Positions 1 to 32,012 of a stretch of 32,012 bases of DNA are shown one piece after another. Made by a program: the position numbers and the translations under genes. Under the pieces are notes generated by a model. That model was not told where the DNA came from. It saw only the letters and a list, made by a program, of their open reading frames with translations, and made no database searches. The first letter of the stretch is position 1, and each line of letters starts with the position of its first letter. Source of the stretch: Candidatus Faecimonas gallistercoris (GTDB lineage Bacteria > Bacillota_I > Bacilli_A > RF39 > UBA660); NCBI GenBank assembly GCA_018712565.1, contig DVGU01000068.1, forward strand, positions 1-32,012. The letters run 5' to 3'.

Positions 1-282
1 AGACGATTATCTAAACAACTAACTAGTGTAAGTCTAGGAGAGCTTTGTAGAGTCTTAGAATATAAAGCTAAGATATATGGGAAGAACTATCTCAAAATAG
101 ATAGTTATTATCCAAGTAGTCAGGAGTGTAGCAAGTGTGGATATAAGAATGAGAAAGTAAAAGACTTAAGAGTTAGAGAATGGACGTGTCCAGAATGTGG
201 AAGTTATCATGATAGAGATTATAATGCTAGTTATAATATTATGTTTGAAGGATTAAAGAAGTATATGATGGAGTTAAAGTAG
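1..282 (+). CDS. tnpB: TnpB (IS200/IS605 family), C-terminal fragment cut by window edge
   Basis: The first 93 codons are open from base 1 to a TAG at 280-282, so the gene begins outside the window. The fragment carries the C-terminal zinc finger of TnpB, seen as CSKC followed by CPEC about 20 residues later, and then DRDYNASYNI, the family's RuvC-III motif with its catalytic Asp. TnpB is the RNA-guided nuclease of IS605-type elements and is guided by an omega-RNA made from the 3' end of its own gene and the flanking element end. That matches the conserved-looking segment just downstream (about 283-375). The visible part has no frameshift. Whether the full gene is intact and whether tnpA is present cannot be judged here. 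Family assignment is firm; activity is unknown. Confidence 0.9.
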   Translation, partial: RRLSKQLTSVSLGELCRVLEYKAKIYGKNYLKIDSYYPSSQECSKCGYKNEKVKDLRVREWTCPECGSYHDRDYNASYNIMFEGLKKYMMELK

Positions 283-375
283 AAAAGAAAGAAATAAAAG
301 AAAACTACGGTAGCGACTATCGGATGTTAAGCCTGTGGAGAAGTAAGGTTACTTAGTCTGAGAAGCAGGAAACTT
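283..375 (+). ncRNA. Presumed omega-RNA (reRNA) scaffold at the IS605 3' end
   Basis: The stretch directly after tnpB is not coding but is structured. It contains a perfect 6-bp hairpin (AAGTAA-GG-TTACTT at about 342-355) and the segment GAGAAGCAGGAA, which resembles the omega-RNA 3' region of Firmicutes IS605 elements as I remember it. A related sequence occurs at 5805-5854, where 42 of 50 bases match bases 302-351 by my hand alignment. In this family the guide is the sequence just past the element's right end. Here the right-end boundary is not clear, so I do not assign a guide. The omega-RNA would also include the last part of tnpB. Confidence 0.5.
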
Positions 376-394
376 GAAAGGTGACGATCAAGGC

Positions 395-420
395 GAATTA
401 AGTAAACTTAATTCTTTTGT
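395..420 (+). repeat. Perfect inverted repeat, possible element-end hairpin or terminator
   Basis: GAATTAAGT and ACTTAATTC form a perfect 9-bp stem with a two-base loop, followed by a short T-rich tail. It lies just past the presumed omega-RNA and could be the right-end hairpin of the IS605 element or a terminator. The sequence alone does not decide. Confidence 0.4.
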
Positions 421-570
421 TCCAACTAAATATTTCTCTAAAGCAACTAAAACTTGATAGAAAATAACTAGTAAGTATAGTATTACTAGAAATATAACAA
501 AACTGTAAGATTATATTAGTTTGTTCTTTGTTATACTGATATCAAGAAAGGAACAAAAAGGAGTGATACT

Positions 571-768
571 ATGTCAAGTTTTAATGTTTTAGGGTTAAAA
601 GTAACAATATTATTATTAATTATACTTTTACCATGTATTATAATAGGAGGTATGATTTCTTTATGTTCTTTTCTGAAAGAAAAAATTAGTGAAATAAAGG
701 ACGGGATGCAAAGTGCCAAAAATACTAGAGGTAAAAAATCTAAAAAAATATTATGGAGTGAAAAATAA
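571..768 (+). CDS. Small single-span membrane protein ahead of the BceA-like gene
   Basis: This 65-residue ORF has an excellent ribosome binding site (AAGGAG at 558-563, 7 bases before ATG). It encodes one hydrophobic segment at residues about 10-33 and then a charged Lys/Glu/Arg-rich tail. A -10-like TATACT lies upstream near 533, without a clear -35 box. The last 19 codons overlap the start of the ABC ATPase gene in another frame (56 bases shared), which is long for a bacterial overlap. It could be a small accessory subunit of the transporter or a translational coupler. I recognise no family. The start signal makes translation likely; the function is unknown. Confidence 0.6.
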   Translation: MSSFNVLGLKVTILLLIILLPCIIIGGMISLCSFLKEKISEIKDGMQSAKNTRGKKSKKILWSEK

Positions 769-1480
769 TATAACTAAAGCAGTAAATGATTTATCTTTAG
801 AAGTAGAGAAGGGTGAATTTACTGCTATCATGGGAGCAAGTGGAAGTGGAAAAACAACACTGTTAAATTGTATTTCGACAATTGATGAGGTAACTAGTGG
901 GCATATTTATATTGGTAATCAAGATATCACTGAATTAAAAGAGGAAGATCTTGCTAGATTTCGAAGAGAAAATTTGGGCTTTATTTTTCAAGATTTTAAT
1001 TTATTAGATACACTGACGATTTCTGAAAATATTTCTCTTGCTTTAATTATTAATAAAGAGGATGTAGGTAAAGTAGAAGAAAAAGTGGATGATATTGCTG
1101 AAAAATTAGGAATTAAAGAAATTTTAAATAAGTATCCTTATGAAGTCAGTGGTGGTCAAAAACAACGATGTGCTTGTGCAAGAGCCTTAATTAATCACCC
1201 TAAGATAATTCTTGCTGATGAGCCAACCGGTGCACTAGATTCTAAAAGTAGTAGAATGTTATTGGAGACGATGGATGAAATGAATGAAAATTTAAATGCT
1301 ACGATTTTAATGGTAACTCATGATACTTTTAGTGCTAGTTTTTGCAGGCGAGTGTTATTTTTAAAAGATGGCAAAATATTTAATGAAATAAGAAAAGGAG
1401 AAAAGTCTAGAAAAGAGTTTTTTAATGAAATATTAGATGTATTAACATTATTAGGTGGAGATGTTTCAAGTGTTAAGTAA
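713..1480 (+). CDS. ABC transporter ATP-binding protein, BceA/MacB-LolD type
   Basis: This 255-residue nucleotide-binding subunit of an antimicrobial-peptide-type ABC transporter would energise the permease encoded next. Visible motifs are Walker A GASGSGKTT (residues 41-49), Q-loop Q93, signature VSGGQKQR (145-152), Walker B IILADEPTGALD (165-176) and the H-loop His203. The GTG start at 713 is chosen because residues 1-35 match the usual BceA N-terminus (LEVKNLKKYYG) and AAGGA lies about 11 bases upstream. It overlaps the small ORF before it and the permease after it. With the response regulator and kinase at 3531-5167 it forms a Bce-type detoxification module. The substrate, possibly a cell-wall-targeting peptide such as bacitracin or a lantibiotic, cannot be read from sequence. 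Confidence 0.93.
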   Translation: MPKILEVKNLKKYYGVKNNITKAVNDLSLEVEKGEFTAIMGASGSGKTTLLNCISTIDEVTSGHIYIGNQDITELKEEDLARFRRENLGFIFQDFNLLDTLTISENISLALIINKEDVGKVEEKVDDIAEKLGIKEILNKYPYEVSGGQKQRCACARALINHPKIILADEPTGALDSKSSRMLLETMDEMNENLNATILMVTHDTFSASFCRRVLFLKDGKIFNEIRKGEKSRKEFFNEILDVLTLLGGDVSSVK

Positions 1481-3467
1481 ATTAGCAATTCGTAATGTAA
1501 AAAGAAGTATCAAAGACTATATCATCTATATTATAACTGTCATTATGGCTTTTTCTTTAATATTTGCTTTTAATTTTGTGTCTTTTTCAAAGGATGTTTT
1601 AGAGTTATCTGATATGATGGATAATTTAAAATATGCTATCATATTTGTAAGTGTTATTATTGTGTTTGTCATAGCTTGGTTAATTAATTATACGATGCGT
1701 TTTATGTTTTCTAAGAGAAGTCGGGAATTTGGAACTTATATGATTCTTGGGATTGAAAAGAAGAAAATTAATCGTCTTTTTATAATAGAAAACTTCATTT
1801 TGGGATTTTTGTCTTTTCTTATTTCCTTTTTTATAGGAATTATTTTAGGAATTTTATTTTCGGCAATTGTAATGCGATTGTTTGAAATGCCATATCAAAT
1901 ATCTTTAAAAGTTTCTACTACTCCTATTTTCCTTTCCTTTCTATATTTTGTATTAATTTATACATTTACTTTATTTAGAAGTAGTAGAAGAATGAAGAAA
2001 ATGAAAATACATGATTTATTATATTTCGAAAAGAAAAATGAACAAAAGATATGGAAGAAGAAAAAATATAGAAATATTTTATTTATAATTTTTGCTATTA
2101 TGGGAATTGTAGGATTATATTTATGTGATTATTTTTTTAAAGTTATGAGTCCTGGTTCTACTATTTGTTTACTGAGTTCTGTTATTTTATTAATTATTAG
2201 TATTTACGGGGTGACTTTTACTTTAGGAGATTTTATTTTAGCGTTTATTAATAAGAGACGAAATATAAAATATAAGAAAGATAATTTATTTGTTGCGAAA
2301 AACTTTGAAGCAAAATCTAAGACTATAGGAGTTACGTTAGGTACATTATCACTATTAATTACTTTAAATTTAGTTTGTATGAATTTATCTTTTGTAATGA
2401 AAGATGCTTATGAAAATAATGTTGATCAGCAAGCTCCTTATGATATTTCTGTAGAATCTATTTCTTCTGATATAGAGGATAGTTTCTTTGGAAAAATGAA
2501 TAATACTGAACAAGCAAAAAAATATATTGATTATATCCATGAAAATTATGAGATAGAAGAGGAAATTGATTATCGTATTTATACAAGTAAAGATATGCAA
2601 GTATCTAAATATGTAAAAGATATTGGGAGTAATGGGTTCATTGATTATGACTGTTATTTAAAAGAAAGTGATTATAATAAATTAGTCAAAATGCTTGGAG
2701 GAGAACCGGTAGAGTTAGATAACGAATATTTTGTAACTGGTGATAAGACTGTAAAAGATGGATTAGAAAATGTAGAGAATAGGCATCCTACTATAACTAT
2801 TAACAATTATGATTTATCTTTTAAGGAAGTAACTATGGAGTATTTTAGATTGGCCTGGTCAACAGGAAATAGTTATTTGATTGTAGTACCAGATGAAGTA
2901 ATTGATAGTGATATGTTAGTGGTTGTCGAAAACTATGTATTTGATACTACAAATGATACAACAGAAGAGGATAATGTAAAATTACAGAAATTAGGAATGT
3001 ATGAATTACAAGATGGAGATACTACATTTTCTTATTTTCCTGTAGTTGTGAGAGGTTATTTTGTGGCGGCAGATAAAACAGCTATGACTATATTTTCTTT
3101 CTCCCTACTTTATATTAGTTTTATTTTTATTACGGTTGTAGGAACAATTCTATCTATTCAGACATTAAGTGATTCTAATAAGAATAAATATCAATATAAA
3201 CTGTTAAAGAAATTAGGGGTAGAAGATAAAAATATTAAAAAAACAATTAGAAAACAAATTACTGCTAATTTCTTATTTCCAGTAATTTATCCTATTATTA
3301 TTTCTGTTGTAACTGCATTTTCTATTAATAGGATATTCTATGCGGTAACTAGTGCTTCGATGAATTATTTAATAACTATATTTATTACAATAGGAATTTT
3401 CTTAGTTATTTATGGAATTTATTTTGTTGCAACCTATATAACATTTAAAAACAATATCGAAGAATAA
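1470..3467 (+). CDS. ABC transporter permease, BceB/FtsX-like
   Basis: This is a BceB-type permease of about 665 residues. It begins LSKLAIRNVKRSIKDYIIY, the typical amphipathic N-terminus of the family, followed by clusters of hydrophobic segments. A large polar domain of about 200 residues (roughly 320-535) comes before the last three spans; in BceB this is the extracellular sensor domain. I prefer the GTG at 1470 because GGTGGAG at 1454-1460 is correctly spaced for it. A GTG at 1455 and an ATG at 1461 in the same frame would lack a spaced ribosome binding site. The gene overlaps the ATPase gene by 11 bases, so the two are translationally coupled. A terminator follows. BceB proteins both pump the drug and signal to the BceS kinase. 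Confidence 0.92.
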   Translation: MLSKLAIRNVKRSIKDYIIYIITVIMAFSLIFAFNFVSFSKDVLELSDMMDNLKYAIIFVSVIIVFVIAWLINYTMRFMFSKRSREFGTYMILGIEKKKINRLFIIENFILGFLSFLISFFIGIILGILFSAIVMRLFEMPYQISLKVSTTPIFLSFLYFVLIYTFTLFRSSRRMKKMKIHDLLYFEKKNEQKIWKKKKYRNILFIIFAIMGIVGLYLCDYFFKVMSPGSTICLLSSVILLIISIYGVTFTLGDFILAFINKRRNIKYKKDNLFVAKNFEAKSKTIGVTLGTLSLLITLNLVCMNLSFVMKDAYENNVDQQAPYDISVESISSDIEDSFFGKMNNTEQAKKYIDYIHENYEIEEEIDYRIYTSKDMQVSKYVKDIGSNGFIDYDCYLKESDYNKLVKMLGGEPVELDNEYFVTGDKTVKDGLENVENRHPTITINNYDLSFKEVTMEYFRLAWSTGNSYLIVVPDEVIDSDMLVVVENYVFDTTNDTTEEDNVKLQKLGMYELQDGDTTFSYFPVVVRGYFVAADKTAMTIFSFSLLYISFIFITVVGTILSIQTLSDSNKNKYQYKLLKKLGVEDKNIKKTIRKQITANFLFPVIYPIIISVVTAFSINRIFYAVTSASMNYLITIFITIGIFLVIYGIYFVATYITFKNNIEE

Positions 3468-3485
3468 CTCCAGGAGGAGTTTTTT
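3466..3485 (+). terminator. Rho-independent terminator after BceB-like gene
   Basis: AACTCC and GGAGTT form a 6-bp stem with loop AGGA, followed by TTTT. It lies immediately behind the permease stop codon and ahead of a separate promoter for the two-component genes. Confidence 0.7.
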
Positions 3486-3500
3486 CGTTACCAGGCAGTA

Positions 3501-3509
3501 TGATATAAT
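3501..3509 (+). promoter_or_regulatory. Extended -10 promoter of the two-component genes
   Basis: TG-A-TATAAT is a perfect extended -10 element 21 bases before the response regulator start. No good -35 box is seen 17 bases upstream, as is common for extended -10 promoters. AAGAGGA at about 3518-3523 is the ribosome binding site. Confidence 0.6.
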
Positions 3510-3530
3510 ATAGAAGAAAGAGGAATTTAT

Positions 3531-4196
3531 ATGAAAATATTAATTGTAGAAGATGATAAAAAAATAAGACAGGAATTAAAGATTCTTTTAGAGTCTAATG
3601 GTTATTACGTAGAAGTAATTGATGATTTTAGTGGAGATATTGTAGAAGATGTTAAGCATATTTGTAAAAACTTAATTTTATTAGATGTTAATTTGCCTAA
3701 TGAGAATGGTTTTGATATTTGTAAAAAGATAAAAGAACAAGAGTTAGTTCCTGTTATTTTTGTTACAAGTTGTACTAAGGAAGAAGATGAGTTGAAAAGT
3801 ATTTTAGTTGGAGGAGATGACTTTATTACTAAGCCTTACAATAAAGATATTTTATTAGAAAAGATAAAACGAACTATTGCATTAAGAAATCCTCTTTCTT
3901 ATAAAGAAATAAAAGTAAAAGACGTAACGCTTGATTTACATCTTTCTACCGTTTTTTATCATAATAATACGGTAGAACTAACTAGAAACGAATTTAGGAT
4001 TCTTTATTACTTTTTTACTAATCCAGAAAAGATAATTACTAAGGAAGAGTTGTTGGATTATCTATGGAATGAAAAATATTACTTAGATGATAATATTTTA
4101 ACTGTTAATATTAATAGACTTCGTAAGAAATTAGAAGAAGTTGGACTTGTTGATTTTATTAAAACGGTACGGAAGAAGGGATATCGATTGGGATGA
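3531..4196 (+). CDS. Response regulator, OmpR/BceR type
   Basis: The 221-residue protein has a receiver domain (residues 1-115) with acidic pocket D8/D9, phospho-acceptor D52 in ILLDVNLP, T79 and K101 in TKPYN. An OmpR-type winged helix follows (about 125-221) with the family ending KKGYRLG. It should bind upstream of the BceAB genes and activate them when phosphorylated by the kinase encoded next. The two genes overlap by an ATGA start/stop junction at 4193-4196. The TGA here is a true stop because the family ends at this point. The target operator was not identified. Confidence 0.93.
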   Translation: MKILIVEDDKKIRQELKILLESNGYYVEVIDDFSGDIVEDVKHICKNLILLDVNLPNENGFDICKKIKEQELVPVIFVTSCTKEEDELKSILVGGDDFITKPYNKDILLEKIKRTIALRNPLSYKEIKVKDVTLDLHLSTVFYHNNTVELTRNEFRILYYFFTNPEKIITKEELLDYLWNEKYYLDDNILTVNINRLRKKLEEVGLVDFIKTVRKKGYRLG

Positions 4197-5167
4197 TTGC
4201 ATATGTTGAGGAGAAAATATGGTTGATTTTGTGGTATAGTATATTTGTTTTACTACAATTAGTGATTTTGTTTTTATTAGATATGGATACGACCTTTTTA
4301 TTCTTTTCCTGGGTCCTATATAGTGTATTGTTGTTTTTATATTTATTGGTTAGTTATTTGGTTGCTGGATTTAAAAATAAAAGAATTAAAGAGATGGTGG
4401 ATGGGTTAGATGAAAAGTATTTTATATCCGAGTTGTTAAAGAGACCAAGAAGTATAGAATGTGAAGCTTATTATTATGCTTTAAAGTCTGCTACAAAGGC
4501 CATGAATGATAAAATAACAGAGCTAGAAAATAAATATCAAAATTATGAGGAGTATATTGAAACTTTTGTTCATGAGGTAAAGACTCCTTTAGCGGCGATA
4601 TCATTATATAGTGATAATAAAAAGGATCAAGAGTTAAAATATGAGGTTAAAAAGTTAGATGATTTAGTAGAACAAGTATTATTCTATGCTAGAAGTGAAA
4701 ATACAGAAAAAGATTATTTTGTGAAGAGGATAAAATTATCAGAGATTATTCATCAAGCACTGATGAGAAATAAAGAGTATTTTTTAGCTAATAATATTGT
4801 AATTGAGGTAGAAAATTTAGATGTTTTTGTTGTCACTGATGAAAAATGGGTAATATTTATTTTAAATCAGGTCATTAATAATTCTATAAAATATATGGAT
4901 AAGTTGGAAAAGAAAATCCAGATAAGAGGAATAGATAAAAAAAATAGTGTGATTTTAGAAATAAAAGATAATGGATGTGGTATTAAAGGAAGTGATTTAC
5001 CTAGGGTTTTTGAAAAAGGGTTTACAGGGAGTAATCGTAGAAAGGAACATTCTACGGGAATTGGTTTATATTTGTGTAAGAAATTGTGTAATCGTCTAAA
5101 TTTAGATATTGAAATTGAAAGTGTAGTTAAGCAATATACAAGGGTTAGAATTATTTTTCCAAATTAA
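4193..5167 (+). CDS. Intramembrane-sensing histidine kinase, BceS type
   Basis: This 324-residue kinase has two closely spaced membrane helices (about 10-30 and 33-58) with almost no external loop, which is the mark of intramembrane-sensing kinases that read the state of a BceAB transporter. The dimerisation/phosphoacceptor helix carries H127 in FVHEVKTPLAAIS. The ATPase domain shows the N box (VINNSIKYM), the G1 box (DNGCGI), the F box (VFEKGFTG) and the G2 box (STGIGLYL). All catalytic boxes are intact. It overlaps the response regulator by 4 bases and is the last gene of this transcription unit. Confidence 0.93.
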   Translation: MIAYVEEKIWLILWYSIFVLLQLVILFLLDMDTTFLFFSWVLYSVLLFLYLLVSYLVAGFKNKRIKEMVDGLDEKYFISELLKRPRSIECEAYYYALKSATKAMNDKITELENKYQNYEEYIETFVHEVKTPLAAISLYSDNKKDQELKYEVKKLDDLVEQVLFYARSENTEKDYFVKRIKLSEIIHQALMRNKEYFLANNIVIEVENLDVFVVTDEKWVIFILNQVINNSIKYMDKLEKKIQIRGIDKKNSVILEIKDNGCGIKGSDLPRVFEKGFTGSNRRKEHSTGIGLYLCKKLCNRLNLDIEIESVVKQYTRVRIIFPN

Positions 5168-5190
5168 TAGTTTTATTAAGGGTTAAACGA

Positions 5191-5219
5191 TTGAAAAAAC
5201 TATAATAATAAGGTATACT
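5191..5219 (+). promoter_or_regulatory. Sigma-A-type promoter for the gene at 5244
   Basis: TTGAAA (5191-5196) and TATACT (5214-5219) are separated by exactly 17 bases. GGGAGGAGG follows at 5226-5234, 9 bases before the ATG. Confidence 0.75.
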
Positions 5220-5243
5220 AATACTAGGGAGGAGGTAATAAAT

Positions 5244-5615
5244 ATGAATGGAAATCGAATCTTTGTAGGAGATATAAAAAAATGTAACTATTCAGAAACT
5301 TCAGATCATCGTCCACTTGCTAAATATTATACTGATCCCGATACAGGCTATTTAGAAGTTCGTCCTGATGATATAGTAAAAAAAGGAGCAACATTAATAA
5401 AAGTTGGTAATGATTGTTATGTTGATGTAGATAGTGTTACAGGGACAATCGATATGCTTGTTACAGCTTTAAGAAATCCTTTAAAATCTAGTGATAGTGC
5501 TACTTTTGGTTGTAACTATGTTGATACTGATTCATTAAGACCTTATTTTGAGGTGGAGAATCAAAAAGTTAATATTCGGGAATTTGTTAAGACTAAAAGT
5601 CCTTATAAAAAATAA
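5244..5615 (+). CDS. Hypothetical soluble protein, 123 residues
   Basis: This gene has its own consensus promoter, a strong ribosome binding site and its own terminator, so it is very likely expressed as a single-gene unit. The 123-residue product has no signal peptide and no membrane helix. It is rich in Asp, Tyr and Thr (YYTDPDTGYLEVRP near residues 28-41), with Cys at positions 14, 57 and 89. I do not recognise a family. It sits between the two-component genes and the decayed IS605 end, inside the segment flanked by IS605-derived sequences, so it may have arrived with that segment. No function is proposed. Confidence 0.75.
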   Translation: MNGNRIFVGDIKKCNYSETSDHRPLAKYYTDPDTGYLEVRPDDIVKKGATLIKVGNDCYVDVDSVTGTIDMLVTALRNPLKSSDSATFGCNYVDTDSLRPYFEVENQKVNIREFVKTKSPYKK

Positions 5616-5638
5616 TTTATTGAAATAGGAAAAGGTTG

Positions 5639-5665
5639 TTATAGAGCGTAGTTCTATAATTTTTT
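5639..5665 (+). terminator. Rho-independent terminator
   Basis: TTATAGAGC and GTTCTATAA pair over 9 positions with one G-U wobble around loop GTA, followed by TTTTTT. It ends the single-gene unit at 5244-5615. Confidence 0.75.
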
Positions 5666-5773
5666 GTTAATAAGGAATTTGTTTTTACAAAGTATTAAGC
5701 TTAGATAGTAGGTAAATAGACTTTTTAAAGGAAATGGATTTTTGTAGTTTAAGATGTTTTTTTGTTTAATTTA

Positions 5774-5870
5774 GATGCGATGTTAAAGATAGAAAAAATT
5801 AATAAAACTATGGTAGCTACTATTGGAGGTTAAGTCCGTGGAGAAGTAGGGGTACCTATGTAGAAAGGTA
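5774..5870 (+). mobile_element. Decayed IS605 3' end (tnpB tail plus omega-RNA-like segment)
   Basis: Bases 5805-5854 match 302-351 at 42 of 50 positions by hand alignment, in the same orientation. The similarity seems to extend leftward into the former tnpB end: GATG, then TTAAAG, then TAGAAAA here, against the same words around the real tnpB stop at about 268-288. No tnpB reading frame survives. The small hairpin of the first copy is replaced by a different short stem (GTAGG/CCTAT around a four-base loop). The segment ends just before the acetyltransferase start, and its AGAAAGG probably acts as that gene's ribosome binding site. It is most simply an old IS605 remnant. A retained RNA role is possible but unproven. 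Confidence 0.65.
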
Positions 5871-5877
5871 TATAGAT

Positions 5878-6408
5878 ATGGAAGAATATTATAATATTGC
5901 AGATGATTTGCAAATGCAAAAGAAGCATTTATATACTCAGAGATTATGTTATGAGTTTAGTATGTTAGATCCTATAAATATAAATAAGAGAGTAGAATTA
6001 ATTAAGAAGATTGTTAATAGTATTGGAGATAATTTTATTATTGAACAGCCATTTCATTGTGATTATGGTTATTTTATTACAATTGGTAAGAACTTTTATG
6101 CTAATTATAATTTAACTATATTAGATACGGCTGAAGTTGAAATAGGAGATAATGTTTTTATTGGTCCTAATGTGAATATTTATGCAGCTACTCATCCTTT
6201 AGATGTTGAAAGAAGAAATCAAAATCTAGAAAAAGGGATTCCTGTTAAAATAGGTAATAATGTTTGGATTGGTGGAAATGCTACTATTTTACCTGGTGTT
6301 ACGATTGGAGATAATACAGTAATTGGAGCGGGAAGTGTTGTTACTAAGAGTATTCCATCTAATGTTATGGCGGCTGGAAATCCATGTAAAATTATAAAAG
6401 AGTTATAA
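5878..6408 (+). CDS. Maltose/galactoside-type O-acetyltransferase (left-handed beta-helix)
   Basis: The 176-residue protein belongs to the hexapeptide-repeat (LbH) acetyltransferases of the Maa/LacA/NodL group. These move an acetyl group from acetyl-CoA to a sugar hydroxyl. The N-terminal helical cap (residues 1-45) is followed by hexapeptide turns such as IGDNVFIGPNVNI and IGNNVWIGGNATILPGVTIGDNTVIGAGSVV. The catalytic His is in the expected YAATHPLD context (about residue 105). The C-terminus AAGNPCKIIKEL is canonical. It is slightly shorter than the usual 185 or so residues, mostly at the N-terminus. No clear promoter was found. The gene starts a few bases after a decayed IS605 end. The sugar substrate is not predictable. 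Confidence 0.88.
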   Translation: MEEYYNIADDLQMQKKHLYTQRLCYEFSMLDPININKRVELIKKIVNSIGDNFIIEQPFHCDYGYFITIGKNFYANYNLTILDTAEVEIGDNVFIGPNVNIYAATHPLDVERRNQNLEKGIPVKIGNNVWIGGNATILPGVTIGDNTVIGAGSVVTKSIPSNVMAAGNPCKIIKEL

Positions 6409-6412
6409 ATAC

Positions 6413-6440
6413 TTGCATTTTATGAAAAAAATGATATAAT
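6413..6440 (+). promoter_or_regulatory. Sigma-A-type promoter with extended -10
   Basis: TTGCAT (6413-6418) and TATAAT (6435-6440) are 16 bases apart, and TG stands one base before the -10 box. It precedes the gene at 6466. Confidence 0.75.
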
Positions 6441-6465
6441 ATAGTAATTAAAAAGAGGTGGAAGT

Positions 6466-6906
6466 ATGAGAAATTATGTACGTTATATCGTGTTATTAAT
6501 ATTGATTATTGCAGGTGGACTTTTGATTATATCTGTAGTAAATAAGTTTACAGAACCTGATGTTTCTAAAGTTAATAATAAAAATAAAACAGAGGAGACG
6601 ACAACTACTACTCAGGGAGAAGGACCTACCTTAGATGTTGATACGTCTAAAGATTCTTCATCTACAAAGGAAGATACTACAGACAATGATGATAGTACTA
6701 CAACTCAAGAAGATACAAGTTCAAGTGATACTACAACTGATAATACTACCACCACTACAGAGGAATCAGTTGATTCTGATACTAATAATGTAGTTGTTCC
6801 TGATACGGGAACTAAAGATTCTATTATTTATACAATTTTAGGATTTACAATTATAATCAGTGGAGTTTGGTTAGTAAAAAGAAATACGTTACATGCAAAT
6901 AATTAA
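6466..6906 (+). CDS. Ser/Thr-rich surface protein with LPXTG-like (VPDTG) sorting signal
   Basis: The 146-residue protein has an N-terminal signal or anchor helix (residues about 7-25). A low-complexity linker of Thr, Ser, Asp and Glu follows (about 40-107). The C-terminus is a classical sortase layout: VPDTG at 111-115, a hydrophobic stretch at 119-136 and a positive KR tail at 138-139. Known sortase substrates usually have LPXTG; here the first residue is Val. This suggests a small cell-wall-attached stalk or mucin-like protein, or, if no sortase accepts VPDTG, a two-span membrane protein with an exposed loop. It has its own promoter and terminator. No enzymatic domain is seen. Confidence 0.8.
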   Translation: MRNYVRYIVLLILIIAGGLLIISVVNKFTEPDVSKVNNKNKTEETTTTTQGEGPTLDVDTSKDSSSTKEDTTDNDDSTTTQEDTSSSDTTTDNTTTTTEESVDSDTNNVVVPDTGTKDSIIYTILGFTIIISGVWLVKRNTLHANN

Positions 6907-6925
6907 TATATAAGAGTTTTGTATA

Positions 6926-6956
6926 AAACCTTGTTTTTTTAAGAAACAAGGTTTTT
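6926..6956 (+). terminator. Strong Rho-independent terminator
   Basis: AAACCTTGTTT pairs with AAACAAGGTTT around a short T/A loop and is followed by a U-tract. It separates the surface protein gene from the NAD operon. Confidence 0.85.
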
Positions 6957-6983
6957 ATGTGTTTAAAAAAATTAAAAAAGTTG

Positions 6984-7062
6984 TTGACAAATTATTTAGT
7001 TATTAATATAATGTTAATAACAAGTGATGAAACACTTGAAAAATTTTACTCTTTGTTATTAA
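6984..7062 (+). promoter_or_regulatory. NAD salvage operon promoter overlapped by a palindromic operator
   Basis: TTGACA (6984-6989) and TATAAT (7007-7012) with 17-base spacing form a perfect consensus promoter. The palindrome GTTATTAA-N7-TTAATAAC (6999-7021) spans the -10 box, so a bound protein would block polymerase. Downstream come a 6-bp inverted repeat CAAGTG/CACTTG (7021-7038) and a third half-site GTTATTAA (7055-7062). The same palindrome, equally placed, recurs at 14546-14568. Known NAD-operon repressors in bacteria include NiaR and NrtR; I cannot match this site to either from memory, so the regulator is unknown. Confidence 0.8.
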
Positions 7063-7090
7063 TAAAATGTAAATAAGAGGAGGAAAGATT

Positions 7091-7681
7091 ATGAACAAAG
7101 TGAAAAATTTAGAAGTTTATGAGGGGATGTTGATTGTTGTTGATATGGTGAGAGGGTTTGTCGAGGAAGGCGTTTTGCATGATAAAAATATTAAGAAGAT
7201 TATTCCTAGACAGATTGAGATTATTAAAGAAGCTCATAATCATGGTGATTTAGTTGTCTTTGTTAAAGATACTCATGATGTTGATGCTGTTGAGTTTAAG
7301 CGTTTTGGTAATGTTTCACATTGTGTTAAGAATACTAGTGAGGCAGAACTTGTTGATGAGTTGAAACCATATGAAACATTAGATGATACTGTTTCTATTG
7401 AAAAAAATTCAACTAGTTTTATGGAAGCACCAGAATTTAGAAAGATTGTTAAAAAGGCAACTAATATAGAAACAGTAAAATTAGTTGGTTGTTGTACGGA
7501 TATTTGTGATTTTAATGGGATTATGGGACTTGCTAATTATTATGATGAGTGGAATCGAGATGTAGATATAATTGTATATGAAGATGCTGTTGCTACTTAT
7601 AGTGAAGAAGAAAGAGGCGAATATGTTTCGGCTGCTAAATTGTTAATGAAGCAACAAGGAATTCAACTAGTTAAGAAATAA
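7091..7681 (+). CDS. pncA: Nicotinamidase (isochorismatase fold)
   Basis: The product converts nicotinamide to nicotinate, the first step of the deamidating NAD salvage route, in the cytoplasm. The 196-residue protein shows the nicotinamidase triad: D18 in IVVDMVRGF, K105 in SIEKNSTSF and C135 in GCCTDICD. Probable metal ligands are D60 and H62 in KDTHD. It is the first gene of the operon, with AAGAGGAGGA shortly before the ATG. The next gene uses its product directly, which makes nicotinamidase much more likely than another isochorismatase-like hydrolase. Confidence 0.92.
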   Translation: MNKVKNLEVYEGMLIVVDMVRGFVEEGVLHDKNIKKIIPRQIEIIKEAHNHGDLVVFVKDTHDVDAVEFKRFGNVSHCVKNTSEAELVDELKPYETLDDTVSIEKNSTSFMEAPEFRKIVKKATNIETVKLVGCCTDICDFNGIMGLANYYDEWNRDVDIIVYEDAVATYSEEERGEYVSAAKLLMKQQGIQLVKK

Positions 7682-7737
7682 GAATAATTTTTTAAAAGTT
7701 GATATTAATATTTTGATAAAAAGAAAGGGAGAGAAAT

Positions 7738-9210
7738 ATGAAAAATGAAAATTTAACATTATTAACTGATTTATATGAACTTACTATGATGAAAGGGTAT
7801 CATGATATTAAAAATGAAGATCGGGTGGTATTTGATGTCTTTTATCGTAGTAATCCATCTAAAGGAGGGTATGCTATTTGTGCAGGGTTAGAACAAGTAA
7901 TCGATTATGTCAAAAATTTGCATTTTGACAAAGATGATATTGATTACTTAAGAGAACTTGAAATTTTTGATGAAGACTTTTTAAATTATTTAGAGAATTT
8001 TAAATTCACGGGAAATATTTATGCAATTGAAGAAGGAACAGTTGTTTTTCCAATGGAACCGTTATTGAAAGTAGAAGCTCCAATTATAGAAGCACAGTTA
8101 GTGGAAACGGCGATTTTAAACATTATCAATCATCAAAGTTTGATTGCGACAAAAGCTGCTCGGGTGTGTCATGCAGCAGAAGGTGATGGCGTAATGGAAT
8201 TTGGATTAAGAAGAGCGCAAGGAGCAGATGCAGGAACTTTAGGAGCAAGAGCTGCTATGATTGGTGGCTGTTGTGCTACTAGTAATGTATTATGTGGTAA
8301 ACAGTTCGATGTTCCTGTTGCTGGAACTCATGCTCATAGTTGGATTATGAGTTTTCCTAGTGAATATGAGGCGTTCAAAAAATATGCTGAACTTTTCCCA
8401 AATAATGCGACTCTTTTAGTGGATACTTATGATACCCTTGGTTCTGGTGTTCCTAATGCAATTAAGGTTTTTCAAGAGTTGAAGGATGAAGGTAAGATGC
8501 CTCAAAAATATGGAATTCGTCTAGATAGTGGTGATTTAGCTTATTTGTCTAAAAAAGCAAGAAAGATGCTAGATGATGCAGGATTTTATGATGCTACTAT
8601 TTGTGCTTCTAATGATTTAGATGAATATTTAATTGAATCTTTAAAAGGACAAGGAGCGAAGATTAATTTATGGGGTGTAGGAACTAGTCTAATTACTTCA
8701 CGTGATTGTCCAAGTTTTGGAGGAGTATATAAGTTAGCTGCTATTAAGAAAGAAGGAAAAATGATTCCAAAAATTAAGTTAAGTGAAGATAGAGTAAAAA
8801 TTACTAATCCTGGTGATAAACAAGTTTATCGTTTCTATGATAAAAATACAGGTAAGATTAAAGGGGATATTATAGGGTTTACTAGTGAAGAATATAATGA
8901 GGGACAAAATACTGTTTTATTTGATCCTGTAGATACTTGGAAAAAGACAGAGTTATTACCTGGTACTTATACTGTAAGAGAGTTGTTAAAGCCTATTTTT
9001 ATCGATGGTAAATGTGTTTATGATAGTATTCCAGTAATGCAAATTAGAGATTATTGTACTAAAGAAAAAGAAACGTTGAGTGATGAGAATAAAAGATTTT
9101 TAAATCCACATCCGGTACATGTAGATTTAAGTTATCCATTATGGGAACAGAAAAATGAAATGATTAATGAAGAGAAAGCAAAAAAAGTAAATAGAAAGGT
9201 AATGAAATGA
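7738..9210 (+). CDS. pncB: Nicotinate phosphoribosyltransferase
   Basis: This 490-residue enzyme makes nicotinate mononucleotide from nicotinate and PRPP, with ATP hydrolysis. Its N-terminus LLTDLYELTMMKGY is the family signature. FGLRRAQGADA (about residues 155-165) and GTHAHSWIMSF (196-206) are present; the latter contains the conserved histidine region that is phosphorylated during catalysis. RLDSGDL (about 262-268) is the phosphate-binding region. The length is that of the standard bacterial enzyme. AAGAAAGGGAGAG precedes the ATG, and the gene overlaps the Nudix gene by an ATGA junction at 9207-9210. Confidence 0.96.
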   Translation: MKNENLTLLTDLYELTMMKGYHDIKNEDRVVFDVFYRSNPSKGGYAICAGLEQVIDYVKNLHFDKDDIDYLRELEIFDEDFLNYLENFKFTGNIYAIEEGTVVFPMEPLLKVEAPIIEAQLVETAILNIINHQSLIATKAARVCHAAEGDGVMEFGLRRAQGADAGTLGARAAMIGGCCATSNVLCGKQFDVPVAGTHAHSWIMSFPSEYEAFKKYAELFPNNATLLVDTYDTLGSGVPNAIKVFQELKDEGKMPQKYGIRLDSGDLAYLSKKARKMLDDAGFYDATICASNDLDEYLIESLKGQGAKINLWGVGTSLITSRDCPSFGGVYKLAAIKKEGKMIPKIKLSEDRVKITNPGDKQVYRFYDKNTGKIKGDIIGFTSEEYNEGQNTVLFDPVDTWKKTELLPGTYTVRELLKPIFIDGKCVYDSIPVMQIRDYCTKEKETLSDENKRFLNPHPVHVDLSYPLWEQKNEMINEEKAKKVNRKVMK

Positions 9211-9845
9211 GAGTAGAAAAATTAGAAGAATTAAAGGGTTATATTAATGAGTTAAAAGCTATTAAAAAAACTTTAGTTCCATCGGATTATGTGTATGATA
9301 ATATGCATAATCCTGTTAAAAGGAAAGGGTTTATCAATGTTAAAAAATATATGGTGGAGCTTGCTCGGGGAGATGTTGTTGTAAGAGAAAAAATCGTAAA
9401 AGGTGGTAGGGATGGTAGTGCTGTTATCATCTTACCATTAACAGAAGATAATAATACTTTATTAGTAGTACAATCTAGAGCTTTTACAAAAGATACGGTT
9501 TGTGTAGAGTTACCTGCAGGATATATTGAAGCTGGTGAAAGTCCTATTGCTGCTGGTAAAAGAGAACTAGAAGAGGAAACTGGTTATGTCCCTGAAAAAA
9601 TAGAACTACTTGGAAGTTATTATCAAGATTAAGGATGTAGTGCTGCTTATAATTATAGTATGCTAGCTCTAAATTGTAAAAAGTTAAAAATGCAAAATTT
9701 AGATCAAGATGAGTTTATACGTTATTTTGAATGTAGTTTTGATGAGGCAAAAGAATTAGTAAAAAGAGGTTATATTACTGATTTACAATCACAATATACC
9801 ATAGAAAAAGCAAATTCATATATATATCAAAAAATAAAAAAGTAA
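9207..9845 (+). pseudogene. ADP-ribose pyrophosphatase-like Nudix gene with in-frame TAA
   Basis: The first 141 codons hold an intact Nudix box (G105 to Y127: GYIEAGESPIAAGKRELEEE then TGY). A TAA stands at 9630-9632, and the same frame then continues without a gap (GCSAAYNYSMLALNCKKL and on) to 9845. The second part reads as the normal C-terminal domain of an ADP-ribose pyrophosphatase of about 212 residues. One substitution, for example CAA to TAA, explains the interruption; no frameshift is needed. The family hydrolyses ADP-ribose or related NAD breakdown products, which fits the operon. There is no C-terminal winged helix, so it is not an NrtR-type regulator. The truncated product lacks its last third. 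Possibilities are recent pseudogene, sequencing error or readthrough. Confidence 0.85.
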
Positions 9846-9902
9846 CATGAGATTTAGTAAAAAGATAAAATCTTGATACACTATAAAAAAGGAGAGATAC
9901 AA

Positions 9903-11834
9903 GTGAAAGAGTATGGATTTATCAGAGTAGGTGCTATTGTAAATAAATTAGCTTTAGCTAATCCTATGAAAAATGCAGAAGAAATAGTTAAAGAGATAAA
10001 ACAGGCAGTAAAAAGAGGTGTATCGATTGTAGCAACTCCAGAATTGTCTTTAACTGGATATACTTGTGGTGATTTATTTTTACAAGATCAATTATTGATT
10101 GATAGTGAAAAAGCTTTACGAAAGTTATTAGATGAGACAAAAGAGTTAGATATTATTTCTATTTTAGGAATGCCAATTAGACATGATAATCAGTTGTTTA
10201 ACTGTGCTGTAGTAATTGAAAAAGGACAAATCTTAGGAGTAGTACCAAAGACTTATATTCCTAATTATCAAGAGTTCTATGAAGCTAGATGGTTTTCTTC
10301 TAGTAGAGATTTAAAGACAGGGAAGATGAAGTTGTTAGATCAGGTTGTTCCTATTTCTACGAATTTATTATTTCAAGATAAGAAATTAAAAAATATTACA
10401 TTTGGAATTGATATTTGTGAAGATTTATGGACTGTTTGTCCTCCTAGTAATCATCATACTTTACATGGAGCAACTATTATCTTTAATTTATCTAGTAGTA
10501 ATGAACTTATTGGTAAGCATGAATATCGTAAAGGGCTGGTTGCGATGCAGTCATCTAAAACAATCTCTGCTTATGTTTATGTATCTAGTGGAGTGATGGA
10601 GTCAAGTTCTGATCTTTTATTTGGTGGAGCTAGTATGATTTATGAAAACGGTTCTATGTTAGCAGAAAATAGGCGATTTGAAATAGAAAGTAATATAATT
10701 ACTGCGGATATTGATGTTTTAAAACTTGCTAATGATCGTATTAAAAATAGAAGTTATATGCATATGGTTGATGATATAGAATATAACATTATCAAAGTGG
10801 ATGTTTTTGATACTATATTAGAATTACAAAGAGATTATAAAGAATATCCATTTGTTCCTTCTGATCAATTTGAAAGAAATAGACGATGTGAAGAAATTAT
10901 AGAGATTCAGTCAAGTGCTTTAGCGAGACGTTTAATTCAACTTGGTAATCCTAAATGTGTCATAGGTATGTCTGGTGGACTTGATTCTACTCTTGCTTAT
11001 CTTGTCATCGTAGGAGCTTTTGAAAAATTAAAACGAGATATGAAAGATATTATTGGTGTTACGATGCCAGGGTTTGGAACAACAGATAGAACGTATCAAA
11101 ACGCTATTGATTTAGTAAAAGAGTATGGTGCGACTTTAAAAGAAATTAGTATTAAGGATGCATCTATTCTACATATGAAGGACATTGGACTTCCAGAGAC
11201 AGATAGAAGTATTACTTATGAAAATATTCAAGCAAGAGAACGTACTCAAATTTTGATGGATGTTGCGAATATGGAAGGTGGATTAGTCATTGGTACGGGA
11301 GATTTATCAGAACTTGCTTTAGGCTGGTGTACTTATAATGGAGATCATATGAGTATGTATGCAGTCAATACCTCTATTCCTAAAACTTTAGTTAGATATT
11401 TAGTTTCTTATATGGCAGATATAACGACTGGTAAGAAAAAAGAACTTTTAAATGATATTCTAAAAACACCAATTTCTCCGGAACTTTTACCACCGGATGA
11501 AGCAGGAAATATTTTACAAAAAACGGAATCTAGTATTGGACCTTATGTATTGCATGATTTCTTTCTTTATCACTTTTTAAGATATGGTGCTACACCTAAG
11601 AAAATCTATATTTTAGCAAAACATACTTTTAAAAATAGTTTTACTAAAGATGAGATAAAAAAATGGTTAAAAGTATTTATTAAAAGATTTTTTACACAAC
11701 AGTTTAAAAGAAATTGTATTCCTGATGGAGTAAAAGTAGGCAGTATTAGTCTATCTCCTAGAGGTGATTTACGTATGCCAAGTGATGCTAATTATGATGC
11801 TTGGTTAGAAGAGATAGAAGATTTAGATACTTGA
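9903..11834 (+). CDS. nadE: Glutamine-dependent NAD+ synthetase
   Basis: This enzyme amidates nicotinate adenine dinucleotide to NAD+, with ammonia from glutamine. The start is the GTG at 9903, 6 bases after AAGGAGAG; the frame is open further upstream but without another spaced site. The 643-residue protein has an N-terminal nitrilase-type glutaminase domain with triad E47 (ATPELSLTGY), K116 (VVPKTYIP) and C172 (GIDICEDLW). It also has a C-terminal synthetase domain with the PP-loop SGGLDST (357-363). Tandem stops TGA and TAA end it. The NadD step between pncB and nadE is not encoded in this window. Confidence 0.95.
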   Translation: MKEYGFIRVGAIVNKLALANPMKNAEEIVKEIKQAVKRGVSIVATPELSLTGYTCGDLFLQDQLLIDSEKALRKLLDETKELDIISILGMPIRHDNQLFNCAVVIEKGQILGVVPKTYIPNYQEFYEARWFSSSRDLKTGKMKLLDQVVPISTNLLFQDKKLKNITFGIDICEDLWTVCPPSNHHTLHGATIIFNLSSSNELIGKHEYRKGLVAMQSSKTISAYVYVSSGVMESSSDLLFGGASMIYENGSMLAENRRFEIESNIITADIDVLKLANDRIKNRSYMHMVDDIEYNIIKVDVFDTILELQRDYKEYPFVPSDQFERNRRCEEIIEIQSSALARRLIQLGNPKCVIGMSGGLDSTLAYLVIVGAFEKLKRDMKDIIGVTMPGFGTTDRTYQNAIDLVKEYGATLKEISIKDASILHMKDIGLPETDRSITYENIQARERTQILMDVANMEGGLVIGTGDLSELALGWCTYNGDHMSMYAVNTSIPKTLVRYLVSYMADITTGKKKELLNDILKTPISPELLPPDEAGNILQKTESSIGPYVLHDFFLYHFLRYGATPKKIYILAKHTFKNSFTKDEIKKWLKVFIKRFFTQQFKRNCIPDGVKVGSISLSPRGDLRMPSDANYDAWLEEIEDLDT

Positions 11835-11888
11835 TAAAGAGGAGAATTTAATATAAGATATTAAAAATGTTAATGGGGGAGGATAAGT

Positions 11889-12938
11889 ATGAAAATAGTA
11901 AATAATAAATTTGGGGAAGGAATGCTTTACCAAGAAGAGGATTTAGAGGGAAAAATTTATGCAACAAGTGCTGCTTGTATGTCTGTATGGAGTGATATGC
12001 TATCTTTTGCGAATAAATACAAAGATAGATTTGTAAGTGAGGTACGTGATGCTGATAATATTGTGGTATTAGGTTGTCAGGTAACAGATCTTGCTGTATT
12101 AAATGATATAGCTGTTGCAAGCAGATTACATGATGAAACAGAAAAAGATATATTTATGGGAGGATGTCTTGCTCAAAGAATGGATATACCATTACCAGAA
12201 TATATTAAAAGGTTAGATGTAGTTAGAGTAGTAGGGTAAGAGTTAGATGATAGAAGTTTAGTTCATTATGAAAAACCATTCTGGGTACCAGGGTTTGAAG
12301 AAAGTAATGATAATTTAAAAGATGGGAATTTGTTTAGAAATTATTATCCATTAAAGATTGGTGCTGGTTGCCATGGTAAGTGTAAATATTGTACTATTCG
12401 TCATACTAGAGGAGAAGGCTATGAAATGGTGCCAGAAGAACAGATTGAAGAATTTTTAAATCATGAGCACGTGGTGTTAACATCTGATAGTCCTACTGTA
12501 TCTCAAGTAAAGGCTTGGTGTAAGATTGCCAAGGAATGTAATAAAGAAATATCTATTAGAAATATAGAGCCTCAGAACTTAATACAATGTAGGGATGAAT
12601 TATTAGAGTTAGCTGATAACCATTTATTAGACATTGTTCATTGTCCAGTACAAAGTTTTGATCCAGAATTATTAAAAGCCATGAATAGAAATGTATCTAG
12701 TACAAATGCGGCAGTAGATTTATTACATGAATTAAAAGAAAAAGAAGTTGTTACGGCTACTAATATTATTATCGATTATACAGTAGAAGGCAAACTATAT
12801 CCTAACCATGACATTGAAAAATTACAAGAAAACTTTGATTATTATTCTTGGAATCCTTATTTTGATGGTAATTTTGATATGGATAGAGCGAAACAAAGAT
12901 TTAAAAAATATATCACCAAAGAAAAAGTAACTCAATAA
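11889..12938 (+). pseudogene. Methylthiotransferase-like radical SAM gene with in-frame TAA
   Basis: Two ORFs (11889-12239 and 12330-12938) lie in one frame, separated only by a TAA at 12237-12239; the sequence between them reads on as protein (ELDDRSLVHYEKPFWVPGFE). The first part resembles a UPF0004 domain, with three cysteines spaced for an auxiliary Fe-S cluster: C30, C63 (LGCQVTDLAVLND) and C93 (GGCLAQRMDIP). The second has the radical SAM motif C161-x3-C165-x2-C168 followed by TIRHTRGEGY, as in MiaB/RimO-like methylthiotransferases. The total of about 349 codons is shorter than MiaB, and no C-terminal TRAM domain is seen. A strong ribosome binding site (GGGGGAGG) precedes the ATG. It closes the NAD salvage operon. 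Substrate is unknown, and the gene is probably inactive if the TAA is real. Confidence 0.75.
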
Positions 12939-12955
12939 TAATGTGTTACTTTTTT
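12922..12955. terminator. Bidirectional terminator between convergent genes
   Basis: AAAAAGTAAC and GTTACTTTTT pair across a 13-base loop, with U-tracts in both directions. It overlaps the end of the radical SAM gene and the end of the convergent GNAT gene. Confidence 0.75.
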
Positions 12956-13458
12956 AACTTAATTTGATAAATTTTTACTTCTTCTACGTGATCGATTTGG
13001 TATAGGGGATTATCTTTTGGGACGCACCCTTCATAGATTAAAATTCCACCATTTTTCATAGCAATACGTTGTGAGTAAATATTATCAGGTAACGTAGATA
13101 TTAAAATTCCTTCTTCTATTGCATAGGAATTTTCATGCAATAGTTGTTTTAAAAGAGAAAGACTTTGTGTACCATATCCTAGGTGTCGAAAGGAATCATA
13201 AATCATATAATCTACATTTCCACCATAGAAAAATTCATCATATTCCATGGCTTGAAAATTAATTTCTCCAACTCGTTCTAAAGTATCACATTTTATGAGA
13301 TCAAAAGAAAGAAAAGCAGAAGCTGCAATATTGGTATCAAAGCTATTAGAAAGTAGTCCAATATTATCATTAGTAATTATTGGTTGATATTCTTCTTTAG
13401 TAACGGTAGTTGGACTACTAAGTATGTTTTTATTAATATAGTCATAAAAATTTTTCAT
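12946..13458 (-). CDS. GNAT family N-acetyltransferase
   Basis: The 170-residue protein has the acetyl-CoA binding region of GNAT enzymes: GYGTQSLSLLKQLLHE (motif A, about residues 94-109), then STLPDNIYSQRIAMKNGG, which matches the late GNAT pattern of Asn/Ser followed by K-N-G-G. The first 45 residues are variable, as is usual for the substrate side. Such enzymes acetylate small amines, antibiotics or protein N-termini; the substrate cannot be told. AAGAAAG precedes the ATG. It lies downstream of the unknown gene at 13486-14472 with only a short gap, so the two are probably cotranscribed. Confidence 0.8.
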   Translation of the reverse strand: MKNFYDYINKNILSSPTTVTKEEYQPIITNDNIGLLSNSFDTNIAASAFLSFDLIKCDTLERVGEINFQAMEYDEFFYGGNVDYMIYDSFRHLGYGTQSLSLLKQLLHENSYAIEEGILISTLPDNIYSQRIAMKNGGILIYEGCVPKDNPLYQIDHVEEVKIYQIKLKK

Positions 13459-13485
13459 ATAACACTTTCTTTCAAATAAGGTAAT

Positions 13486-14472
13486 TTATTTTTTTCTTAA
13501 TTGCAAAGTTTTTTCTTGTTGTTTATTTGTTAACTTTTGATAGTCTTCTTCTGATATTTCTATAAGTAAAGGATGGTTAGGTGAATCTAAGTTTTCTACT
13601 AAGTTATTGCCAAGAGATAAAAAACTAGAAATACTTTCAAAACTTTTTTGGTATTGCTGATTGATAAAATCACTTGGTTTAACACATATCGCAAACCTAC
13701 TACCTTGGTCTGTTTTACTTTTCCCAATATATACTGTTTTATAATCTTGTAAATTATTTTTCTCTTGTATCGTAGTATTAGTAGGAGATAGGTTTAATAA
13801 GGAAAGAGGAATTTGTTGTTTATTTTTTTGATAAGTCTTTAAAATTTTGGAATCAATGGTTCCAATAGGAAAAAGTTCTTCATGAAAGACTATTTCTTGT
13901 GTTTTTAGATTGATGCTTTCTAAAACTCTAGAAAGTTCTTCTCCATCAGGTAAAAAGTAAGAAGATAGATTAGACTGGAATGGTACGTTATTATATATCT
14001 CAGAGGTAGAAAGATTTATCAATACTTGAGATTTGTCATCACTTAATTTCATTACTAAGTCATAAGTAGAAGGGGTGTTTTCGTTTTTTTTCTTTTTGTC
14101 AAAATTGTAAGAAGTAAACTCCCAGTGAAAAGATAGTACTTGTTGTTTATCTAATGTTACTTGCATAAGGTCTTTCTTCATACATTTTCCTTTGCCATCG
14201 TTTGCAATATATTTAAAAAAAGCTGTAATATTATCATCTGTTGTTTTGATATTAGATGCTATATCTAGTCCAATATCATGACCATCTTTTGTTTTCATAT
14301 ACTTTTTTGCTAATTCGATATTACTACTTATTTCAGCAGTATGAAATAAAAATTTTTCATAGTAATAATTGTGAACAAATTCTTTAGGAATTAACTGGTA
14401 TAATCTTTTAAAATCATTGGAGAAAGTTAACATTTTATCTATTTTTACTTGTTGATATGGCGTAAAACTCAT
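13486..14472 (-). CDS. Hypothetical cytosolic protein, 328 residues
   Basis: This is a soluble protein without signal peptide or membrane helix, rich in Lys, Ser, Asn and Gln. It has no motif I recognise. It reads as a middle domain with beta-rich segments (YDLVMKLSDDKSQVLINLS near residues 139-157) and a polar Lys/Gln-rich C-terminus. The start at 14472 is preferred: AAGGAG ends directly before an ATG at 14481, too close to use, but stands 9 bases before the second ATG at 14472. A good promoter lies upstream (14496-14523), back-to-back with the operator-bearing promoter of the RlmN-like gene. It may therefore be affected by the same regulator. The function is not known. Confidence 0.75.
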   Translation of the reverse strand: MSFTPYQQVKIDKMLTFSNDFKRLYQLIPKEFVHNYYYEKFLFHTAEISSNIELAKKYMKTKDGHDIGLDIASNIKTTDDNITAFFKYIANDGKGKCMKKDLMQVTLDKQQVLSFHWEFTSYNFDKKKKNENTPSTYDLVMKLSDDKSQVLINLSTSEIYNNVPFQSNLSSYFLPDGEELSRVLESINLKTQEIVFHEELFPIGTIDSKILKTYQKNKQQIPLSLLNLSPTNTTIQEKNNLQDYKTVYIGKSKTDQGSRFAICVKPSDFINQQYQKSFESISSFLSLGNNLVENLDSPNHPLLIEISEEDYQKLTNKQQEKTLQLRKK

Positions 14473-14495
14473 ATTTTTCATCTCCTTTATAAGAT

Positions 14496-14523
14496 ATTAT
14501 AATATAGTTAAGAAAAACTGCAA
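14496..14523 (-). promoter_or_regulatory. Promoter of the minus-strand unit 14472-12946
   Basis: Read on the minus strand, TTGCAG (14523-14518) and TATAAT (14501-14496) are 16 bases apart, and the gene start follows about 25 bases later. Its -35 box lies only 7 bases from the -35 box of the divergent plus-strand promoter. Confidence 0.75.
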
Positions 14524-14530
14524 AAAATAG

Positions 14531-14598
14531 TTGATTATTTTAGTAGTTATTAATATAATGTTAATAACAAATGTTTTTTTTACAAGATGTGTTATTAA
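14531..14598 (+). promoter_or_regulatory. Second copy of the NAD-operon-type promoter and operator
   Basis: TTGATT (14531-14536) and TATAAT (14554-14559) have 17-base spacing. The palindrome GTTATTAA-N7-TTAATAAC (14546-14568) covers the -10 box exactly as at 6999-7021, including an identical central heptamer TATAATG. A further half-site GTTATTAA stands at 14591-14598. Only the operator and -10 region are shared with the first copy; the sequences on both sides differ. This argues for selection rather than a duplicated block. Confidence 0.75.
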
Positions 14599-14625
14599 CA
14601 AAAATATAATAAGATGGGGCGTGAT

Positions 14626-14742
14626 ATGCTGGAAATGACAATTGGTAAAGATAAAGTAGAGAGATTATGAATTGATAATGGAATAAAAACGGAAGTAAAA
14701 GAATTTAGAAAAAAATATCTTTTTAAGGTTGATATTCAATAA
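14626..14742 (+). pseudogene. Possible small ORF split by TGA in the leader of the RlmN-like gene
   Basis: From an ATG at 14626 a frame runs 14 codons to a TGA at 14668-14670, then stays open for 23 more codons to a TAA at 14740-14742. The composition after the TGA is protein-like (GIKTEVKEFRKKYLFKVD). A weak GGGG precedes the ATG. It may be a remnant of a short gene, a leader peptide of 14 residues, or chance in AT-rich DNA. Confidence 0.25.
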
Positions 14743-14766
14743 TAAAAAAAGAAAGAGGTGGATATA

Positions 14767-15660
14767 ATGGAATATAAAGTGTTTAATAGTAGTGAAGGTA
14801 ATGTTTGGAAATATGTATTTACTAAGGATGATATAGTTTTAGAAGCAGTATTATATAAATATAATGACTTTTATGAAAGAACAGTGATTTGTTGTAGTGT
14901 AATGAGTGGATGTCCGGTAGGATGCAAATTTTGTGGAACGGGAGCTAATTTTATTAGAAACCTTACTAGTGATGAAATTGTTGAACAAATTCTGAGTGTA
15001 TTACGTGATAAAAAAATTATAACGGATATTAATGAAAAGTGTAAAAAGTTACAATTTATGTTTATGTCTATGGGAGAACCGATGCTTAATTGGACGGAAG
15101 TAGAAAAAGCAATTCGAATCTTACACAAGAAGTTTAGTAATGCCCAATTATTACTATCTACTATAGGATGTAATAATGATGATGTTTTTTCACAGATAAT
15201 TTCATTATCAAAAGAAATAGATAAAGTTGGTTTACAGTTTTCTATTCATAAATCTGATGATATACAAAGAAGTAAGTTAATTCCTTTTCATAAGAAAATG
15301 AATTTAGAAAAAATAAGAGATGCAGGAATTATATGGTGGAAAGAAACTAATAGAAAACCATTTTTAAACTATTGCATCGATGGGACAAATAATACAGAAG
15401 AGGATTTTATAAACTTAACACATTTATTTTCACCAGTGATATTTAATTTTACTTTTAGTGTTGTATGTTCTAAGAATGAAAATATGAAGGAAAAATCATT
15501 TAGAAATTTAGAAATAATTAATAATTTTCAAAATAAGTTTTTAGAGAAAGGATATAATGTAAGAATGTTTAATCCTGCTGGACAAGATGATATTGGTGGA
15601 GGTTGTGGACAATTATGGTATGTTCAGGACTGGTTAAGAAAACATAAAAAAATAAAATAA
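14767..15660 (+). CDS. Short RlmN/Cfr-like radical SAM protein
   Basis: The 297-residue protein has the radical SAM cluster motif C49-x3-C53-x2-C56 (GCPVGCKFCGTG) and SMGEPMLN (102-109), which matches the RlmN/Cfr GMGEPxxN motif. Both cysteines used for methyl transfer in RlmN seem to be present: C42, seven residues before the first cluster Cys as in E. coli RlmN, and C280 in DDIGGGCGQL, which matches the DIxAACGQL end of that family. It lacks most of the N-terminal helical domain that RlmN uses for RNA binding (only about 40 residues precede C42). The ATG at 14767 is chosen because GAGGTGG is spaced for it; an in-frame GTG at 14758 lies inside that site. The gene is under the same operator as the NAD salvage operon. 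It could methylate an RNA or another substrate; housekeeping RlmN itself is doubtful. Confidence 0.8.
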   Translation: MEYKVFNSSEGNVWKYVFTKDDIVLEAVLYKYNDFYERTVICCSVMSGCPVGCKFCGTGANFIRNLTSDEIVEQILSVLRDKKIITDINEKCKKLQFMFMSMGEPMLNWTEVEKAIRILHKKFSNAQLLLSTIGCNNDDVFSQIISLSKEIDKVGLQFSIHKSDDIQRSKLIPFHKKMNLEKIRDAGIIWWKETNRKPFLNYCIDGTNNTEEDFINLTHLFSPVIFNFTFSVVCSKNENMKEKSFRNLEIINNFQNKFLEKGYNVRMFNPAGQDDIGGGCGQLWYVQDWLRKHKKIK

Positions 15661-15743
15661 TTGAAATCGTGATATTTTAAATATTATTTACTAGTATAGA
15701 TTATTTATTTAGATATAAAGATTAAATCATTTGTTTGATAGAG

Positions 15744-15774
15744 AATAACTCAAAAAATAATGAGTTATTTTTTT
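15744..15774 (+). terminator. Rho-independent terminator
   Basis: AATAACTCA and TGAGTTATT form a perfect 9-bp stem followed by a run of T. It lies about 85 bases after the RlmN-like gene. Bases 15661-15743 hold no gene that I can see. Confidence 0.85.
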
Positions 15775-15801
15775 GAAATGGGTTTTATTTTAGTTTTTGT
15801 A

Positions 15802-15810
15802 TGATATAAT
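15802..15810 (+). promoter_or_regulatory. Extended -10 promoter of the AI-2E transporter gene
   Basis: TG-A-TATAAT lies 42 bases before the ATG; no good -35 box is seen. The same TGATATAAT word is used at 3501 and 6433. Confidence 0.55.
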
Positions 15811-15852
15811 AATATTAGTTAGAGTTAGGGTAGTAGTTAGGGAGATGAATAT

Positions 15853-17004
15853 ATGTTTCGTAAGAAAAAAGATAAGGAAGTTGATATTGATAGTTTAAAT
15901 GATATTTTGTTTACTGGGAAGAGGCTTCTTCATATTGGTTATATTATCGCAATTATTGCTTTAGTATTACTTGTAACATATTTAGTGAAAGAGTGGCATG
16001 CTTTACGATTCGTTGGTGAGTTTTTAATTGTTATTTCTCCTATATTTATCGGACTTATTATTGCTTGGTTACTTGATCCTTTAGTTAAATGGTTACAAGG
16101 AAAAAAGTTTCCTAGAATTTTAGCTTGTATTTTGGTATATGTTTTGTTTATTGCTTTTTTATTTTTAATTATAGCTTTACTAGTTCCTGCTATGGGAAAT
16201 CAAATTAAGGACTTTATTGGGAATATTCCTGATTTAGTTGATGATTTTAAAAAGTTTTTTAATGGGTTGGTAGTTGATTTAAATTATACTTTTAATTATG
16301 ATTTTAATGGGGTTAAAGATCATACATATCATGCGATTGAAAATTTTGGAATGAATATGACTACTAAAATTCCTAATATGGCGTTTGGTATTGTATCTAG
16401 TGTTATTAGCGGAGGTATTTCTTTCTTTTTAGGACTTATGATTGGTTTTTATATGTTGTTTGATTTTGATAAATTGAATAGTACTTTTATTTCTTTTTTA
16501 CCGAAGAGATGGAGAAAGGGAGCTGTAGAGCTTACTGTGCGGTTGAATGATTCGTTAAGAAGTTATGTTCAAGGACTATTATTGATTATGTCTCTTGTGT
16601 TTATTACGCAAGCAATTGGACTTACACTTAGTGGAATTCAGGCTCCTTTAGTTTTTGCTTTCTTTTGTGCCTTAACTGATATTATTCCGTATTTTGGTCC
16701 TTATATTGGAGCAATTCCTGTTCTTATTGTTGGATTTATGATGGATCCTATTGTTGGAATATGTTGTCTTATATCTATTATTGTAGTTCAGTTATTAGAA
16801 AATAATTTTTATCAACCATTAATTATGGGACATACTATGAAGCTTCATCCAGTAACAATTATGTTAGGCCTATTGATTTTTCAGCATTTCTTTGGTATTA
16901 TAGGTATGATTGTTGCAACACCTGTGATTGCTGCTTTAAAGATTATTTTTACATTTGTTGATGAAAAAATGGATGTTATGGGTAAGGTAATTGGTGAAAA
17001 ATAA
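15853..17004 (+). CDS. AI-2E family transporter (YtvI/PerM-like membrane protein)
   Basis: The 383-residue integral membrane protein has the layout of the AI-2E exporter superfamily: two N-terminal helix pairs (about 29-75 and 93-115), a polar extracytoplasmic stretch (about 120-175) and a long hydrophobic C-terminal half. The family signature region is visible as FAFFCALTDIIPYFGPYIGAIP (about 272-293), followed by LLENNFYQPLIMG and LHPVTIMLGLL. Members range from autoinducer-2 exporters to Na+/H+ antiporters, so the transported species is open. It is a single-gene unit with its own promoter; AGGGAGATG precedes the ATG. Bases 17005-17045 hold nothing obvious before the T-box leader. Confidence 0.9.
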   Translation: MFRKKKDKEVDIDSLNDILFTGKRLLHIGYIIAIIALVLLVTYLVKEWHALRFVGEFLIVISPIFIGLIIAWLLDPLVKWLQGKKFPRILACILVYVLFIAFLFLIIALLVPAMGNQIKDFIGNIPDLVDDFKKFFNGLVVDLNYTFNYDFNGVKDHTYHAIENFGMNMTTKIPNMAFGIVSSVISGGISFFLGLMIGFYMLFDFDKLNSTFISFLPKRWRKGAVELTVRLNDSLRSYVQGLLLIMSLVFITQAIGLTLSGIQAPLVFAFFCALTDIIPYFGPYIGAIPVLIVGFMMDPIVGICCLISIIVVQLLENNFYQPLIMGHTMKLHPVTIMLGLLIFQHFFGIIGMIVATPVIAALKIIFTFVDEKMDVMGKVIGEK

Positions 17005-17045
17005 AATAAAGCGTTGAATAAAGATAAGTATTAAAGAAATTTGAA

Positions 17046-17192
17046 TATAATAGAGAAATCGTGGTTGGTGAAAACGATTATTCAGTTCTTTAAGAAGCTC
17101 CTTTATGAGCTTTATCGGTCATGCCGTTATGATAATTAAGACCAAGTTAGGATGGTACCGGACTTATGTCCTCCTAGCTAGGTCTTTTATTT
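17046..17192 (+). promoter_or_regulatory. T-box riboswitch, alanine type, with -10 box
   Basis: A TATAAT (17046-17051) is followed by stem I features: AGAGA, GGTGAAAA (distal loop) and, on the 3' side, GAA-GCT-CC-TTTATGAG, giving a probable specifier GCU (Ala) at 17097-17099. The T-box core AAGTTAGGATGGTACCG ends at 17160. The antiterminator is clear: TAGGA/TCCTA flanking the 7-base bulge TGGTACC and a GGAC-TTAT-GTCC helix. UGGU in the bulge pairs with ACCA, the end of a tRNA with discriminator A, as in tRNA-Ala. The competing terminator pairs AAGACC (17138-17143) with GGTCTT (17181-17186) and continues inward, then TTTT. Uncharged tRNA-Ala should allow readthrough into the genes at 17210-21950. 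Confidence 0.9.
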
Positions 17193-17209
17193 GTTTTTAA
17201 GGAGGATTT

Positions 17210-17764
17210 ATGAAGATTTATTTATTAGCAGGTAAGGCGGGGTCAGGTAAGGATTTAATGGGTAGATATATGAAAACACAATATGATTTTGCTGGTCATA
17301 ATACTTGTATTTTACATATTACAACACCTCTTTATGAGTATGCTAGAAATTATTTTAGTTGGAATGGTAATATGGCAGAAAAGCCTCGACAGTTTTTGCA
17401 AGAGATGGGAATTGAAGTTATTCAAAAGCGACTTGGTAAGAAATATTTTTTAATAGATCGTCTTTGTGAGGATGTTGAAATTTTAAAGAACTTTTTTGAT
17501 GTTTTTATTATTACGGATGGTCGACTTTTATTTGAGTTTGAAGAGTTGAGGCGACGTTTTCCTGATATTAAAATAGTGCATGTGATTAGAGAAAATTATG
17601 AAAATGAACTTACAGATCATGAGAAAAATCATGTTACAGAAACAGAAATGGATCAGTATAAAGATTATGATTATATTGTACGTAATACATCGAAAGAAAG
17701 ATTGTATTCAGAAGCTGATAAAATAATGGGTGTAGAAGCATATCAGGAAGGAGAGGTTATATGA
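17210..17764 (+). CDS. P-loop kinase, deoxynucleoside monophosphate kinase-like
   Basis: The 184-residue protein starts with a Walker A motif GKAGSGKD (residues 8-15). It continues with features of small nucleotide kinases: a central IITDGRLLFEFEELRRRF segment resembling the DxRxxxE region of dNMP kinases of the phage T4 gp1 type, and IKIVHVIREN as a late strand with Arg. It may phosphorylate a (deoxy)nucleotide, but the substrate is uncertain. AAGGAGGA precedes the ATG, directly after the T-box terminator. It overlaps the next P-loop gene by ATGA (17761-17764). Being first behind an alanine T-box is unusual for such a kinase. Confidence 0.7.
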   Translation: MKIYLLAGKAGSGKDLMGRYMKTQYDFAGHNTCILHITTPLYEYARNYFSWNGNMAEKPRQFLQEMGIEVIQKRLGKKYFLIDRLCEDVEILKNFFDVFIITDGRLLFEFEELRRRFPDIKIVHVIRENYENELTDHEKNHVTETEMDQYKDYDYIVRNTSKERLYSEADKIMGVEAYQEGEVI

Positions 17765-18327
17765 GAAAGTTAATAGCAGTTGTAGGTATGAGTGGTAGTG
17801 GTAAGAGTATTGCTACTGATTATTTAGAAAATGAAGGTTGGACAAAGCTATATTTTGGAGGTATTACCTATAAGTTAATGGCAGAAGCAGGAATTGAGAG
17901 GACAGCAGATGGTAAAAGTGAAAAAGAGTTTCGGGAAAAGTTAAGACGTGATTATGGTCCTGAGTGTTATGCAAAGTTTTTAGAACCAGATATTAAAAAG
18001 GCTTTAAAGAAAGGAGACGTTGTTTTAGATGGGTTGTATTCTTGGTATGAGTATAAATACTTAATCGAACGGTTTCCTGAGTTAAAACTTGTTTGTATTG
18101 TTGTTGATAAAGCGTTACGATATGAACGTGTAAATAATAGAATAGATAGACCATTTAATAGAGAAGATATTATGTATCGTGATGTTTCTGAAATTGAAAA
18201 TTTAGCAAAAGGTGGTCCTATTGCTTATAGTGATTATTTCTTGTTTAATAATGGTAGTTTAGATGATTATCATAAAAGACTTTTAGAAATATTAGATGAT
18301 ATTAATAAACATGAAGGAGTGAAGTAA
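17761..18327 (+). CDS. P-loop NTPase, dephospho-CoA kinase/UPF0200-like
   Basis: This 188-residue nucleotide kinase-like protein has Walker A GMSGSGKS (residues 9-16). VVLDGLYSWYEYKYL (about 87-101) and IVVDKALRYERVNNR resemble the DG-L-S/R and lid regions of dephospho-CoA kinase and the related UPF0200 group. True CoaE usually has different flanking residues, so the reaction is left open. It is translationally coupled to the kinase before it, and alaS starts 2 bases after its stop. The pair of consecutive small P-loop kinases suggests they act together, possibly on a nucleotide or cofactor. Confidence 0.7.
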   Translation: MRKLIAVVGMSGSGKSIATDYLENEGWTKLYFGGITYKLMAEAGIERTADGKSEKEFREKLRRDYGPECYAKFLEPDIKKALKKGDVVLDGLYSWYEYKYLIERFPELKLVCIVVDKALRYERVNNRIDRPFNREDIMYRDVSEIENLAKGGPIAYSDYFLFNNGSLDDYHKRLLEILDDINKHEGVK

Positions 18328-18328
18328 A

Positions 18329-21022
18329 ATGAGATATATGAGTCATAATGAGATTCGAAATACTTGGTATAAGTTTTTTGAAAGTCGAGGACATAAAAAG
18401 GTTGAGAGTGCATCGTTAATACCTGTTAATGATGATAGTTTGTTATGGATTAATGCAGGTGTTGCTCCACTTAAGAAATATTTTGATGGTAGAGAAGTTC
18501 CAGAGTGTAGAAGACTTGTTAATATTCAAAAATGTATTCGTACTAACGATATTGAAAATGTTGGTCTTACGAAGCGTCATCAAACTTTTTTTGAAATGAT
18601 GGGAAATTTTTCTATTGGAGACTATTTTAAAGATGAAGCAATTGAGTTTGCTTTTGAATTGTTAACAGGAAAAGAATGGTTCGATATTCCTAAGGAGTTA
18701 CTCTATGTTACTGTTTATCCTGAAGATCATGAAGCTTATCAAAAATGGATTGATGTTGGGTTGGATGAGGCACATATCGTTAAATTAGAAGAGAATTTCT
18801 GGGAGATTGGAGAAGGCCCTTGTGGACCGGATTCTGAGATTTTCTTTGATCGAGGAGAAAAATATGATCCTAATCATGATGCCTTAGATAAGTTTAAAAA
18901 TGATGAAGAACAGGAAAGATTTGTAGAAATTTGGAATAATGTCTTTAGTCAGTTTAATTCTAAAGAAGGAGTTGCACGGTCTAAGTATAAAGAACTTCCT
19001 AGTAAAAATATTGATACTGGTGCTGGGCTTGAGAGATGGTGTTGTGTTTTTCAAGGTGTCGATAGTACTTTTGAGACGGATTTATTTCAACCAATTATTA
19101 AACATATTGAACAATTAACTGGGTTTGATTATGATGGGCAAAAGGAATTTAAAATTATTGCTGATCATATTCGTGCTATTACTTTTGCTTTAGCTGATGG
19201 TGCTTATTTTGATAATAATGGGCGTGGTTATGTATTAAGAAGATTGTTGCGTCGTAGTGTTCGTATTGGTAAAAATATTGGATTACAAGGTCCATTCTTA
19301 TATAAGATTGTTTCTGAGGTCGTTGAGGTTATGAAGGAAGCTTATCCATATTTAACTGAGAAATGGGTCATGGTAGAAACACTTGTTTTGGAAGAGGAGA
19401 AATTATTCTTAAAGACATTAGCGGCAGGAGAACGTCGATTGAAAGACTTGGTTAGTCAGTCAGTAGATGGAACTATTAGTGGAGAAGATGCTTTTAAGTT
19501 ATATGATACTTATGGTTTTCCGTTTGAATTAACAGAAGAGTACTTGGCTGAATTAGGGTATAAAGTTTCTCGAGAAGAGTTTGATAAGTATATGGATATT
19601 CAAAAGAAGCTTGCTAAAAAGAATGCTAAGAATAAATCTGCTATGGCAAGTCAGAAGAAAGTATTATTGGATTTTAAAGAAGAAAGTCAATTTGTTTATG
19701 GAATTTATCGTTTAAGGACTAATGTTTTAGCTATTTTTTCTAAAGATAGTATTGTAGATAGAATTGATCATGATTGTTATATTGCTTTGAAGAGAACTTG
19801 TTGCTATGCAGAAAGTGGAGGACAAGTTAGTGATACGGGTATGATCATTGGTAAGAATTTTAAAGCTCGTTTACTTGATGCGTTTAAAGCTCCTAATGGA
19901 CAACATATTCATAAAGTTAAATTATTAGATGGTTATATTAGTGCTAATGATGAATGTGAAATTATTCTAGATAAGGATCGTCGTAAGAGAACGGAAGCGA
20001 ATCATTCTAGTGTTCATATGTTACAATATGCTTTACAACAATGCGTTTCTAGTCAAATAAGACAAGCTGGAAGTTATGTTGATGGAGATAAATTGCGTTT
20101 TGATTTTACTTATGCTGGGAAGTTAACGGATGATAAAATTATCGAAGTAGAAAATTTTGTTAATCATATGATTGATAAACATATTATTATTTCTACTGAA
20201 GTAATGCCAATTGATAAAGCAAAACAAATTGGGGCGATGGCTTTATTTAATGAGAAGTATGGGGATATTGTTCGAGTTGTCAAAATTGGTAAATCTATTG
20301 AACTTTGTGGGGGTACTCATGCTTCTAATACGAAAGATATTGAAAAATTTGCTATTTCTTCTTATGAGACTAAGGGAAGTAATTTGTACCGCATTGAAGC
20401 AGTTACTGGTGGAAAAATAGAGGACACTTTATTTGATATTATTAAACCATATAATGATGAGATGATTAAATTATTAATGAAAGCAAAAGAGATTATCGAT
20501 GATGCGAAAGAAATGGGCATTAAGCTTGAGTTTGATGTTGATATCGATCATAGTAAACCTAGTTCTTATAAAGATATTATATTTAATCGAAATGAGTTAC
20601 AATATGTACAACAAGAAGTGAGAGACTTAGAAAAGAAATATTATAATTTAAGAGAAAAACAAGTACTTTCTAATTTGGATATTTATCGTGAACGTATTAA
20701 GGATTATAATGGTACCTTTGGACTTTTGATGACAGTTGAAAATAAAGATACTAATTTATTAAAATCTGTTGCTGATGCTATTATTGAAGAGATGGGAGAA
20801 GGTTTCGTATTTTTTGCTAATATTAAAGAAGATGGAAGTATTAATTTCTTATCTCGAAGTAGTTGTCATGTTAATAGTGGTCTTGTTGTAAAGGAAGCTT
20901 CTGTTACTTCCTTAGGTAATGGTGGAGGAAGTCCTACTTTCGCTCAAGGTGGTGGAAAGACAAAACAATATTTGCCTAAGATTTATAATCATATTGAGAA
21001 AGTGTTGAAGGATGAAAAATAA
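18329..21022 (+). CDS. alaS: Alanyl-tRNA synthetase
   Basis: The 897-residue class II synthetase charges tRNA-Ala and edits mischarged Ser and Gly. The catalytic core at the N-terminus (SLIPVNDDSLLWINAGVAPLKKYF) shows motif 1 and the Ala-specific region; GRGYVLRRLLRR is motif 3. The editing domain has H559-x3-H563 (NHSSVHMLQ) and C660-GGT-H664, all the zinc-site residues expected. The C-terminal domain ends with the Gly-rich GNGGGSPTFAQGGG stretch typical of AlaRS. AAGGAG is 9 bases before the ATG. The alanine T-box at 17046 controls it, although two kinase genes lie between. holA overlaps its end by 11 bases. Confidence 0.97.
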   Translation: MRYMSHNEIRNTWYKFFESRGHKKVESASLIPVNDDSLLWINAGVAPLKKYFDGREVPECRRLVNIQKCIRTNDIENVGLTKRHQTFFEMMGNFSIGDYFKDEAIEFAFELLTGKEWFDIPKELLYVTVYPEDHEAYQKWIDVGLDEAHIVKLEENFWEIGEGPCGPDSEIFFDRGEKYDPNHDALDKFKNDEEQERFVEIWNNVFSQFNSKEGVARSKYKELPSKNIDTGAGLERWCCVFQGVDSTFETDLFQPIIKHIEQLTGFDYDGQKEFKIIADHIRAITFALADGAYFDNNGRGYVLRRLLRRSVRIGKNIGLQGPFLYKIVSEVVEVMKEAYPYLTEKWVMVETLVLEEEKLFLKTLAAGERRLKDLVSQSVDGTISGEDAFKLYDTYGFPFELTEEYLAELGYKVSREEFDKYMDIQKKLAKKNAKNKSAMASQKKVLLDFKEESQFVYGIYRLRTNVLAIFSKDSIVDRIDHDCYIALKRTCCYAESGGQVSDTGMIIGKNFKARLLDAFKAPNGQHIHKVKLLDGYISANDECEIILDKDRRKRTEANHSSVHMLQYALQQCVSSQIRQAGSYVDGDKLRFDFTYAGKLTDDKIIEVENFVNHMIDKHIIISTEVMPIDKAKQIGAMALFNEKYGDIVRVVKIGKSIELCGGTHASNTKDIEKFAISSYETKGSNLYRIEAVTGGKIEDTLFDIIKPYNDEMIKLLMKAKEIIDDAKEMGIKLEFDVDIDHSKPSSYKDIIFNRNELQYVQQEVRDLEKKYYNLREKQVLSNLDIYRERIKDYNGTFGLLMTVENKDTNLLKSVADAIIEEMGEGFVFFANIKEDGSINFLSRSSCHVNSGLVVKEASVTSLGNGGGSPTFAQGGGKTKQYLPKIYNHIEKVLKDEK

Positions 21023-21950
21023 TTACTTATTAGAGTGTTTAGATTCATATTTAATAGAATTAAAGATTAATGAAATTATTAAGGATCAAGGATTTTTAGA
21101 TGCTGTTGTTCACTTTTATGATATGGAAGAAGTTTCTTTAGCTAATGCTTTGGAAGATTTAGATACTTATGCTTTATTTTCTGATAAAAAGGTAATAATT
21201 ATTGAACATATTGATTCCTTGGCTGTTGATGGAAATGAAAAAGATATGGAACATTTTTTGAAATATTTAAAAGATCCATTAGATAGTGTTTTAGTTATTG
21301 TTACAGCTAAAAAGTTAAATCATACTAGAAAGATTACAAAACAGTTGAAGAAATTATTGGATTATGAATTACTTAATGTGAGTGCTGTTGATTATGCTAA
21401 GAAGGAATTAGAAGGATATAAATTAGAAGATGGTGTTATTAGAAAATTAGTTACTGATTGTTTGGAAGATATTGGAAGAATTCATCAGGAATGTCAAAAG
21501 TTAAAATTATATCGTGCTGATACCTTAGCAATTTCTGTTTCTGATGTTTGTGAATTGGTTGTTAAAAAGTTAGGGGATTCTAGAGATTTAACTTTTGAAT
21601 TTGTACGAGTATTAGCATCTAAAGATAAAAAGAAGGCGTTAGAGAAGTATTATGAATTACAAAATTATGCTATCGATGCTATTCCTTTATTAGGACTTCT
21701 TGCTAGTCAGTTTTTGATTATGTATCAAGTAAAGATTATTGAGAAAAAGACGAGGCTGAATCAAGAGATTGCTGATATTTTAGGAGAGAAGGTATATAGA
21801 ATACAAAAGACTAGAGAATTAACTAGATATTATAGTGAAAGTGAATTACGTAGTATTTTAAGAACTTTAGCTGATATGGATTTAAAGATTAAATCTAGTG
21901 ATGTGGATGGTAATTTTTTAATAGAATTGTTTATTTTGAAAAATGCATAA
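21012..21950 (+). CDS. holA: DNA polymerase III delta subunit
   Basis: This is the clamp-loader delta subunit, which opens the beta clamp. The 312-residue protein starts NNYLLECLDSYLIELKINEII, as HolA proteins do (a short strand and helix before the modified AAA+ fold). It lacks a Walker A motif, which is normal for delta. The region FVRVLASKDKKKALEKYYEL (about 199-218) followed by DAIPLLGLLASQFLIMYQVK is the characteristic C-terminal collar domain. A terminator follows its stop, so it is the last gene of the T-box operon. Its ribosome binding site GAAGG touches the ATG, so translation probably depends on coupling to alaS. Confidence 0.88.
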   Translation: MKNNYLLECLDSYLIELKINEIIKDQGFLDAVVHFYDMEEVSLANALEDLDTYALFSDKKVIIIEHIDSLAVDGNEKDMEHFLKYLKDPLDSVLVIVTAKKLNHTRKITKQLKKLLDYELLNVSAVDYAKKELEGYKLEDGVIRKLVTDCLEDIGRIHQECQKLKLYRADTLAISVSDVCELVVKKLGDSRDLTFEFVRVLASKDKKKALEKYYELQNYAIDAIPLLGLLASQFLIMYQVKIIEKKTRLNQEIADILGEKVYRIQKTRELTRYYSESELRSILRTLADMDLKIKSSDVDGNFLIELFILKNA

Positions 21951-21955
21951 TATTT

Positions 21956-21997
21956 AAGTTCATTTAACAAAGTTATTTTGTAAATGAACTTTTTTTC
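21956..21997 (+). terminator. Rho-independent terminator of the alaS-holA operon
   Basis: AAGTTCATTTA and TAAATGAACTT form a perfect 11-bp stem with a 14-base loop, followed by seven T. Confidence 0.9.
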
Positions 21998-22072
21998 TAT
22001 TTTTTCTTTCTTTTTTTGTGATAAAATGATGAAAAGTAGTTAGTATACTGTTTGTGGTAACTAGAAATGTAA

Positions 22073-22369
22073 TTCAGAGAAATTTTAGGAGTTATAATTA
22101 TTCCTTGGTCTGTAAATGCTGCAGCCACGGATATGACTTATTATAATATTAGTCCAGTAACCTGGACAAAATCTAGGACGATTAATAAAACAAGTTGGGA
22201 TGGATAAAAGATAAAAGTAAAAAATGCATATACTTCAATGACGGATCCATGCCCTGATTGTCAATTTGTTTTTGTTTATTTAGCATATAGAAATAAAGAA
22301 AAGTTAGTAATACAATGTGAGAAAAATAAATATGAGGATACTGATGAAGATAGAAGTAAAGAATGTTAG
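22073..22369 (+). pseudogene. Remnant of a small secreted peptide gene
   Basis: A frame open from 22073 reads like the tail of a signal peptide with an Ala-rich cleavage region (ILGVIIIPWSVNAAATD), followed by an exported-looking segment (YYNISPVTWTKSRTINKTSWDG). It is stopped by a TAA at 22205-22207 and continues in the same frame (KIKVKNAYTSMTDPCPDCQF, VFVYLAYRNKEKLVIQC) to a TAG at 22367-22369. There is no usable start in frame: a TAA stands at 22070, and the nearby ATG ATG at 22026 is in another frame and stops after five codons. The gene is therefore broken at both the N-terminus and the middle. It precedes an ABC ATPase and membrane protein, the layout of a peptide toxin or bacteriocin with its immunity transporter. 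The peptide family is not recognised. Confidence 0.55.
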
Positions 22370-22976
22370 TAAAATATTTAAGAAAAATACAGTATTAAAT
22401 AATGTTAATGCATCCTTTGAGAGTGGACATATCTATGGATTAAGTGGTAGGAATGGTTCATGTAAAAGTGTGTTTTTAAAGATATTGTGCGGACTTTATA
22501 AGCCAACTACAGGAAAGATACTATTTGATAATAAAAGCTATGATAAAGGTAATTTATATCTTTTGAATATGAGAGCTATTATTGAAAAACCTAATTTTTT
22601 TCCAGAATTAACTGGTTATGAGAATTTAGAGTTGTTAGCTAAAAATCAAAATAAAATAGGAAAACAAGAAATAGATGAGGCCTTAAAGAATGTTAATTTA
22701 TATGAAGAAAAAGATAAAAAATATTCTGAGTATTCCCTGGGAATGAAACAAAAATTAGGTATTGCACAAGTACTAATGGAGAATCCTGATATTATTATTT
22801 TGGATGAGACATTTAATGGTATTGAAGAAAATAGTGTAAAAAAAATTAGTAATATATTAAAAGAAGAAAAAGAAAAAGGAAAACTTATTATTATATCTAC
22901 TCATATCAAAGAAGATTTAGATAATCTATCTGATTTTATTTATTATTTTGATGTAGGAGAGGTTCATACTAAGTAG
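22344..22976 (+). CDS. ABC transporter ATP-binding protein with altered Walker A
   Basis: The 210-residue ATPase resembles the BcrA-type subunits of peptide-antibiotic exporters and immunity systems. The signature is YSLGMKQKLGIAQ, as usual for this group; Walker B is IIILDETFNG and the H-loop is STH. The Walker A motif, however, reads GRNGSCKS where GRNGSGKS is expected: the Gly just before the Lys is a Cys (TGT instead of GGT). That Gly is nearly invariant, so ATP binding is probably impaired. The start at 22344 is chosen for its GAGGA spacing; the frame is open further upstream to 22317. It overlaps the end of the broken peptide gene. Together with the short membrane partner this looks like a decaying immunity-type cluster. 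Confidence 0.8.
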   Translation: MKIEVKNVSKIFKKNTVLNNVNASFESGHIYGLSGRNGSCKSVFLKILCGLYKPTTGKILFDNKSYDKGNLYLLNMRAIIEKPNFFPELTGYENLELLAKNQNKIGKQEIDEALKNVNLYEEKDKKYSEYSLGMKQKLGIAQVLMENPDIIILDETFNGIEENSVKKISNILKEEKEKGKLIIISTHIKEDLDNLSDFIYYFDVGEVHTK

Positions 22977-22984
22977 TGGATTTT

Positions 22985-23458
22985 ATGAAATATAATTTGT
23001 TAAGTTTGTTACAATCTATAAAAAAGCAATATTTATTATTATTTGTTGTTTATATATTTTTATATTTTATATTTATACTTTATATGTTAAGTTTGCCTGT
23101 TGATGTTTCGTTATTTACGATATTATTGGGATTACCTCCATATCAGGAAGGAATTAAAATTATATGGATGTTATTTCAAATAAGTTGTCATATATATATT
23201 ACTTATACCTTTTTTACTAATGAATGGGATCGGTCTTTTGAGTTTTTGTTATTACGTAAATCATATAAAAAGAATTTTATTCATTTACTTATTGTTATTA
23301 GTGTTTTTACTATATTTATCAGGTCTTTTATTTTTTTATTTAGTTATTTTTTCTTCTTTCGTGATATTACTTTTTCTTTATCTTTATTTTGTTTAAATAT
23401 TATATTGTATTTGGTTGTATCTGTTATTACGAGTTTTTTTTGTATTATTGCAGAGTAA
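22985..23458 (+). CDS. Short ABC permease-like membrane protein
   Basis: This 157-residue, very hydrophobic protein has about four or five membrane spans (near residues 15-38, 52-75, 97-120 and 125-150). It follows the ATPase gene with near overlap, as its permease partner would. Permeases of the BcrB kind are usually above 200 residues, so it may be truncated at its C-terminus, where TAA directly follows Ala-Glu. A GTG at 22976 in the same frame is an alternative start. No sequence motif identifies the family, and the assignment rests on hydrophobicity and context. Confidence 0.6.
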   Translation: MKYNLLSLLQSIKKQYLLLFVVYIFLYFIFILYMLSLPVDVSLFTILLGLPPYQEGIKIIWMLFQISCHIYITYTFFTNEWDRSFEFLLLRKSYKKNFIHLLIVISVFTIFIRSFIFLFSYFFFFRDITFSLSLFCLNIILYLVVSVITSFFCIIAE

Positions 23459-23475
23459 GTCACATTAAATATTAT

Positions 23476-23516
23476 AAAAAAGGTTCAAGGATTAGTTTCC
23501 TTGACCTTTTATTTTT
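23476..23516. terminator. Bidirectional terminator between convergent units
   Basis: AAAAGG-TTCAAGG pairs with CCTTGA-CCTTTT around a loop of about 8 bases, with A- and T-runs on the two outer sides. It includes the last codons of rarA and serves both converging transcripts. Confidence 0.8.
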
Positions 23517-24712
23517 TCTAGTCTTTCATAAATTTCTTTGATGTTTTTTTCATATCCAATATCTTTTGGATGATAATACTTTTTGTTTTTTAATTTATCT
23601 GGTAAGTATTGTTGGATAACGAATGCTCCTTTATAATCATGAGGATATTTATAGTCTTTGGCATTTGTTTTTATATGTTTTGGAATGGTTCCAACATTTC
23701 CTTCTTCAATATCTTTTATTGCTTCATCAAAAGCAGTGTGAGCTGTATTACTTTTAGGAGATAGTGCCATTTCTGTTACTATGGTTCCTAGGGGGATTCT
23801 TGCTTCTGGTAGGCCGACTCTTTCTGCTGCGTTGATTGCGGCATCTAGTCTTGGTCCAATGGCTGGATTAGCTAAGCCAATATCTTCATAGGCGATGACA
23901 GATAATCTTCTATAGATAGAGTCTAGGTCTCCTTCTACTATTAATCTTGCTAGATAGTGTAGAGCAGCATTAACATCACTTCCACGAATGGATTTTTGAA
24001 GTCCACTTAAGACATCGTAATGTCCTTCTCCATTTTTATCAGCAAAAAAGACTGGTTTGTTGTTAATCTTTCTAATTTCATCTTCTGTAATTGTTTTATT
24101 ATCTGTTGCATAATAAGCTACTTCTAATAGATTATAAGCGTATCTTAGGTCATTTCCAGATAGTTTTGCAATTAGTTCGATACTTTTATTATCTATTTTA
24201 ATTCCTTTTAAATCAGGGTGCTTTATAGCTCTTTTTAGACCTTCTATAATATCATCTGTTTCTAACTCTTTTAACTCAAATAATTGACATCTACTACGAA
24301 TTGCAGGATTAATTGAATGATAGGGATTTGATGTTGTCATACCGATTAAAGTAATTAGACCACTTTCTAGTTGAGGTAGTAAGATATCTTGTTTATCTTT
24401 ATTTAGACGATGAATTTCATCCATAATTAGTATAATACCATCATACATTTTTGCTTCTTCTATTACGATGTCTAAGTCTTTCTTGGTGTTAATGGTGGCA
24501 TTTAAAAAACGATATCTTAAGTTTAAATCTTTTACAATAGCATTAGCAATTGATGTTTTTCCAATCCCTGGTTTTCCATATAAAATCATAGAAAATAATT
24601 TTTTATTTTTTACAAGATTTGTTAATATTTTTCCTTTTCCTAATAGATGTTTTTGGCCTATTACTTCTGATAGAGTAGTAGGAGCTAATTTTAATGCTAG
24701 AGGTTTATTCAT
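23492..24712 (-). CDS. rarA: Replication-associated recombination protein A (AAA+ ATPase)
   Basis: RarA/MgsA proteins are clamp-loader-like AAA+ ATPases that act at stalled replication forks. The 406-residue protein has Walker A GKPGIGKT (residues 46-53), Walker B ILIMDEIH (D98, E99), the sensor-1 region IGMTTSNPYHSINPA with arginine finger RSRCQ, and the family's C-terminal part (AIKDIEEGNVGTIPKHIK, YKYPHDYKGAFVIQQYLPD). The N-terminus PLALKLAPTTLSEVIGQKHLL is canonical. AAGGTGAT precedes the ATG. It follows the amidoligase-like gene on the same strand, with 58 bases between. Confidence 0.95.
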   Translation of the reverse strand: MNKPLALKLAPTTLSEVIGQKHLLGKGKILTNLVKNKKLFSMILYGKPGIGKTSIANAIVKDLNLRYRFLNATINTKKDLDIVIEEAKMYDGIILIMDEIHRLNKDKQDILLPQLESGLITLIGMTTSNPYHSINPAIRSRCQLFELKELETDDIIEGLKRAIKHPDLKGIKIDNKSIELIAKLSGNDLRYAYNLLEVAYYATDNKTITEDEIRKINNKPVFFADKNGEGHYDVLSGLQKSIRGSDVNAALHYLARLIVEGDLDSIYRRLSVIAYEDIGLANPAIGPRLDAAINAAERVGLPEARIPLGTIVTEMALSPKSNTAHTAFDEAIKDIEEGNVGTIPKHIKTNAKDYKYPHDYKGAFVIQQYLPDKLKNKKYYHPKDIGYEKNIKEIYERLEKIKGQGN

Positions 24713-24770
24713 AATATCACCTTCTTTATTTTATCAAATTCTATATTATATGTGAAGTTGGTGTTTCATT

Positions 24771-25712
24771 TTATAATTGACCTTTTTTCCATGAATGATG
24801 TACTTTTTTATATTGATATGATAAATCATCTATATCTTTTTGTGTTTGAGAGATATTTTCTATTAGTTCTAAAAATTCTTTTGGTTTTGATCTATAAATA
24901 CTAAAGTCATTATTTAAAAAGGATGTTATTTCTTGGTTTGTTAAGTATGTTAATTTTTCTTTATCTATTCTTTGATTAGGAAATATACAAGCATTTATTA
25001 ATTTTAGAGAAAAGTTAATGTAGTTTTGGATTATTTTTTCATCTAAAGTACCACGTGGATACCTGATTTCAAATCTTTCTTGGTTATTTTTTTCATGAAT
25101 CTTTATTCCATAAATACTTTCTGTTAGTGTAGGCCATTCTTTTGTTAGTAGATGATAGTAATCTTTTTGTTCGAATGGATTGAGTTGTGCTAATTTTTTT
25201 AATAATATGGTTTTAATACTGTATGCAAAGTAGTCTTTATTTTCTCTGATATGATAGTTATTTCCCATATAAAATAGTTCCATATCTTGTTCATATAAAA
25301 GTATCAAAGACATTAATAATTTATAAAAGTCATTTTTACTCTTGGGCTTGGATAATAAATCTATGTTTACGTGATTTGCACAAGAGTCGTCAATAATTGC
25401 GTTATTATCTTTTAATATGGTACATATTTTTTTTAGTTCTTTCCAGGTTTCTTTTTCGTTTGTTAGTATTTTGCTAGATAATTCTCCACCTTTAATACCA
25501 GTGGGTGTTTCTATACTAATAGTGCACTCTGTATCTAAATACCAAGTGTTATATGTTGGATTTTGTTGTTTGTGTTTTTGCTTGAATGTTACATTTAGAT
25601 TTTCTTGTAAAAATATTTCATTTAACTTTTCTAGTGTTGCATTAGAAAACTCTATCTCAGTACCAAAACGATATGCTTTATCTATATTAATGTCATAACG
25701 ATATGGAGTCAT
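24771..25712 (-). CDS. Putative amidoligase (Amidoligase_2-like)
   Basis: The 313-residue protein shows hallmarks of the Amidoligase_2 family, carboxylate-amine ligases with a glutamine-synthetase-like fold: YRFGTEIEFSN (residues 14-24), where the two Glu would bind Mg-ATP, then GIKGGELSSKIL (about 73-84) and DSCANHVNIDLLS (about 108-120), the equivalent of the conserved cysteine/histidine strand. The rest is helical. Members are thought to form peptide-like amide bonds, perhaps on peptides or cell-wall components, but in vivo substrates are mostly unknown. No companion gene for a peptide or cell-wall substrate is adjacent; rarA lies downstream and a Xer recombinase is divergent. Family assignment is from motif recall. 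Confidence 0.7.
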   Translation of the reverse strand: MTPYRYDINIDKAYRFGTEIEFSNATLEKLNEIFLQENLNVTFKQKHKQQNPTYNTWYLDTECTISIETPTGIKGGELSSKILTNEKETWKELKKICTILKDNNAIIDDSCANHVNIDLLSKPKSKNDFYKLLMSLILLYEQDMELFYMGNNYHIRENKDYFAYSIKTILLKKLAQLNPFEQKDYYHLLTKEWPTLTESIYGIKIHEKNNQERFEIRYPRGTLDEKIIQNYINFSLKLINACIFPNQRIDKEKLTYLTNQEITSFLNNDFSIYRSKPKEFLELIENISQTQKDIDDLSYQYKKVHHSWKKGQL

Positions 25713-25773
25713 TTTATCACTCTTTTCCTGTTTATGTTATATTATAATGATTTTTTTTCATATGAGCAATTAT

Positions 25774-25802
25774 TTGTAATTTTTTTAGATTTATTTTATA
25801 CT
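25774..25802 (+). promoter_or_regulatory. Promoter of the Xer-deoB unit
   Basis: TTGTAA (25774-25779) and TATACT (25797-25802) are 17 bases apart, followed closely by GGTGAT and the ATG at 25818. This supports 25818, not the upstream in-frame codon at 25734, as the real start. The leader is short. Confidence 0.65.
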
Positions 25803-25817
25803 TTATATGGTGATAGT

Positions 25818-26732
25818 ATGAAGATTGAAGATGCGATAACTGATTTTATACATTATTGTTTATTTGAGAAAGGATTAACTGATCAGACAATAAAATCGTA
25901 TCAAAATGATTTAGATATATATCAAGGCTTTTTACAAGAAAATGGTGTAGAACAAGTTTGTGATATTACAAGTCAAAATATTAAGGATTTTTTGAAGTCT
26001 CGTGTTAGTTGTGAAAGCAGTAGTACCGTGGCACATAATTTAACAGTTATTAAGAATTTTCATAAATATTTAATAAAAGAAAATATTGTTAGGGATGATG
26101 TTTCGTTATTTATTTCGAGACCTAAGCTACAAAAAAGGCTTCCTAGATCACTTAGCGTAGAAGAAGTTGATCGACTTCTTGATATCACATTAGTAACGCC
26201 ATTTGACTATCGTAATAAAGCTATGTTAGAATTGATGTATGGTGCTGGGCTTAGAGTAAGTGAATTAGTGAGCTTAACTTTGAATCAAGTTGATTTAGAA
26301 AATGGTTTGATTCGTATTATGGGGAAAGGAAGAAAAGAAAGAGAAATTCCTATTGGTGAATATGGAATTTATTATTTAACACAGTATTTAGATTGTCGTA
26401 GTCAATTAATTAAGTATCATCGTCAAGAGGAAGCTTTATTTTTAAATAATCATGGAAAACAGATTACTAGACAGGGCTTTTTTAAAATACTTAAGAAGTT
26501 ATTGTTAGAGAAAGGTCTAAATCCTGATGTGTCTCCACATACGTTAAGACATAGTTTTGCTACACATTTATTAAGCCGTGGAGCCGATTTAAGAAGTATT
26601 CAGGAAATGTTGGGACATTCTGATATTTCTACAACAAAAATTTATACCCAGGTAAGTGATGAAAAAGTTGCAAATGATTACAAGAAATATCATCCTAGGG
26701 AACATAAAGGAGATAAGAAAAATGAGATTTAA
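25818..26732 (+). CDS. xerD: Tyrosine recombinase XerC/XerD-like
   Basis: The 304-residue tyrosine recombinase has the full catalytic set: R146 (GAGLRVSEL), K170 (MGKGRKERE), H241 and R244 (HTLRHSFATHLL), H267 (LGHSDISTTKIY) and the nucleophile Y276. The N-terminal SAM-like core-binding domain covers residues 1-105. Length and motifs fit the chromosome-dimer resolvases XerC/XerD rather than phage integrases, and the neighbour deoB matches a frequent arrangement in Bacillota, where xerD stands next to deoB. No dif site was found in the window. The last 11 bases overlap deoB. Confidence 0.9.
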   Translation: MKIEDAITDFIHYCLFEKGLTDQTIKSYQNDLDIYQGFLQENGVEQVCDITSQNIKDFLKSRVSCESSSTVAHNLTVIKNFHKYLIKENIVRDDVSLFISRPKLQKRLPRSLSVEEVDRLLDITLVTPFDYRNKAMLELMYGAGLRVSELVSLTLNQVDLENGLIRIMGKGRKEREIPIGEYGIYYLTQYLDCRSQLIKYHRQEEALFLNNHGKQITRQGFFKILKKLLLEKGLNPDVSPHTLRHSFATHLLSRGADLRSIQEMLGHSDISTTKIYTQVSDEKVANDYKKYHPREHKGDKKNEI

Positions 26733-27888
26733 ACGTGTTTTTTTGATGGTTTTAGATTCTTTAGGCGTAGGAGAGGCAACGGATGCTTCTGATTATGGCG
26801 ATACCGGTGCCAATACGTTAGGTCATATCAAAGATAAGTATGATTTATTTATTCCTAATTTAAAAAAAATTGGTTTTTTAGATACGTTAAATATGAATGA
26901 TAATCCTGATGTAGATGCTTATTATACGATTGCGAGACCTAAAAACGCTGGTAAGGATAGTTTAAATGGTCATTATGAAATGATGGGAATTGAAAATCAT
27001 ATTCCTTTTAAGACTTTTAATCAAGGGTTTACTTTTGATATTTTAAATGGTATAGAACAAGTTACGGGACGTAGAGTAATTGGTAATAAATGTTGTCAAG
27101 ATGATTCTATTATTCAGGAGTTGGGCGAACGACAACAAAATTATGGAGCTTTGATTATTTATACTTCTGCTGATTCTGATTTACAAGTTGCTGCTCATGA
27201 AGATTGTATTCCTGTTTCTACTTTGTATGAGTATTGTGAAAGAATTCGAGCTTTAACTTTGAGAGAAGAGTGGAGAGTAGGGAGAGTTATTGCTAGACCT
27301 TTTACTGGTACTGCTGGTCATTATAAATTTGTTCATAGTGGTAGACGTGATTATTCTGTTAAACCTCCACAAAGAAGCATTTTAGATAGTTTATTAGATA
27401 AGCATTATAATGTTATTGGTATTGGAAAAGTTAATGATATTTTTGATGGTCAAGGTATTAATAAACAGATGAAAGCTAATAATAATATGGAAGCTATCAA
27501 TAAATTTACAGATATTATTGATAAGAATTTTACAGGATTATGTATGGTAAATTTGTCTGATTTTGATGGTGTTTATGGTCATACTAGAGATGTTGAAGGA
27601 TATGGAAGAGCGATTGAAGAATTAGATGTTGAAATTCCAATTATTTTGAATAAGCTAGATACGGGGGATTTGCTTATTATTACTGCAGATCATGGCAATG
27701 ATCCAACTTTTCCTGGAACAGATCATACGAGAGAAAACGTTCCTGTTATTATTTATAGTCGGGATTTTCTTAAACCTCGACGTCTTGAAGCATTTGATAC
27801 TTTTGCTAATATCGGAGCAACGATTGCTGATAACTTTGATGTTGAAATACCCCCTATTGGAAAAAGTATTTTGGATGAGTTAGAGTAA
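26722..27888 (+). CDS. deoB: Phosphopentomutase
   Basis: The enzyme interconverts ribose-1-phosphate and ribose-5-phosphate (and the deoxy forms), linking nucleoside breakdown to central metabolism. The 388-residue protein has the alkaline-phosphatase-superfamily metal sites: D12 (VLDSLGVGEA), TADHGNDPTFPGTDHTRE near residues 313-330, and GTAGHYKFVHSGRRDYS. The motif that holds the phosphorylated Thr in characterised enzymes (GKDTxTGHWE) reads GKDSLNGHYE here, so Ser80 seems to replace that Thr. The ATG at 26722 has AAAGGAGA before it and gives the canonical N-terminus RFKRVFLMVLDS. It is cotranscribed with the Xer gene. Confidence 0.93.
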   Translation: MRFKRVFLMVLDSLGVGEATDASDYGDTGANTLGHIKDKYDLFIPNLKKIGFLDTLNMNDNPDVDAYYTIARPKNAGKDSLNGHYEMMGIENHIPFKTFNQGFTFDILNGIEQVTGRRVIGNKCCQDDSIIQELGERQQNYGALIIYTSADSDLQVAAHEDCIPVSTLYEYCERIRALTLREEWRVGRVIARPFTGTAGHYKFVHSGRRDYSVKPPQRSILDSLLDKHYNVIGIGKVNDIFDGQGINKQMKANNNMEAINKFTDIIDKNFTGLCMVNLSDFDGVYGHTRDVEGYGRAIEELDVEIPIILNKLDTGDLLIITADHGNDPTFPGTDHTRENVPVIIYSRDFLKPRRLEAFDTFANIGATIADNFDVEIPPIGKSILDELE

Positions 27889-27911
27889 GTAATAGGAGAG
27901 GGGAAGAGTAT

Positions 27912-27948
27912 AAAAAAACACCTATCATATGATAAGTGCTTTTTTTTG
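27912..27948 (+). terminator. Terminator after deoB
   Basis: A-run, CAC, TATCAT/ATGATA, GTG and eight T form a hairpin with one internal mismatch. The A-run and T-run make it usable from both sides, and the DUF1540 gene converges on it. Confidence 0.8.
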
Positions 27949-27954
27949 CTCCCC

Positions 27955-28116
27955 CTACTTTGCTTTTTTAAAGCTTTGACAAATTGTTTCTTCTTTTTTA
28001 CAACAATCATTATCACAGGTACAACTTATTTTAACTTCGTCTAATTCACAACATCCTTTATCACAGTTATTGTGTTTACAAGTTTCAACATCACATTTAA
28101 TTGTTCCTTTATTCAT
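27955..28116 (-). CDS. DUF1540-type cysteine-rich small protein
   Basis: This 53-residue protein has ten cysteines in a DUF1540-like pattern: IKCDVETCKHN at the start, CDKGCCELDEVKISC in the middle and CCKKEETICQSFK at the end. AAGGAGGAG is well placed before the ATG at 28116. Such proteins occur in spore-forming and related Bacillota, often as one or two repeats. The cysteine pairs suggest metal binding or disulfides; the function is not established. It is too short for most automatic gene lists but has a clear start signal and a terminator beyond its stop. Confidence 0.85.
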   Translation of the reverse strand: MNKGTIKCDVETCKHNNCDKGCCELDEVKISCTCDNDCCKKEETICQSFKKAK

Positions 28117-28192
28117 ATTTTAAACTCCTCCTTATATTTTTATTATTTCCCATGATGAGTTTTTTATGTACATAATTTTGTAATGTCTTCTA

Positions 28193-28285
28193 AAATGAAT
28201 TGAGATGGATAATTGTCCATCTTTTTATTTCTCGATTCATTTCAGAGCACTTCCCCCTATTTTAATTTTAAAAATAGAAGAGGGG
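28193..28285. other. Nested hairpins in the intergenic region
   Basis: An inner hairpin GATGGA-TAATTG-TCCATC (28204-28221) followed by TTTTT is enclosed by a long outer stem: AAATGAATTGAGA (28193-28205) against TCTCGATTCATTT (28230-28242), with one G-U-type position. A second hairpin follows, pairing CCCC and CTATTTT (from 28253) with AAAATAG and GGGG (to 28285), then an A/T run. These could be terminators, an attenuator-like leader or a small structured RNA. Confidence 0.5.
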
Positions 28286-28619
28286 ATTTTATTGATGTAT
28301 ATATCTATATTAATATATATAACTATATAGATACTTAATATTAATTATAAAGTAATATGTGTTAGTAAGTAAAAATATGTTATTGTTGATTAGATACTTT
28401 CTTTATATTATTTAGTATAGTATAGCTAATGAATAACAGTATAACTAATTACAATTATTATAGATTAATATTAAATATTTTTTAAATTTTATTGATTGTT
28501 ATATGGTTATTTATAGAATTATTTGAATTATATTTAACTTCCTATAATTGATATTATGTTAACTTCTTATTTTTAATCTTTATAAATAGAAGAATTCTAG
28601 TTAAGTTTATCACCGCTTT
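28286..28619. other. AT-rich intergenic stretch without visible gene
   Basis: About 330 bases are almost entirely A and T, with short runs such as ATATATCTATATTAATATATATA. I see no ribosome binding site with a coding frame, no RNA gene and no long repeat. The composition is more extreme than in the flanking genes, which fits a decayed segment or a DNA-bending region. Confidence 0.6.
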
Positions 28620-29006
28620 TTATATTAATAGTCCTAAGTCTTCTAATATGCGATTTGTTACATATAATTTTTTATTTGGCATGTTGGTGTAAAACTTAAT
28701 TAATTTTATATTGGCATCTGATAGTATTTTTTCTACTTTTTTGTCTCTAATTATTCTTTCGTGTAATAAATGGCTGTTATCATTAATTTCAATTGCTAAT
28801 AATAATTTGGCATAATTTTTATCAAATATACCAAAGTCTATATTCCTAAATAATTCATTGGCATATTTATGCTTTTGGGTTTTTTCTATAATACTAGCTA
28901 AGTTAATTTGTGGTTGAACTTTTACATCATATTCTGTTTCTATTTCTAATAATATTTTATAAAAGTATTGTTCTGTTTTTGTCATAAGACTTTTTTGATT
29001 GTACAT
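28620..29006 (-). CDS. DUF2726-like protein (PD-(D/E)xK nuclease-like fold)
   Basis: The 128-residue protein has the layout of DUF2726: an N-terminal TKTEQYFYKILLEI helix with Glu, a middle NIDFGIFDK strand with Asp, then LAIEINDNSHL and the basic RIIRDKKVEKIL helix, ending with a hydrophobic strand. D, ExN and the Lys/Arg resemble the catalytic core of PD-(D/E)xK nucleases, although activity is not shown for most members. GGGGAG precedes the ATG. It is downstream of the HTH gene with about 60 bases between and is probably cotranscribed. Together they look like an accessory pair in an AT-rich setting. Confidence 0.75.
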   Translation of the reverse strand: MYNQKSLMTKTEQYFYKILLEIETEYDVKVQPQINLASIIEKTQKHKYANELFRNIDFGIFDKNYAKLLLAIEINDNSHLLHERIIRDKKVEKILSDANIKLIKFYTNMPNKKLYVTNRILEDLGLLI

Positions 29007-29066
29007 TTTATTACTCCCCTTTTATTTTATACTTTCTTTTTTATTAAAGAAAAATAGATTCAATCA

Positions 29067-29834
29067 TTATACTTTTCTTGATTGAATCTCTGCAATTTTT
29101 TCAAATACTTCTTTTGCATTATCTTCATTTATTTCTGTATAGCCTAATTCAGCTAGTGCTTGTACTTTAGCAGAGTTTAGTTCTTGAGTTCTAGATAATT
29201 TGTCTTCCTTTTTATGTTCTATATCTTGTACAAATCTTTTATGTGTTTCACTAATTTTATTTTTGGATGCTCCACCATTATTATATAATGTCATTGCACT
29301 AAACATAATACTTTCAAATATAAATTGTTTATCTTTGTTAAATACAAATTCCATTGGATCTGTAAATCCAAGAGATTTAGACATATAACATAAAATATAT
29401 TTTAATTCTTCTGTTGTTTCCATTGATTGTAAGAAATGATATAAGTATATATATGTATTGTAGGTGTTTTTCGTTTTATCGGTTGCTAGTTTTTCTTTTA
29501 ATAAATTAATAATATCTGATAAAAGTTCTTGTTCTTTTTTATTAAACCCTTTTAAATCTGCGATTACTTCTTTGTTAGATGAATCTTTTACACCTTCTTT
29601 TAGGCGGTTTTCTACTTCAATTATATATTCTCCATTTATTTTTAAATCCTTTAGTTTTTCTATATTTTCTATATTTAATAAACTTAGTAATTTTGCAGCT
29701 TTCTCCTTTGGCCAGTCATTTAAGTTTTCAATTGCAAGGTAGTTATACAACATTTGTCTTGATACACCTAAATACTTGGCTAATCTTACTTTGCTGATTC
29801 CTAACTCTGTTAATACTACGTTTAATTCTTTCAT
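29067..29834 (-). CDS. Helix-turn-helix DNA-binding protein, 255 residues
   Basis: The N-terminus is a Xre/CopG-like helix-turn-helix (residues about 10-34: LGISKVRLAKYLGVSRQMLYNYLA). A long, charged, mostly helical part of about 200 residues follows, with coiled-coil-like stretches, and I recognise no further domain. AGGAGGGT precedes the ATG, and a very good promoter lies 23-51 bases upstream of the start (29857-29885). A short inverted repeat GTGT-CAATTT-ACAC just upstream of the -35 box could be its own operator. It probably regulates itself and the DUF2726-like gene. It could be a phage- or plasmid-derived regulator; this is inference. Confidence 0.75.
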   Translation of the reverse strand: MKELNVVLTELGISKVRLAKYLGVSRQMLYNYLAIENLNDWPKEKAAKLLSLLNIENIEKLKDLKINGEYIIEVENRLKEGVKDSSNKEVIADLKGFNKKEQELLSDIINLLKEKLATDKTKNTYNTYIYLYHFLQSMETTEELKYILCYMSKSLGFTDPMEFVFNKDKQFIFESIMFSAMTLYNNGGASKNKISETHKRFVQDIEHKKEDKLSRTQELNSAKVQALAELGYTEINEDNAKEVFEKIAEIQSRKV

Positions 29835-29856
29835 TTTTACTTACCCTCCTAATATA

Positions 29857-29885
29857 ATTATAGACATATTGAGAAGAATAATCAA
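29857..29885 (-). promoter_or_regulatory. Promoter of the HTH-DUF2726 unit
   Basis: On the minus strand, TTGATT (29885-29880) and TATAAT (29862-29857) are separated by 17 bases. The inverted repeat GTGT/ACAC lies immediately upstream, at about 29885-29900. Confidence 0.75.
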
Positions 29886-29917
29886 GTGTAAATTGACACA
29901 TTTTTTTCTTGTCTAAT

Positions 29918-30952
29918 TTACTTTATTATAGATGCTCCTCCAAGACATTCTTTTTTACTATTATAGAATACTATAAATTGTCCTGGTGTGATAGCTCTTT
30001 GTTTATTTTTAAAAGTTACTAGTAATTGATTATTTTTTTCTTCGATTTTTTCGATTTCTTCTAGATTAGACCTAGAACGAATTTTTGCATATTTTTTTTC
30101 TTTCAAAAAGGCGTCTTTTTCTACTAAATAATTGATTCCTTCAGCAATAAGTGTTTTTCTTTCTAAATCTTTGTTACTTCCTACTATGATATTATTGTTT
30201 ATTTTATCTAATTCTATTACATAAAGAGGCTCTTTATATGAGATATTTAATCCTTTTCTTTGCCCTATTGTATATTGATATAATCCATTATGTGTTGCTA
30301 GTGGTGTTTTATCTTTTAGTATTATTTTTCCTGGTTGTTGGTTTAGTTTATGTTTTTTTAAAAAAGTTTTATAATCATCCTTTGGTATAAAGCAGATTTC
30401 TTGGCTATCTTTCTTTTCACTGACTGGTAGATTATATTTTCTTGCGAGTTGTCTTATTTCATCTTTTGTTTTATACTTATTTAAAGGAAATAAAATGTAT
30501 GGTAGTAAATCCTTATTTATTTGGCATAAAAAATATGATTGATCTTTTCCATCTACATTACTCATCATTAATCTATTGTTTTTTATTTTTGCGTAGTGTC
30601 CTGTTGCGATAAAAGTACAGTTTAATTCTTTTGCTTTTTTGTAGAAAAGACCAAATTTAAAATATTTATTGCAAATGATACATGGATTTGGTGTTTTCCC
30701 TGATTCATATGAATCTATAAATTGTTTAATTACAATTTCTTTAAATTCTTTCCTTAAATCAAATATATGGTGGGGAATATTTAGTTGTTTACATATTTTT
30801 TTAGCATCTTGTATTGCTATATTTGTCTCGTCATTATCTAATAGTTTCATGGTTGCTCCTATGACTTGGTAGCCTTTTTCTTTTAATAAGCAAGCAGCAA
30901 CTGATGAATCTACTCCTCCACTCATTCCAATTATAACTTTTTTTGTTTCCAT
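29918..30952 (-). CDS. mnmA: tRNA-specific 2-thiouridylase
   Basis: MnmA inserts sulfur at U34 of tRNA-Lys, tRNA-Glu and tRNA-Gln, using sulfur delivered from a cysteine desulfurase. The 344-residue protein has the PP-loop IGMSGGVDSSVAA (8-20), the first catalytic Cys (C94 in CNKYFKFG), the second (C187 in DSQEICFIP) and the tRNA-binding GQRKGLNISYKEPLYVI region. The C-terminal beta-barrel ends with AITPGQFIVFY and GGASII. All key residues are present and the length is normal. No cysteine desulfurase gene is beside it. Confidence 0.96.
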   Translation of the reverse strand: METKKVIIGMSGGVDSSVAACLLKEKGYQVIGATMKLLDNDETNIAIQDAKKICKQLNIPHHIFDLRKEFKEIVIKQFIDSYESGKTPNPCIICNKYFKFGLFYKKAKELNCTFIATGHYAKIKNNRLMMSNVDGKDQSYFLCQINKDLLPYILFPLNKYKTKDEIRQLARKYNLPVSEKKDSQEICFIPKDDYKTFLKKHKLNQQPGKIILKDKTPLATHNGLYQYTIGQRKGLNISYKEPLYVIELDKINNNIIVGSNKDLERKTLIAEGINYLVEKDAFLKEKKYAKIRSRSNLEEIEKIEEKNNQLLVTFKNKQRAITPGQFIVFYNSKKECLGGASIIK

Positions 30953-30993
30953 CTAATCACCAATATTATTATATCGTAGAATAAAAAAAGAAA

Positions 30994-31015
30994 AAAGATA
31001 TCTTTTTATATCTTT
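30994..31015 (-). terminator. Terminator after the SpoIIM-like gene
   Basis: On the minus strand, AAAGATAT and ATATCTTT pair around a short A-rich loop and are followed by a long T-rich run. It overlaps the stop codon of the SpoIIM-like gene. Confidence 0.65.
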
Positions 31016-31610
31016 ATAAAAATATTAATATTTTAGGGATTAGGTAACTTTCGATTATTGATATAAAAACTGCAAATCCTAAAAAGAATATTCCTATTTT
31101 GGTATATCTTTTTATAAATGGATGCCATGATCTATTTTCTTTTTTGAAAATACTTTTATATATTAGGGTTGAAAATGATATTGCATAGTAACTTAATAAA
31201 AAAGTTCCTAATAAATTAATGATATTTGGTAATGTATAGATAAAAGCTTTCATTAGACCTTTTATTCCATAAGTAATTAAAATACTTGATAAGGAAAAGC
31301 CAGTAATAAAACCTTTAAAAAATAAGATTAATAATATGATTGGTACACCTATTAAAGATAGGCCTAATATCCATAATATTATAGTTATTAATGAGTTATT
31401 GGTTATACTAGATAGAAATGCAGTTAGATAATTTATGTTGTTATTATCAATGGCAGTCATAAATTTTTTAATACTTGTTGTGATTAATAGTTTATTATCT
31501 TTGGAAATGATTGCTGGAAATAATATTCCTAATATTGTTGATATTGTCATTATAATTGTTAATGTAAATAGTAGTTTATTTTGTTTTAGTTTTGTTAATA
31601 GTTCTTTCAT
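31014..31610 (-). CDS. spoIIM: SpoIIM-like membrane protein
   Basis: The 198-residue protein has five or six membrane helices and the SpoIIM family pattern: helix 1 after a short cytoplasmic start (LLFTLTIIMTISTILGILF), a polar loop of about 30 residues, NNSLITIILWILGLSLIGVPIILLILFFKGFITGFSLS, then YTLPNIINLLGTFLLSYYAI. In spore formers SpoIIM works with SpoIID and SpoIIP in engulfment; related proteins also occur in non-sporulating Bacillota. Nothing else in the window is specific to sporulation. AAGGAGAA precedes the ATG. Confidence 0.85.
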   Translation of the reverse strand: MKELLTKLKQNKLLFTLTIIMTISTILGILFPAIISKDNKLLITTSIKKFMTAIDNNNINYLTAFLSSITNNSLITIILWILGLSLIGVPIILLILFFKGFITGFSLSSILITYGIKGLMKAFIYTLPNIINLLGTFLLSYYAISFSTLIYKSIFKKENRSWHPFIKRYTKIGIFFLGFAVFISIIESYLIPKILIFL

Positions 31611-31715
31611 AGATTCTCCTTTGTACTACTTTATTCTTTTTTTTTAGTTTCTATGAAAAAAAGGAATTTACTTTTTTAGACATTTATTTTATAATTAGTA
31701 AAGAGGTGATACTGG

Positions 31716-31802
31716 ATGAATCAAAAAGTTGTAAAAGTTGTATCTATTATTTTAGTGGTTGTTTTACTTGTTTCGTTTTTAAGTGTTTTATTATATTTAT
31801 AA
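31716..31802 (+). CDS. 28-residue membrane peptide
   Basis: A short ORF, too small for most gene finders, encodes MNQKVVKVV followed by a 19-residue hydrophobic stretch to the end. AAAGAGGTGAT stands well spaced before the ATG, TATAAT lies about 25 bases further up, and a strong terminator begins at the stop codon. This complete single-gene unit argues for a real small membrane peptide. It may be a membrane-inserting toxin, a transporter accessory peptide or a stress peptide. No homologue is recognised. Confidence 0.6.
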   Translation: MNQKVVKVVSIILVVVLLVSFLSVLLYL

Positions 31803-31828
31803 AAGGCGTCCAAAATGGACGTCTTTTT
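31801..31828 (+). terminator. Rho-independent terminator after the membrane peptide
   Basis: GCGTCCA and TGGACGT pair around AAA, with flanking A and T runs and TTTTTT. It follows the stop of the 28-residue ORF directly. Confidence 0.85.
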
Positions 31829-31887
31829 TATATATTAGGAATTTGCTTCATTTAATTGAATAAGTGAAAATATGATTGCCCCATCAC

Positions 31888-31910
31888 AAAAACTCAGATA
31901 ATATATCTGA
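31888..31910 (-). terminator. Minus-strand terminator
   Basis: TCAGATA and TATCTGA form a perfect 7-bp stem with a three-base loop. On the minus strand it is followed by GTTTTTG. It serves the partial gene at 31934-32012. Confidence 0.75.
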
Positions 31911-31933
31911 TTATTTCTAATTATTATTAAATT

Positions 31934-32012
31934 TTAGTAATCAACTTCTACTGAAACAGGATTCATTCTAATATTACATTCTTTACAAAGAAACACTTTT
32001 CCTTCTTTGAAT
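31934..32012 (-). CDS. C-terminal end of a protein with a CxxC motif (partial)
   Basis: The minus strand is open from the window edge to a TAA at 31934-31936, giving the last 25 residues FKEGKVFLCKECNIRMNPVSVEVDY. CKEC suggests half of a zinc ribbon or rubredoxin-like knuckle. A good terminator follows. The start and the rest of the protein lie outside the window, so the family cannot be named. Confidence 0.55.
   Translation of the reverse strand, partial: FKEGKVFLCKECNIRMNPVSVEVDY

Follow-up and report, generated by a model that had tools for sequence, protein, structure and literature searches.

A probable NrtR operator over two NAD units and, in Candidatus Faecimonas gallistercoris, over a probably NAD-linked RlmN-like radical SAM gene

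In relatives of Candidatus Faecimonas gallistercoris, two NAD units are probably placed under a common NrtR operator; in this organism, the first copy precedes NAD salvage genes and the second would drive an RlmN-like radical SAM enzyme with a probable link to NAD. Within the 32,012-nucleotide stretch of DNA analyzed here (contig DVGU01000068.1; the window), the 23-base palindrome GTTATTAA-N7-TTAATAAC is present in two copies with 0 mismatches (Table 1). As the original prediction had stated, each copy overlies the -10 box of a promoter with a 17-base spacer, one preceding pncA-pncB-nudix-nadE and the other preceding the unit that contains the RlmN-like gene; the -35 box of the latter (TTGATT, compared with TTGACA) is the weaker of the two, as it lowers the consensus match from 12 to 10 of 12 positions. 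Shuffled versions of the window yielded a mean of 0.01 matches to the palindrome at up to three mismatches (100 shuffles), and promoter-like sites overall were no more common in the window than in shuffles (54 versus 57.4).

A scan of the organism's draft assembly (G000; 1,294,549 bases [1.29 Mb] in 74 contigs, 89.5% complete) returned only two matches to the exact half-site pattern, both within the window, and operators 1 and 2 were still the only sites when one mismatch was allowed. The further half-site that had been described downstream of each operator is present and can be read as a degenerate full copy with two mismatches. At up to three mismatches, the half-site pattern was observed 5 times in the window against 2.14 expected and 63 times in the whole genome against 105 for a reversed control, and the degenerate copies alone are not significant; they gain weight, however, because a second copy located 53 to 58 bases from the strong site recurs in 15 of 20 stretches from relatives. 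The idea that a block duplication had produced the two sites, already considered improbable, was rejected, as each site holds its own corresponding position in relatives (for example, L075, L076, L077, and L079).

Table 1. Features of the two operator-bearing units in the window
Feature	Coordinates	Strand	Remarks
Promoter of NAD salvage operon, TTGACA-17-TATAAT	6984..7012	+	12/12 consensus positions
Putative operator 1, GTTATTAA-N7-TTAATAAC, over -10 box	6999..7021	+	Kept before pncA in relatives
Possible auxiliary operator copy	7055..7077	+	2 mismatches; 56 bases downstream
pncA-like nicotinamidase, isochorismatase family	7091..7681	+	PF00857; no NCBIfam match
pncB, nicotinate phosphoribosyltransferase	7738..9210	+	NF006695, 687 bits (cut-off 469)
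Nudix hydrolase gene	9207..9845	+	In-frame TAA at 9630-9632
nadE, NAD synthetase plus carbon-nitrogen hydrolase domain	9873..11834	+	NF002730, 874 bits; start codon uncertain
Divergent gene	13486..14481	-	No match in Pfam, NCBIfam, or PHROGs
Promoter of second unit, TTGATT-17-TATAAT	14531..14559	+	10/12 consensus positions
Putative operator 2, identical to operator 1	14546..14568	+	In relatives, site at corresponding place heads second NAD unit
Possible auxiliary operator copy	14591..14613	+	2 mismatches; 45 bases downstream
duf134 (name used here) remnant	14629..14742	+	Decayed first gene (~134 aa) of second NAD operon
RlmN-like short radical SAM enzyme	14767..15660	+	297 aa, intact; five key cysteines all present

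The Nudix gene is intact in the five relatives aligned (207 to 243 aa). Two in-frame TAA triplets of the window, located in the Nudix gene and in a MiaB-like gene, fall at conserved glutamine positions in aligned relatives; recoding of TAA was dismissed, since 23 of the 28 listed window genes terminate in this codon.

Site conservation was assessed in 20 picked stretches from 18 related genomes, all 20 of which carry NAD genes in the unit behind the site. Both sites persist in the relatives, one upstream of pncAB and the other at the head of a further NAD operon to which nrtR is linked; the RlmN-like gene is absent from the relatives. The divergent gene stays beside the site in four fetched stretches (L075, L077, L079, and L086) and is missing from others in which the site is retained (for example, L081 and L083); operator 2 may be common to this gene as well.

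The palindrome most likely represents an NrtR-type operator, a reading based on its co-occurrence with NrtR and on its layout, in which half-sites of 8 bases flank a 7-base spacer at the promoters of NAD genes. Among 54 family genomes, site and NrtR were both present in 17, both absent in 35, and discordant in 2 (Fisher 7e-12, without correction for kinship), NrtR being encoded in 17 of the 18 site-bearing genomes; in the same scan, the reversed control pattern also matched in 16 of the 54. The regulator combines Nudix and winged-helix domains (PF00293 and PF21906, the latter found in L087, L091, and L082), and its gene either belongs to the unit with the site or follows that unit in L087, L091, G011, and G004. 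The palindrome of Mycobacterium smegmatis NrtR, given as GTTTTCGA-N7-TCGAAAAC in PMC6800001, has the same 8-N7-8 arrangement, and MsNrtR is released there by ADP-ribose; NrtR motifs vary considerably between groups, according to PMC4666351. The expectation of an NAD repressor is supported by comparative evidence: the NAD units of relatives and the co-occurrence of nrtR argue for such a repressor, most likely NrtR. In this organism, control of NAD salvage and of the RlmN-like gene by one repressor is only presumed, as its own assembly (89.5% complete) yielded no nrtR match at an E value of ≤1e-6. Because nadD, prs, and NAD kinase genes were likewise not found in that assembly, the operators may be relics or may serve a gene left unassembled.

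In the window, the second unit begins with the duf134 remnant, which, compared with relatives, contains an in-frame stop and lacks inner parts, and continues with the RlmN-like gene. The product of the latter harbors C49, C53, and C56 (CxxxCxxC), together with C42 and C280, which we take, by alignment, to be the catalytic pair of RlmN (C118 and C355 in Escherichia coli). All five cysteines, which make up the cluster motif and the catalytic pair of RlmN/Cfr, are retained in 80 of 80 viral homologues. The AlphaFold model (pLDDT 88.9) has RlmN chains as its top PDB matches (6fz6, 5hr6, and 3rfa), with 22 to 27% identity to RlmN structures. The N-terminal 70 to 90 residues of RlmN are absent, query residues 8 to 12 aligning to residues 72 to 91 of solved RlmN/Cfr chains, and scores lie under the curated cut-offs of the RlmN model TIGR00048 (123.3 versus 290 bits) and of the Cfr models NF000424 (96.3 versus 530) and TIGR04432 (86.2 versus 550). 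A search of PHROGs returned weak matches only, the families concerned having either an unknown or a general function. The gene was not taken for an additional copy of ordinary RlmN, given the scores against the curated models and a separate RlmN-length homologue elsewhere in the genome (C60; open frame of 346 aa).

The RlmN-like gene was found in one of 386 family genomes, that of the window itself, and was missing from the other 385 searched. Its four closest homologues found in other genomes (L105 to L108, from Bacilli and Clostridia) all adjoin NAD genes, which make up most of the neighbors that could be named, and the clusters at L106 and L107 also include nadD, nrtR, and either pncAB or prs. 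Eight distant bacterial loci (L109 to L116) contained no NAD gene within 6 kb by the models applied to the viral loci. Among 30 listed plasmid records of 243, all matches were below 32% identity, and many were annotated as rlmN or cfr. Most of the homologues found come from viruses and are therefore considered mobile.

An NAD gene (NAMPT, NadM-Nudix, Prs, NADAR, or macro) lay within 6 kb of the viral homologue at 26 of 80 loci, compared with 0 of 160 control loci, and was absent from this interval at the remaining 54; on contigs of at least 100 kb, the corresponding figures were 17 of 33 and 0 of 23. These contrasts are partly circular, as the loci themselves supplied the neighbor models; the independent NAPRT family model PF04095 gave a weaker contrast across whole large viral records (18 of 27 versus 5 of 23 controls; Fisher 0.002). 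The count of 26 covers all 80 viral loci, including seven omitted from a first neighbor clustering since the gene caller had missed their anchor, and alignment scans superseded single-protein scans (GTP cyclohydrolase, 4 loci; NAMPT, 9; NADAR, 10). The converse rate is low, the subfamily occurring in 3 of 80 NAMPT-anchored loci and a related subfamily in 5 more. Viruses also carry another subfamily, which is shorter, lacks both catalytic cysteines, and is likewise often located beside NAD genes. In Vibrio phage 496E54-1, a Prs-type and a NAMPT/NAPRT-type gene, presumably resembling the NARP1 pair by gene type, are directly followed by the RlmN-like gene. Since NAD genes adjoin its homologues in a small number of other bacteria and in a sizeable share of the large phages with such a homologue, the enzyme probably has a role in NAD metabolism, in agreement with the tie originally predicted.

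It is proposed that an NrtR-type dimer would occupy the -10 box and block both pncA-pncB-nudix-nadE and the second NAD unit, with a weaker operator copy situated approximately five helical turns downstream, and that ADP-ribose, which arises when NAD is broken down, would act as the inducer which releases the repressor. Such release is reported for several other NrtRs, but ADP-ribose is not a universal signal, the Corynebacterium glutamicum NrtR reportedly responding to NAD. In the lineage of the window, the usual genes of the second unit would have been lost (a decayed duf134, with no prs, nadD, or nrtR found) and the RlmN-like gene driven instead. Its product, which retains the residues of RlmN/Cfr methyl-cysteine chemistry, would most likely act on adenine, modifying the ring in an NAD-related nucleotide or in RNA while NAD is being consumed.

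If the site belonged to a different NAD regulator (NiaR or a repressor of another kind) and not to NrtR, this would account for perfect sites in an assembly in which NrtR was not found; the co-occurrence across 54 genomes, the 8-N7-8 layout, and the position of nrtR in or behind site-bearing units render this very improbable. It is also unlikely, if less so, that the operator regulates NAD genes and that the RlmN-like gene, encoding an ordinary RNA methyltransferase, is a chance passenger acquired after decay of the second operon. Its restriction to a single family genome, its position downstream of the duf134 remnant, and the largely viral nature of its homologues would fit such an origin, but the NAD neighborhoods of the four closest homologues, two of them with nadD and nrtR, and the enrichment of NAD genes beside viral homologues argue against it.

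A considerably stronger contender, only a little short of probable, holds that the enzyme modifies a tRNA or rRNA adenosine and is linked to NAD through a common purpose, namely, countering NAD-consuming or tRNA-cutting phage defense or recovering from NAD starvation. RlmN and Cfr modify RNA adenosines, both catalytic cysteines are retained, and RlmN is the top fold match; moreover, in Stenotrophomonas phage ANB28, where no PF04095 gene was found, the RlmN-like gene sits among tRNA genes. The missing N-terminal region, the scores far under the RlmN and Cfr cut-offs, and the predominance of NAD genes around L105 to L108 point away from RNA, but an RNA substrate is compatible with all of these. 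More speculative, and rather doubtful, is a new radical SAM class of NAD metabolism, in which a methyl synthase descended from RlmN, having lost the RNA-binding domain, would C-methylate adenine in NAD+, ADP-ribose, or a similar nucleotide. The enzyme would thereby allow phages, together with NAMPT, NadM-Nudix, or Prs, and some bacteria, where NrtR controls it, to produce or shield a pool of modified NAD or to disable an immune signal derived from NAD. The shorter viral subfamily would carry out a different radical reaction on substrates of this type.

NAD depletion serves as an antiphage defense, to which NAD salvage is a phage answer. An enzyme of the RlmN/Cfr type that accompanies NAD genes in some bacteria and phages and lacks the RlmN N-terminal domain points to a hitherto unrecognized step in NAD metabolism or in immunity based on NAD. 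The operator offers a handle, in that one repressor and one inducer would predict the timing of enzyme production, and the homologues in named phages make the question of the substrate directly testable. No report of a link between an RlmN-like enzyme and NAD was found in the literature searched, and neither PMC12774641 nor PMC13232231 uses the term "radical" or "RlmN" in its main text.

The proposed regulon resembles those of known NrtRs, such as MsNrtR, in its NAD gene targets, linked nrtR, 8-N7-8 palindrome, and Nudix-winged-helix regulator; it differs in its half-site, GTTATTAA, in the second copy, which 15 of 20 stretches carry at a distance of 53 to 58 bases, and in the inclusion of an RlmN-like radical SAM gene, for which no description was found in the literature searched. 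The gene arrangement in Vibrio phage 496E54-1 recalls the phage NAD+ reconstitution pathway NARP1 (Adps and Namat) in its pair of gene types, but NARP1 is described in PMC13232231 as a two-gene system. With the RlmN/Cfr adenosine methyltransferases, finally, the window protein shares its predicted fold, cluster motif, and both catalytic cysteines; it is set apart from them by its length of 297 aa, its truncated N terminus, its scores under the curated cut-offs, and its setting among NAD genes.

As originally noted, two identical copies of the 23-base palindrome are present in the window, both mismatch-free and each overlaying the -10 box of a promoter with a 17-base spacer. At no more than one mismatch, the half-site pattern occurs at no other place in the same assembly, rather than at many unrelated promoters. 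The further half-sites noted downstream of each copy can be taken as parts of degenerate full copies, the one at operator 2 being spaced 45 bases from the strong copy, but these are not significant taken alone. The interval from operator 2 to the RlmN-like gene, in which a + strand search for terminator-like sites gave none, is occupied by a remnant of the ~134-aa gene (duf134), of which the start and short inner segments are recognizable, the remainder being gone, and which contains an in-frame stop. The intact ~134-aa protein is conserved, heads the second NrtR unit and has no match in Pfam, NCBIfam or PHROGs. Two window genes, Nudix and MiaB-like, are each interrupted by a single in-frame TAA where aligned relatives possess a conserved glutamine; as TAA is the usual stop in the window, these represent nonsense changes or assembly errors.

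Coordinates of features and gene content of loci (L, stretches fetched from relatives, other species or viruses; neighbor names at L105 to L108 derive partly from blastp against the window and genome G011 and partly from reading of the sequence)
Feature	Sequence	Position	Gene content or order
Palindrome, operator 1	window	6999-7021	
Degenerate second copy, operator 1	window	7055-7077	
In-frame TAA, Nudix gene	window	9630-9632	
In-frame TAA, MiaB-like gene	window	12237-12239	
Palindrome, operator 2	window	14546-14568	
Degenerate second copy, operator 2	window	14591-14613	
duf134 remnant	window	14629-14742	
~134-aa protein	L075	11318-11722	
nadD plus PncC/CinA protein	L087	4954-5994	
Possible nadD-NAD kinase fusion	L107	1870-3291	
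PARP-RlmN-like-macro-NADAR group	L169	3457-7403 and 7752-8195	
Bacterial RlmN-like locus	L105		pncB fragment (contig end), kinase-like gene, RlmN-like
Bacterial RlmN-like locus	L106		site, nudix, duf134, pncA, pncB, RlmN-like, nadE, second radical SAM, nadD, pncC, NAD kinase, nrtR
Bacterial RlmN-like locus	L107		prs, RlmN-like, nadD, NAD kinase, nrtR
Bacterial RlmN-like locus	L108		nadD, nadE, membrane protein, RlmN-like, hydrolase, nrtR
Shorter-subfamily loci	L233, L289, L301, L304, L305, L475-L553		

Some match at up to one mismatch was obtained in 64 of the 147 genomes searched; the reversed control pattern was also frequently matched, and bare match counts therefore carry little meaning. 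In 20 stretches fetched from 18 genomes, picked for strong-looking sites among the places listed, the unit behind a site invariably contained NAD genes, in line with the expectation that matches in relatives would mark such genes. That unit contained pncA in 16, a pncB fragment in one (L093) and second-unit members in three (L086, L087 and L091). The gene set of this second unit, which varies, comprises the ~134-aa protein, PRPP synthetase (NF005299), nadD (TIGR00482), ADP-ribosylglycohydrolase, a PncC/CinA-type gene, NrtR and NAD kinase; at L087, a single 346-aa protein with nadD and PncC/CinA domains lies immediately 3' of the operator. Among 15 genus mates, 18 of the 22 sites counted at up to one mismatch fall within those NAD loci, while the remaining four (three in G003 and one in G008), outside the fetched stretches, do not possess the TATAAT core typical of most NAD sites. 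A second copy (up to three mismatches) lies 53 to 58 bases from the strong copy in 15 of the 20 stretches, the exceptions being L084 and L089 (other spacings) and L078, L085 and L087 (no second copy); several second-unit sites are likewise single (L077, L079, L080 and L081).

The RlmN-like enzyme is predicted from its gene neighborhoods to be NAD-linked, as had been proposed from the shared operator. Among the family genomes drawn, the 385 besides the window's own gave no homologue at E <= 1e-50, and 12 loci were found among 84,980 species genomes; the four closest (75 to 83% identity) all adjoin NAD genes, whereas none was detected with the models used at the other eight (47 to 58% identity), two of which (L110 and L115) are probably prophage borne, given their neighboring ERF or RecT and YqaJ genes. 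By eye, the nadD-like and NAD kinase-like sequences at L107 occupy one 473-aa open frame.

Matches were present in 40 phage records, at least 12 of the 30 listed being full-length homologues (41 to 56%), and in Vibrio phage 496E54-1 the RlmN-like gene follows genes for ribose-phosphate diphosphokinase and a nicotinate phosphoribosyltransferase-family protein. Of five phage records searched whole, four harbor a PF04095 gene (adjacent in one, elsewhere in three) and one, that of Stenotrophomonas phage ANB28, does not; for comparison, when phage records are taken regardless of size, 1904 of 50,697 have an NAMPT-type gene. Clustering of neighbors in 90 loci (97 minus 7 dropped) returned NAMPT, NadM-Nudix (a cluster which also took in three bacterial NrtR proteins), Prs, Macro and NADAR as the top recurrent families. 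When the corresponding HMMs (E <= 1e-6, up to 6 kb on each side) were applied to the best 80 of 173 confirmed IMG/VR stretches, NAMPT was detected in 20, NadM-Nudix in 15, Macro in 8, Prs in 7, NADAR in 7 and any of these in 26, compared with 0 of 80 loci for both dCMP deaminase and thymidylate synthase controls. All NAD neighbors found are on the same strand, with 17 of 20 NAMPT genes no more than 2 kb away. The association was seen in 20 of 64 groups clustered at 80% identity and in 17 of 33 contigs of at least 100 kb (versus 0 of 23 control contigs of that size). Because these HMMs were derived from the very loci under test, whole records were rescanned with Pfam PF04095, yielding a weaker contrast (18 of 27 versus 5 of 23; p = 0.002). 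On one viral contig (L169), genes for a PARP with a WGR domain, the RlmN-like protein, a macro-clustering protein and NADAR occur together.

The five Bacilli/Clostridia genes (taxon labels as in the records) form one clade within a mainly viral family. With 70 rows labelled, of which 26 are NAD-linked, at least 18 changes of NAD label were required in a quick tree with 33 of 82 inner branches open, which fits a repeatedly arisen association and means that the linkage is not fixed.

Five cysteines are retained in 80 of 80 viral proteins of the window gene's subfamily (type-1). The AlphaFold model (42 sequences; pLDDT 88.9, pTM 0.89) matched best in the PDB, in rank order, RlmN, Cfr and then more distant radical SAM enzymes, including nucleotide-bound viperin, the alignment to solved RlmN and Cfr starting at residues 72 to 91 of those chains. 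Among 80 NAMPT-anchored loci, type-1 was present in three and a shorter relative in five. The best 80 of 207 loci of this shorter viral subfamily, 27 with NAD genes nearby, retain the SAM-cluster cysteines, but in all 80 C42, of the RlmN catalytic pair, is replaced by glycine and C280 is absent; this subfamily would thus be excluded from the RlmN methyl-cysteine route. A different radical SAM-like gene cluster was observed in 14 shorter-subfamily loci, directly adjoining in eight.

No match to nadD, NAD kinase or nrtR was found in the window's assembly (89.5% complete), nor to prs in a search run without a positive control genome. These absences are not decisive, as G008 (95% complete, with site and NrtR) likewise yielded no nadD or NAD kinase match. 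Four genus mates (G001, G007, G012 and G015) have no nadD over the family cutoff, none of that NAD kinase, no full-length NrtR and no site; NAD synthesis has possibly been lost in these parts of the genus.

The site-linked regulator was identified as NrtR by Pfam (NUDIX PF00293 plus NrtR_WHD PF21906; three proteins scanned). Among 54 genomes of the window's family, 18 have a site, its best copy differing from the 23-mer at 0 to 2 positions, and 18 have a strong NrtR (E < 1e-90), both being present in 17 and neither in 35 (Fisher p = 7e-12, uncorrected for kinship), the reversed control pattern occurring in 16. The 35 include G031 and G052, whose distant NrtR-like protein (~50% identity over most of the query) is accompanied by no site. 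The discordant genomes are G051 (NrtR without site) and the window's own (G000; sites without NrtR). The proposal of one NAD repressor behind both sites thus agrees with co-occurrence across the family, but its gene was not found in the assembly concerned. In 34 genomes of other families, eight contain one match at two to three mismatches, two of these (G094 and G105) also having NrtR, while G114 and G116 have NrtR and no site match.

Full-text searches listed no paper that, judged by its title or the opening of its abstract, links RlmN or radical SAM enzymes with phage NAMPT/nadV, NAD or NrtR, which is weak evidence of absence, subscription literature being mostly outside their scope. The main new point is a short RlmN-like enzyme with a predicted NAD link, a variant within a known enzyme kind, while the predicted operator would represent a further member of the NrtR regulon kind. 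An 8-N7-8 layout is shared by the palindrome published for M. smegmatis NrtR, a regulator released by ADP-ribose (PMC6800001), as also reported for S. sobrinus (PMC12735969), whereas C. glutamicum NrtR responds to NAD instead (PMC4666351).

Follow-up and report, generated by a model that had tools for sequence, protein, structure and literature searches.

A mostly phage-borne family of short RlmN-like radical SAM proteins is associated with NAD-making gene clusters and may methylate an NAD-related molecule

To our knowledge, RlmN and Cfr are known as methylases of RNA only. We take RlmN (TIGR00048) to be the C2-methyl synthase of A2503 in 23S rRNA and of A37 in tRNA, and Cfr, Cfr(B) and Cfr(C) to be the C8-methyl synthases of A2503. 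Their chemistry combines a methyl-cysteine with a radical SAM reaction: the methyl-carrying cysteine attacks C2 or C8 of the adenine, and a second cysteine resolves the resulting intermediate; when an RlmN-type enzyme lacks this resolving cysteine, its substrate should remain attached by a covalent bond. In both enzymes, an N-terminal helical domain of the HhH2 fold binds the RNA backbone, as seen in the cryo-EM work on Cfr (PMC13001441). The reconstitution of NAD by phages, in turn, has a published role against defences, in accounts that do not mention an RlmN-type enzyme (PMC12774641, PMC13232231, PMC7824862). In the open-access literature we found neither a prior link of RlmN-type enzymes to NAD nor a report of C-methylated NAD.

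Here we describe a gene within a stretch of 32,012 nucleotides (hereafter, the window) whose product, which we call mini-RlmN, retains the catalytic part of RlmN and lacks its RNA-binding domain. Its main features are as follows:

14767 to 15660, + strand: mini-RlmN, predicted class A radical SAM methyl synthase, 297 aa
14890 to 14934, + strand: codons from C42 (methyl-transfer cysteine) through the CX3CX2C cluster C49/C53/C56, from the sequence and the RlmN alignment
15604 to 15606, + strand: codon of C280, the methyl-carrying cysteine (C355 in E. coli RlmN), from the RlmN alignment

The protein matches Radical_SAM in Pfam, and the motifs that a first-pass annotation had listed, namely C42, C49/C53/C56, SMGEPMLN and DDIGGGC(280)GQL, are all present. 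Upon alignment with the RlmN of Klebsiella (388 aa, whose numbering is that of E. coli + 4), the cysteines fell on the methyl-transfer set of RlmN, with C42 at E. coli C118, C49/53/56 at C125/129/132 and C280 at C355, and E26 paired with an invariant glutamate of both RlmN and Cfr.

What precedes these residues is strikingly short: 41 residues lie ahead of C42, as against 117 ahead of C118 in E. coli RlmN, in agreement with the earlier estimate of about 40 residues and a missing helical domain. The ATG start yields 297 aa and an in-frame GTG at 14758 yields 300 aa, and since the entire stop-to-stop frame comprises just 304 aa, the lost domain cannot be regained through an earlier start. An AlphaFold2 model of the window protein (pLDDT 89, pTM 0.89), built from an alignment free of phage-collection sequences, superimposed on 5hr6, the E. 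coli RlmN cross-linked to tRNA, with Z 28.2 and 3.1 A over 273 residues (Foldseek was run as well). This match begins only at RlmN residue 80, which indicates that the N-terminal helical domain is absent, and the beta-extension is retained in the model; the profile match to TIGR00048 likewise begins at position 75. The short N-terminus is common to all of the ~115 homologues that we found. A truncation artefact or a wrong start can thus be ruled out, as the frame is closed upstream and all homologues are equally short. The core of the window copy is basic, with a net charge of +6 versus a family mean of -4.4.

Mini-RlmN shares with RlmN the core fold, the CX3CX2C motif, both methyl-transfer cysteines, the conserved glutamate and the beta-extension, and with Cfr, Cfr(B) and Cfr(C) the residues of class A chemistry and the fold (9p0p, Z 21). 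A reading of mini-RlmN as either a plain RlmN or a resistance methylase of the Cfr type could draw on these common catalytic residues and on its profile scores, yet the scores themselves, 123.3 bits for the NCBIfam RlmN model TIGR00048 and 96 and 86 bits for the CfrAB and Cfr models, lie far below the respective cut-offs (290 for the RlmN equivalog, 530/550 for the Cfr models). In the tree, mini-RlmN falls outside the RlmN/Cfr clade and does not group with Cfr(B) or Cfr(C), and, unlike Cfr, it has neither an RNA-binding domain nor a resistance context. Moreover, contig C60 of the same genome encodes a separate, full-length RlmN, so that the housekeeping function of RlmN is already covered and mini-RlmN cannot be the only RlmN of this genome. 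Membership in either family is thereby refuted, and we consider this explanation barely credible; a Cfr-like role in antibiotic resistance, which had been raised as another possibility, found no support.

On the sequences compared, mini-RlmN instead is an overlooked, mostly phage-borne radical SAM family that carries the methyl-transfer residues of RlmN. The family forms a single clade (support 100/99) opposite RlmN plus Cfr, within which the window copy and four copies from Bacillota branch together (98/98), nested among viral members. Nearly all of the ~115 homologues come from large phages, among them isolated phages of Vibrio, Stenotrophomonas, Aeromonas and Salmonella. A single-protein query of IMG/VR yielded 42 relatives, a profile search of the same collection contributed the best 80 of 181 confirmed stretches, and a scan covering a single genome of each species found 31 loci. 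Matches in PHROGs were weak and unnamed only, and PADLOC gave no match of mini-RlmN to a known defence gene. The gene was present in 1 of 291 genomes of the bacterial family, i.e., in the window genome alone, and in 1 of 395 and 1 of 392 genomes sampled across the class and the phylum, which rules out a bacterial core gene. A viral member of 642 aa (L018:6801-8726) bears a big insert right at the CX3CX2C motif, with an intein-like start (CLPEETKILMDDF), and two more divergent short RlmN-like proteins of 274-291 aa on long branches (L051:6830-7654 and L115:2369-3244) belong to Moorella and Pectobacterium phages.

Across the family, C42, C49, C53, C56, C280 and E26 are each conserved in 114 or more of the 115 homologues, with one outlier. 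The class A hallmark, a CX3CX2C motif plus two methyl-transfer cysteines in a single radical SAM domain, is therefore found family-wide. A second set of residues (S101, N201, C203, T229, S231, C234, F268 and P270) is near-invariant across the same 115 proteins and absent from RlmN and Cfr; in the model, these residues are predicted to sit at the strand ends of the barrel, beside the catalytic residues at the active-site end. Since the catalytic chemistry is kept and the pocket is remodelled, the substrate may well be a new one. Neither PMC4689488 nor PMC5130265 offered information bearing on these pocket positions. Mini-RlmN thus differs from RlmN in its missing HhH2 domain, its own pocket residues, its separate clade and its mostly phage distribution, and, as described below, in its NAD neighbourhood.

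This neighbourhood emerged from blind clustering of the ORFs lying within 8 kb of mini-RlmN at 115 non-redundant loci. The top neighbour families were NAMPT/PncB (24), Nudix/NadM (18) and Prs (10), with NADAR, macro (recognised by sequence), NadE and PncA, as well as a phosphoesterase and RNA ligases, among the further leading ones. The NAMPT/PncB copies were concentrated close to mini-RlmN, with 21 located within 2.5 kb, 1 at 2.5-5 kb and 2 at 5-8 kb, corresponding to a density of 39 per Mb within 2.5 kb and 2-4 per Mb beyond. All 24 were co-directional with mini-RlmN, and neighbours overall were so in 402 of 490 cases. Among whole phage records with NAMPT, near-identical ones having been merged in part, the gene lay within 5 kb of mini-RlmN in 10 of 21, where 1.6 were expected (P ~5e-6). 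Individual phages illustrate the pattern: Vibrio phage 166E36-1 has an annotated NAMPT and a ribose-phosphate pyrophosphokinase just upstream of mini-RlmN; one viral locus (L137) runs PncA, radical SAM, Prs-like, mini-RlmN, NAMPT, unknown, macro, NadE; and another (L122) runs PncA, mini-RlmN, NadE. In their NAMPT-like, Prs-like, NadM-Nudix/NadR, NADAR and macro members, such clusters resemble the phage system NARP1 (Adps/Namat) and NAMPT-NadM/NadR salvage. The descriptions of these pathways consulted here, in contrast, contain no RlmN-type enzyme, and mini-RlmN would be an added modifying step. A few kb from mini-RlmN, one locus also has an ORF (L082:5583-6392) that by eye resembles an ADP-ribosylglycohydrolase (GD..GSRFE..DDTA).

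The association is not universal. An NAD or ADP-ribose gene was recognised within 2.5 kb at 29 of the 115 loci and none at about three quarters, many of the contigs being short; in several phages NAMPT was located elsewhere or was not found, and in Stenotrophomonas phages, which gave no match to NAMPT, mini-RlmN sits among arrayed tRNA genes. The latter arrangement is one reason to ask whether mini-RlmN still methylates an adenine in RNA (in tRNA, e.g., A37, at an rRNA site, or in a 5'-NAD cap), with NAD genes kept alongside it because both counter host defences. That the nearest folds are those of RlmN with a cross-linked tRNA, and that RNA ligases recur as neighbours, would fit this explanation as well. 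On the other hand, the RNA-backbone-binding domain (PMC13001441) is missing throughout the family, and the density of tRNA genes, at 52, 61 and 84 per Mb with growing distance from mini-RlmN, showed no decay and hence no enrichment nearby, which speaks against a tRNA-linked enzyme.

Bacterial loci add a further point. In a Ca. Ventrenecus locus (L076), the order is Nudix, 134-aa ORF, PncA, PncB, mini-RlmN, NadE, radical SAM, NadD, CinA-like, NadK-like and NrtR-like, some of these names, as in L078 and L085, having been assigned from sequence or analogy. In this bacterial NAD operon, PncB and NadE immediately flank mini-RlmN, a placement that RNA methylation leaves unexplained, and altogether we regard an RNA target as unlikely. 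Other bacterial loci show different arrangements of NAD genes: Prs, mini-RlmN, NadD and NrtR, with mini-RlmN directly after prs (L077); NadD, NadE, a transporter, mini-RlmN, an unknown gene and an NrtR-like gene (L078); PncB, a kinase and mini-RlmN (L075); PncA, mini-RlmN and NrtR in Ornithinimicrobium (Actinomycetota; L087), where the genes overlap or almost do so; and PncA-PncB-Nudix divergent from mini-RlmN in Saccharibacteria (L085). The first-pass annotation's view, in which a divergent subfamily may act on another target and is tied to NAD salvage, thus gains support from the separate clade, from the second, full-length RlmN, from the closed upstream frame and from NAD genes beside orthologues in several bacterial phyla and many phages; the exact substrate is putative. 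A second small radical SAM gene occurs in two NAD clusters that hold mini-RlmN (L076:12824-13522 and L137:6093-6911).

In the window itself, the connection to NAD runs through a shared operator, for which the relevant features are:

6984 to 7012, + strand: promoter of the NAD operon, TTGACA-N17-TATAAT, read from the sequence
6999 to 7021, + strand: 23-bp operator of the NAD salvage operon, identical to that before mini-RlmN; a second, weaker copy at 7055-7077
7091 to 11834, + strand: NAD salvage operon with pncA (7091-7681), pncB (7738-9210), truncated Nudix gene (9207-9632) and nadE (9873-11834)
14531 to 14559, + strand: promoter upstream of mini-RlmN, TTGATT-N17-TATAAT, with its -10 box within the operator, read from the sequence
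14546 to 14568, + strand: 23-bp palindromic operator GTTATTAATATAATGTTAATAAC before mini-RlmN, exact match
14591 to 14613, + strand: weaker second operator copy, 2 mismatches
14626 to 14742, + strand: scar of a 134-aa ORF (start MLEMTIGKDKVER, end ...VKEFRKK) with an internal deletion, by comparison with loci L073 and L165

Exact matches to GTTATTAATATAATGTTAATAAC number two in the whole genome, at 6999 before pncA-pncB-nudix-nadE and at 14546 before mini-RlmN; the palindrome overlaps the -10 boxes of both, and a weaker copy lies downstream of each. In genomes of the same genus, both operators are syntenic and mini-RlmN is absent; the second operator there drives the 134-aa ORF, Prs and NadD, followed by, among others, CinA-like, NrtR and NadK-like genes. 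Given the scar of the 134-aa ORF between operator and gene, mini-RlmN, as judged from this sequence comparison, has taken over an NAD-controlled promoter at the place where prs stands in its relatives. The operator link to NAD salvage that the first-pass annotation had proposed thus stands, with its origin corrected: mini-RlmN appears to have replaced NAD genes (134-aa ORF, prs, nadD ... nrtR, nadK) behind an operator that already existed.

The regulator acting at this putative operator is probably NrtR, since the genus relatives encode it, as at L165:14643-15533. The loci resemble an NrtR regulon in that NAD operons carry the operator, in that the exact 23-bp palindrome is shared by mini-RlmN and NAD genes, and in that same-genus genomes encode NrtR in their second NAD operon, as do L077 and L087 next to mini-RlmN. 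In the window's own genome, which is 89% complete, we found no NrtR, and a search of it for Prs and NadK, run without a positive control, gave no match; all three stand behind the same operator in relatives, and either gene loss or the incomplete assembly may account for this. The 134-aa protein, which has no Pfam match (L165:9818-10219, L073:1593-1994, L076:7467-7868), leads the genes behind the NAD operator in genus relatives and precedes PncA in L076. The window's Nudix protein (9207-9632) is cut to 141 aa, with 211-243 aa in relatives. Downstream of nadE, a methylthiotransferase-like radical SAM gene (11889-12938; UPF0004 + Radical_SAM), conserved in the NAD operon of the genus, has an in-frame stop at codon 117, where relatives (L073) have Q.

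That the window copy sits at a site of gene loss, and that many loci lack NAD neighbours, might indicate a mobile phage gene without any role in NAD metabolism, which often lands by NAD cassettes in variable regions. We find this improbable, since the linkage is found again in Bacillota, Actinomycetota, Saccharibacteria and distant phages while gene order and pathway type differ; spacings are short, some genes overlap, and all NAMPT copies nearby run in the direction of mini-RlmN. Overall, we consider the association of mini-RlmN with the NAD pathway to be strong and very likely genuine.

As to its function, the retention of all mechanism residues of RlmN and Cfr makes methyl transfer to an adenine-like sp2 carbon the likeliest reaction. 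In such a putative cycle, a first SAM would methylate C280, a second SAM would yield the 5'-deoxyadenosyl radical, the Cys-CH2 radical of C280 would add to an adenine at an sp2 amidine carbon, and C42 would resolve the adduct. With the HhH2 domain gone and the pocket rebuilt, the target adenine would most likely reside in a small molecule. We thus tentatively favour, at a little short of even confidence, an RlmN-derived class A methyl synthase that serves NAD salvage instead of the ribosome and whose putative substrate is a small-molecule adenine. The recurrent partners PncA, PncB, NAMPT and NadE act on the pyridine part of NAD, which, together with the rebuilt pocket, could be taken to mean that mini-RlmN C-methylates the nicotinamide or nicotinate ring, or another NAD precursor, rather than adenine. 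All residues of the adenine chemistry are retained, however, and we know of class A chemistry on adenine C2 and C8 only, which renders a pyridine target quite unlikely.

For an adenine target, the candidate substrate would be NAD+ or a near relative (NADH, NAAD, ADP-ribose). Because the partners in the NAD clusters vary (NAMPT, PncA/PncB, NadE, Prs, NadM), their common factor would be NAD itself or its adenylate half, and it is from this, combined with the retained class A residues, that we propose methylation of NAD+ or ADP-ribose. The C2- or C8-methylated product might still function as a cofactor and serve phage defences based on NADases or ADP-ribose less well as a substrate or signal precursor; the NADAR and macro neighbours and the published role of phage NAD reconstitution suggest such a protective role. 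Phages would then use mini-RlmN beside NAMPT, Prs and NadM, and a few bacteria would have placed it in their NAD operons. In its full form, the proposal that phages and a few bacteria run an NAD+ pool marked by an adenine C2 or C8 methyl (on NAD+ or ADP-ribose), which host NADases, TIR cyclases and ADP-ribose sensors cannot use, is speculative and rather doubtful.

The repeated presence of mini-RlmN in the NAD-making clusters of phages and bacteria suggests that its probable methylation target is an NAD-related molecule rather than the ribosome. More than 100 phage proteins with intact methyl-transfer residues, no RNA-binding domain and a tight linkage to NAD clusters point to a modification within NAD metabolism that has gone unrecognised, a putative step at the centre of the conflict over NAD between phages and bacteria. 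Should the proposal of a marked NAD+ pool be true, such NAD would be the first natural C-methylated form, and mini-RlmN the first class A methyl synthase to act on a small molecule.
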